42,650 nt of DNA from Phycisphaerales bacterium. Its GTDB lineage: Bacteria; Planctomycetota; Phycisphaerae; SM23-33. The position numbers were made by a program, and so were the translations under genes. The DNA lies in the NCBI GenBank assembly GCA_018644725.1, contig JABGPZ010000034.1, forward strand, positions 1-42,650. Reading direction: 5' to 3'. A model generated the notes under the pieces. That model was not told where the DNA came from and made no database searches. It saw nothing but the letters and a program-made list of their open reading frames with translations. Shown here piece by piece: positions 1 through 42,650 of the stretch. Position 1 is the stretch's first letter. Each line of letters begins with the position of its first letter.

Positions 1-51
1 CCGTCCAATCACATCCCTCACCCCGAAAAACGGTATTTTTCAAGATGCCCT

Positions 52-1029
52 TTAGTATGTCGTGAGGATGCCCGCTGCACTGCGGACGCGTTCGAGTGTT
101 TCTTCGGCCACGTTGCGGGCTTTTTTCCCGCCTTCGCGGAGGATGTCATACAGCGTGTCTTTGTCGGAGATCAGCGCGTCATAGCGCTCGCGGTCAACGG
201 CGAAGAGTTCGTTGATGCGCTCGGCGAGGAGGTTTTTCGCGTGGCCATAGCCAAACCCGCCCGCGCGATATTTCTCTTCGACCTCGGGCAGCTCTTCTTC
301 GTTGCAGACGAGCTTGAGCAGCGCAAAGACGTTGCAATTCGTCGGATCTTTCGGGTCTTCCAGCGGGGTCGAGTCGGTGACGATCTTGCCGCAGGTCTTC
401 TTGGTCTTCTTGGCGGTCTGGAAGATCTCGATGGTGTTGTTATAGCTCTTGGACATCTTTTGGCCATCGGTGCCGGGGACGATGGCGACGGCTTCGACGA
501 TTTTCGGCTCGGGCAGCACGAGTACCTCGCTGTCGAAGGCGGTGTTGAATTTGCCCGCGAGGTCGCGCGTGATTTCGATGTGCTGCTTCTGGTCCTGGCC
601 GACGGGCACGAGGTTCGAGTCGTAGATCAGGATGTCGGCCGCCTGGAGCACGGGATAGTCGAACAGCGCCATGTTCGGCGTGATGCCCTTGGCGAGTTTG
701 TCCTTATAGCTGGTGGCCTTTTCCATCTGGCTCACGGGGCAGACGGTGTTGAGGAACCAGCACAGCTCGGTGGTTTGCGGGACGTCGGACTGCAAAAAGA
801 ACGTGCTCGAATTGGGGTCCACGCCGAGCGCGAGATAGGCGGCCGTCAGGTGCAGGGTCCACTCTTCAAGCTGTTTCGCATCGCGGCAACTCGTCAGCGC
901 GTGATAGTTCGCAATGAAATAGAAGCACTCGTGGCCTTGGGCCTGGAGCTGGAGAAATTGCCGAATTGCCCCGAAATAGTTTCCGAGGTGAAGACGGCCC
1001 GAGGGTTGGATTCCGGATAAGACTCTCAT
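52..1029 (-). CDS. trpS: Tryptophanyl-tRNA synthetase
   Basis: Class I aminoacyl-tRNA synthetase that charges tRNA(Trp) with tryptophan in the cytoplasm. From this start the protein has 325 residues, close to the usual bacterial length of about 330. The HIGH-type signature is HLGN at residues 14-17 and the KMSKS loop is intact at about 191-195. An in-frame ATG at 1050 would add seven residues. I prefer 1029 because MRVLSGIQPSG is the normal TrpRS beginning and a GGA lies a suitable distance upstream. It follows murA on the same strand after a 67-bp gap, so the two may be co-transcribed. The assignment is firm; only the start is open. Confidence 0.96.
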   Translation of the reverse strand: MRVLSGIQPSGRLHLGNYFGAIRQFLQLQAQGHECFYFIANYHALTSCRDAKQLEEWTLHLTAAYLALGVDPNSSTFFLQSDVPQTTELCWFLNTVCPVSQMEKATSYKDKLAKGITPNMALFDYPVLQAADILIYDSNLVPVGQDQKQHIEITRDLAGKFNTAFDSEVLVLPEPKIVEAVAIVPGTDGQKMSKSYNNTIEIFQTAKKTKKTCGKIVTDSTPLEDPKDPTNCNVFALLKLVCNEEELPEVEEKYRAGGFGYGHAKNLLAERINELFAVDRERYDALISDKDTLYDILREGGKKARNVAEETLERVRSAAGILTTY

Positions 1030-1096
1030 AGTGGTTCCAAGGGTAGGCAATGCCCGTCAAAAGGCAAGCCCCGCGACAGGCGCGTTGGGTTTGGGG

Positions 1097-2371
1097 TTAT
1101 TCTTTTTCGCGGCGGATGGTGGCTCCGCACGCGGCGAGTTTGGTTTCGATGTGTTCGTAGCCGCGGTCGATGTGATAGACGCGGCGGATGGTGGTTTCGC
1201 CCCGGGCGACGAGTCCCGCGATCACCAATGCGGCCGAGGCGCGCAGGTCGCTGGCCATCACCGGTGCGCCGATGAGCTGGTCCACGCCCGTGATGATCGA
1301 CGTGGGGCCTTCCTTGCGGATGTTCGCGCCCATGCGCAGAAGCTCGGGGACGTGCAGGAAGCGGTCGGGGAAAATTTTCTCGGTCAGGACACTGTTGCCG
1401 TTGGCGAGCGAGAGCAGGACCATCATCTGGGCCTGAACGTCGGTCGGGAAGCCGGGGTGAGGCTGGGTGGTGATGTCCGTGGGCAAGATTTCGCCGGGGA
1501 CCACCACGCGGGCGGCGGTGCCGTTGTTTTCTGGTACGACGACGATGCCAACTTCGCGCAGCTTGTCCACCAGCGCCATCATGTCGCGCAGGTGGATGTT
1601 CTGGATCAGCAGATCGTCACTTTTCGTTGCAGCCGCCGCGATGAGGAACGTGCCCGCTTCGATGCGGTCGGGAATGACGGTGTGGTCGCAGCCGGTGAGG
1701 CGCTCGACGCCTTCGATGGTGATGCGGGGGCTGCCCGCGCCCGAAATTTTCGCGCCGCACGCATTGAGATAGGTCACGAGGTCGACGACTTCGGGTTCGC
1801 ACGCGGCCGATTCGATCACGGTTGTGCCTTCGGCGAGTGTCGCCGCCGAGAGGACGTTCATCGTGCCGAGCACCGTCGAGCCGAACGCGCCGCCGAGGAA
1901 AATCTCGGTCCCGCGAAGTTTGTCGCACGAGGCGATGATGTCCCCGTTGTCGAGTTCGATTTTCGCACCCAGGGCCTCCAAACCTCGCAGGTGCAGGTCG
2001 ACCGGGCGCGATCCAATCGCGCAGCCGCCGGGCATGGAGACCCGCGCATAGCCGCGTCGTGCGAGCAGTGGCCCGAGCACCGAGATACTCGCGCGCATTT
2101 TTCGCACGCGGTCATAGGTCGCCCAACTGTTGTCGGTGGAGGTGACCTCCGCCGTGAGGACGCCATTCTCGTCGCGACGGGTGTCGCAGCCCAAATCGCC
2201 GAGAAGGTCGAGTTGGGCGCGAATGTCCGCGAGGTTGGGTACGTTGGCCAGCGTCGATGGGCCGTCGACCAGTAGCGTCGCCGCGAGGATGGGCAGGGCC
2301 GAGTTCTTCGCGCCGCTGATGGTGATCTCGCCGCGCAGGGTCGCGCCGCCTTGGATGATAAATTTGTCCAT
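1097..2371 (-). CDS. murA: UDP-N-acetylglucosamine 1-carboxyvinyltransferase (MurA)
   Basis: First committed step of peptidoglycan synthesis: transfers enolpyruvate from PEP to UDP-GlcNAc in the cytoplasm. The 424-residue length is typical. The substrate-binding lysine lies in GAKNSALP (Lys22) and the catalytic-loop cysteine in PGGCAIGSRPVD (Cys117), so this is the fosfomycin-sensitive Cys type rather than the Asp variant (family knowledge). The ATG is preceded by ACGGAGACTCTGA, a good ribosome-binding site. Its presence supports a peptidoglycan-containing wall. trpS follows downstream on the same strand. Confidence 0.97.
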   Translation of the reverse strand: MDKFIIQGGATLRGEITISGAKNSALPILAATLLVDGPSTLANVPNLADIRAQLDLLGDLGCDTRRDENGVLTAEVTSTDNSWATYDRVRKMRASISVLGPLLARRGYARVSMPGGCAIGSRPVDLHLRGLEALGAKIELDNGDIIASCDKLRGTEIFLGGAFGSTVLGTMNVLSAATLAEGTTVIESAACEPEVVDLVTYLNACGAKISGAGSPRITIEGVERLTGCDHTVIPDRIEAGTFLIAAAATKSDDLLIQNIHLRDMMALVDKLREVGIVVVPENNGTAARVVVPGEILPTDITTQPHPGFPTDVQAQMMVLLSLANGNSVLTEKIFPDRFLHVPELLRMGANIRKEGPTSIITGVDQLIGAPVMASDLRASAALVIAGLVARGETTIRRVYHIDRGYEHIETKLAACGATIRREKE

Positions 2372-2645
2372 TCAGAGTCTCCGTAGGAAGTGAACAAACC
2401 CCCGCGCGGTCCGTTTCGCAGGCCGCGATGGAGGGGGAAGTGTCCTGGATTCCAAGTCAGCGCCCACTATATCCGAGATGGGGTGAAATGTCCATCCCCG
2501 GCCTCGCTCTAGGATCAATTGCTCCGGCGAATTTGCCGGAATTGTAGGGAAAAAGGTTGTATCCCCGCCCCGCGAGACGGTAAGCTATGGATGCTCCAAC
2601 TAAGGGAGAATTGACCTGCGGGGGTCTTATGGAAAGGGATTTAGA

Positions 2646-4505
2646 ATGAGACGCAAGACAATCAGCAAGCAGATGCGCCAGCGAATTCGCGAGCGGCTTC
2701 CTCGGCCCGTGGCGGCGGTGATTCAACCGTTGTTGAGTGGGATGCTGGGCATCGGGAAAATCGACCAGATTTACGACGCGGCCAGCGACATGGAGCTGGA
2801 CGAGAATTTCGCCGCAAAGATCCTCAAAGCCATGCGGATCGATTTGCAACTGGGCGAGGAACATCTCGCGCGGATCCCCAAGGAAGGCCCGCTGGTCGTG
2901 GTGGCGAACCACCCCTTCGGTGGCATCGAAGGCGTCGCGCTGCTGGCCTTGCTCAAGCTGGTGCGGCCGGATGTGAAGCTCATGGCAAATTATGTGCTGG
3001 GGATGATCCCGGCGCTACGGAACGACTTTATTTTCGTGGACCCCTTCGGCGGCAAGAACGCGACTCAGAACAACCTCAGCGGCATGCGTGATTCGCTGCG
3101 CTGGCTCAAAGACGGGCATTGCCTCGGCGTGTTCCCTGCGGGCGAGGTGTCGAGCTTCCAGCGCGGCCGACGCGCGGTGGCCGACGGGGAATGGGCCGAC
3201 ACCATCGGCCGAATCGTCCAAAAGGCGGGCTGCGATGTGCAGTGTGTCTATTTCGATGGCCGCAACAGCCGCCTCTTCCAGATGATGGGCATGGTCCATC
3301 CGCGCTTCCGCACACTGATGCTTCCGCGCGAAACGGCGCGCAAAAAAAATCACCCCCTCGTGGCCAAAATCGGCCATGTGGTGCCAGCCACCAAGTCCAA
3401 GACGTTTGACACGGCCGCCGACCTGATGGACTATCTGCGCATGCGGACCTACGTTCTCTCGGCCGGAAAAAAAGACCGCCATTGGAAAAAGCGTCGCAAA
3501 GCGCGCCTCGCACGGCTCAAGCGTCGCCAACGTCTCGAGCGCCTCGCGCCGGCGGTCGAACCGGACATCCTCGCGAAAGAACTGCGCGCTCTCGGCGAAG
3601 AGGAAACGCTGATCACGAGCGGCATCTATCGCGTGTTCTGTGTCCAGGCGGAAAAAATCCCCAACACGATGGCCGAGCTGGGCCGCCTGCGCGAAGAAAC
3701 CTTCCGCGCCGTGGGCGAAGGCACCGGCCAGGCCAGCGACATCGACTGGTGGGATCAGCATTACCACCATCTGATTTTGTGGAACGACGAGGCCAAGGAC
3801 ATCATCGGCTCGTACCGCATGGGCCTGACCGACCAGCTGCTCGCGAAGTTTGGCCGGCGGGGGCTGTATACGACGACGTTGTTTGAGTATTCCGACAAGG
3901 TGCTCGACAAGCTCACGCCCGCCGTCGAGCTTGGCCGGTCGTTCGTGCAGAAGAAGTATCAAAAATCGCACGTCTCTCTCGGCCTGTTGTGGAAGGGCAT
4001 CGCGGCGTTTGTCTATCGCAACCCGCTGCACTCCAAACTCTTCGGGCCGGTCTCGATCTCCAACGAATATCACTCGATGAGCAAGCAGATTCTCGTGGAG
4101 TTCATCAAGGATCACCATTTCGACGACAATCTTGCCCACGAGGTCAATCCGACCCACCCAATGAAAATCAAGCCCGTGAAACTGTGGAATATGGACCACG
4201 ACGGGAAGGTGCTCAAGAAAATTGACGACGTGGACGAGTTGATCGCCGAGATCGAACCGCATATGAAAAACGCGCCCGTTTTGATCCGCCAATATCTGCG
4301 GCTGAATGGCAAGTTCCTCGCGTTCAACGTCGATCCCGATTTTTCCGATTCGCTCGATGCGCTGATTCTGTGTGACCTCGCCGATGCGACGGTCGTTGGC
4401 AAGCGGTATATGGGCAAGGCCAAGCACGCGGAATTCCTCGAAAAGCGGAAGTCCATGACGGCCGAACTCGCCACCATCAAAGCCGCCGCCAAAGCAGGAC
4501 TGTAA
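2646..4505 (+). CDS. Two-domain acyltransferase: PlsC-like domain plus GNAT-like N-acyltransferase domain
   Basis: 619 residues in two halves. The N-terminal half (about 60-270) is a lysophospholipid-acyltransferase-like domain: NHPFGGIEG carries His89, and a glycerolipid-type motif FPAGEVSSF lies at 164-172. A strongly basic linker follows (about 275-300). The C-terminal half (about 310-450) resembles the OlsB / putative-hemolysin GNAT family, with FRAVGEG and a DIDWWDQHYHHLILW segment. Fusions of these two domain types make aminolipids such as ornithine or glycine lipids, by N-acylating an amino acid and then O-acylating it (family knowledge). That role here is an inference, and the amino acid is unknown. 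The start has AAAGGGA upstream. No membrane span is obvious; peripheral membrane association is likely. It stands alone on the plus strand. Confidence 0.8.
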   Translation: MRRKTISKQMRQRIRERLPRPVAAVIQPLLSGMLGIGKIDQIYDAASDMELDENFAAKILKAMRIDLQLGEEHLARIPKEGPLVVVANHPFGGIEGVALLALLKLVRPDVKLMANYVLGMIPALRNDFIFVDPFGGKNATQNNLSGMRDSLRWLKDGHCLGVFPAGEVSSFQRGRRAVADGEWADTIGRIVQKAGCDVQCVYFDGRNSRLFQMMGMVHPRFRTLMLPRETARKKNHPLVAKIGHVVPATKSKTFDTAADLMDYLRMRTYVLSAGKKDRHWKKRRKARLARLKRRQRLERLAPAVEPDILAKELRALGEEETLITSGIYRVFCVQAEKIPNTMAELGRLREETFRAVGEGTGQASDIDWWDQHYHHLILWNDEAKDIIGSYRMGLTDQLLAKFGRRGLYTTTLFEYSDKVLDKLTPAVELGRSFVQKKYQKSHVSLGLLWKGIAAFVYRNPLHSKLFGPVSISNEYHSMSKQILVEFIKDHHFDDNLAHEVNPTHPMKIKPVKLWNMDHDGKVLKKIDDVDELIAEIEPHMKNAPVLIRQYLRLNGKFLAFNVDPDFSDSLDALILCDLADATVVGKRYMGKAKHAEFLEKRKSMTAELATIKAAAKAGL

Positions 4506-4584
4506 GAGGGCGGCTTGTAGCCGAGCGCGGTGAAATTCGGGAGGCGTGTAATAACGAGGAGCGCTGAAGGGGCGACAGTATCAT

Positions 4585-4655
4585 CGTGGTTGCTTCGCTC
4601 ACGTTGTTCGCTCCACAAGCCACGGCACCCTTTGCGTGACGTTTATTGGATCACC
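4585..4655 (+). repeat. Dispersed hairpin repeat, copy A
   Basis: First of three copies of an element of about 71 bp (others at 28404-28473, minus, and 28575-28645, plus). It begins CGTGGTTGCTTCGC, has GCCACGGCACCC in the middle and ends GGATCACC. The ends of the first half pair (CGTGG with CCACG), so it can form a hairpin. It lies in the 212-bp gap between the acyltransferase and udg. A pyrimidine-rich AGCCTATAG-like stretch follows at about 4690-4715. Confidence 0.75.
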
Positions 4656-4717
4656 CAGAAGAACGTTGCGCTTTATTTTCTTTCCTTCAGCCCCCCGCCT
4701 ATAGCCTACAGCCTTTG

Positions 4718-5554
4718 TTATTCTTTCTTCGGTGTTGGCGTTTTGAGGCCGAGTTCTTCCATGACCATTTGGAGGTCGCTCCAGGCCTGGCCGCGGACTT
4801 CGGCCGTGTAGCATCGGGTCACGAACGACGGGTGGAAGGTCGGCATGACCTTGGTGCCGCCGAGGCCGGGCGCGTGGTCGGGCAGCGTCTGCCAGGTGCC
4901 GCGAAGTTTCGTGATGCCCGCCTGGGTTTGCAGCAGGCTGCGCGTGGAGGGGTTGCCGAGCGTGACGATCACCTTGGGGCGAATGATTTGCAGCTGGCGC
5001 GTGAGAATGCTCCAGCACGCTTCCAGCTCGTCGCGTTTGGGGTCGCGGTTGCCCGGCGGGCGGCACTTCAGCGTGTTGACGATGAAGACCTCTTCGCGGC
5101 TGAGGCCCATGGCGGTGATCATTTTCGTCAGCAGTTGGCCACCTTTGCCGACGAAGGGTTTGCCTTGCTCGTCCTCATCCGCGCCGGGCGCTTCGCCGAC
5201 GAACACCAGGTCCGCGTTGGGGTCGCCCTCGCCGAAGACCGTCTGTGTGCGCGTCTGGCAGAGTACGCACTTGGCGCAGGAGCTTACCTCGTCGTTGTTG
5301 AGCGCTGCCAGTGCGGACGCTTTGCCTTCGGGCGACAGCTCGGCGGGAATCTCGACGGGTTCCGGCGGAGGCGGCGGGGCGAGCGGGCGACGTTGCGGCG
5401 CGGCGGCCATGGCGGCAGCAGCACCGGCGGCGCGTGCACCGGGCGCGGGCGTGGGCTCCGAAAGCGGGTTGCGGTTGCGAGGGAGATACCAGTCCGCGCC
5501 GACGAGTTGCTCGATGGCCAAAAGTTGTTGCGCGATGTCGATGGGGTGGTTCAT
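4718..5554 (-). CDS. Family 4 uracil-DNA glycosylase (iron-sulfur type)
   Basis: Removes uracil from DNA to start base-excision repair. 278 residues. The four 4Fe-4S cysteines have the family 4 spacing: Cys93, Cys96, Cys164 and Cys180 (two residues, 67 residues, then 15 between them). The uracil-pocket motif GEAPGADEDEQGKPFVG lies at 120-136 and the HPS motif at 241-243. Residues 30-70 form a Pro/Ala-rich linker joining a short N-terminal segment (DWYLPRNRNPL) to the enzyme; such extensions are common in this subfamily. The ATG overlaps the stop of the upstream M16 peptidase by four bases (ATGA), so translation is probably coupled. Confidence 0.92.
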   Translation of the reverse strand: MNHPIDIAQQLLAIEQLVGADWYLPRNRNPLSEPTPAPGARAAGAAAAMAAAPQRRPLAPPPPPEPVEIPAELSPEGKASALAALNNDEVSSCAKCVLCQTRTQTVFGEGDPNADLVFVGEAPGADEDEQGKPFVGKGGQLLTKMITAMGLSREEVFIVNTLKCRPPGNRDPKRDELEACWSILTRQLQIIRPKVIVTLGNPSTRSLLQTQAGITKLRGTWQTLPDHAPGLGGTKVMPTFHPSFVTRCYTAEVRGQAWSDLQMVMEELGLKTPTPKKE

Positions 5555-6777
5555 AGAGTCTCCAGCGGCCCGAGGGTCAGGGAGGTTGGGTTGGCGAGGT
5601 CGATTTCGGTGGCGACGCGCAAAACGTCGTCGGCGGTGACCGCGAGGGTAGCATTGACGGAGGTTTCCAGCGATTCGTGCTCGCGTCGATATTCCCAGTC
5701 GAAGCCCACCGCGGTGAGTCGGCCTGTGGGTACTTCGCCCTTGATGGTCACGGCGGAGGCAATTTTGTTTTTCGCAGCGGCCAGCTCGGCTTCGCTCACG
5801 CCGTCGGCGAGAAGTTTGCGCGCTTCGGCGAGCAGGACTTCGCGGACCTGCGCGGCGTTGTCGGGGCTGGCGGAGGCGAAGGTGAGGATCATGCCCGCGT
5901 GGTCGAGCGGGTTGTAGCTGCAGTGGGCCTCGTCGGCGAGGGCGGTTTCGATCAGCGCATAGTACAGGCGGCTTCCGGTGGAGTCGCCATAGATCGACGC
6001 AAGCACCTCGGCCGCAAATCGGTCAGGATGTTGATAGCTCGGCGCGTTGGTGAGCATCCCGAGGCTCTGGCGGGCGACGGCGGGATCGCAGATCAGATTG
6101 CGCGTGCACGCGGGGATTGGTTCGCGCCGATCGCGCGGCGCGTCGAAGGGGGTCCAGTGGCCGCAGAACGCTTTGGCGTCGGCGACGAGCTGGTCGAAGT
6201 CGACATTGCCCACCGCCGTGAGCGTCACGTTCGTCGGCGAGTAGCGATGGTTGAAATAGTCCACCATCTGCTCGCGGCGGAGCGCGGTGATCGACTCGGT
6301 CGTCCCCAGAACGCTGTTGGCCAGCGGGTGCCCAGCGAAGTGCTGCGTGGTCAGCGTGTCGTACAGCCGGAAAAACGGCTGATCGGCATACATCGCGATC
6401 TCTTCGCAGATGACCTTCTTTTCCGTGTCGAAGTCGTCCTGGCGCAGCGATGGGCGGAGGATGTCCGCGAGCAGGTTCAGACTGCGCGTTTGAAATTCGG
6501 GCAGGACGGCCGCATAGTAAACCGTGTTTTCCTGTGAGGTGAACGCGTTGTAGATCGCGCCCATTTCGTCGAATTCGCGGTTGACGTCCAGGGCGGCGCG
6601 CGATTCGGTGCCCTTGAAGATCATGTGTTCGAGGAAGTGGCTTACGCCGGCGACGTCGGGGGTTTCGTCACGGCTACCGGTGCGGACGAAAAAGCCCAGC
6701 GCGACCGAGGCCGCGGAGGAGTGGGTCTCGCAGACGATTTCGAGGCCATTGTCGAGTGTGGCGGTGTGGAATTCCAT
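5551..6777 (-). CDS. M16 family zinc peptidase (processing-peptidase-like)
   Basis: 408 residues, typical for a single-chain bacterial M16B peptidase. The inverted zinc motif HFLEH is at 47-51 and the third ligand glutamate is in CEEIAMYADQP at about 126, so the active site looks complete. The second half (about 170-400) is the M16 C-terminal domain. There is no signal peptide, so it is probably cytoplasmic. The reading frame runs on upstream to 7053, but that part is antisense to aroDE. The ATG at 6777 gives the normal M16 beginning (EFHTATLDNGL). A promoter sits directly before it with a -10 only 6 bp away, so the message may be leaderless. Its stop overlaps the udg start. Confidence 0.92.
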   Translation of the reverse strand: MEFHTATLDNGLEIVCETHSSAASVALGFFVRTGSRDETPDVAGVSHFLEHMIFKGTESRAALDVNREFDEMGAIYNAFTSQENTVYYAAVLPEFQTRSLNLLADILRPSLRQDDFDTEKKVICEEIAMYADQPFFRLYDTLTTQHFAGHPLANSVLGTTESITALRREQMVDYFNHRYSPTNVTLTAVGNVDFDQLVADAKAFCGHWTPFDAPRDRREPIPACTRNLICDPAVARQSLGMLTNAPSYQHPDRFAAEVLASIYGDSTGSRLYYALIETALADEAHCSYNPLDHAGMILTFASASPDNAAQVREVLLAEARKLLADGVSEAELAAAKNKIASAVTIKGEVPTGRLTAVGFDWEYRREHESLETSVNATLAVTADDVLRVATEIDLANPTSLTLGPLETL

Positions 6778-6783
6778 GCCGAC

Positions 6784-6812
6784 AGGATACCCAATCCCAC
6801 CGCCGGATGCAA
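6784..6812 (-). promoter_or_regulatory. Predicted promoter of the M16 peptidase-udg pair
   Basis: Minus strand: -35 TTGCAT, 17-bp spacer, -10 TATCCT, then only 6 bp (GTCGGC) to the ATG. No Shine-Dalgarno fits in that space, so transcription should begin at or within a base or two of the start codon. Confidence 0.55.
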
Positions 6813-6830
6813 AGCAAACTGCGCAATCGC

Positions 6831-6859
6831 TGGACACTCGCGCGGGGTTTGGGTACGAT
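6831..6859 (+). promoter_or_regulatory. Predicted promoter of aroDE
   Basis: Plus strand: -35 TGGACA, 17-bp spacer, -10 TACGAT, then 6 bp of G to the ATG at 6866. It is divergent from and interleaved with the M16 promoter; both lie within the 88 bp between the two start codons. Confidence 0.55.
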
Positions 6860-6865
6860 GGGGGG

Positions 6866-8392
6866 ATGAGTGAATCAATGACAACGCGACGGATTTGCCC
6901 GCTGGTCTGCTCGACCGTGGACCAGATGCAGACTGAAATTGCGGCTGCGGCTTCGGCCGGGGCGGAAATGGTTGAGCTGCGGCTGGACTGTTTGGCCAGT
7001 GCGCCCGACGAGGCGATGGTCCGCAAGCTGATGATTGCTTCGAAGTTGGCCAAGCTGGAAACGCTGGTGACCTATCGGCCGGTGCGTCAGGGCGGGCACT
7101 ATGACGGGGACGAAGCGGCGCGCCTGGCGATGCTCGGCTATGCCGCGACCGTGGCGGACTGGGTCGACATTGAAGACGACGTCCCGCGCAAGCTCTGGCC
7201 AGAGCAGACCGACAAAATTATCCTTAGCCATCACGATTTCGAGCGTTGCCCGAAGAATCTCGATAAAATCGTCGCGGCGATGAACGCTTCGGACGCTGCC
7301 GTCGCCAAGATTGCGTTCATGCCCAAGCGCGCCGCCGACGTGTTCCGCGCGTTCGACGTGTTGCACAATTCGGCCAAGCCCGCGATTGCGTTGGCGATGG
7401 GCGCGAAGGGACTCGTTACGCGTCTTGCGGCCAAGGCCTGCGGCGCATTCGGCACGTTCGCGGTCCTCGACGCAGCCGCGCTGAGCGCACCCGGCCAGCC
7501 GACGCTTGCGGAACTGGCAGGACTCTATCGATGGGATGCGCAAACGAGCGAAACCGCGCTCTTTGGCGTGGTGGGTTGCCCGGTGGGCCACTCCATGTCG
7601 CCGCCGATGCACAATGCCGCGTTCGCAAAGACGGGCTTTGATGGGCTGTATGTGCCGCTCGAGGTCGAAGACGAAAAAAACGCGATGGCGGCGGTTCTCG
7701 ACGCGATTGCCGAGCGGCCTTGGTTGCGCTGGCGCGGGTTGAGCGTGACGATCCCCCATAAACTTTCGACGCTGGCCCACCTTGGTCCGGCCCGGTGCGG
7801 TGCGCTGGCGGTGCAAATTGGCGCGGCCAACACCGTGACCTTCGACGCCGAAGAGACCCGCGGCGAAAACACCGACTATGCCGGCGCGCGCGAATCGTTG
7901 TTGGCGGCGACAGGCTGGGCCCGGGGCGAGCTGGTCGACATGCCCGTTGCGGTCGTCGGCGCGGGCGGTGTGGCGCGGGCGGTGGTGGCGGCAATGACCA
8001 AGGCCGAAGCTCGAGTGACGATTTACAACCGCACGCTCGCCAAGGCCGAGGCGCTCGCCAGCGAGTTCGGCGCGATGGCACAGGATCTCAAAGAACTGCC
8101 CATGACCGTCGCCAAGGCGCTGGTGAATTGCACGAGTGTCGGCATGAGCCCGCATGAGGATGAATGCATTTTCGCGTCCCTGCCGCCGTCGGTGAAGGTC
8201 GTGTTCGACACGGTCTACAATCCACTGGAAACAAAATTGCTGGCCATGGCGCGCGAGGATGGCTGCGTGTGTGTCGATGGTGTGGAGATGCTCGCCCGCC
8301 AAGGTGCGCGGCAGTTCGAGATGTGGACCCATCAAGACGCGCCACTGGATGTGATGCGCGAAGCAGTGCTCCACCACCTCGGCGTAAACTAG
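6866..8392 (+). CDS. aroDE: Bifunctional 3-dehydroquinate dehydratase / shikimate dehydrogenase
   Basis: Two consecutive shikimate-pathway enzymes in one 508-residue chain. Residues about 8-220 are a type I dehydroquinase: VELRLD (Glu37-Asp41), the catalytic His in LSHHDF (122-123) and the Schiff-base Lys148 in AKIAFM. Residues about 225-508 are AroE: GCPVGHSMSPPMHN for shikimate binding, SVTIPHK with the catalytic lysine, NTDYAGA, and the NADP Rossmann loop GAGGVARA followed by YNRT. All key residues are present. The same fusion order is known in plants, chlamydiae and some planctomycetes. The frame is open back to 6581, but upstream sequence is antisense to the M16 gene. A second ATG at 6878 (MTTRRICPLVC) is possible. 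Confidence 0.95.
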   Translation: MSESMTTRRICPLVCSTVDQMQTEIAAAASAGAEMVELRLDCLASAPDEAMVRKLMIASKLAKLETLVTYRPVRQGGHYDGDEAARLAMLGYAATVADWVDIEDDVPRKLWPEQTDKIILSHHDFERCPKNLDKIVAAMNASDAAVAKIAFMPKRAADVFRAFDVLHNSAKPAIALAMGAKGLVTRLAAKACGAFGTFAVLDAAALSAPGQPTLAELAGLYRWDAQTSETALFGVVGCPVGHSMSPPMHNAAFAKTGFDGLYVPLEVEDEKNAMAAVLDAIAERPWLRWRGLSVTIPHKLSTLAHLGPARCGALAVQIGAANTVTFDAEETRGENTDYAGARESLLAATGWARGELVDMPVAVVGAGGVARAVVAAMTKAEARVTIYNRTLAKAEALASEFGAMAQDLKELPMTVAKALVNCTSVGMSPHEDECIFASLPPSVKVVFDTVYNPLETKLLAMAREDGCVCVDGVEMLARQGARQFEMWTHQDAPLDVMREAVLHHLGVN

Positions 8393-8410
8393 CCCGCGAA
8401 AATAAAATAG

Positions 8411-8447
8411 AAAACACCGGACGATGTGAATCGCCCGGTGTTTTTTT
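8411..8447. terminator. Bidirectional terminator between aroDE and the Pro/Ala-rich gene
   Basis: AAAACACCGG (8411-8420) pairs with CCGGTGTTTT (8435-8444), extended by a partial inner stem, and is followed by a run of T. The A-run on the left makes it work for both convergent genes. Confidence 0.85.
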
Positions 8448-8475
8448 GTGTCGTGGTTGCGACGCTGCGGCGGGG

Positions 8476-11139
8476 TCAGCGAGTGGATGGTGCGGCGGGG
8501 CCGACGAATTCCACCTTGGGGCGCGGGGCGACGCGGGGCCGGTCTTTGACGGGCGCGGGTGCGATCGTCGGGCCAGCGGAGCGGCGCTTGTAGCTCGTCT
8601 CAACGTGGAAGGAGTCCGACAGCGCCAATCGCTGCGGGCTTTGGGAGGGGTTGGTGCCGATGAGGTCGATGCGGCAGGACGCGGAATCGACCGCGGGTAC
8701 GGTCCACAGCGTGGTCTGTTTTTCGCGCAGGTTCGTCGCGACGGTTTTCCAGGTTTTCCCGTTGTCGCTGCTAAAGCGCAGGCTGACGGTTTTGAAGGTG
8801 CGCGCCTCGGCGGGCAGCCAATTCAGAAGTTGCTGACTCGAGCCGCGAAGGACCATGCCGCGCACGGGCCAGCCGTTGCTTGCGGCCGATCCGGTTTTTG
8901 CGCCGGATTTGGTTTCCAGACTTTCGAGGAACGAGATGGCGGCCTGCTTCTTTTCTGTCGCCGGAGCGGGTTTGGCGGTGATGGCAGGTGCCTTGGGCGT
9001 ATCGACTTCGCCGAGTTCCACGGGCCCCGAGGGAAGCGCGCCCGCGGTAGGCTCGGGGGTGTCTTTGGTGGGGAACGTGTCGAGCTTGCGCCCCGGGCGG
9101 ACGGTGACGGTGTCTTCGGCGGGTTTGAATTCAGCCGCCTTGATGATCGTCGCCTTGGTGGCGGTGGCCAACGGAATCCGCGAGGAAGGGTCGGGCTTTA
9201 CTGCGGCCAGTACGGGTTCGGGTCGCGGCGCGGGCGCGGGGGTTGGTTCGGGTTTGATCGAGGCCGGGATGGTCATCGTCAGCTTAGGCGCGGGACGTTT
9301 GGGCGCGGCCGGGATGGTTATCGTTGGTTTGGTTGCAACGGGAGGCGCGGGTTTCGCAGCCGGTTTGGGCGCGGTGCGCGGCGCGGTGCGCTTGGGCGCG
9401 TCGTGCAGATCGATGGGCTTGAGGAATTCTGTTGGCGCTTCGGGGTGGGTCACGATGGGCTTGGGTTTGCGTCGTGTGGGAGCGGGGCGGGTGATGTGCG
9501 CTGGCACGGAAACAGTACGCACGGGTGCGGGCTTGGCAACGGTACGCACGGGGGCGGGTTTGGGGCGCGTGGCCACGGGCGGCGCGGGTGCAACGGGCTT
9601 GGGTGCGACGGCAACGGATACCGGCGGCGCGGGCGCAACAGGGCGGCGGGGCGTGGTCGGCATAGGCCGAGGAACGGTGCGGCGGGTTTGGCGAAGCTCA
9701 ACCGGCGGCGCGGGCATGTCCGGGTCGGCGGGCGGCGCAGGGCGCGAAGCAGGGATGACGATCGGCGCGGCCGGGCGCGCGGCGGGCGTTGCGGGTGCGG
9801 GCTTGGTTGTGGCGGCGCGGTGGGCAGCGATGATGGCGTCAACTTCGGCGAGGACGTCTTCGGTCGTTTCGGGCTTGGTGGCCGTGCGCGCTTTGGGAGC
9901 GGGCGCAATGGCGACCGTCGAGGGCGGCGCGGGTGCGACGTCGGCCGGGTTGATCGGCGCAACGGGCGCAACGGGCGCGATGGGCGCGATGGGCGCAGGA
10001 TCGGGCTGGGCAGGGCTGATTGGCGCGAGGAATTCCGAGGGATTCTCCGGCTGCGTTGGGGCGGGTTTGACGGCGATGGCAGGGGCCTTGGGCGCGGTGT
10101 CGCTCAAGCGACCCAGACCGGCCGAGGCGGGGCCTTCGGGGACGGTCTCTGGGAGGAGGTCTTCGAATCGCTTGGTGTCACCCGCCGCGAGGGGCGTTGC
10201 GGGTTCGACGGGGCGGAGAAGATCGACCGGGGGTGTCATCGGTGCGGCAGGTGTCGTGGGTACGGCGGGTGCCACTGGCGCGGGCGCGGGGACCGTCGGG
10301 ACCGGGATGGTCTTGGCGAGGTCTGCGGCAATGCGCTGGTTCAGCGTCGGCGCGGAAGGGACGACTGCGGCCGGGGCGGCGGGCGTGGCGCCTTGGATGC
10401 GGATCACGGGCGTCATTGCCAGCGCGAGGTTGCCGGCTTTGTCGCGCGCGACCACGCGGAAGCGCACGCCATCTTGCGTGGCGGCCTGGGCGGGGATGGT
10501 CAGCTCAATCGACGCGCGGGCGGGGAGTCCGGCCTTGATGTCGGTCCAGACGAGATTGTGGGGATACTTCGCGAAGCTCGTGGCGACGGTGGTCGCGGTG
10601 TCGTCGAGATAGGGGTCGGTGATGGCCCATTCCACGCGGATCACGTCGCCGACGCGGTAGGCGTGGGCCTTGCCGGATTGGGGGTCGAACGGCGCGGGCG
10701 AAAGTTTGACGGCGACGGCGGGTTTGGCCGTGTCGACGATGTAGATCAGGTCGGGCTTGGCGAGGCGCGGCGGTGCGGCGTTGCCGGGGCTGAAGCAGAA
10801 CCAGTACACACCGTCTGCGGCGGTAACGGTCTGCGTGGCTTGGCCGGCGGAGAAGTTGACGCTCTGGCTCCAGGTTTGTCCTTGGTCGGTACACGCCCAC
10901 GCCGTCAGAGCGGGCGCGGTGGTTTGGGTCGCGGCGAGGTTCGGCAGGAGAAACTGTTTGCTCTTGGCGAAGTAGATCGGAATGTTCTGAATCACGTCGA
11001 CGGGCTGCGGCGCGTCGGTTTGAGCTACAACTACAGGTGCAGCGGATGCGGCGTTTTGGGCGCAGACCGATCCCGTGAATACAGCAAGGCAACTCAGCAG
11101 AGTTGCGGCACAAACACAATAGCGGCGTGATGTCCCCAT
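8476..11139 (-). CDS. Secreted Pro/Ala-rich protein with beta-sandwich-like end modules
   Basis: 887 residues of unknown function. Residues 1-27 are a Sec signal peptide (SRR, hydrophobic core, SVCA cleavage). About 28-250 looks like an Ig/Fn3-type region (YRVGDVIRVEWAITDPY, FRVVARDKAGNLAL). About 255-760 is low-complexity Pro/Ala/Lys with API/APV runs and KPAPVRTV repeated twice. About 775-870 is a second folded module (SLRFSSDNGKTWKTVATNL, FHVET). Short motifs recur in the linker: PSEFLAPI and PTEFLKPI; PKAPAI twice. The start at 11139 is chosen for GGAGAACCCT just before it; ATGs at 11151 and 11166 lack such a site. A 988-codon frame on the other strand is a shadow. Export and a scaffold or wall-spanning role are inferences. 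Confidence 0.72.
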   Translation of the reverse strand: MGTSRRYCVCAATLLSCLAVFTGSVCAQNAASAAPVVVAQTDAPQPVDVIQNIPIYFAKSKQFLLPNLAATQTTAPALTAWACTDQGQTWSQSVNFSAGQATQTVTAADGVYWFCFSPGNAAPPRLAKPDLIYIVDTAKPAVAVKLSPAPFDPQSGKAHAYRVGDVIRVEWAITDPYLDDTATTVATSFAKYPHNLVWTDIKAGLPARASIELTIPAQAATQDGVRFRVVARDKAGNLALAMTPVIRIQGATPAAPAAVVPSAPTLNQRIAADLAKTIPVPTVPAPAPVAPAVPTTPAAPMTPPVDLLRPVEPATPLAAGDTKRFEDLLPETVPEGPASAGLGRLSDTAPKAPAIAVKPAPTQPENPSEFLAPISPAQPDPAPIAPIAPVAPVAPINPADVAPAPPSTVAIAPAPKARTATKPETTEDVLAEVDAIIAAHRAATTKPAPATPAARPAAPIVIPASRPAPPADPDMPAPPVELRQTRRTVPRPMPTTPRRPVAPAPPVSVAVAPKPVAPAPPVATRPKPAPVRTVAKPAPVRTVSVPAHITRPAPTRRKPKPIVTHPEAPTEFLKPIDLHDAPKRTAPRTAPKPAAKPAPPVATKPTITIPAAPKRPAPKLTMTIPASIKPEPTPAPAPRPEPVLAAVKPDPSSRIPLATATKATIIKAAEFKPAEDTVTVRPGRKLDTFPTKDTPEPTAGALPSGPVELGEVDTPKAPAITAKPAPATEKKQAAISFLESLETKSGAKTGSAASNGWPVRGMVLRGSSQQLLNWLPAEARTFKTVSLRFSSDNGKTWKTVATNLREKQTTLWTVPAVDSASCRIDLIGTNPSQSPQRLALSDSFHVETSYKRRSAGPTIAPAPVKDRPRVAPRPKVEFVGPAAPSTR

Positions 11140-11342
11140 AGGGTTCTCCATGTCGTTTGTAGGCATTTCGTAGGTTTCTCAATGATTTTCGGAATTCCTT
11201 CTTATTGTATCGGATTTTTTGAGCTATGCGCATAGAAATACTGGAAAGTCGGCCGTCATTTTTCACGACCCATCTCCATTTTGACGTACTGAAGGCACAA
11301 AAGTTCTCCGCGGGGACCATTGGACTCGATCCCGGAGAGGTT

Positions 11343-12023
11343 CTACTTCGCCGTGAGCAGGGTCCAGGCTTCTTCGCCGGCGGGGGTGAAGGCCTTGTCG
11401 CCCGCTTTTTGGGTTGCGTACTGCCAGGCCTTGCCCGAGAGCATGTTCGGGAGCATGATGCCGATGGCCCAGTGGTCGCCGACGTTGTGGCGGATGGCGA
11501 CATAGTTCGCGATGAACATGCTGCCGACCTTGACGTCGCCGTCGTTGAGGTCGCTGAGGTCGAACGGAAGAACGCTGGCGAGGCGGGTTTTGGCTTCGGG
11601 CCCCACGAGCGCGAAGAGAACGGTCTTGGTGGTTTGATCGTCAACCTTGGCATCGAACTCTTTGGCGGCGGCGCAAAGCACGTCGAGCACGGCGGCGCGG
11701 TCGGCGGCGGCGGTGATCACGACCCAGAATTTCTCCAGCCGCACCACGCGCACCGCGAATTCGCCGAGGGTGGTTTCCAGCGTGCGGTTGTCGTCGAGCG
11801 TGGCGAGGTTCCCGTCGCACTGCGCGTTGAGGAGTTTCCACGCGGCTTTGCCTCGCACGCGGATGCGGCCGACGTGACTGCGGTCAAAAATCGCGGCACG
11901 GGTTCGCGCGGCGTCGACTTCGGCCTCGGCATCGGTAAAATGCGAAACGATTTCAGCATCGCCCGTGGTGGTGAATGTGGCGCCGGCGGCGACGTGAAGT
12001 TTGTGGATCGGAGATTGGTACAT
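11343..12023 (-). CDS. Short GcvT-like (aminomethyltransferase N-domain) protein
   Basis: 226 residues. The region around 35-130 resembles the folate-binding domain of glycine-cleavage T protein (AAIFDRSHVGRIRVRG, then LLN and TTLGEF strands). Full GcvT is about 360 residues, so this lacks the C-terminal barrel. The YgfZ hallmark KGCYxGQE is absent. No gcvH or gcvP is nearby, so a glycine-cleavage role is unsupported; a folate-dependent housekeeping or Fe-S-related role is possible. The ATG at 12023 has TTAGGAG six bases upstream. The frame continues to 12230, but that part runs through the SRP RNA gene and is not coding. The gene lies about 95 bp downstream of that RNA. Confidence 0.7.
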   Translation of the reverse strand: MYQSPIHKLHVAAGATFTTTGDAEIVSHFTDAEAEVDAARTRAAIFDRSHVGRIRVRGKAAWKLLNAQCDGNLATLDDNRTLETTLGEFAVRVVRLEKFWVVITAAADRAAVLDVLCAAAKEFDAKVDDQTTKTVLFALVGPEAKTRLASVLPFDLSDLNDGDVKVGSMFIANYVAIRHNVGDHWAIGIMLPNMLSGKAWQYATQKAGDKAFTPAGEEAWTLLTAK

Positions 12024-12117
12024 GGGGACTCCTAAGAGGTTGGGTCGGGGAATGGGAATTGCCTTTATCATGGATGACGGAGCGAAGGGATGCAAGAAGA
12101 ATCGTGCGGCAAAACAA

Positions 12118-12250
12118 AAGCGGAGGCCGAATGGGCCAGGCGATCTCACACATGAGCAAGCATGCTTATGGCTGCTTCCGTCAGGACCTGACCAAATTCG
12201 CGGCCGACCCATTGCGAGGACCCAGCCCATTCGACCTCCGCCGAACAGGG
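12118..12250 (-). ncRNA. ffs: Signal recognition particle RNA (small bacterial 4.5S type)
   Basis: RNA scaffold of the SRP; binds Ffh and directs membrane proteins to the Sec translocon. The conserved helix 8 core GGTCAGGTCC, loop, GGAAGCAGCC lies on the minus strand at about 12172-12193. The outer ends pair: CGGAGG with CCTCCG and GAATGGGC with GCCCATTC, giving a hairpin of about 120 nt. The apical tetraloop is UGAC (12180-12183) rather than GGAA, matching the URRC class. The 3' stem is followed by CTTTTGTTTTG, a probable terminator. The 5' end is placed from the promoter at 12257-12284 and is uncertain by a few bases. No Alu domain is seen. Confidence 0.9.
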
Positions 12251-12256
12251 AGGCAC

Positions 12257-12284
12257 ATTATACCGCCATCCTACGCGATTGCAA
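12257..12284 (-). promoter_or_regulatory. Promoter of the SRP RNA gene
   Basis: Minus strand: -35 TTGCAA (12279-12284), 16-bp spacer, consensus -10 TATAAT (12257-12262). The start of transcription would be near 12250, which fits the RNA hairpin. Confidence 0.8.
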
Positions 12285-12393
12285 GGGTTTCATCCGTGAA
12301 ATGACACCGATTTCCCGCGAGCTGTGTTCCCTGGGGTGAGTAGCTCGGGAATAAGCAGCGTACCTGCGATTAGTAAAGAATTTCCTAAATATA

Positions 12394-12423
12394 TTGTTTT
12401 CTCACCATGTTCGGTCCTACAAT
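12394..12423 (+). promoter_or_regulatory. Possible promoter of the zinc-ribbon gene
   Basis: Plus strand: TTGTTT, 18-bp spacer, TACAAT, about 30 bp before the ATG at 12453. The region is AT-rich compared with its surroundings. The -35 match is weak. Confidence 0.45.
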
Positions 12424-12452
12424 TCATTGAACTTGAACCGGAGGTATGGATT

Positions 12453-12755
12453 ATGATGATTTCTGGAGATACAATCATAGCGACCCTCGCGCCAAAGGCG
12501 AAACCCCAACCCCGCGAGAGCGAGCTGGATACGGGATTTGAACTTCACTGCCCTCACTGCCATGAAGCCATTGAGGGGGTTTGCTCGATTGAGGGCCATG
12601 GCGTGGGCGATCCATCGTTCGACGAGCACCTCATTTACCACTGTTGCCCGAAGTGTCACACGATCCTGAATGTGGAAATTGACCCGTTGCAGCTTCTCCG
12701 CCGCACGGAAGGTCACCTGCGTCACGCCATCCGCCAGATTAGCGGAAAATATTGA
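12453..12755 (+). CDS. Small zinc-ribbon protein of unknown function
   Basis: 100 residues. Two CPxC knuckles, CPHC at 33-36 and CPKC at 65-68, are about 28 residues apart, a classic zinc-ribbon arrangement. Between them is an acidic/His segment (EGHGVGDPSFDEHL). The C-terminus (RRTEGHLRHAIRQISGKY) is basic and probably helical. No catalytic motif or signal peptide is seen, so a cytoplasmic structural or nucleic-acid-binding role is a guess only. The start is set by CCGGAGG eight bases before ATG; a second ATG follows at once (12456). The frame is open back to 12324, but that part has no ribosome-binding site. Confidence 0.75.
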   Translation: MMISGDTIIATLAPKAKPQPRESELDTGFELHCPHCHEAIEGVCSIEGHGVGDPSFDEHLIYHCCPKCHTILNVEIDPLQLLRRTEGHLRHAIRQISGKY

Positions 12756-12788
12756 AGTAAGCTTTTTCGCGAGTTGGGCGATTTGTGA

Positions 12789-12817
12789 TTGCGGGTGATT
12801 GATTTGCGTGGTATCAT
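12789..12817 (+). promoter_or_regulatory. Predicted promoter of prepilin-like gene 1
   Basis: TTGCGG, 17-bp spacer, TATCAT, then 6 bp to the ATG at 12824. This leaves no room for a ribosome-binding site and points to a leaderless message. Confidence 0.5.
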
Positions 12818-12823
12818 CGGATT

Positions 12824-13624
12824 ATGAGAAAAAATCGTCGTATTCAATTTGGGCGGGCGAGTGCACGCGGATTCACTCTGATTGAATTGCTGGTTGTCGT
12901 TGCAATTCTTTTGATCTTGGTCTCGCTTCTCGTGCCATCTTTTGCCAACGCCAGAAAGCTTTCGCGCCGAATGGTGTGTTTGCAGAATCTGGCGGATGCA
13001 TCCAAGGCTGCTTCTGTTTTTGCTACGATGAACAAGGGCAATACCCCCCCGGCTGCGGCGAATTTTGATGACTCTTATGGGTCCTATATGTCGTGGCGGA
13101 GGAAGAGTAGTGGCAATCATCTTGCGGGATACATGGGTGTTGGGATTTTGGCTTGGAAGGAGTATGTTCATCCCAAGGCGCTTTTTTGCCCCGACTGGGA
13201 TTCTGCCCGGGTGCAGACAACGCTGTTCGGGTTGAATGAGGGTTATGGCTGGCACGAGGACACGAAGGGTCACATCCTTCCCGGCCAAAAATATATCTGG
13301 ACGAGCTACCATTATCGCGGCACCACCAGCAAGAGGGAGAAATATGCTAGGGGAAGATACAGATACAAACGCTCCATGAATACTCAGGTTAACGATGGCG
13401 AGCAGATTATCTACATGGATCACTTTGCCTCCTCGGTACGTTCTATCCTGGCGCACCACATGACGGGCTACAACTGTGCGACTCTCGGCGGGAGTGTCCA
13501 TTGGGTCGACGACAGTGACCACTGGGTATTACAAAGCCTTGGGAGCAACGCCACCTATGGGCAGCAGGAGAGAACCTTTTTCCCATTCTTCGAGAACAAG
13601 ATCCGACATTCCAAGGCGAAATGA
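12824..13624 (+). CDS. Prepilin-like protein 1 (type II secretion/pilin N-terminus, H-X9-GG tail motif)
   Basis: 266 residues. The N-terminus is a type IV prepilin leader: basic residues, then the cleavage site Gly16-Phe17 in [10 protein letters not shown] with Glu at mature position 5 and one hydrophobic helix to about residue 40. The rest is an extracytoplasmic globular domain with paired cysteines and WTSYHYR. Near the C-terminus [12 protein letters not shown] fits the spacing of the planctomycete/lentisphaeral H-X9-DG motif, but with GG. It should be processed by a prepilin peptidase and sit in the membrane or a pseudopilus; the partner machinery is not in this window. The next gene is a paralogue. 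GC content appears lower than in neighbouring genes. Confidence 0.85.
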
Positions 13625-13698
13625 CAGACAATCCGTAATAAAGGCGGTAGTGATGTTGCGTTTGTCGTGGCCAATGGGTTTTGATTGAGTAAAAGGCT

Positions 13699-13727
13699 TT
13701 GTTTTTTGTGGGAAAATGCGGTAGCAT
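13699..13727 (+). promoter_or_regulatory. Predicted promoter of prepilin-like gene 2
   Basis: TTGTTT, 17-bp spacer, TAGCAT, then 6 bp to the ATG at 13734: the same geometry as before paralogue 1, though the -10 is weaker. Confidence 0.4.
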
Positions 13728-13733
13728 CCATGT

Positions 13734-14570
13734 ATGGAAAATCGTATCGCCATGAAATACAATCGGAGAGGAAACGGATTCACTCTGATTGAATTGCTGG
13801 TTGTCATTGCAATTCTTTCGATTTTGGTCGCGCTTCTTCTTCCGGCGTTTGACCGCGTCCAAGCGCGCGCGCGGCGGGCGGTGTGTATGCGGAACCTCGG
13901 GGATACGGTAAAAGGAATGAGGATTTACGCCACGGGGAATAAGCAAAAGTGTCCGCCGGCCTCCGGGACTTTTAGTCAGGGTGCGGGCGCCTATGCAACG
14001 TGGAGCAGTTATAAGGATCACCTGTACGAAGGCTATAAGGGGATCGGCATTTTGGCTTGGCTGGAGTATGTCCATCCCGAGGGCCTGTATTGTCCCGACT
14101 GGAAGCATGAACGGGCATTGCGCAATGGCAATTCAATGGGGTTGAATTACGGGTACGGTTGGCACGAAGACGAACCCAACCATCGTAAGGATGGCCAACC
14201 ATATATCTGGACGAGCTATCATTATCGCGACCACTATAAATTGCCCGAGAGTGGGAACGGTCGCTTTGATCGTCGCACGAATCTTCAGCTCGACGACGGT
14301 GAGAGGATTGTCTATATGGATCACTTTTCCGACCCGGGGCGCGGTGTCAATGCCCACCATCAAGTCGGCTACAACGTTGCGACTCTCGGCGGCAGTGCCC
14401 ATTGGATCGATGACCGTGAAAGCTGGGTGAGGCAGCGTCTCGGGATGACGCAAGACGAAGATGGCGAGTGGACCGGCGGGCAAACGGTTCATACCAAAAA
14501 AACGGGGTATACGAAGCAGGAGAGACACTTTTTCCCATTTTTCCAGTATCGCCTCCTGCACCAGAAGTAG
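13734..14570 (+). CDS. Prepilin-like protein 2, paralogue of the preceding gene
   Basis: 278 residues. Prepilin cleavage Gly15-Phe16, then the same [10 protein letters not shown] helix. It shares long stretches with paralogue 1: [59 protein letters not shown], ATLGGSxHW and ERxFFPFF. The tail motif is [12 protein letters not shown], again H-X9-GG. It differs by an insert of about 20 residues near the C-terminus (around [10 protein letters not shown]). An alternative start is the ATG at 13752 ([10 protein letters not shown]). The two genes form a tandem duplication with separate predicted promoters. Confidence 0.84.
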
Positions 14571-14607
14571 TCTCCCCCCGAGTCGAGAGAACGTGGAGAG
14601 ATTTATC

Positions 14608-14636
14608 TTGCCAGAGGGGGCATGTGTGTTGATAAT
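14608..14636 (+). promoter_or_regulatory. Predicted promoter of the PfkB-family kinase gene
   Basis: TTGCCA, 17-bp spacer, GATAAT, about 45 bp before the ATG. A 10-bp inverted repeat (AGAACGTGGA near 14588, TCCACGTTCT near 14653) flanks it. Confidence 0.6.
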
Positions 14637-14680
14637 CGGGGCGAACCAATTTTCCACGTTCTGATGAAAGGAACGCTCCC

Positions 14681-15586
14681 ATGACATTGATGGTGACAGG
14701 CAGTATTGGCATTGACACGGTCGAAGCTCCCACGGGCACGGCCGAAAACATTCTTGGCGGCTCGAGCGTCTATTTCGCCTACGCGGCCGGGTTCTTCACG
14801 CCGGTGCGCCTCGTCGGCGTGGTTGGCGAAGATTGCCCCGAAGGCTTCCTCGCCCCGCTGGAAGACAACCCGCAAATCGACATGACCGGCCTGGAAGTTC
14901 GCGCCGGCAGCGAGACGTTCCGCTGGCACGGAAAATATCACGACGACGTCAACCAGCGCGACACCCTCGCGTGCGACCTGGGTGTGCTCGGCGAGGCCGG
15001 GCCGAAAATCCCCGACTCGTTCCGCGACAGTGACTACGTCTTCCTCGCCAACACCCACCCCGCGCTCCAGACCGAGCTGCTCGGGCAGATCGATTCGCCC
15101 AAACTCGTCGTCGCCGACACGATGGACCTGTGGATCAACACCGCTCGCGAGCCGCTCGAGGCGCTGCTCGGGCAGATCGACGGGATCATCCTCAACGACT
15201 CCGAAGCGATCCTCTATACCGGCAATTCCAACGTGATCGAAGCCGGCCTCGAAATCGCCAGCAAAGTGCGAAAGTTTTGCGTCGTCAAAAAAGGCGAACA
15301 CGGCGCGGTGCTCTTCCTCGACGGCGTGGCCTATCCCCAGCCGGGCTATCCCGCGACCAAAGTCGTCGACCCCACCGGCGCGGGCGACAGCTTCGCCGGC
15401 GGCATGATGGGCTATCTCGCCGCCAGCGACGACGTCAGCGTCGAATCGCTCTGCCGCGCGATGACCTACGGCGCGATGGTCGCCTCGATCGAACTCGAAG
15501 ACTTCAGCCTCAGCCGGATGCTGACGCTCACGCGCGAAGAAATCGATCAGCGATTGGCCGAATTTACCGCGCTGGTGAAGCTGTAA
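14681..15586 (+). CDS. PfkB-family carbohydrate/nucleoside kinase
   Basis: 301 residues of the ribokinase/PfkB superfamily: ATP-dependent phosphorylation of a sugar or nucleoside in the cytoplasm. The C-terminal signature DPTGAGDSFAGG at 230-241 contains the anion hole and the catalytic base Asp236. The N-terminal GG motif is ILGGSSVYFAYAA (24-36). NDSEA at 172-176 is the usual mid-domain motif. The substrate cannot be read from sequence: the short lid resembles adenosine-kinase- or ribokinase-like proteins. AAAGGAAC lies upstream of the ATG. It stands between the prepilin pair and recA and seems to be its own unit. Confidence 0.88.
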   Translation: MTLMVTGSIGIDTVEAPTGTAENILGGSSVYFAYAAGFFTPVRLVGVVGEDCPEGFLAPLEDNPQIDMTGLEVRAGSETFRWHGKYHDDVNQRDTLACDLGVLGEAGPKIPDSFRDSDYVFLANTHPALQTELLGQIDSPKLVVADTMDLWINTAREPLEALLGQIDGIILNDSEAILYTGNSNVIEAGLEIASKVRKFCVVKKGEHGAVLFLDGVAYPQPGYPATKVVDPTGAGDSFAGGMMGYLAASDDVSVESLCRAMTYGAMVASIELEDFSLSRMLTLTREEIDQRLAEFTALVKL

Positions 15587-15629
15587 GCGACCAAAACGAA
15601 AAAAAATTGGGAAATGTTTGGGTTCTAGC

Positions 15630-15658
15630 TTGATTTTACCTAACGGAGTGCATACAGT
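15630..15658 (+). promoter_or_regulatory. Predicted promoter of recA
   Basis: TTGATT, 17-bp spacer, TACAGT, about 60 bp before the ATG. I could not see a convincing SOS box of a known type around it. Confidence 0.55.
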
Positions 15659-15718
15659 AGTTCCGATAGATCAAACAGACACCAAACTAGAACGCTGACG
15701 GACTGAGAAGGAGTACCC

Positions 15719-16816
15719 ATGGCCAAGCGAACCCCGAAAAAAGCAAACCCCGAAGTCATCGCCACCAAGCGCCAAGCCGCGCTGGATTCGGCACTGAAGC
15801 AGATCGAAAAGAATTTCGGCACGGGCAGTATTATGAAGCTCGACGAGAAAGCGTTCCGGAGCATCCCGGGCGTGAGTACCGGCGCACTGAGTCTGGACCT
15901 TGCCCTCGGTGGCAAGGGCCTGCCCCAGGGTCGCGTCGTGGAACTGTTCGGGCCAGAAGGCTCCGGCAAGACCACCGTCGCGCTGCATGTGATCGCCGAG
16001 GCACAAAAGCAGGGCGGCATCGCCGCGTTCATCGACGCCGAGCACTCCCTCGACCCAACCTGGGCGCGCGGGATTGGCGTGGACCTCGATTCGCTGCTCG
16101 TCAGCCAGCCCGACTGCGGCGAACAGGCGCTGGAGATCACCGAGATGCTCGTGCGCTCCAACAGTGTGGACGTGGTCGTAATCGACTCGGTCGCCGCGCT
16201 GATTCCCCGCAAGGAAATCGAAGGCGAGATGGGCGACACGCACGTTGGCATTCAGGCGCGCCTGATGTCCCAGGCGATGCGCAAGCTCGTCGGCGCGATT
16301 GCCCGCAGCAAGACGATCGTGATTTTCATCAACCAGATTCGCATGAAGATCGGCGTAATGTACGGCAGCCCCGAGACCACCCCCGGCGGCAACGCGCTGA
16401 AGTTTTATAGTTCGGTTCGCATGGACGTCCGCCGGATCACAACGATCAAGGTTGGCGAAGAACCCGTCGGCAACCGTGTTCGTGTTCGCGTGGTGAAGAA
16501 CAAAACCGCGCCGCCGTTCCGCAAGGCCGAGTTCGATATCATGTTCAAGGGCGGCATCAGCTATGAGGGCGACCTGCTCGACCTCGCCGTCGAACAGGGC
16601 GTCGCCACCAAGCAGGGTGCATGGTTCAGCTATGGCGAGGTCCGCCTTGGCCAGGGCCGGGAAAATTCCAAGAACTTCCTTGTGGAGAATCCCGACATCG
16701 CGGCAGAGTTTAAAGAGAAGATTCTCGCGATTCTTGCCCCCGACGAGGAAGAAGCTCCCCCCGCCGAGGCCGAAGAGGCCGCCGCCGAGGGAACCGAAGA
16801 GGGCGCCGAAGAATAA
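15719..16816 (+). CDS. recA: Recombinase RecA
   Basis: ATP-dependent strand-exchange protein of homologous recombination and activator of the SOS response. 365 residues. Walker A GPEGSGKT at 78-85, the catalytic Glu in DAEHSLDP, Walker [11 protein letters not shown], and the DNA-binding loop L2 between INQIR and [12 protein letters not shown] are all normal. The C-terminus is a long Asp/Glu/Ala tail (about 340-365), longer and more acidic than usual; acidic RecA tails damp DNA binding (family knowledge). The start is set by GAAGGAG upstream. A strong terminator follows, so it is probably monocistronic. Confidence 0.98.
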
Positions 16817-16841
16817 GAACGAACCGCAAACTGAAATGATC

Positions 16842-16873
16842 AAAACGACGTGATGAAAGTCACGTCGTTTTTT
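16842..16873. terminator. Bidirectional terminator between recA and the permease gene
   Basis: AAAACGACGTGA (16842-16853) and TCACGTCGTTTT (from 16860) form a 12-bp stem with a 6-nt loop, followed by T. It ends just before the stop of the convergent permease gene. Confidence 0.9.
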
Positions 16874-16878
16874 TGTGT

Positions 16879-19800
16879 TTATTCTTCGCGCAGAGCGACG
16901 GTGAGATTCCCGCGCAAAACTCCCCAAAGCGCGAGCGTCGTCGAGAGCGTCGCGAGGACAATGATTCCGCCGGCCGTCATTCCCAGCAATTTGCTATCCA
17001 GCGGTGCGGTTGTGCCAGCGAAATCGACCGCGAGCAGCGTCGCCCCCGCGCCGAGCATTGTGCCTGCAATGGCGGTGAACACTTGTTCCGCCGCGAGCAT
17101 CATTCCCAGTCGCCGTCGGGTAAATCCCATCGCCACACACATCGCCAACTCGCGCCGTCGGGTCAGGACGTTGCCCGCTGCCATCGCTGCCATCGTGGCA
17201 CCGCCGAGGATCACGCCCCAGATGCCCAGCGCCGAAAAGATCACGAGGTAATTGTTCTGCACGGCCTGGAACCGCTTGACCCGCTCGCGCGTATCGACCG
17301 CGCGCATGCCGACCTCTTCGCCGGCCTCGCGCCATTCGCGAATGCCTTCGTCGAGGTTGAACGTAGTTTTGCCTGAGGCCTCGATCAGCCAGATTTGATG
17401 TCCGGAAATCGTCGGGTGCGCGGCGAGGAACGCCTTGGTGTCCATCACGACGAACCCCTGAAGAATGCTCGACGGCAGCGCTCGCGCGAGGGGAAGAGTG
17501 CTTTGGCCGAGCTGAATTTCGTCGCCGGGCTGTTTGCTGAGCGACCAGACCATCGTCGGCTCGTCGGCATAGGCGAGGGCGGGGTCAAAGGTTCGCCCCC
17601 AGCAGCCGAGGCGGTTGAGCGTGGCGAAGTCGATCCCGAGCACGGCCGGACGTTGTGGCCGGGAAAGGTTCAAACAGCTCGCGTCGTCGCCCGGCGCAAG
17701 ATAGGCCGGTACGGTTGTTGCGTCGAGCGCAGCAAGGCCGAAGCGCTCTCTCCCGGCGTAGGTGGACAGGTCGTCGCCGACGGGAATCGCCGATTCGCAC
17801 CACATGCGGAATCCGCCCGTCGCGCTGTTGGGATCGGTCGGATCGGTGGGCGGAGCGAGACAGAACAGGCCCATCGACAGCGAGATCATCAATCCCGCGC
17901 CGAGAAGCCCCGCCGTGGTCGCCGTGCGAAGTCGCCTGCGCGAAAGGCCCGTGAGGACCAGCCGCCTCAGGCCAAAGGGCCCCATTTGTCGTCGTTTGCC
18001 ACCTGCCGCGAGCAGCCATGCCAAGAGCATCGCGCCCGCGATCAGTGCGCCCGCTGCTGCGGCAAATCGAATTCCGCCCGCGGCCATGCCGACCTGGGTT
18101 CGCCAGTACAGCCCGGCGGGAATCGCGATGCACAGCAAGACCGTCGCGAGGACTCTCGGCCACGTTGCGCGCTGGGCGATGGTCGCGATGGCCCACTCGC
18201 CGCGGACAAGTTTCGCGGGGGTGGCGCGTTGGAATCGGCGGACGGCCACGTAGGCGGCGAAGCACGCCAAAAGGGACACGCCGAGGATCGCGCCCAGGGC
18301 GGTGGCCGTTTCGATGTGGAAGGTGATGGGGAAGTGCGCGACCGCGCCTGCCCAGTGCGCGCTGAGTCGGGCGAGGATCATCCGCGTGAGGTGTGTCCCG
18401 GCGAGTGCGCCGAGGAGCCCGCCGCCGGCTGCGACATAGGCGGTTTCGCGGCAGACCAATTGGCGGATGGCTTGCGGACTGAACCCGACGGCCGTCAGCG
18501 TTCCAATTTCGGACGTGCGCGAGGCCACGACCACGCCGATGAGGAGCACGGCGATCACGCCCGCTGCTGCGATGAGGACCATTGACAATCCCGCGAACAG
18601 CGGCCCGAATGGCATGGCCTGGCTTGCGGCCTTGCGGGCATTTGCGGCGAGGTCGATTGTGCGAATGTCGAAGCGTTCCGGCGTGGCGACTGCGGCGACG
18701 GCCTCGGTGAGGCCCTCGTTCGGTGCGGCGAAAACGATACTCGTCAGGTCGCCATAGCGACTCGCGAACAGCCGCCGCGCGGCGGCGAGATTGACGAACG
18801 CTTTGGGGCAGGTTCCGTTGGCCTTCCAAAAGGCCTCGTCCTGTTTGCGGATCGTTTTGAAATCGACGTCGAGGCCACTCTCCCATTCCCGGCAGCTCTT
18901 CGCGCCCGACAGGCCGGGGATCGTTGGGGACAGGGCGTGCTTGTGGGGCACGTCCTTCAGCGGCAAAATGGCGCGGACTTTGAACGCGGCGGTTTGTTCT
19001 TCCAGTTCGCGCCCGACCACGGCCGTATAGCGAATCGTGACACACTCGCCGACTTTCTTAACGCGCAGATCGTTCGCCAGCCAGTCGGTGAGGACAATTT
19101 CGTTATCCTTCAGATCCGCCGGCAGCGCGGGCAGTTGGCTGCATCCCGTCGCCTGTTTGACGTCGATGCCCGCGATGAACGAATAGGGGCACGTGCCCCG
19201 TGCGGACTTGATCCGGTTGACGAAATAGCTCAGCACGCCAACGGGTTTGAATGCTGCCGCGTTCGGCGCGGCGAGGACCGCCCGGCCAAACTTCGGCGGC
19301 AGAAACACCCCGCCCGTGTTGAGCGAGAGGATCTGGTTTTCAGGTGTCGTTTGAAAATGGAGCAGGGAGGAGGTGTCAATATGTTGACGTTCGCTGTCGG
19401 ATTCGGGCGTGTGGTACACCCAGAGATTCCCCTTGGTATCCGTGGAGTCCGGGGCGAGTGGGTTGGGCAGGAAGATGTTGTAGACGGGCTGGGTCGATTG
19501 GCTCAGGGAGAAGTCGCCGAGTTCGTCCGGCCCGACAATCCGTGAAATCGTGTGGCGCTCGGTATGGGCTTTGCTTCGGGCGATGGACAGGTCGGCCGGG
19601 AGGGATGCATCGGGGATCGCCACGAGGAGGTCATCCCCGACGCGGAGGCCCAGTGCGTCGGCGAGAGCGCGATTGATCCACACGTTATGATCTTGCAGGC
19701 TCAGTTGGTTGCGGAGGGCTTGGGTTTCGGTGGATGCGCGAAGTTGGAGAATAGTCTCGCGGCCAACATAGGCGGTAGCGGGGAGAGTTTGGCCATCGTC

Positions 19801-20070
19801 ATTGCTGGCTGCGGAGGCGAACATTTTGACGGGCGACACGCCATAGAGTGCGCGCGAGTGGTTGTCCGTTGGCGCGATCTCTCGCGGTGTAACGAGGGCG
19901 TGTGTGAACGGGCCGATGCGTTGTGCGGCGAGGGTTTCGCGTGAGTGCTGGACAGAGTCGCCCACGCCGAGCGCGCCGGTGAGGATCGCGCACGCCAGCG
20001 CACATCCGGCGGCGATGGCGAAGTTGCCTCGCCAGTGGGCTCTCAGGTTGGCGCGGAGCAGGGGGCGCAT
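16879..20070 (-). CDS. FtsX/MacB-type ABC transporter permease (large, two FtsX domains)
   Basis: 1063 residues. The N-terminal membrane span (IAAGCALACAILTGALGVGD) is followed by a large extracytoplasmic region (about 45-540). A first FtsX block with three or so spans holds VVVASRTSEIGTLTAVG, then a second core domain, and the C-terminal FtsX block holds NVLTRRRELAMCVAMG. This layout is typical of permeases that work with LolD/MacB-like ATPases to move lipoproteins or peptides or to transmit force, not to import small solutes. The cargo is unknown. The start is the ATG at 20070, which overlaps the ATPase stop by one base (TGATG). Translated sequence upstream of 20070 belongs to the ATPase region in another frame. 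Confidence 0.88.
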   Translation of the reverse strand: MRPLLRANLRAHWRGNFAIAAGCALACAILTGALGVGDSVQHSRETLAAQRIGPFTHALVTPREIAPTDNHSRALYGVSPVKMFASAASNDDGQTLPATAYVGRETILQLRASTETQALRNQLSLQDHNVWINRALADALGLRVGDDLLVAIPDASLPADLSIARSKAHTERHTISRIVGPDELGDFSLSQSTQPVYNIFLPNPLAPDSTDTKGNLWVYHTPESDSERQHIDTSSLLHFQTTPENQILSLNTGGVFLPPKFGRAVLAAPNAAAFKPVGVLSYFVNRIKSARGTCPYSFIAGIDVKQATGCSQLPALPADLKDNEIVLTDWLANDLRVKKVGECVTIRYTAVVGRELEEQTAAFKVRAILPLKDVPHKHALSPTIPGLSGAKSCREWESGLDVDFKTIRKQDEAFWKANGTCPKAFVNLAAARRLFASRYGDLTSIVFAAPNEGLTEAVAAVATPERFDIRTIDLAANARKAASQAMPFGPLFAGLSMVLIAAAGVIAVLLIGVVVASRTSEIGTLTAVGFSPQAIRQLVCRETAYVAAGGGLLGALAGTHLTRMILARLSAHWAGAVAHFPITFHIETATALGAILGVSLLACFAAYVAVRRFQRATPAKLVRGEWAIATIAQRATWPRVLATVLLCIAIPAGLYWRTQVGMAAGGIRFAAAAGALIAGAMLLAWLLAAGGKRRQMGPFGLRRLVLTGLSRRRLRTATTAGLLGAGLMISLSMGLFCLAPPTDPTDPNSATGGFRMWCESAIPVGDDLSTYAGRERFGLAALDATTVPAYLAPGDDASCLNLSRPQRPAVLGIDFATLNRLGCWGRTFDPALAYADEPTMVWSLSKQPGDEIQLGQSTLPLARALPSSILQGFVVMDTKAFLAAHPTISGHQIWLIEASGKTTFNLDEGIREWREAGEEVGMRAVDTRERVKRFQAVQNNYLVIFSALGIWGVILGGATMAAMAAGNVLTRRRELAMCVAMGFTRRRLGMMLAAEQVFTAIAGTMLGAGATLLAVDFAGTTAPLDSKLLGMTAGGIIVLATLSTTLALWGVLRGNLTVALREE

Positions 20071-20732
20071 CAGGCCTCTTCGAGTTGGCCGTCGTGGAGG
20101 CGCATCTGGCGGCTGCACACGGCGGCGATGGCGGGGTTGTGGGTCACGAGCACGAGTGCGGACTCGGGCGTGACGGCTTCGGCGAGGAGCGCGGCGATGG
20201 CGGCGGCGGTTACTTCGTCGCACGCGCCGGTGGGCTCATCGGCGAGCAACAATTTTGGTTGTGGCAGCAGTGCCCGGGCAACGGCAACGCGTTGGCGTTG
20301 GCCGACGGAGAGCTCGGCCGGGAGAGATTCGCGTTTGCCCGCGAGCCCCACGCGCACCAACAGCTCGCCTGCGCGGGTGCAGTCGTCGGCGGTGGGTTTG
20401 GCTCCGCCCGCGAGGAGCGGCAGCAGGACATTTTCCCACACGGTGCATTGCGGCAGGAGGTGATGGTCTTGAAAAATCGTCGTCACGGTTTCGCGTCGCA
20501 GGCGGGCACCATCGCGCGGCGAGAGGCCGATGAGCGATTTGCCCGCGACGGAAATTTCGCCCGCGTCGGCAGGTTCGAGCGCAGCGAGGAGATTCAGCAG
20601 CGTACTTTTTCCGCAGCCGCTCGGGCCGACGATGGCCAGCGATTCGCCCTCGGAGATCATGAGGTTCACGCCGCGCAGCACGGGTGCGTCATACGATTTT
20701 TCGACGTCGCGCAATTCGGCAATGATGTTCAT
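20070..20732 (-). CDS. ABC transporter ATP-binding protein (LolD/MacB-like)
   Basis: 220 residues. Walker A GPSGCGKST, Q-loop IFQDHHLLP, signature LSVGQRQR (a variant of LSGGQ), Walker B LLLADEPTGA, H-loop VTHNP. The length and the ALEPADAGEISVAG segment match the LolD/MacB/YbbA group. It powers the FtsX-type permease encoded directly downstream. The start overlaps the stop of the upstream dehydrogenase gene (TAATG), so translation is probably coupled across three genes. A longer open frame to 21026 is the shadow of that dehydrogenase. Confidence 0.93.
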   Translation of the reverse strand: MNIIAELRDVEKSYDAPVLRGVNLMISEGESLAIVGPSGCGKSTLLNLLAALEPADAGEISVAGKSLIGLSPRDGARLRRETVTTIFQDHHLLPQCTVWENVLLPLLAGGAKPTADDCTRAGELLVRVGLAGKRESLPAELSVGQRQRVAVARALLPQPKLLLADEPTGACDEVTAAAIAALLAEAVTPESALVLVTHNPAIAAVCSRQMRLHDGQLEEA

Positions 20733-21673
20733 TAGAAGGCTCCGTCTTCTGCCGGGTAGTCGGGGGTTTCGCCGGCGAGGACTTTGAGCACGTCGGTGAC
20801 GACCATCGACATACGCAATTTGGCGGCGGGTACGCACGCGGCGACGTGCGGCGTGAGAATTACGCTCTCCAGACCCAGCAGCGGATAATCGGCCGGGATC
20901 GGCTCGGGGTCGTGGCAGTCGATGGCCGCGCCAGAAACTTGCCCGGATTGCACCCCGCGGGCGAGGGCGGGATAGTCCACGCATCCACCGCGCGCGGCGT
21001 TGATGACCTGCACGCCGGCCTTGCATTTCGCCAGCGTCTCGTCGCAGATCAGATGGCGCGTGAGTTCGGTGATCGGCGTGTGGATGGTGATGATGTCGCT
21101 GCGGCGGTAGAGCTCGTCCTTGGTGACGAGTTCGTGGGGATAGTCGAGGTCGACCTCGCGGATGTCGTTGACGAGAACGGTCATGCCCAGCGCGGCAGCG
21201 ACCCGGCCGATACGCGAGCCGATGCGCCCGGCGCCGATGATTCCGAGGCTGCAGTCGGCGAGGAATCGTCCGTAGATTTGGCTGCGGGTGGCGTGGAATT
21301 CTTCGGGCGTAAGCGCGGCCGTGATCGGCCAGAATCGACGGTTGAGTTCGACGAGCATGCGCGTGGTATAGTCGACCACGGCGAGGGTGTTCGCGGCGGG
21401 GGTGTGGACAACTTCGACGCCGCGTGCGCGACAGGCGAGCACGTCGACATTTTCCAGCGCGACGCCCGCGCGGGCGACAACTTTGAGTTTCGGCGCGGCA
21501 TCCAGCAGGGCTTGATTGACCTGCGTATAGGTGCGCACGACCAGGCCGTCGGCCTCGGCGATGACGTCGAGAACGGTTTCGGGCGTGGCGTGAATGATGG
21601 TGGCGCGCTCGGCGAGGACCTCTAGCGCGGGCGGCTGGAGCGGTTCGGAAACGACGACGGTGGGTTGGGTCAT
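20732..21673 (-). CDS. D-isomer-specific 2-hydroxyacid dehydrogenase (phosphoglycerate dehydrogenase-like)
   Basis: 313 residues. NAD-binding GIIGAGRIGSRIG near the middle; catalytic Arg in INAARGGCVD; Glu in DPEPIP; His in TPHVAACV. This is the minimal SerA-like core without the C-terminal ACT domain. It could make phosphohydroxypyruvate for serine synthesis or act on another 2-hydroxyacid; the sequence does not decide. Start ATG at 21673, 68 bp after the RF-like gene, and the stop overlaps the ATPase start. The frame open to 21922 is a shadow. Confidence 0.88.
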   Translation of the reverse strand: MTQPTVVVSEPLQPPALEVLAERATIIHATPETVLDVIAEADGLVVRTYTQVNQALLDAAPKLKVVARAGVALENVDVLACRARGVEVVHTPAANTLAVVDYTTRMLVELNRRFWPITAALTPEEFHATRSQIYGRFLADCSLGIIGAGRIGSRIGRVAAALGMTVLVNDIREVDLDYPHELVTKDELYRRSDIITIHTPITELTRHLICDETLAKCKAGVQVINAARGGCVDYPALARGVQSGQVSGAAIDCHDPEPIPADYPLLGLESVILTPHVAACVPAAKLRMSMVVTDVLKVLAGETPDYPAEDGAF

Positions 21674-21680
21674 GGTCGGC

Positions 21681-21719
21681 TCACTTGATCGGTGAAAGGG
21701 AGTGTTGCTTGCGCAGGTT
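21681..21719 (-). pseudogene. Orphan duplicate of the 3' end of the RF-like gene
   Basis: Thirteen codons including stop (NLRKQHSLSPIK, TGA) that repeat exactly, at protein level, the last twelve residues and stop of the RF-like gene ending at 21742. The two DNA copies differ at about eight positions, all silent, plus TGA versus TAA. Upstream in this copy's frame are the codons for KSANNLIE, so it looks like the tail of a diverged homologue. It lies in a different frame from the intact gene, with no start of its own. Confidence 0.7.
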
Positions 21720-21741
21720 TTCAATGAGATTGTTCGCGGAT

Positions 21742-22278
21742 TTATTTGATGGGAGAAAGGCTGTGCTGCTTGCGAAGATTTTGCGCGGCCTCGAGGAAAT
21801 GGCGATCGGCTTTGATGGTGCGGATGAGGTTCGAGGTGGTGATGCCGAAGCGTTTTGCGGTGGTGGACAGCTGCGCGCGGTCGGCGGCGAGGCAGTCCAG
21901 CAGCACGGCCGCAACGTGCCAATAGTCTTTGTGCTTTCGGCCGACCTCAAGGCGGTTTTTCATTTCGGCATCGTGCTTGGCGCGCTTGGGCAGGTGGAGA
22001 AATCTCGCGATGATCTCGGGCACGCGCGTCTCGGCGGGCGCGTCGGCGCGAAGCTTGGTGGCGATGTTCATCCGCAGACGGCGGATGGCATTTTTGCGAT
22101 TGTCGTGCTGCGAGCGCGAGTCGTTGGCGGTGGCGGTGATCTTCGTCGGCTGGTGGTGCAGTCGCACGGCCGAGGACACCTTGTTGCGGTGTTGGCCGCC
22201 GGGCCCGGAGGCTTTGTAAATATGCTGCTCGCATTGGGCCAGCAGCGCGTCGTCGGAAAGTGTGAGGTATTCGCGCAT
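21742..22278 (-). CDS. Peptide chain release factor-like protein (GGQ domain)
   Basis: 178 residues. The N-terminal half is the catalytic domain of class I release factors: ASGPGGQHRNKVSSAVRL with GGQ at 27-29, then a basic segment. The stop-codon-reading domains are missing, as in ArfB/YaeJ- or PrfH-like rescue factors. The C-terminal half (about 90-178) is not the short basic ArfB tail but a helical region with a helix-turn-helix-like stretch (TTAKRFGITTSNLIRTI). It probably hydrolyses peptidyl-tRNA on stalled or damaged ribosomes (inference). Start TGATG overlaps the dnaE stop. A duplicate of its final codons lies just downstream. Confidence 0.85.
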   Translation of the reverse strand: MREYLTLSDDALLAQCEQHIYKASGPGGQHRNKVSSAVRLHHQPTKITATANDSRSQHDNRKNAIRRLRMNIATKLRADAPAETRVPEIIARFLHLPKRAKHDAEMKNRLEVGRKHKDYWHVAAVLLDCLAADRAQLSTTAKRFGITTSNLIRTIKADRHFLEAAQNLRKQHSLSPIK

Positions 22279-25200
22279 CAGCGAGCTCCTGCGCCGGAGG
22301 GCTTCTTGTTTTCCCACGGCATGCGTTTTTTGGGTTCAGGTCGTTTGGGGAGGAATCGTACAGCCGTGGGGCTTTCGAGGACGGTTTCGATGTCTTCGAG
22401 CAGTTCGACTGACGGCATGATTCCGCCTTTATCGATCTGCACGCTCGCGACGGCCGAGAGGTTGCACGAGGGTTGGATGAAGAGCTTGATGGGCACGTGG
22501 CCGGGGTTGGCGGCGAGGGTGTCGCGCAGGGCGGCGGTGAGCGTTTCGTCGGCGGCGGGGGGCAGGAAGATCGCGCATTCGGCTGCATATTTCGCGGCAC
22601 CTTCGTCAATCGCAACGGCGGCGTCGACGATGATCTGCCCCTTGTCGCGCGAGCGGTCGATTGAGCCAGTGACGAAAATCATGGTGTCTTTTTCGAGCAG
22701 ATCCGAGATCTGCTTGTAGGTCCGCGGGAAGCAGACGGCCTCGTGTTTGCCCGCGGTGTCTTCGAGGGTGAGCATGGCCATTTTCTCGCCCTTTTTCTTG
22801 GTGAAGACCGGGCGCATCGCCGCGACCATGCAGCCGATGCGAACCTGCGTGTCCTGGGGGAATCGTTCGGGCTCGCGCATGAACAGACCGAAATCGGTGC
22901 GCGGAGGCCAGTTGAGGTAGTTGATGATCTGGCCGTACTTCACCAGCGGGTGGCTGGAAACGAAGAAGCCGAGGGTTTCTTTTTCGGCTTGGAGCAACTC
23001 GCCCTCGGACCAAGGTTGGACGTTGGGGAAGCTCGGGCGGACCGGCTCGCCGCCGCCACCGCCACCGAGCATGCCGCTGTCGCCGAAGAAACTCATCTGG
23101 CCGGACTTGCGATCTTTCGCGGCCTGGTTGCCGAGATCGATGGCCTTGTCGACGGCCGCCATCATCGCCGCGCGGTTGGAGCCCAGCGCGTCAAAGCCAC
23201 CGCATTTGATGAGCGCTTCGATGGCGGATCGGTTCACGCTACGCAGGTCGACGAACTCGCAAAAGTGGTAGAGGTCGGTGAATTGACCGACTTCTTCGCG
23301 CGCGGCCACGATTGCCTCGATGGCTGAATCGCCGACTCCCTTGACGGCCGAGAGACCGAAGCGGACTGCCTCGCCATCGACGACAAAGTCGTGCCCGCAG
23401 GTGTTGATGTTCGGCGGCAGGACCGCGACGCCCATGCGTTTGGCCTCGGCCATGTATTGCACGACCTTGGTCGTGTCGCCGCATTCGAATGTCAGCGTCG
23501 CCGCGAGGAATTCGCGCGGATAGTAGTATTTGAAATAGGCACCCTGATAGGCGACCATCGCGTAGCGCGTCGAGTGGGCCTTGTTAAAGCCGTAGCCCGC
23601 AAACTTCTCGATCTTGGCGAACAGCTCTTCGCCATCGTCGCGCGAAATTCCGTTCTCTTCTGCGCCGTTGAGGAAGTTCTCTTTCTCGGAAGCGATGGTC
23701 TTGAGCTTCTTCTTGGAGATCGCCTTAATCAGCGTCAGCGCCTTATTGAGCGGGAGCTTGCCGAGGATGTTGAGCACCTGCATGACCTGTTCCTGATAGG
23801 CCATGATGCCGTAGGTTTCCGCGAGCAGCCCGTCGACGCTTTCGTGCAGCGAGGGGATTTCCTCGATGCCGTCCTTGCGCTTGCAATAGTCGGGGATGAA
23901 TTCCATCGGTCCGGGGCGATACATCGCGTTGGCGGCGATGAGGTCGCTGAGGCGCTGGGGCTTCATTTGCGAAAGGATGCCCTTCATGCCGTCAGATTCA
24001 AACTGGAACACGCCATCGGTATAGCCGTTGCGGAACAGCGCGTAGACGCCATCATCGTCGAGGGGGAACAGCTCGGGGTCGCGGTCTTCGCCGGTGCGCG
24101 CTTCGACGAGTTCGCGGCAGCGCTGGAGAATCGTCAGCGTGCGTAGCCCGAGGAAGTCCATTTTCATCAGGCCGGCTTTTTCGCTGGTCGGCCCGTCCCA
24201 CTGGGTGACGTATTCCTTTTTGTCCAGGCCGTCGCGGTTGGCGACGCACAGCGGCACGACGGTTTCGAGTGGTACGTCGGCGACGATCACGCCCGCAGCG
24301 TGGATGCCGGTGTGACGATAGAGCCCTTCGAGCTTGGCGGCGTAGTCGAAGAGTTCTTCCACGCGCGGGTCCGAGTCTTTCATGCGCGCGAGGTCGGGTT
24401 CGGACTTGAGGGCCTTGGCGAGGGTGACCTTCGGGCCGTCGGGCACGAGCTTGGTAATCGCGTCCATGTCCTTGGGTTCGAAGCCCAGCACGCGGCCTAC
24501 GTCTTTGAGTACGGCCTTGGCCTTGAGCGAACCGTAGGTGATGATCTGTGCGACGTGTCCATATTTTTCGCGGACATAGTCGATCACATCTTGCCGGCCA
24601 TTCTGGCAAAGGTCGATATCAATATCCGGCGCCTCGGCGCGTTCGGGGTCGGTGAAGCGCTCGAACAGCAGGCCATATTGCAGGGGGTCGACTTCGGCGA
24701 TGCGCAGGCAATAGCCCAGCAGCGTCGCCACCCCGCTCCCACGCGGCGCGGAGGGGATGGAGTTTTCCCGCGCGAATTTCACGAAATCGTAGACCACGAG
24801 GAAGTAGCTCGAATAGCCTTTGTCGGCGATGACCGTCAGCTCGCGGTTGAGCCGGTCGCGGTATTCCTGCGGGATTTCACGGTCTGCGAAGCGTTCGACG
24901 AGTCCCGCCTCGGCGAGGTCGCGCAGGTACAGGTCGTCGTCCTGAAGCTCGCCCGATTTCGAGCGGTCACCGTGAACTTCGTAGGAGGCTTTGGAGCGCT
25001 CGGTGAGTTCTGCGAGGTGAGGCTTGTCGGCGAGGAAGTCGTCGGGGAGCGGGAAGTTGGGGAGATATTCTTTGGAGAAGTCAATTTCGACGTTGCACAT
25101 CTCGGCGATTTTGAGCGTGTTGTCGCACGCGCCGGGGAACTCCTTGAAGACTTCGCGCATTTCTTCGGCCGAGCGGAGGTAGAGCACTTCGGGATAGTGT

Positions 25201-25946
25201 TCGCGGTCGGGGTTGGCGCGGATTTCGGCCTTGACGTCTTCGAGCTGTTTTTGCATCGAGACGCAGGTGAGGACCTGGTGGGCGGGTTTGTCTTCGCGGC
25301 GGAGGAAGTGCGCGTCGTTCGTGCCGATCAGGCCGACGTCGAGTTCGCTGGCAAGCCGCACGAGGTCGGGGTTGATGCGAGTCTGATCGGCGATGCCGTG
25401 GTTCTGGACCTCGATGTAGAAATTGTCCCGGCCAAAGATATCGAGATATTCCCCGGCGATGCGCTTGGCCTTGTCATAGTCGCCAGCGATGAGAGCGTTG
25501 GGCACTTCGCCGCCGAGGCAGGCCGTCGAGCAGATGATGCCCTCGGAATATTGGCTCAGCAGATCGCGGTCGATCCGCGGGACATAGTAGAAGCCCTCCA
25601 TGTAGCCATAGCTGCAGAGCTTTTTGAGGTTCAGCCACCCCGCAGCGTTCTGCGCGAGGAGGACCATGTGATAGCTGCTGCCCGAGCGCTGGCCCATGGA
25701 GCGGTCGTCGCGCGTGGTCGGCGAGATGTAGGCCTCGAACCCGAGGATCGGTTTGATGCCTTTGTCACGACAGGTATTGTAGTGGTCGACCGCGCCGAAC
25801 ATGTTGCCGTGGTCGGTGAGTGCGAAGGCGTTCATGCCGCCAGCGATAATCGCGTCGGCCATCGCGCCGACGGTGGCACCGCCGTCGAGCAGGGAGTAGT
25901 GGCTGTGGGTATGGAGATGGACGAAGCCGTCATTGGCCATGGGCAT
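22278..25946 (-). CDS. dnaE: DNA polymerase III alpha subunit
   Basis: Replicative polymerase, 1222 residues, slightly longer than the E. coli protein of 1160. N-terminal PHP domain starts with FVHLHTHSHYSLLDG (residues 8-22). Catalytic aspartates lie in PDIDIDLCQNGR (Asp441 and Asp443), followed by the thumb/fingers region, helix-hairpin-helix and an OB-fold C-terminus (about 1020-1130). The metal-binding His residues of the PHP domain largely remain, so proofreading-type activity is possible but unproven. ATG at 25946 or 25940; neither has a strong ribosome-binding site. A promoter lies about 50 bp upstream. It heads a five-gene run with overlapping starts and stops. Confidence 0.97.
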   Translation of the reverse strand: MPMANDGFVHLHTHSHYSLLDGGATVGAMADAIIAGGMNAFALTDHGNMFGAVDHYNTCRDKGIKPILGFEAYISPTTRDDRSMGQRSGSSYHMVLLAQNAAGWLNLKKLCSYGYMEGFYYVPRIDRDLLSQYSEGIICSTACLGGEVPNALIAGDYDKAKRIAGEYLDIFGRDNFYIEVQNHGIADQTRINPDLVRLASELDVGLIGTNDAHFLRREDKPAHQVLTCVSMQKQLEDVKAEIRANPDREHYPEVLYLRSAEEMREVFKEFPGACDNTLKIAEMCNVEIDFSKEYLPNFPLPDDFLADKPHLAELTERSKASYEVHGDRSKSGELQDDDLYLRDLAEAGLVERFADREIPQEYRDRLNRELTVIADKGYSSYFLVVYDFVKFARENSIPSAPRGSGVATLLGYCLRIAEVDPLQYGLLFERFTDPERAEAPDIDIDLCQNGRQDVIDYVREKYGHVAQIITYGSLKAKAVLKDVGRVLGFEPKDMDAITKLVPDGPKVTLAKALKSEPDLARMKDSDPRVEELFDYAAKLEGLYRHTGIHAAGVIVADVPLETVVPLCVANRDGLDKKEYVTQWDGPTSEKAGLMKMDFLGLRTLTILQRCRELVEARTGEDRDPELFPLDDDGVYALFRNGYTDGVFQFESDGMKGILSQMKPQRLSDLIAANAMYRPGPMEFIPDYCKRKDGIEEIPSLHESVDGLLAETYGIMAYQEQVMQVLNILGKLPLNKALTLIKAISKKKLKTIASEKENFLNGAEENGISRDDGEELFAKIEKFAGYGFNKAHSTRYAMVAYQGAYFKYYYPREFLAATLTFECGDTTKVVQYMAEAKRMGVAVLPPNINTCGHDFVVDGEAVRFGLSAVKGVGDSAIEAIVAAREEVGQFTDLYHFCEFVDLRSVNRSAIEALIKCGGFDALGSNRAAMMAAVDKAIDLGNQAAKDRKSGQMSFFGDSGMLGGGGGGEPVRPSFPNVQPWSEGELLQAEKETLGFFVSSHPLVKYGQIINYLNWPPRTDFGLFMREPERFPQDTQVRIGCMVAAMRPVFTKKKGEKMAMLTLEDTAGKHEAVCFPRTYKQISDLLEKDTMIFVTGSIDRSRDKGQIIVDAAVAIDEGAAKYAAECAIFLPPAADETLTAALRDTLAANPGHVPIKLFIQPSCNLSAVASVQIDKGGIMPSVELLEDIETVLESPTAVRFLPKRPEPKKRMPWENKKPSGAGAR

Positions 25947-25995
25947 GTCTTTCGGGAAATCGATCAGAAGCGCGTTCGTAAACTTGTGAGTCTAT

Positions 25996-26024
25996 AGTAT
26001 AGCCTCTGGAGGGAGGGAATCCAA
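25996..26024 (-). promoter_or_regulatory. Promoter of the dnaE operon
   Basis: Minus strand: -35 TTGGAT (26019-26024), 17-bp spacer, -10 TATACT (25996-26001). It gives a leader of about 45 nt before dnaE. Confidence 0.7.
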
Positions 26025-26037
26025 GGCCGGGGATGGC

Positions 26038-26070
26038 GTAAAAAAACGCCAGAGCGGTAAGGCTCTGGCG
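26038..26070 (-). terminator. Terminator of the Lys-rich protein gene
   Basis: On the minus strand CGCCAGAGC, a 6-nt loop and GCTCTGGCG form a 9-bp stem followed by seven T. It stands just upstream of the dnaE promoter and insulates the two units. Confidence 0.88.
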
Positions 26071-26098
26071 GGAGGGGCGAGTGAGGGCTTGTCTGGGG

Positions 26099-26662
26099 TT
26101 ATTTGTCGGCGGAATTGCTCGCTTTTGTCGAGAGAGCCGAAATGCTCAAGGCAATTTTCTTGCCGGTACTCTTTTGCATCGCATAATTGACAGACAGCTT
26201 CATTCCGGCTTTGAGCAGGGATTTGCTCGAGGACAGCCCGTCAAGGGTGATTGTGGTTTTGGAGTGATAGGCGATAGTATAGTTTACGGTTTTGTCCGAT
26301 TTTGTAGCCTCTTTTTTCGCGGGCGCTTTGACATTCTTTTTCGCGGGCGCTTTGGCCGCCTTTTTTGCGGGTGCTTTGGCTTTCATAACGAAGCTTGAGC
26401 TGGTCGTGGAGACCATCGTGCCGTTGGCGGTGGCTTTGACGATATCAACGGGTTCCTTTTTGGGCTTGCTGCTGCCCCCCTTTTTGCTGTTCCCTTTTTT
26501 GCTATTTCCTTTTTTGCTCTTCCCATTATTGCCACCACCACCCATTCCGGGCAGTTTGAGCCCCCCAGTATTGGAGCCTCCCTTTTTGCTTTTGGCAAAG
26601 GCATCGGGGGCGAACGAAGTGACGAGCAGTGCAATCAGTAGAAGGGGCAGGGCGCGTTTCAT
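26099..26662 (-). CDS. Secreted Lys/Gly/Ala-rich protein with a small C-terminal fold
   Basis: 187 residues, unknown function. Signal peptide 1-23 (cleavage AFA-K). Residues 24-70 are Gly/Lys/Ser repeats (SKKGN three times in tandem). Around 70-95 is a short non-repetitive part, then KAPAKK-type repeats (about 96-118) like histone H1 or bacterial H1-like tails. The C-terminal part (TITLDGLSSSKSLLKAGMKLSVNY) resembles small beta-barrel domains of the DUF5666 kind. Strongly basic yet exported, so binding to acidic wall polymers or glycans is a possibility, not shown. CAAGGAG lies before the ATG. Confidence 0.75.
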   Translation of the reverse strand: MKRALPLLLIALLVTSFAPDAFAKSKKGGSNTGGLKLPGMGGGGNNGKSKKGNSKKGNSKKGGSSKPKKEPVDIVKATANGTMVSTTSSSFVMKAKAPAKKAAKAPAKKNVKAPAKKEATKSDKTVNYTIAYHSKTTITLDGLSSSKSLLKAGMKLSVNYAMQKSTGKKIALSISALSTKASNSADK

Positions 26663-26739
26663 GGAAATCTCCTTGGAGGGGTTCTGTCTTGTGTAGTTGG
26701 GTCGGGGTATCTAGAGATCAACCCCGATTTCTACTTGCA

Positions 26740-26768
26740 ATAATACTTCTGGAATGGATTTTCGTCAA
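26740..26768 (-). promoter_or_regulatory. Promoter of the Lys-rich protein gene
   Basis: Minus strand: -35 TTGACG (26763-26768), 17-bp spacer, -10 TATTAT (26740-26745); a leader of about 70 nt carries a good ribosome-binding site. Confidence 0.75.
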
Positions 26769-26844
26769 GGGCCAAAAGCGGAACAGGATAGACTATTCTT
26801 GGCGGGACGATTGTTTTCCTTTTCTTTTTGGGCGGTTTGTGGCA

Positions 26845-26850
26845 TACTAT
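26845..26850 (+). promoter_or_regulatory. Possible -10 element of tatC
   Basis: TACTAT seven bp before the chosen tatC ATG; no ribosome-binding site. The -35 region is only a T-rich stretch, so this is tentative. Confidence 0.35.
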
Positions 26851-26857
26851 CGCCGCT

Positions 26858-28291
26858 ATGACAGACCCCAAAGACAACCAACTCGACGGTACGGATATTT
26901 CAGACGATGCTCTTGCGGCCGACGAGGCCCGCGTGGAGGCCGAACAGGCTGACGCGACCGAGCTTGACGCGACCAGCCTCGCTGCGGCAGGGGAGGAGTC
27001 TACTGATATTCCCTCTGATGCGCCCGAGCCCTCGCCCGATGACGCCGATGCCGATGTGGTCGAAGGGGACGTTCTGGACGATGCCGACGAAGATGCCGAG
27101 GGCGACGAGCTCGAACACGGCAAGATGGGCCTGGTCGAACACCTCGACGAGCTTCGCCATCGCCTGATGAAGGCGCTCTATGGCCTGGTCGTTGGCATGG
27201 CGATTACGCTGTGCTTTGCGAGGACGATTATCAGATTCCTCACCCAGGGCTATGTGACGGCCGCCAAGGCTGCCGGCATTGCCAACCCGAATGTTCAGGC
27301 ACTCCACATGACCGACGTAATGATCGTCTGGATGAAGGTGGGCCTGATTGGCGGGGCGGTGCTGGCTTCACCGTGGATCGCTTACCAGATGTGGCAGTTT
27401 GTCGCAGCCGGCCTGTATAAAAAAGAACGCCGCATTGTTACGCGGACCGTGCCCTTCTCGGCGATCCTGTTCTCCGGCGGCGCGTGCTTCTTCCTGTTCG
27501 TGGTTTCTCCGACGCTCTTCGGCGCGATGCTCTGGTTCAGTAAATGGATGGGCGTCGAGGTCAACCAGGTTCTCGGGGACTATCTCAAATTTGTCACGAC
27601 CATGATGCTCGTATTCGGCATCAGCTTCCAAATGCCGCTGGTGGTCGCGATTTTGGGCAAAATTGGCCTGATCGATACCAAATGGATCAATACCTACCGC
27701 CGCTTTGTGGTCGTGGGGATTATGATTTTCTCCGCGTTCGCCACCAGCCAAAGCCCGATCGATACGGTCATGCTCGCGATTCCGCTGTGGGCGCTGTTCG
27801 AACTCGGCGCGATCTTTGTCTGGCGTGAGACCAGGCGTCGCAAGGCCCAGGCCCTGATTGACGGCTTCGACGATGACGACATGGACTTCGTGGACGATCA
27901 CCTCTTCGAGACCCGTGAGGATGACGACGAGGACGATTCCAGCTCGGACGACGATGATTCGGGCGATGACGATGATGACACCTATACCGACGAGTCTGGC
28001 TATGACTATGGCGAGGACTACGACGAGTGGGGCTACTACATCGATCCCGAAGAGAAGTACGGCATGTGGGGCAAGAATGACGCCCACGAGCGCTTCGAGG
28101 CCGAACAGAAAGGCGCCTTCGGTGCCAAGCCGTCCGACGCCGATCAGTGGATGAGCCTCCGCAGCAACCTCAAAGAGAGTTCTGAAAACCCGGATGAATC
28201 CACCGACGAATCAGCCGAAGAGGGTGCGAATGAATCCACCGGCGAACCCGACACGGAAGAGCCCAAAGTGGATGACACCACCGAAGAATAA
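26858..28291 (+). CDS. tatC: Sec-independent translocase TatC with long acidic N- and C-terminal tails
   Basis: Core subunit of the twin-arginine translocase, which exports folded proteins. The TatC core spans about 89-330: the signature HLDELRHRL at 95-103, SPWIAYQMWQFVAAGLYKKE at 171-190, FGISFQMP, and six predicted membrane spans. The core is of normal size, but the protein has 477 residues because of an Asp/Glu-rich N-terminal extension of about 88 residues and a C-terminal tail of about 147 residues. The tail has pure Asp/Ser runs, a Tyr/Gly/Asp section and a Glu/Ser/Thr end. Both tails are predicted cytoplasmic. The frame opens at 26828, but the ATG at 26858 fits the -10 element. No tatA or tatB is in the window. 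Confidence 0.93.
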   Translation: MTDPKDNQLDGTDISDDALAADEARVEAEQADATELDATSLAAAGEESTDIPSDAPEPSPDDADADVVEGDVLDDADEDAEGDELEHGKMGLVEHLDELRHRLMKALYGLVVGMAITLCFARTIIRFLTQGYVTAAKAAGIANPNVQALHMTDVMIVWMKVGLIGGAVLASPWIAYQMWQFVAAGLYKKERRIVTRTVPFSAILFSGGACFFLFVVSPTLFGAMLWFSKWMGVEVNQVLGDYLKFVTTMMLVFGISFQMPLVVAILGKIGLIDTKWINTYRRFVVVGIMIFSAFATSQSPIDTVMLAIPLWALFELGAIFVWRETRRRKAQALIDGFDDDDMDFVDDHLFETREDDDEDDSSSDDDDSGDDDDDTYTDESGYDYGEDYDEWGYYIDPEEKYGMWGKNDAHERFEAEQKGAFGAKPSDADQWMSLRSNLKESSENPDESTDESAEEGANESTGEPDTEEPKVDDTTEE

Positions 28292-28310
28292 CCCCGATTG
28301 ACCCCCTACA

Positions 28311-28337
28311 GGGCAGGCCTCGTGCCTGCCCTTTTTT
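28311..28337 (+). terminator. Terminator of tatC
   Basis: GGGCAGGC, 5-nt loop, GCCTGCCC, then six T, 20 bp after the tatC stop. Confidence 0.92.
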
Positions 28338-28378
28338 ATGCCTCTACGGCCAAACAACCAAGTCTCGTAGTCATGTAG

Positions 28379-28400
28379 GGCGGGCTACTTGTTGCCCGCC
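28379..28400. repeat. Short inverted repeat
   Basis: GGCGGGC, 8-nt loop, GCCCGCC. No T-run follows on either strand, so it is not a normal terminator. It is the first of several palindromes in the 741-bp gene-free region 28292-29032. Confidence 0.6.
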
Positions 28401-28403
28401 ATT

Positions 28404-28473
28404 GGTGATCCGATCAAATTTCAATTGCGGGGTGCCATGGCCTGTGGAGTGAGCTTGCGAGCGAAGCAGCCAT
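28404..28473 (-). repeat. Dispersed hairpin repeat, copy B
   Basis: Minus strand; begins CATGGCTGCTTCGC, has GCCATGGCACCC in the middle and ends GGATCACC. Compared with copies A and C, the outer stem changes on both sides together (CATGG with CCATG instead of CGTGG with CCACG). Confidence 0.75.
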
Positions 28474-28507
28474 GATGATGACATCGAATCAGAAAACGAA
28501 GAAACAT

Positions 28508-28527
28508 GGGCAAATAATTATTTGCCC
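28508..28527. repeat. Perfect 20-bp palindrome
   Basis: GGGCAAATAATTATTTGCCC is fully self-complementary. A similar broken version (GGCAAA, 7 nt, TTTGCC) follows at about 28539-28557. It could be a mobile palindromic element or a protein-binding site; no flanking duplication was seen. Confidence 0.65.
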
Positions 28528-28574
28528 CTACACCACAGGCAAAATACACATTTGCCGAGACGCGATTTGATTTT

Positions 28575-28645
28575 CGTGGCTGCCTCGCGATGAGTACATC
28601 GCTCTACAGGCCACGGCACCCTTTGTGTTGTGATTTGGGATCACC
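28575..28645 (+). repeat. Dispersed hairpin repeat, copy C
   Basis: Begins CGTGGCTGCCTCGC, contains GCCACGGCACCC and ends GGATCACC. An inner hairpin GCGATG, AGTA, CATCGC sits inside the outer CGTGGC/GCCACG stem. A second GGGATC-type copy of its tail (ATTTGGGATC) follows at about 28655. Confidence 0.75.
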
Positions 28646-28844
28646 TGTGTTTCGATTTGGGATCGCTGGCCATGTTGGTTGCGACAGTGGCGGATATGGG
28701 GCGTTTTTCGGTTTTATATGCAGAAAATGGGCGCATGGCTGATTCTATGGGCGCAAAAAATGGTTGAAATTTCAAAACGCATAGTCGGCCGGGGGGGAAA
28801 AGCCAATCTGGGGAAATCAAAGGTGCCAAAGTGGGGAATTTTCC

Positions 28845-28873
28845 TTGACAAATGTGGGGCATGGCGGTATGTT
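28845..28873 (+). promoter_or_regulatory. Main promoter of the rpmF-fab cluster
   Basis: Consensus -35 TTGACA, 17-bp spacer, -10 TATGTT. The start of transcription should be near 28880, giving a leader of about 150 nt before rpmF. The stretch 28646-28844 before it holds no gene that I recognise. Confidence 0.8.
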
Positions 28874-28882
28874 TTCGCCCCT

Positions 28883-28966
28883 ATGACCCTTTTTCCGGGC
28901 TTGACGTATAGTCAGTTCGGGAGAGTGTCCTATTCTGCTGGTGGCCGAGGCGGCCTCTGGCGGTGA
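28883..28966 (+). CDS. Possible 27-residue leader peptide upstream of rpmF
   Basis: Small open frame beginning MTLFPGLTYSQFG and ending RGGLWR, stop TGA. Its ATG is only 9 bp after the -10 of the rpmF promoter, so it would be the first codon met by ribosomes on this transcript. No ribosome-binding site. Behind it are a GAGGC-G-GCCTC palindrome and a GC-rich stretch before the rpmF ribosome-binding site. It may be a regulatory leader or chance. Confidence 0.3.
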   Translation: MTLFPGLTYSQFGRVSYSAGGRGGLWR

Positions 28967-29032
28967 CAATCTGGAATGATCATCCCGCCACAAAGGTGGG
29001 TGAGAACCCTTTAACAATCGAAGGATAGAGAC

Positions 29033-29212
29033 ATGGTTCCCAAGAAGAAACAATCCCGTGCGGAAACCCGCAACCGCCGCGCCCACGACGCGCTTACGCC
29101 TGTGAACTACATGGACTGCCCGCGCTGCAATCAGCCGAAGCTGTCCCACGCAGCCTGCTCGAATTGCGGCTTTGTTCGTCCTGGCCTGCGCATTGCAACT
29201 GGCAAGGAATAA
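29033..29212 (+). CDS. rpmF: 50S ribosomal protein L32
   Basis: 59 residues, the normal size. Starts MVPKKKQSRAETRNRR; the zinc-binding form is intact, with Cys29, Cys32, Cys42 and Cys45 (CPRC and CSNC). A structural protein of the large ribosomal subunit. AAGGATAGAG precedes the ATG. The stop is four bases before plsX, the usual rpmF-plsX arrangement that ties ribosome and membrane-lipid synthesis together. The yceD gene that precedes rpmF in many bacteria is absent here; a leader of about 150 nt takes its place. Confidence 0.96.
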   Translation: MVPKKKQSRAETRNRRAHDALTPVNYMDCPRCNQPKLSHAACSNCGFVRPGLRIATGKE

Positions 29213-29216
29213 GTAG

Positions 29217-30203
29217 ATGCGGATTGGTTTGGACGCAATGGGGGGCGACCTCGGAACGGCGACAGTCGTTGCGGGCGCTCTGGATGCACGCGAACATCTT
29301 GCTGCAGACGACATGATCGTTCTGTTCGGCCAAGAGGATGTCATCCTCAAAGCGCTGGGCGGCGAGGTTCCTGCGCAGATTGAGATCGTGCATACGACGG
29401 ATGTGATCGCGATGGACGAAAAGCCCGTCGTGGCACTCAAGTCCAAGCCCAACAGCTCGATTGCCGTGATGACCAAAGCCCAGAAGATGGGCGAGGTTGA
29501 CGCGTGCATTTCTGCTGGCAATACCGGAGCCTGCGTTGCTGCGGCCCATATGTTGCTTGGTCGTCTCAAGGGCGTCGAGCGGCCTGGGATCGCTGTGATG
29601 GCGGCCACGCCTGGCGGTACGGTGGCGGTGTGTGACTGCGGCGCAAACGTCGCGGCCCGGCCCCAGCATCTGTACCAGTATGGCGTAATGACTTCGCTCT
29701 ATCTCGAAGCGGTCGGTGGGGTCGAATCGCCCCGCGTTGGCCTGATGAGTGTCGGCGAGGAAGACTCCAAAGGCAATGATCTGGTTCGCCAGACCGCGGA
29801 GCTGCTCCGCGCGGATGACAAGCTGAACTTTATCGGCAATATTGAAGGCCGTGATTTCCCCAAGGGTGTTTGCGACGTGATTGTCTGCGACGGCTTTGTG
29901 GGCAACATCATTCTCAAGCTCGTCGAAGGTGTTGGCTCTGCGTTGATGAAGCAGGTTGCCATGGCACTGATTTCGGAGATGCCCGAACAGACCGAGACGA
30001 TCATCGGCGTCGGCGAGAAGTTCCGCATTCAATACGACTTTAATCAATATGGCGCCCAGCCGCTTTTGGGTGTCAATGGTATCTGGATGATCGCGCATGG
30101 CGCGACGGCGCAACACGGATTTGTCAGCGCCATCAAAGCCGCCCGCGAGTGCATTTCCCACCACGTGAACGACCACATTGTAGACCACCTCTGCGGCGAA
30201 TAG
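29217..30203 (+). CDS. plsX: Phosphate acyltransferase PlsX
   Basis: Converts acyl-ACP to acyl-phosphate, the donor for PlsY in phospholipid synthesis; a peripheral membrane enzyme. 328 residues. Family motifs: LDAMGGD at the N-terminus (residues 5-11), SAGNTGACVA in the first third, GLMSVGEED, and NIEGRDFPKGVCDVIVCDGF towards the C-terminus. Second gene of the cluster, four bases after rpmF. The fabH start follows after 25 bp. Confidence 0.97.
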   Translation: MRIGLDAMGGDLGTATVVAGALDAREHLAADDMIVLFGQEDVILKALGGEVPAQIEIVHTTDVIAMDEKPVVALKSKPNSSIAVMTKAQKMGEVDACISAGNTGACVAAAHMLLGRLKGVERPGIAVMAATPGGTVAVCDCGANVAARPQHLYQYGVMTSLYLEAVGGVESPRVGLMSVGEEDSKGNDLVRQTAELLRADDKLNFIGNIEGRDFPKGVCDVIVCDGFVGNIILKLVEGVGSALMKQVAMALISEMPEQTETIIGVGEKFRIQYDFNQYGAQPLLGVNGIWMIAHGATAQHGFVSAIKAARECISHHVNDHIVDHLCGE

Positions 30204-30228
30204 TCCGCAGGCAGAAAGGGACTTCCAA

Positions 30229-31215
30229 ATGGCGACACTGCGAGCGAAAATTGCTGGGACGGGGATGGCTCTGCCGGAGAAAGTGGTAGATAATCACTAC
30301 TTCGAATCGATCATCGACACCTCGGATGAGTGGATTGTTCAGCGCACGGGTGTTCGTGAACGCCGCCACGTGGTTGAAGGGGAGACGACATCGACTCTCG
30401 CGACGGCCGCCGCCCGCAAGGCCATGGCCAATGCCGGGTGCGAAGCGACGGACCTCGACCTGATTATTTGTGCAACGATTACCCCGGACCAACCGTTCCC
30501 CGCTGTGGCCTGCTTTGTGCAAGAGGCCCTCGGCGCGGAGAATGTTCCCTCGATGGATATTTCGGCCGCATGCAGCGGCTTTGTCTATGCCATGGCGACC
30601 GCGACGGCCTTTATTGAATCGGGACACTACAAGCGCGTCCTGATTATCGGCGCGGAAACTCTGTCCCGCACCACCGACTTTACCGACCGCGGCAGTTGCA
30701 TTCTCTTTGGCGACGGTGCCGGCGCGGCCGTGCTCGAAGCCACCGAAGAAGACAAGGGTGTGCGCTATACCGTCATGCAGGCTGATGGCAAGGGGAAGGA
30801 TTTCATCCATATCCCCGCCGGCGGTAGCAGGACGCCCCTCACTCCCGAGCTGATCGAGGCCAAAGAAGACAAAATGAAAATGGACGGGCGCGGCGTATAT
30901 AAGTTCGCCGTCTCGAAAATGCAGTGGCTTCTGGGCGATTGCATGGACGCCTGCGGGCTGACGCCGGACGACATCGACATGGTGATTCCCCACCAGGTCA
31001 ACAGCCGCATCATCGAAAGCGCCACCTCAAAACACAACTTCCCCATTGAAAAAGTCTATACCAACCTCGACCGCTTCGGCAATACTTCTGCCGCGTCGGT
31101 TCCCATCGCGCTCGCCGAGGCGATGGAAAAAGGCGTCGTTCGCGAAGGGATGACCGTCCTCTTCGTCGCCTTCGGGGCGGGGTTGACTTGGGCGGGGGCA
31201 GTTGTTACCCTGTAA
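30229..31215 (+). CDS. fabH: 3-oxoacyl-ACP synthase III
   Basis: Starts fatty-acid synthesis by condensing acetyl-CoA (or another short acyl-CoA) with malonyl-ACP. 328 residues. The Cys-His-Asn triad is visible: Cys115 in ISAACSGF, His in IPHQVNSR, Asn in RFGNTSAAS. GDGAGAAVLE is the usual mid-protein motif. AGAAAGGGA precedes the ATG. After the stop is a 152-bp gap with two small inverted repeats (GCCGGCATGCCGGC at 31273-31286; CTTGCG/CGCAAG at 31297-31314) and a TACAAT near 31349, so an extra promoter for fabD is possible. Confidence 0.97.
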   Translation: MATLRAKIAGTGMALPEKVVDNHYFESIIDTSDEWIVQRTGVRERRHVVEGETTSTLATAAARKAMANAGCEATDLDLIICATITPDQPFPAVACFVQEALGAENVPSMDISAACSGFVYAMATATAFIESGHYKRVLIIGAETLSRTTDFTDRGSCILFGDGAGAAVLEATEEDKGVRYTVMQADGKGKDFIHIPAGGSRTPLTPELIEAKEDKMKMDGRGVYKFAVSKMQWLLGDCMDACGLTPDDIDMVIPHQVNSRIIESATSKHNFPIEKVYTNLDRFGNTSAASVPIALAEAMEKGVVREGMTVLFVAFGAGLTWAGAVVTL

Positions 31216-31367
31216 GCCAATCTCGAGGCCATAGCGCGCCTCGCTTTTGCGGGACCCCAAACGGACCCCGCCGCCGGCATGCCGGCACGACTCTGACTTG
31301 CGAATAGCCGCAAGCGACATCTTCCGCCGGGCCACAATGTCTGCGGAATACAATCAGGACACTACCG

Positions 31368-32306
31368 ATGGCACAAACAGCATTTTTGTTTCCGGGCCAA
31401 GGGGCGCAGTGCGTCACCATGGGGCAGGATCTTTGCGATGCTTCCCCGGCTGCAGCAGCTCTCTTTGACCGCGCCGAGGCCGCGACGGGTCTGCCGATCC
31501 GTCAGCTTTGTTTTGAAGGCCCCGAAGACGTCCTCAGCCGCACCGACAACACCCAGCCGTGCATCTTTACCGTCTCCGCCGCGATCCTCGCAATGATGCA
31601 GGAAACCCTCGGTGAGGCCATGCCCGCCGCAAGTGTGTATGCCGGGTTGTCGTTGGGCGAATATACCGCACTCTATGCCGCAGGCGCGATGGATTTTGAA
31701 ACCGGCGTCAAACTCGTTGCCAAGCGCGGCGAGCTGATGCAACAGGCCGCCACCGACCGCCCCAGCGGCATGGTCGCCGTGATCGGCCTCGATGAAGACA
31801 AGGCCACCGCTCTCTGCGACGAAGCGCGCCAAGACCATATCCTCACCCCCGCGAACTTCAATTGCCCCGGCCAGATCGTGCTGTCGGGCGAGAATGAAGC
31901 GTGCCAGCGCGCCGCCGACCTCGCCGAGAAGCACGGTGCGATGAATGCCGTCGTGCTGAAAGTGGCCGGCGCGTTCCACAGCGAGATCATGGCCCCTGCG
32001 GCCGAGGCGTTTGCAAGCGTCCTCGCCGACGTGGACTTCCAGATGCCCACCGCCACCGTCCTCGCCAACGTCGACGCCCAGCCCTATTCCTGCGTCGAAG
32101 ACATTCCCACCAAATTGATCGCGCAGCTCACCGGCGCCGTCCGCTGGCAACAGTGCTGCGAAGCGATCCTCGCAATGGATGCAGAGACCACTCCCTACGA
32201 AATCGGCCCGGGCAAAACGCTCATGGGCATGATGCGTCGGGTGAACCGTAAATGCCGCGTTACCGTGCTCAACAGCGCCGGTGCGGTGAACAAATTGAAA
32301 GACTAA
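31368..32306 (+). CDS. fabD: Malonyl-CoA:ACP transacylase
   Basis: Loads malonyl groups onto acyl carrier protein. 312 residues. Starts FLFPGQGAQ (oxyanion Gln); nucleophile Ser95 in GLSLGEY; catalytic His204 in AGAFHSEIM; NVDAQP near the C-terminus matches the family's NVxA motif. The ribosome-binding site is weak (CAGGAC). It lies between fabH and fabG as in the E. coli cluster. Confidence 0.97.
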   Translation: MAQTAFLFPGQGAQCVTMGQDLCDASPAAAALFDRAEAATGLPIRQLCFEGPEDVLSRTDNTQPCIFTVSAAILAMMQETLGEAMPAASVYAGLSLGEYTALYAAGAMDFETGVKLVAKRGELMQQAATDRPSGMVAVIGLDEDKATALCDEARQDHILTPANFNCPGQIVLSGENEACQRAADLAEKHGAMNAVVLKVAGAFHSEIMAPAAEAFASVLADVDFQMPTATVLANVDAQPYSCVEDIPTKLIAQLTGAVRWQQCCEAILAMDAETTPYEIGPGKTLMGMMRRVNRKCRVTVLNSAGAVNKLKD

Positions 32307-32331
32307 CAATACCTTAGAAAGGATGTTCCCC

Positions 32332-33084
32332 ATGGCTAAGATTCGTATGGTTGAAGAAGATCAGAAGGTCGCGATCGTCACCGGTGGCGCACGCGGAATC
32401 GGGCTGCAAATTTGTCGCGAACTGCTGTCGATGGGCATGACCGTCGTGGCGTGCGACGTCAACGCTGAAGCACTCGCTGCGGCCAAGACCGACGTCGCCA
32501 GCGACAAGTTCGAAGTTGCTACGCTCGACGTGACCAACTCCGAAGGCTTCGAAGCCCTCGTGACTGACATTGTCGAACGCCATGGCCGCCTCGACGTGAT
32601 GGTCAACAACGCGGGCATCACCCGCGACAACATCCTGATCATGATGGACGACAACGATTGGGACCTCGTTCTCAACGTCAACCTCAAGAGCGCCTTCATC
32701 GGCACGCGTGAAGCGGGCAAAGTGATGATGCGCCAACGCTGCGGTTCGATCATCAACATGTCGAGCTTCTCGGGCCTCGAAGGCAATCGTGGACAGGGCA
32801 ACTACGCCGCGTCCAAGGCCGGCATGATCGGCATGAGCAAGTCGGTCGCCAAGGAACTCGCCAAGCGCAACGTCCGCGTGAACTGCGTCTGCCCGGGCTT
32901 CATCCAGACCGAGATGACCGATGTGCTGCCCCAGGAAGCCAAAGATATGGCCATGCAGCAGATCCCCGCACAGCGTTTCGGCGCGCCCAGCGACATCGCC
33001 AAGGCCGTCGGTTTCCTCGCCAGCAATGGCAGTGGCTACATCACCGCCCAGACCCTCAGCGTCGATGGCGGCATGCACTGCTAA
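32332..33084 (+). CDS. fabG: 3-oxoacyl-ACP reductase
   Basis: NADPH-dependent reductase of the elongation cycle; short-chain dehydrogenase fold. 250 residues. Cofactor loop TGGARGIG, NNAGITRDN, catalytic Ser in NMSSFSG, the YxxxK pair in NYAASKAG, and PGFIQTEMT. The start at 32332 is preferred because GAAAGGATG lies 6-10 bases upstream; the ATG at 32323 is inside that site. A 194-bp gap follows, which is long for this cluster. Confidence 0.96.
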   Translation: MAKIRMVEEDQKVAIVTGGARGIGLQICRELLSMGMTVVACDVNAEALAAAKTDVASDKFEVATLDVTNSEGFEALVTDIVERHGRLDVMVNNAGITRDNILIMMDDNDWDLVLNVNLKSAFIGTREAGKVMMRQRCGSIINMSSFSGLEGNRGQGNYAASKAGMIGMSKSVAKELAKRNVRVNCVCPGFIQTEMTDVLPQEAKDMAMQQIPAQRFGAPSDIAKAVGFLASNGSGYITAQTLSVDGGMHC

Positions 33085-33159
33085 TCGCCTGAGCGAAACG
33101 CACCCTGGCCCACTCGAAAAATTCCCGTCGAATGTCGGCGGAAAGGACTGGAAGTCCAA

Positions 33160-33195
33160 CCCTCTCCCAGCTATGATGATGGCAGTCCGAGAGGG
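33160..33195 (+). other. Inverted repeat between fabG and acpP
   Basis: CCCTCTC pairs with GAGAGGG across 22 nt, preceded by a small hairpin GGACT/AGTCC. No T-run, so it is more likely an mRNA processing or stability element than a terminator. Confidence 0.35.
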
Positions 33196-33278
33196 CGCAA
33201 GAAGAGACAACATATCCCTTCCCCCAGCGCATTGTGCTGCGGGGCAGAAAGAACCACCCAAGTCAAGGAGACTACAGT

Positions 33279-33515
33279 ATGGACATTGAAGTTAAGGTTA
33301 TCGACATCGTGGCCGAGCAAATGGCCGTGGACAAAAGCGAAATCACCCGCGAAACCTCGTTCGTGAACGACCTCAACGCGGACTCGCTGGACACCGTCGA
33401 ATTGGTGATGGAATTCGAAGACGCCTTCGAAATCTCGATCCCCGACGAAGAAGCCGAAAAAATCGGAACTGTCGGCCAGGCGATTGATCACATCACCACC
33501 GCGCTGAACAAGTAA
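33279..33515 (+). CDS. acpP: Acyl carrier protein
   Basis: 78-residue acidic carrier of growing acyl chains. The phosphopantetheine serine is Ser36 in [16 protein letters not shown] precedes the ATG at 33279; the frame runs back to 33234 but those codons lie in the leader. It sits between fabG and fabF as in most bacteria. Two hairpins (CTTTCGC/GCGAAAG and GCCGG/CCGGC) fill the 77-bp gap to fabF. Confidence 0.97.
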
Positions 33516-33592
33516 GACGACCATCTCACTTTCGCCTCGCCCCCCGGGGTGATGCGCGAAAGAGGCCGGGAATCCGGCTGAAAGGATTTATC

Positions 33593-34843
33593 ATGACTCA
33601 ACGACGTGTCGTGATCACCGGGATGGGGACTGTGAACCCCGTCGGAAATACGGTGAAGGAATTCTGGGATGGCCTGTTGACGGGCAAAAGCGGCCTCGGC
33701 ATGATCGACCGCTTTGACACATCCGCCTATACCTCTCGCATTGGCGGGCAGGTAAAGTGGTCGGGCGTGGCTCCCGAACATGTCCACCCGCGCGAGTCGC
33801 GGAAGATGGACCGGTTCTGTCAATATGCAGTCCAGGCATCTTGCGATGCCGTGGACGATAGTGGCATTGACTTTGCTGCTGAAGACGTCTCACGCTGCGG
33901 CGTGTTGGTCGGCAGTGGCATTGGCGGACTGGAAACCCTCGAAGCGCAGACGCTTCGGGCCCATGCGAAGGGGCCGATGAAAATCAGCCCGTTCACGGTT
34001 CCGCGCCTGATGGTCAACGCCGCCAGCGGTCACCTCGGGATTCGATATGGCCTGATGGGCCCGAACTTCTCGGTCGTGACGGCCTGTGCATCGGCCGCTC
34101 ATGCCATCGGTGAAGCCATGCACGTGATCCAACGTGACGATGCTGACGTGATGATCACGGGCGGCAGCGAAGCGACGATCTGCATGGTGGGCCTGGCGAG
34201 CTTCTGCTCGCTGCGCGGGTTGTCGACCCGCAACGACGACCCGACGGTCGCCTCTCGCCCGTGGGACAAAGACCGTGATGGTTTTGTCCTCGCTGAAGGT
34301 GCGGGTTGCATGATCATCGAAGAACTCGAACACGCCAAGGCGCGTGGCGCGACGATCTATGGTGAGCTGGTAGGCTACGGCGCGAGCTGTGACGCCAACC
34401 ACATCACCGCGCCGCACCCCAACGGCGACGGCGCGGCGCTGGCGATGCGCGCATGCGTGGCCAGCGCGGGGATGAACTTCTCCGACATCGGCTATATCAA
34501 CGCGCACGGCACATCGACGCCTTTGGGCGACATTGCCGAGACCAACGCGATCAAGAAGGTGTTTGGCGACTGGGCGACCGACGGCCTGACCGTCAGCTCG
34601 ACCAAGAGCCTCACCGGGCACATGCTTGGCGCGTCCGGCGGCGTGGAACTCATCGCCTGTGTCAAGGCGATGCAGGACAACGTTCTGCCCGCGACCTACA
34701 ACCACGGCGAACCCTCCGAAGGCTGCGATCTAGATTACATCCCGAACCAGCCCCGCGAGGTCAAAGTCGACGCCATGCTGTCCAACAGCTTCGGCTTCGG
34801 CGGCCACAACGGTTGCCTCATCCTCAAACGCTTCGAAGACTAG
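33593..34843 (+). CDS. fabF: 3-oxoacyl-ACP synthase II
   Basis: Elongating condensing enzyme of type II fatty-acid synthesis. 416 residues, normal. Nucleophile Cys165 in TACASAAH; the two histidines in NAHGTSTPLGD and KSLTGHMLGASG; the C-terminal NSFGFGGHN glycine loop. TGAAAGGA precedes the ATG. Last gene of the cluster; a strong terminator follows. Confidence 0.98.
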   Translation: MTQRRVVITGMGTVNPVGNTVKEFWDGLLTGKSGLGMIDRFDTSAYTSRIGGQVKWSGVAPEHVHPRESRKMDRFCQYAVQASCDAVDDSGIDFAAEDVSRCGVLVGSGIGGLETLEAQTLRAHAKGPMKISPFTVPRLMVNAASGHLGIRYGLMGPNFSVVTACASAAHAIGEAMHVIQRDDADVMITGGSEATICMVGLASFCSLRGLSTRNDDPTVASRPWDKDRDGFVLAEGAGCMIIEELEHAKARGATIYGELVGYGASCDANHITAPHPNGDGAALAMRACVASAGMNFSDIGYINAHGTSTPLGDIAETNAIKKVFGDWATDGLTVSSTKSLTGHMLGASGGVELIACVKAMQDNVLPATYNHGEPSEGCDLDYIPNQPREVKVDAMLSNSFGFGGHNGCLILKRFED

Positions 34844-34908
34844 CCCCGGCCTCGGTGCCCGCGACCCTCGACCGTTTGACGACAGACAAACCGGCCTCGG
34901 CCGAATAG

Positions 34909-34957
34909 ACACAATAAAAGCCGGACAGCTCATTGAGTTGCCCGGCTTTTATTGTGT
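34909..34957. terminator. Strong bidirectional terminator after fabF
   Basis: A 16-bp perfect stem, ACACAATAAAAGCCGG (34909-34924) with CCGGCTTTTATTGTGT (34942-34957), and a 17-nt loop. The T- and A-runs lie inside the stem. It serves both fabF and the convergent oxidoreductase gene. Confidence 0.88.
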
Positions 34958-35008
34958 TGTCTTTTTGTCCGACAGCCTTCTTCGTTACAGTCTTTCGAGG
35001 CGGTCTTT

Positions 35009-36973
35009 TCAGTTTTCGTTGGCGTCTTCCTTGATCTCGACGGCCGAGGGGATGCCCTTGGTCATGGCGGCTTTGAGCGCCGGGAGATGATCTTGATACA
35101 CGCCGCGGGGCGTGGTGTTTTCGTCGACGGCGATTTTCGCGGCCATGCCGACGACCTCGCCCATCATCCCGCCGGTGCGCATCACGCGGATGGTCCCCAG
35201 CGCGACGTGGGTGACGGAGATGCAGCGCCCGGCCATGAATAGGTTGCCGACGTTGCGCGAGTAGAGCGTGCGGTAGGGGATCGGATAGGGCTTGATGCGA
35301 AGGTGGTGGGCCTCGGAAAGGAACGGCCAGTTGGGGAAGTAGTAGCGGTGACCTTTTTTGGGGTAGTGCAGGTCGATGCTCCACGTCGTGGTCACGCAGG
35401 CGTCGGGGAAGAGTTTCATTTTATCGCCATGGATGTCCTGCTGCTTGAGGATCACGTCGCCCAGCAGCCGGCGGCTTTCGCGTTTGCCGGCGATGCAGGC
35501 GACCCACTCCAGTTCGCGCTTGGCATATTGTTTCCGGATTTTCGCGTTGGGGTGGTGCTTGATAAACGCCCAGTTGCCGTAGATCGCGCGGAAGGAGTAG
35601 TCGCGGATCTGTTCGGTTTCGGTGATGTGGTCGCGGCCAATGCCCGACTCCCAGAACCACTCGCCGCCGTGGCAGACGCGGCCGGTCTTGGTCGTAAATT
35701 GCAGCGCCCAGGGGAGGTCTTTGAGCGCGGGGAAGCTCTGGGCGGTTTTTGTGGTTTTGGAATACCACTGGCAGCTCGCGCCCATGGTGACCCGGTCGGC
35801 TTTTGTGGGTGCGAGTTTTTCGCCGGTTTCGGCTTTGGATTCTCGGCCGTGGCGGAAGTCGCCGCCCGCGAGATAGCCTACGCAGCCGTCGCCCGTGCAG
35901 TCGGCGAACAATTTGCCCACGATGCGTGTGCGCTCGCCGGTGTAGATATTGCTGGCGATCACGGCGGTGATGGTGATTTGGTCATCGGCTTTGGTGGTTT
36001 CCACGCCCGTGCCGCGCTGGGAGAGGAACAGTGTGAGGTTTGCTTCGCTGCGGGCGAGAGCGAGTTTCAGGTCATCATAATATTTGTTGGCGGGCTTGGC
36101 GTTGCCCACGCCGCGCGGGCCGAGCTCGTTGGTGACCGCGCCGAGTTTTTCGTAGGGCTTTTGGAAGATCAGGCCCTGGAGGTGGACGCGGACTTCCGAG
36201 GAGTTGTTGCCGCCGAGGACCGGGCGGTCTTGCACGAGGGCGACCTTGAGCCCGAGGCGCGCGGCCGAGAGCGCTGAGGTCGTACCCGCGATACCGCCGC
36301 CGACCACGACAAGGTCGAAGGTGCCGCCGTCTTTGGGGGTCTCAAAGCCGAGGGCTTTGCGGCGCAGCGCAGTCAGATTCAGCAGATCGTTGGGCGGGGT
36401 GAACTTCGCGTCGGTGGTCAGGAGGATCGCATCGCATCGGCCAGCGAAGCCCGTGAGGTCCTTGAGGGTGAGTGTGGTGTCGCCCTTGGCAAGTTTCACC
36501 GTGCCGCCGGATTGCCAGTGCCAATTTTCGCCAACCGTGCCGAACGTCGTGGCGAGGTCTTTGTCGTTGACGGAGAGCTTGAATTTGCCGGGCGAGCCTT
36601 TCGCGCCGAACCATGCTGCCCAGTCGCGCGTGCGGACCCAGACGGTGTATGTCCCGCCGGCTGGGACGGCGACTTTGCCGACGGCGTTTTTGACGGGTTT
36701 GCCCATGCCGTGGGCGAGGAGATAGCTCGAGCCGACCTGGTCGAAGCTCTGCTGGTCGACCCACCATCCGCCGCGCGTGGCGAAGGATTCGGCTTCGACG
36801 AACACGCAGTTCGCGGGGAGCTTGATCGCTTTGGTGGCGGTGTCGAGCTTCGCTTTGTCGCCCGCCGTGGGTGGGTTGGGTGCGATGACGGGCGGCTGGG
36901 TCGAGGGCGCCGGGCCGCCGAGGCAGACCGTGGCGATGGTGAGAATGACTAGTATTGGTGTGGAGTATTTCAT
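35009..36973 (-). CDS. Secreted FAD-dependent oxidoreductase with N-terminal carbohydrate-binding-like domain
   Basis: 654 residues. A signal peptide (about 1-20) leads to a beta-rich domain at about 55-190 (FVEAESFATRGGW, YTVWVRTRDWAAWFG, TLTLKDLTGF) like galactose-binding modules. An FAD-binding GGGIAG follows at 225-230, then the FAD_oxidored family core: GNNSSEVRVHLQG, FADCTGDGCVGYLAGGDFRHGRES, and the C-terminal GRCISVTHVALGTIRVMRTGGMMGE. Such proteins are abundant in planctomycetes and verrucomicrobia and are linked to polysaccharide use; the substrate is unknown. The ATG at 36973 has CAGGAGAACCA before it; upstream codons belong to the MATE region. It is 74 bp downstream of the MATE gene. 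Confidence 0.85.
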   Translation of the reverse strand: MKYSTPILVILTIATVCLGGPAPSTQPPVIAPNPPTAGDKAKLDTATKAIKLPANCVFVEAESFATRGGWWVDQQSFDQVGSSYLLAHGMGKPVKNAVGKVAVPAGGTYTVWVRTRDWAAWFGAKGSPGKFKLSVNDKDLATTFGTVGENWHWQSGGTVKLAKGDTTLTLKDLTGFAGRCDAILLTTDAKFTPPNDLLNLTALRRKALGFETPKDGGTFDLVVVGGGIAGTTSALSAARLGLKVALVQDRPVLGGNNSSEVRVHLQGLIFQKPYEKLGAVTNELGPRGVGNAKPANKYYDDLKLALARSEANLTLFLSQRGTGVETTKADDQITITAVIASNIYTGERTRIVGKLFADCTGDGCVGYLAGGDFRHGRESKAETGEKLAPTKADRVTMGASCQWYSKTTKTAQSFPALKDLPWALQFTTKTGRVCHGGEWFWESGIGRDHITETEQIRDYSFRAIYGNWAFIKHHPNAKIRKQYAKRELEWVACIAGKRESRRLLGDVILKQQDIHGDKMKLFPDACVTTTWSIDLHYPKKGHRYYFPNWPFLSEAHHLRIKPYPIPYRTLYSRNVGNLFMAGRCISVTHVALGTIRVMRTGGMMGEVVGMAAKIAVDENTTPRGVYQDHLPALKAAMTKGIPSAVEIKEDANEN

Positions 36974-37047
36974 TGGTTCTCCTGCAGAAATGGGTCCCCT
37001 CAGTGTAACGGATGTGGGGTGTGATAATTTCTTTTTTATGTTCCTTT

Positions 37048-38511
37048 TTATGTTTCGAAATCGCGCGGTTCGGGTATGAGCGGGGCGGGCTCGATCACCC
37101 GCATCGATTCCCACGCGCCACGGTGATAGCGTATGGCGAAGACGATGGCATAGATTGCGACGTAGGCCACGAAGATCGCCCAGAACGAGTGGAGGCCCAT
37201 CCCGAAGTGGTGGGCCAGCGCGACGGGGACCACGAAGAAGCACCACTCCAGCGCGATGCTCATGTACATCGTCCATTTGGTATCGCCCGCGCCGCCGAGG
37301 GCGTGGGAGACGGTGATCGCGATGGCGTCAAACGACAGGTAGGCCGCGAGATAGAGCATCAGAAGTTTCGCGATGGCAAAGGTTTGGCCCTGGAGCGGGT
37401 CGCCGGAGCGCTGGAAGCGTTGCAGCAGTGCATCGGGGGCAATTACAAACAGCGCCGCCATCAGCAGGGCGTATCCGACGGCGAGGCGGATGGTGTTTTT
37501 CACCGCCCGACGTGCGGCGGGAATGTTGACCGCGCCGATGGCCTGGCCGACGAGGACGCTGCCCGCCTGCCCGAGGCCCACCAGTGGCAAAAACGCCAGC
37601 GCATTGATCGACAGCGCGATGTTGGAGGCTTCGTGCTCGAGCGAACCGAGCGTGCCGATGTAGTAGACAAAGATGTTGAAGCCGAGGACTTCGAGGAAAA
37701 AGCGCGTGCCGGAGGGCGATCCGAATTTCCACAGCCGGCTGAGCAAATGGCGACTGGGGCGGAAGCGGTGCGTGGCAAAGGTCTCGCGGTGGGATTTGCG
37801 GAGCAGCAGGGCCAGGAAGATCACGGTCCCCAGTGCCGAGGCGATGACCGTCCCCCAGGCTGCGCCAGCAATGCCCATTTCTCCCAGAGGAGAGGCGGTG
37901 TGGAGGACGGTGAGTTGGCCACCGACTTCGCCGATGCCGTAGGGGATTTCGCCGAAGATCAGAATGTAGTTCAGGAGGATGTTGACGGCCGTCATTCCCA
38001 GCTCGACGATCATGACCACGCGGGTTTTGCCCCGCCCGGACCAGAATCCCGTCATCGCGCCGTTGAGCAAACCGAAGATGCTCCCGCACAGAAGAATGCG
38101 AAAATAGCTCAACTCGGCCGCCAGCAGGTCTCCGCTGTGGCCGAACAGGCCGATGATCGCGCCGCTGAAGGGGAGTAGTATCGGCAAGAGCACTCCGCCC
38201 ACCAGCGCGAAATGCATCCCTGTCCACACCGACGGACCGACGCGGTGAGGCTGTTTGGAGCCAGTGTATTGGGAGACAAATGTCGCGGTGTAGAAGCAGA
38301 TCCCCAGAAAAAAGCACATCAGCGTAAAGCTGGTGATGCCTGCCTGGAGCGAGGCCTTGATGGCGGTTTCGCTGTGACGGCTGAGCATGACCCGGTCGGC
38401 GAAGAGGCGCAGGGCATGGCCCGACGAGGCCAGAATCAAAGGCCACGCCACACGCAATACGTCGCGCAGGCTTCCACGATGGCAGGAGGATTGGAGTGGT
38501 TCTATGGTCAT
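37048..38511 (-). CDS. MATE-family multidrug/metabolite exporter
   Basis: 487 residues, about twelve membrane spans in two six-helix halves. MATE traits: an N-terminal segment VAWPLILASSGHALRLFADRVMLS, FVSQYTGSKQPHR, and in the second half LPLVGLGQAGSVLVGQAIGA and HALGGAGDTKWTMYMS. Exports drugs or metabolites using a Na+ or H+ gradient (family knowledge). The start MTIEPLQSS at 38511 lies ten bases after a TATACT -10 element, giving a very short leader; the open frame to 38709 has no support. It could share a transcript with the oxidoreductase gene downstream. Confidence 0.9.
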   Translation of the reverse strand: MTIEPLQSSCHRGSLRDVLRVAWPLILASSGHALRLFADRVMLSRHSETAIKASLQAGITSFTLMCFFLGICFYTATFVSQYTGSKQPHRVGPSVWTGMHFALVGGVLLPILLPFSGAIIGLFGHSGDLLAAELSYFRILLCGSIFGLLNGAMTGFWSGRGKTRVVMIVELGMTAVNILLNYILIFGEIPYGIGEVGGQLTVLHTASPLGEMGIAGAAWGTVIASALGTVIFLALLLRKSHRETFATHRFRPSRHLLSRLWKFGSPSGTRFFLEVLGFNIFVYYIGTLGSLEHEASNIALSINALAFLPLVGLGQAGSVLVGQAIGAVNIPAARRAVKNTIRLAVGYALLMAALFVIAPDALLQRFQRSGDPLQGQTFAIAKLLMLYLAAYLSFDAIAITVSHALGGAGDTKWTMYMSIALEWCFFVVPVALAHHFGMGLHSFWAIFVAYVAIYAIVFAIRYHRGAWESMRVIEPAPLIPEPRDFET

Positions 38512-38642
38512 GAAGTCGCACAGTATAACGGTGAGCGGAGCGAAAGAAAACGCACAAACGCGATTTTTTTCCGCGATCCCTAAATTGGCGCGTTGGTGTC
38601 CAATCGTGAACGATTCTTCCTTGGGATGCGTGGAGAATTGCC

Positions 38643-38672
38643 TTGACTTGAAATGACGGCCAGCCGTATACT
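38643..38672 (+). promoter_or_regulatory. Predicted promoter of prepilin-like gene 3
   Basis: TTGACT, 18-bp spacer, TATACT. It gives a leader of about 115 nt before the ATG at 38794. I looked for a known riboswitch in this leader and recognised none. Confidence 0.65.
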
Positions 38673-38793
38673 GGATTGAAGCGATAATGAGGCCTGAAAG
38701 TAGGCACATCCGCGTTTTGCGGGGGACTTTTTCCCTGTGGGCGGGTGGTTTGCGTCGGGACGTGAGACAACCCTTGTAGCAACGGATGACACT

Positions 38794-39633
38794 ATGAAAC
38801 AGAAACGTGGATTCACTCTAATCGAGCTTTTGGTGGTCATGGGCATTATGGTCCTTTTGATTGGGATTGCCTTGCCTGCGCTCACCAATCTCATGTCCTC
38901 GTCGGCTTCAAACCAGACCTATGAATTGTTCGCGGGAGCGCTCAACCGTGCCCGGGCAATTGCTTATTCCGAAAGGGTGTATACGTGTGTTCATGTTCAG
39001 GTGGTCAATCCCGCGTATGTGAAGCTGCACCCCGATCTGGAAAATACGCATTACATGGCCATTTTGGTTTTGGACGACACTCTTCCAGCTGGTACGATTC
39101 TCGATGCCACGAATGATGTAGACGGGGACGGAAAGTATGATGGGAAGTTTTTCCAGCCCCGCAAGCATAGCAATTCACAGATTTCCACCAAGTATGGCAC
39201 GATCGAACCCAAAGCACTGCCGAGGGGCTGGGCACTGGGTGGGGTAGATAGTCCGTGGGTGGAGGAAAATAGCGATGGTATAACCGAATTTGTGGAGGCT
39301 GCGGCTACGGGACTGGATGGTTTTACGACCGTTACAGTGATTTTTAATCCTGATGGCCAGGTGGTGACCAGCATTGCAGGCAAAGGTGCCCCAATGGGAG
39401 ACGATGCCGGATTGTTTGGTGAAAGCGCATTATGGCAATTGGGCAGTGGTGATACCGCAGGCGTGATGGTGGTGACCATCGTGGATTATGAAGGGTTGAA
39501 GTATATGGAGGATGATGAGGAGAAAGCAGATGTAACGGCGCGGTTGGACTGGCTCAATGAAAATGGCCAATTCCTCTCGATCAATGTGTTCACCGGTCAC
39601 CTGTTTCCGCGGGTCGTTCCGCCGGCAGATTGA
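38794..39633 (+). CDS. Prepilin-like protein 3 (GspH/FimT-like)
   Basis: 279 residues. Short leader MKQKRG, cleavage Gly6-Phe7, then [14 protein letters not shown] with Glu at mature position 5. The body (SSASNQTYELFAGALNRARAIAYSERV) is the arrangement seen in GspH/FimT minor pseudopilins, followed by beta-rich sequence with a DVDGDGKYDGK segment that may bind calcium. It lacks the H-X9-DG-type tail of the pair at 12.8-14.6 kb and is not a close paralogue of them. The ATG at 38794 is chosen for GGATGACACT upstream; the frame opens at 38737. Stands alone, convergent with the aminotransferase gene. Confidence 0.82.
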   Translation: MKQKRGFTLIELLVVMGIMVLLIGIALPALTNLMSSSASNQTYELFAGALNRARAIAYSERVYTCVHVQVVNPAYVKLHPDLENTHYMAILVLDDTLPAGTILDATNDVDGDGKYDGKFFQPRKHSNSQISTKYGTIEPKALPRGWALGGVDSPWVEENSDGITEFVEAAATGLDGFTTVTVIFNPDGQVVTSIAGKGAPMGDDAGLFGESALWQLGSGDTAGVMVVTIVDYEGLKYMEDDEEKADVTARLDWLNENGQFLSINVFTGHLFPRVVPPAD

Positions 39634-39664
39634 TCGTACTCTCCCTTTTTCGATCACAGAATAC

Positions 39665-39703
39665 AAACACACCGCCGGGCATTGCTCGACGGTGTGTTTT
39701 TTT
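39665..39703 (+). terminator. Terminator of prepilin-like gene 3
   Basis: AAACACACCG (39665-39674) pairs with CGGTGTGTTT (39690-39699) and is followed by T. It may also act weakly on the opposite strand. Confidence 0.85.
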
Positions 39704-39769
39704 GATGGGGATTTGATGGAACCGGGTCGTGGATGGCTCTCATGAGACTATCCTGCCGATCACCGGAAG

Positions 39770-40903
39770 TTATTTATTCGCAACCAGGAAGGTCTTGAGC
39801 GTATCGACGACGTATTGTTGCTGGTCGTCGGTGAGCTCGGCGTAGATTGGCAGGGCAAGGGTTTCGGCCGCCGCTTGTTCGGAATTCGGCATGTCGCCGG
39901 TTTTGTAGCCCAGAGCGGCGAAGCATTCTTGCTGGTGCATCGGCACGGGGTAGTAGATGTCGCAGCCGATGTTGTTTTCGCGCAGGCAGGCGATCGCCTC
40001 GTCGCGATTCGGGATGCGGATGATGTACTGGTTGTAGATCATTTCGTTGCCGGGCTTGACGATGGGGGTGGTGATTTCGTCGACGTTTGCAAAGGCCGCG
40101 TCATAGAACGCCGCGTTGGCGCGTCGGCCTTCGTGCCAGCTGTCGAGCTGGGGCAGCTTGAGCTTGAGCCCAGCGGCTTGGAGGGTGTCGAGGCGGAAGT
40201 TTGCGCCGACCCACTTGTGATAATATTTCGGGTTCATGCCATGGTTGCGGCATTCGCGCAGTGTCTCTGCGAGTTCGGCATTGTTGGTCGTCACGATGCC
40301 GCCGTCGCCGAGGCCGCCGAGGTTTTTCGACGGGAAGAAGCTGAAACAGCCCGTGTCGCCGAAGCTACCGGCGGGCTTGCCGTTCTGCTTGGCACCAATG
40401 GCCTGGGCACCATCTTCGATCACGGCGAGGTTATACTTTTTCGCGAGCGCGAGAATCGGCTCCATGTCTGCGAGCTGGCCGTAGAGGTGAACGGGAATGA
40501 TGGCCTTGGTGCGCTCGGTGATGGCCGCCTCGATTTTCGTCGTGTCAATGTTGAACGTGTCGGGCTCGATGTCCACAAACACAGGCCGTGCACCGACGCG
40601 CCAAATGCTGCCGGCCGTCGCGAAAAAGGTGTAGGGCGTGGTAATCACTTCGTCGGCGGGGCCTTCGTCGAGTGGGCTGCGATAGATGCCCAGCGACATC
40701 AGCGAGGCCACCAGCGCGTCGGTGCCGCTGGAGACGCCCACGGCGTGGTCCGTACCGCAATAGGCGGCGAGGTCGGCTTCGAGTTCACCCACGGCCGGGC
40801 CGTTGATGAAATATTGGCTGTCAAGAACGTCGCGGACAATCGGCTCCATCTCGGCGCGGAGCGAGGCGTATTGGGCCTTGAGATCCAAAAGCGGGACTTG
40901 CAT
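39770..40903 (-). CDS. DegT/DnrJ/EryC1/StrS sugar aminotransferase (WbpE-like)
   Basis: PLP-dependent aminotransferase acting on keto-sugar nucleotides. 377 residues. PLP lysine Lys193 in FFPSKNLGGLGDGG; EDGAQAIGA with Asp164 and Gln167; SSGTDAL binds the PLP phosphate. The overall pattern (SQYFINGPAVGELE, YTFFATAGSI, VDIEPDTFNID, IPVHLYGQ) is close to WbpE, which makes a 3-amino derivative of UDP-GlcNAcA. The divergent neighbour is a WbpA-like dehydrogenase, which supports that pathway, although WbpB and WbpD partners are not in the window. AGAAAGGTGG precedes the ATG. Confidence 0.88.
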   Translation of the reverse strand: MQVPLLDLKAQYASLRAEMEPIVRDVLDSQYFINGPAVGELEADLAAYCGTDHAVGVSSGTDALVASLMSLGIYRSPLDEGPADEVITTPYTFFATAGSIWRVGARPVFVDIEPDTFNIDTTKIEAAITERTKAIIPVHLYGQLADMEPILALAKKYNLAVIEDGAQAIGAKQNGKPAGSFGDTGCFSFFPSKNLGGLGDGGIVTTNNAELAETLRECRNHGMNPKYYHKWVGANFRLDTLQAAGLKLKLPQLDSWHEGRRANAAFYDAAFANVDEITTPIVKPGNEMIYNQYIIRIPNRDEAIACLRENNIGCDIYYPVPMHQQECFAALGYKTGDMPNSEQAAAETLALPIYAELTDDQQQYVVDTLKTFLVANK

Positions 40904-41066
40904 GGCGATCCACCTTTCTAGGGAAGAGGGCTATCAATTCCTGCGTATCTTAGCATCTCCCCATATTGGAAATAAAGAAGAATTTCCTTATTTAACCATC
41001 TTCCTGCGATTTTTCTCACCCTGCGCGGTGCAAAGGGCCGAAAAAAGGTATACACATCTCGGGGGG

Positions 41067-41078
41067 TTTTGCTATACT
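41067..41078 (+). promoter_or_regulatory. Extended -10 promoter of the WbpA-like gene
   Basis: TTTTGC followed by TATACT (41073-41078), a TGn-extended -10; the -35 is poor. The leader is about 42 nt and carries AAGGAG. Confidence 0.6.
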
Positions 41079-41126
41079 CCTCGTCTTGCTTTCCTATCCC
41101 TACCCGTTGCACAAGGAGATTGGCAC

Positions 41127-42452
41127 ATGCGGAAGAAATACATGAAGAAGATTGAAGACGGCTCGGCCGTTGTTGGCGTAATTGGCTTGGGGTATGTTGG
41201 CTTGCCGCTTTGCCGCGAATTTGTACGTGGCGGCGCGAAGGTCCTCGGCTTTGATGTCGACAAGAAGAAGATCCAGTCGATCAAGAAGAAAAAGACGTAC
41301 ATCGAGCACATTCCCGACTCGACAATTGCCGAAATGGTGAATTCCAAGCTCTTTGCCGCGACGACGGATTTTGATCGTCTTGGCGAGCCCGATGCGCTGC
41401 TGATCGCGGTGCCCACGCCGTTGGACGAATATCGCCAGCCGGATTTGAAGTATGTCACTCTCAGCTGTGAGGCGATTGCCCCGCGGCTTCGTAAGGGCCA
41501 GCTGGTGGTTCTCGAATCGACGACCTATCCCGGCACGACCAAAGAGGTCATGCTGCCGATTCTCGAAAAGGGCAGCGGGCTGAAGGTCGGCAAAGATTTC
41601 TTCCTGGCCTATTCGCCCGAGCGCGAAGATCCCGGCCGCACCGATTATTCGACCAAGACCATCCCCAAGGTCGTCGGCGGCATCGACAAGGATTCGATGG
41701 ATATTGCCTGCGCGATCTACAAGCTCGCCATCGACGAACCCGTCGCGGTGTCCAGCTGCGAAGCGGCCGAGGCAGCCAAGATCCTCGAAAACACCTATCG
41801 CTGCGTGAACATCGCGCTGGTGAATGAGCTGAAGATGCTCTTTGACAAGATGGGCATTGACGTGTGGGAAGTGATTCGCGCCGCCAAGACCAAGCCCTTC
41901 GGGTTCACTGCGTTCTATCCCGGCCCGGGCCTCGGGGGGCACTGCATCCCGATCGACCCGTTCTATCTCAGCTGGAAAGCTAAGGAATATGAATGCCCCA
42001 CGCGCTTTATTGAGCTGGCGGGCGAAGTCAACGTCGGCATGCCCGAGTGGGTCATCACGAAGGTGATGGAGGCGCTCAACGGCAAGAAGAAGCCAATGAA
42101 CGGTAGCAAGATTTTGCTGCTGGGTCTGGCGTACAAGCCCAACGTCGACGACGACCGCGAAAGCCCGAGCTATAAGCTGTGGGAATTGTTGAAAGACAAG
42201 GGTGCCAAGGTCGACTATCACGACCCGCACTGCCCGGTGGTTCAGCATACGCGCGAATATCCGCAGTTCGTGGGAATCAAGTCCAAGCCACTCACGGCCG
42301 CCGCGCTGAAGAAATATGACGCAGTGCTGATCTCAACGGACCACGCTGCCGTGGACTACAACTTTGTCGTCGAGAATTCGGCGATGGTGATCGACACGCG
42401 CAACGCAACGGCGAAGGTCAAAAAGGGCCGGAAGAAAATCGTCAAGGCCTAG
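41127..42452 (+). CDS. wbpA: UDP-N-acetylglucosamine 6-dehydrogenase (WbpA-like)
   Basis: Oxidises UDP-GlcNAc to UDP-GlcNAcA with NAD+. 441 residues. NAD loop GVIGLGYVG at 17-25; YSPEREDPG; catalytic Cys273 in GPGLGGHCIPIDPFYLSWKA, a pattern typical of WbpA rather than of UDP-glucose dehydrogenase; KPNVDDDRESPSYKL near the C-terminus. The start is set by CAAGGAGATTGGCAC; the frame opens at 40803 but runs antisense through the aminotransferase start. The C-terminal tail is Lys-rich (KVKKGRKKIVKA). Product likely feeds surface polysaccharide. Confidence 0.9.
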   Translation: MRKKYMKKIEDGSAVVGVIGLGYVGLPLCREFVRGGAKVLGFDVDKKKIQSIKKKKTYIEHIPDSTIAEMVNSKLFAATTDFDRLGEPDALLIAVPTPLDEYRQPDLKYVTLSCEAIAPRLRKGQLVVLESTTYPGTTKEVMLPILEKGSGLKVGKDFFLAYSPEREDPGRTDYSTKTIPKVVGGIDKDSMDIACAIYKLAIDEPVAVSSCEAAEAAKILENTYRCVNIALVNELKMLFDKMGIDVWEVIRAAKTKPFGFTAFYPGPGLGGHCIPIDPFYLSWKAKEYECPTRFIELAGEVNVGMPEWVITKVMEALNGKKKPMNGSKILLLGLAYKPNVDDDRESPSYKLWELLKDKGAKVDYHDPHCPVVQHTREYPQFVGIKSKPLTAAALKKYDAVLISTDHAAVDYNFVVENSAMVIDTRNATAKVKKGRKKIVKA

Positions 42453-42473
42453 TCCTGCTACACACTGATAATA

Positions 42474-42507
42474 AAAAACGCTGCTCCAAGGAGTGGCGTT
42501 TTTTTAT
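42474..42507 (+). terminator. Terminator of the WbpA-like gene
   Basis: AAAAAACGC and CTCC pair with GGAG and GCGTTTTTT across a 2-nt loop and a small TG/TG bulge. The remaining 42508-42650 shows nothing that I can name. Confidence 0.88.
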
Positions 42508-42650
42508 GCCCGCGGGGGCAAAGCCCAGATGCTTCCTTCGAGAGGATCTCATCGAAAAACAGTGTACAAATTGCCCGATATCTCGATGTAGGGAAAGGCG
42601 GATTCAAGTCTCTAACGTGACACGTGAGTGAAACAAAAGCGGTGAGCGGG

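Follow-up and report, generated by a model that had tools for sequence, protein, structure and literature searches.

How does the end of a gene come to stand twice in the same place, spelling one peptide in two sets of codons? The window discussed here, 42,650 bp and the whole of contig C35 in a 112-contig draft genome (2.54 Mb, 95% complete) of a Phycisphaerales bacterium, raises this question in a short run of genes on the minus strand. The gene for DNA polymerase III alpha (dnaE, 22278..25937; NCBIfam NF004226, above cut-off) is followed by an RF-1-domain gene of 178 aa (21742..22278; Pfam RF-1, 2.3e-19), peptidyl-tRNA-hydrolase/release-factor-like in character and below the cut-offs of the ArfB, PrfH, prfA and prfB models, and then by a D-2-hydroxyacid dehydrogenase gene (20732..21673; Pfam 2-Hacid_dh_C, 7e-45). 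The current tail of the RF gene, T1 (minus strand, 21742..21780), encodes NLRKQHSLSPIK and stops with TAA; beyond it, on the same strand, lies a spacer, S, of 22 bp (21720..21741) with CATTGAA at its end, just before a displaced tail, T2 (21681..21719), which is offset from T1 by 61 bp, repeats its peptide and stops with TGA, and 7 bp after this TGA comes the ATG of the dehydrogenase gene (21673). At the other end of the RF gene, its ATG overlaps the TGA stop of dnaE in TGATG (22276-22280). The adjacency of dnaE and RF is absent from the family relatives examined, and in several of these the RF gene is divergent from the dehydrogenase gene and from another that I take, from its sequence, to be TPR-like. 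Both ends of the window (1-55 and 42596-42650) fall, for some 50-55 bp, inside repeats common to many contig ends of this genome, which are probably insertion-sequence ends.

Set against each other codon by codon on the minus strand, T1 and T2 read AAT/AAC, CTT/CTG, CGC, AAG, CAG/CAA, CAC, AGC/TCC, CTT, TCT/TCA, CCC/CCG, ATC, AAA/AAG and TAA/TGA, both translating to NLRKQHSLSPIK and a stop. A preliminary description of this DNA had held that the RF gene's final 12 codons, with their stop, stand again at 21681-21719 with silent changes only, and this is confirmed, 9 of 39 bases differing in seven sense codons and the stop, all of them silently. It had also doubted a simple duplication, or an old one under no selection, and rightly so, since each of three settings gave 400,000 simulations with 9 randomly placed changes and none of these kept the peptide and stop; a tandem duplicate decaying neutrally would collect changes regardless of codon position, which is not what the RF tail copy displays. 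A chance match is ruled out as well, because a degenerate DNA pattern of the tail finds only T1 and T2 in the window, where 0.00 matches were expected. A looser pattern has the same two as its sole matches in the whole genome, and the degenerate pattern matched none of the GTDB r220 contigs, a set from which records near the window were possibly omitted. The homology ends at or beside 21719, and the 22 bp after the TAA do not resemble the upstream codons of the RF gene. T2 is neither a chance match nor a neutrally decayed duplicate. Its offset of 61 bp puts it in a different frame from the RF gene, and the silent-only changes together with the 7-bp distance to the dehydrogenase ATG suggest that it was coding until recently and is placed as the natural end of a gene in an operon would be.

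The genus is represented by one genome only, and GTDB r220 yielded no congener, whether scanned by protein or by tail pattern. Among family relatives, a related tail motif, xIRKxHxLxPI, ends 29 RF homologues (loci L004-L032), none of which has a second tail, by eye, in the next 130 bp downstream; a peptide scan of 66 loci (L067-L132) returned the tail pair in L103 alone, which is the own genome. The relatives do offer a yardstick: the congeneric G030 and G021 have RF proteins that are 83% alike, with tails equal at 10 of 12 residues and separated by 7 silent codons and TGA vs TAA, and in the six pairs formed by four genomes from a different genus the tails agree at 8-11 of 12 residues with 0-3 silent codons. 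Measured by G030 and G021, T1 and T2 are as diverged as orthologues from two well-separated species of one genus. The preliminary description had proposed that a diverged homologue replaced most of the gene and left the old tail behind, and the part of this that stands is the resemblance of T2 to the end of a functional diverged allele, in its silent changes and its operon-like placement; the part that does not is a single local event, for more than 12 further displaced gene ends occur in the genome, most of them at 55-61 bp.

When ungapped local duplications with offsets of 30-129 were counted, 21 of the 51 in 1,430,723 bases of the own genome had an offset of 56-61 bp, as opposed to none of 6 in 386,482 bases from family relatives and none of 28 in 721,671 bases of IMG/VR contigs. 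Searching for 20-bp words with no more than 2 mismatches gave 23 pairs at 56-61 in the own genome vs about 1.5 expected from neighbouring offsets, and 2 in the relatives' set, which includes the own-genome locus L103. A looser search (18 bp, at most 2 mismatches) over 745,151 bases of relatives, some of whose loci overlap, placed 6 at 56-61 among the 22 matches listed at 50-79, and these six lie, by eye, in coding or simple-repeat sequence. A few displaced tails sit at other offsets (80, 83, 131 and 140). The common layout may be written L - T1 - S - T2 - R, where T is the end of a gene or tRNA or a terminator-like region, S a short spacer and R the natural flank; T1 plus S usually comes to 55-61 bp, the gene itself stays intact at each locus with a displaced end, and in many 3' cases R starts the leader of the next gene a few bases past T2. 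At some loci a unit of 56-60 bp is present two to three times in an array, which recalls bacterial minisatellites (VNTRs); unlike those, the units have no common sequence between loci, and the second is mostly partial with an unrelated flank. One array, at L206 13484-13664, has 3.1 copies of a 59-bp unit, and a 76-bp repeat at L144 5525-5850 lies beside a gap of 100 Ns.

The 3' ends so displaced belong to genes that Pfam identifies as a serine dehydratase, a DUF218 protein, a GalE-like epimerase, DnaJ, an NtrC-type regulator and LepA (offset 80), and the 5' ends to a chorismate-binding enzyme and a GH10-like protein. Nine comparisons of displaced 3' ends contain 31 silent codon changes against 2 nonsynonymous ones, both in the same DnaJ codon at the joint, which contradicts neutral decay, where changes ignore codon position. 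Detection by peptide favours silent pairs, a bias carried by the L176, L173 6406 and LepA cases, and the RF, SdaA, DUF218, GalE and DnaJ pairs were also recovered by plain DNA matching. Three of four 5' ends have at most one nonsynonymous change, and the fourth (L151) has 3 vs 1 silent. Pairs that are nearly identical (LepA 29/30, DnaJ 25/26, L167 45/46) coexist with diverged ones (RF, 30/37), so that displacement seems to be one step and divergence another. The serine dehydratase tail (L146 10023-10125) appears again 59 bp downstream in a 44-bp match whose 5 silent differences all fall in the first 5 codons, the last 27 bp being identical, and on this pattern looks like the edge of a recombination tract, that is, of an allele replacement. 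At L199 11043-11134 an intact tRNA-Leu (TAA anticodon) has a displaced 5' half 58 bp upstream, the copy breaking within the anticodon loop, and in L195 the displaced and current ends of a protein with the tail ...CCGKND..., presumably a SEC-C protein, differ conservatively. At L167 8632-8738 a 46-bp terminator-like hairpin has a second copy, differing by one change, at 61 bp; hairpins of a similar kind, ACACCC...GGGTGTTTT, occur at L146 8083 and L150 6224.

Where S meets T2 the sequence is often YTGAAAA, and T2 usually begins at an A-run. What lies 57-61 bp upstream is repeated after 10 of 425 YTGAAAA sites vs 1 of 425 random sites, and 11 of 113 C[AG]YT[GA]AAAA sites, belonging to 8 loci, agree with the sequence 54-63 bp upstream at 17 or more of 24 bases, the remaining sites matching no more than 13 of 24 at that offset. 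An A-run of at least 4 precedes T2 in 12 of 15 gene-end cases, judged by eye in a set assembled after the fact, and is absent from three 5'-end cases (L143, L175 and L151 at 3.5 kb). The motif occurs in differing reading frames, so any action it has would be at the level of DNA. The spacers, of 7-50 bp, have only this joint motif in common; S is unrelated to R in all 16 cases compared, also where the copies are 94-98% alike, although spacers so short make this weak for each locus, and the RF spacer has no second match in the own-genome sequence examined. Several other readings of these segments were rejected. A frameshift into the second tail would require a common frame, and offsets of 55-61 cover all frames; an intron- or bypass-like segment would require a common fold, and 15 segments have none; an uptake signal is not indicated by CATTGAAAA, which is barely over-represented (20 observed vs 13.9 expected); and the motif as an insertion-sequence end finds no support except a partial likeness to the contig-end repeats.

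The explanation that I tentatively favour, while rating it at a little below even chances from what the sequences offer, has two steps. In the first, a local duplication with filler would put a copy of the gene end at a distance of about 58 bp, with an A-rich joint; in the second, homologous recombination with diverged alleles would recode all or part of one copy, T1 or T2. For the RF gene this would mean replacement of the entire tail, leaving a silent-only difference. Such events would be tolerated at gene ends, since the duplicate supplies the stop again (or the start, at 5' ends) and the gene survives. The evidence for the class itself is statistical and sequence-based, and it is from this that I infer the mechanism; that the duplications occur in cells, in this order and by enzymes of the cell, is likewise part of what the two-step history would entail. 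The offset peak in the own genome, with none in the family relatives or the IMG/VR set, speaks for this history. So do the silent bias of the displaced 3' ends, the mix of nearly identical and diverged pairs, the tract-like serine dehydratase pair, the motif at the joint and the spacers that do not resemble R. Against it are the lack of any match to a reverse transcriptase (RVT_1) or to Cas1, on which reverse transcription and CRISPR adaptation were rejected as sources, the A-run that is not universal, the few other offsets and the 5' case at L151, where 3 of 4 changes are nonsynonymous. I also know of no cellular maker of a ruler of about 58 bp, and a peak that starts at 56 starts at k+1 of a k=55 assembly. 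This last point leads to a rival that I rate as almost equally probable, namely that a k=55 de Bruijn assembly of a metagenome joined the gene end of one lineage to the version of another, running from T1 through about k minus |T| bp of its own flank into the T2 of the other lineage, so that the tail would be real in each lineage and never present twice in one cell. The 136 contig ends include five pairs with an overlap of exactly 55 bp, and no identical end shared between contigs is longer than 55, which indicates that the assembly used k=55; with all five exact overlaps at 55 bp and the peak spanning k+1 to k+6 and starting sharply at 56, the coincidence is hard to ignore, the source is a draft in 112 contigs, and silent-only differences are what two orthologues show. 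However, a join in the graph requires shared 55-mers, of which the 77%-alike RF tails have none, and nothing in an assembler would favour YTGAAAA or an A-run at the joint. Nor do the spacers resemble the flanks that orthologues in a sister lineage would have, and this holds even for tails 94-98% alike; no offset peak appears in 722 kb from other metagenome contigs, arrays of two to three units are present, and there are no Ns at the joint.

Two further histories would each account for a portion of the pattern. It is very improbable that the loci are scars of a site-specific integrative element with a recoded end (attL being T1 and attR being T2) that has since been deleted internally. The tRNA-Leu copy that breaks in the anticodon loop, the seven integrase matches in the genome and the usual preference of integrative elements for gene 3' ends and tRNAs would suit such a scar, and the elements e14 and phage 21 in icd, which restore the end of their target gene, likewise leave a 3' end that is intact and partly recoded with the old end displaced. 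Unlike those two, the loci here have no element, integrase or attachment core; nothing but 7-50 bp of spacer separates T1 from T2, the displacement is 56-61 bp, and a constant 58 bp is not expected from random deletion. Improbable too, though less so, is a single step in which the diverged homologue of a congener entered through a crossover in homologous sequence upstream and an illegitimate joint on the downstream side (homology-facilitated illegitimate recombination, HFIR), leaving the resident tail behind. The silent-only pattern equals that of congeneric orthologues, and the A-run could serve as the microhomology of 3-10 bp that HFIR has at its illegitimate joint (PMC3240628). HFIR, as described there, pairs a homologous joint with one of short microhomology at the opposite side, and resident sequence can remain beside the incoming copy; its products, however, are reported as rare and usually as insertions of about 1 kb with deletions (PMC3240628), whereas the own genome has many events, a fixed step of about 58 bp and a joint motif, its offsets clustering at 56-61 bp where HFIR would give variable insertion and deletion sizes. 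A comparable model of displacement was proposed for effector genes in T6SS clusters of Vibrio, in which an incoming module moves the old effector 3' end downstream, where it persists as a remnant (PMC5361080); there whole immunity genes are kept, by selection, and here only 6-17 codons of housekeeping genes. From a one-step entry one would expect neither as many as 21 pairs in 1.43 Mb nor an unvarying step of 56-61 bp, and nearly identical pairs with unrelated spacers do not fit the flank of a congener. One-step replacement is thus partly supported, in that it explains the silent pattern and leaves the recurrence, the fixed offset and the unrelated spacers unexplained.

What follows depends on which history holds. 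Should the assembly be responsible, a duplication peak at k+1 would give a detectable warning that a draft genome contains false joints at the ends of genes, and tails that seem recoded, like that of RF, would be explained. Should the duplications be real, as in the two-step history, a ruler-like mechanism would be required, and a literature search found neither such a mechanism nor a published description of a class of displaced gene ends. It is conceivable, although I consider it unlikely, that in this lineage an undescribed process measures off some 58 bp (5-6 helical turns), uses a CAYTGAAAA-like or A-rich joint and adds gene ends with filler, dozens of times per genome, while leaving genes unbroken. 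Displaced gene ends, were they real, would amount to a frequent and nearly neutral genome scar, one that records the replacement of alleles between relatives.
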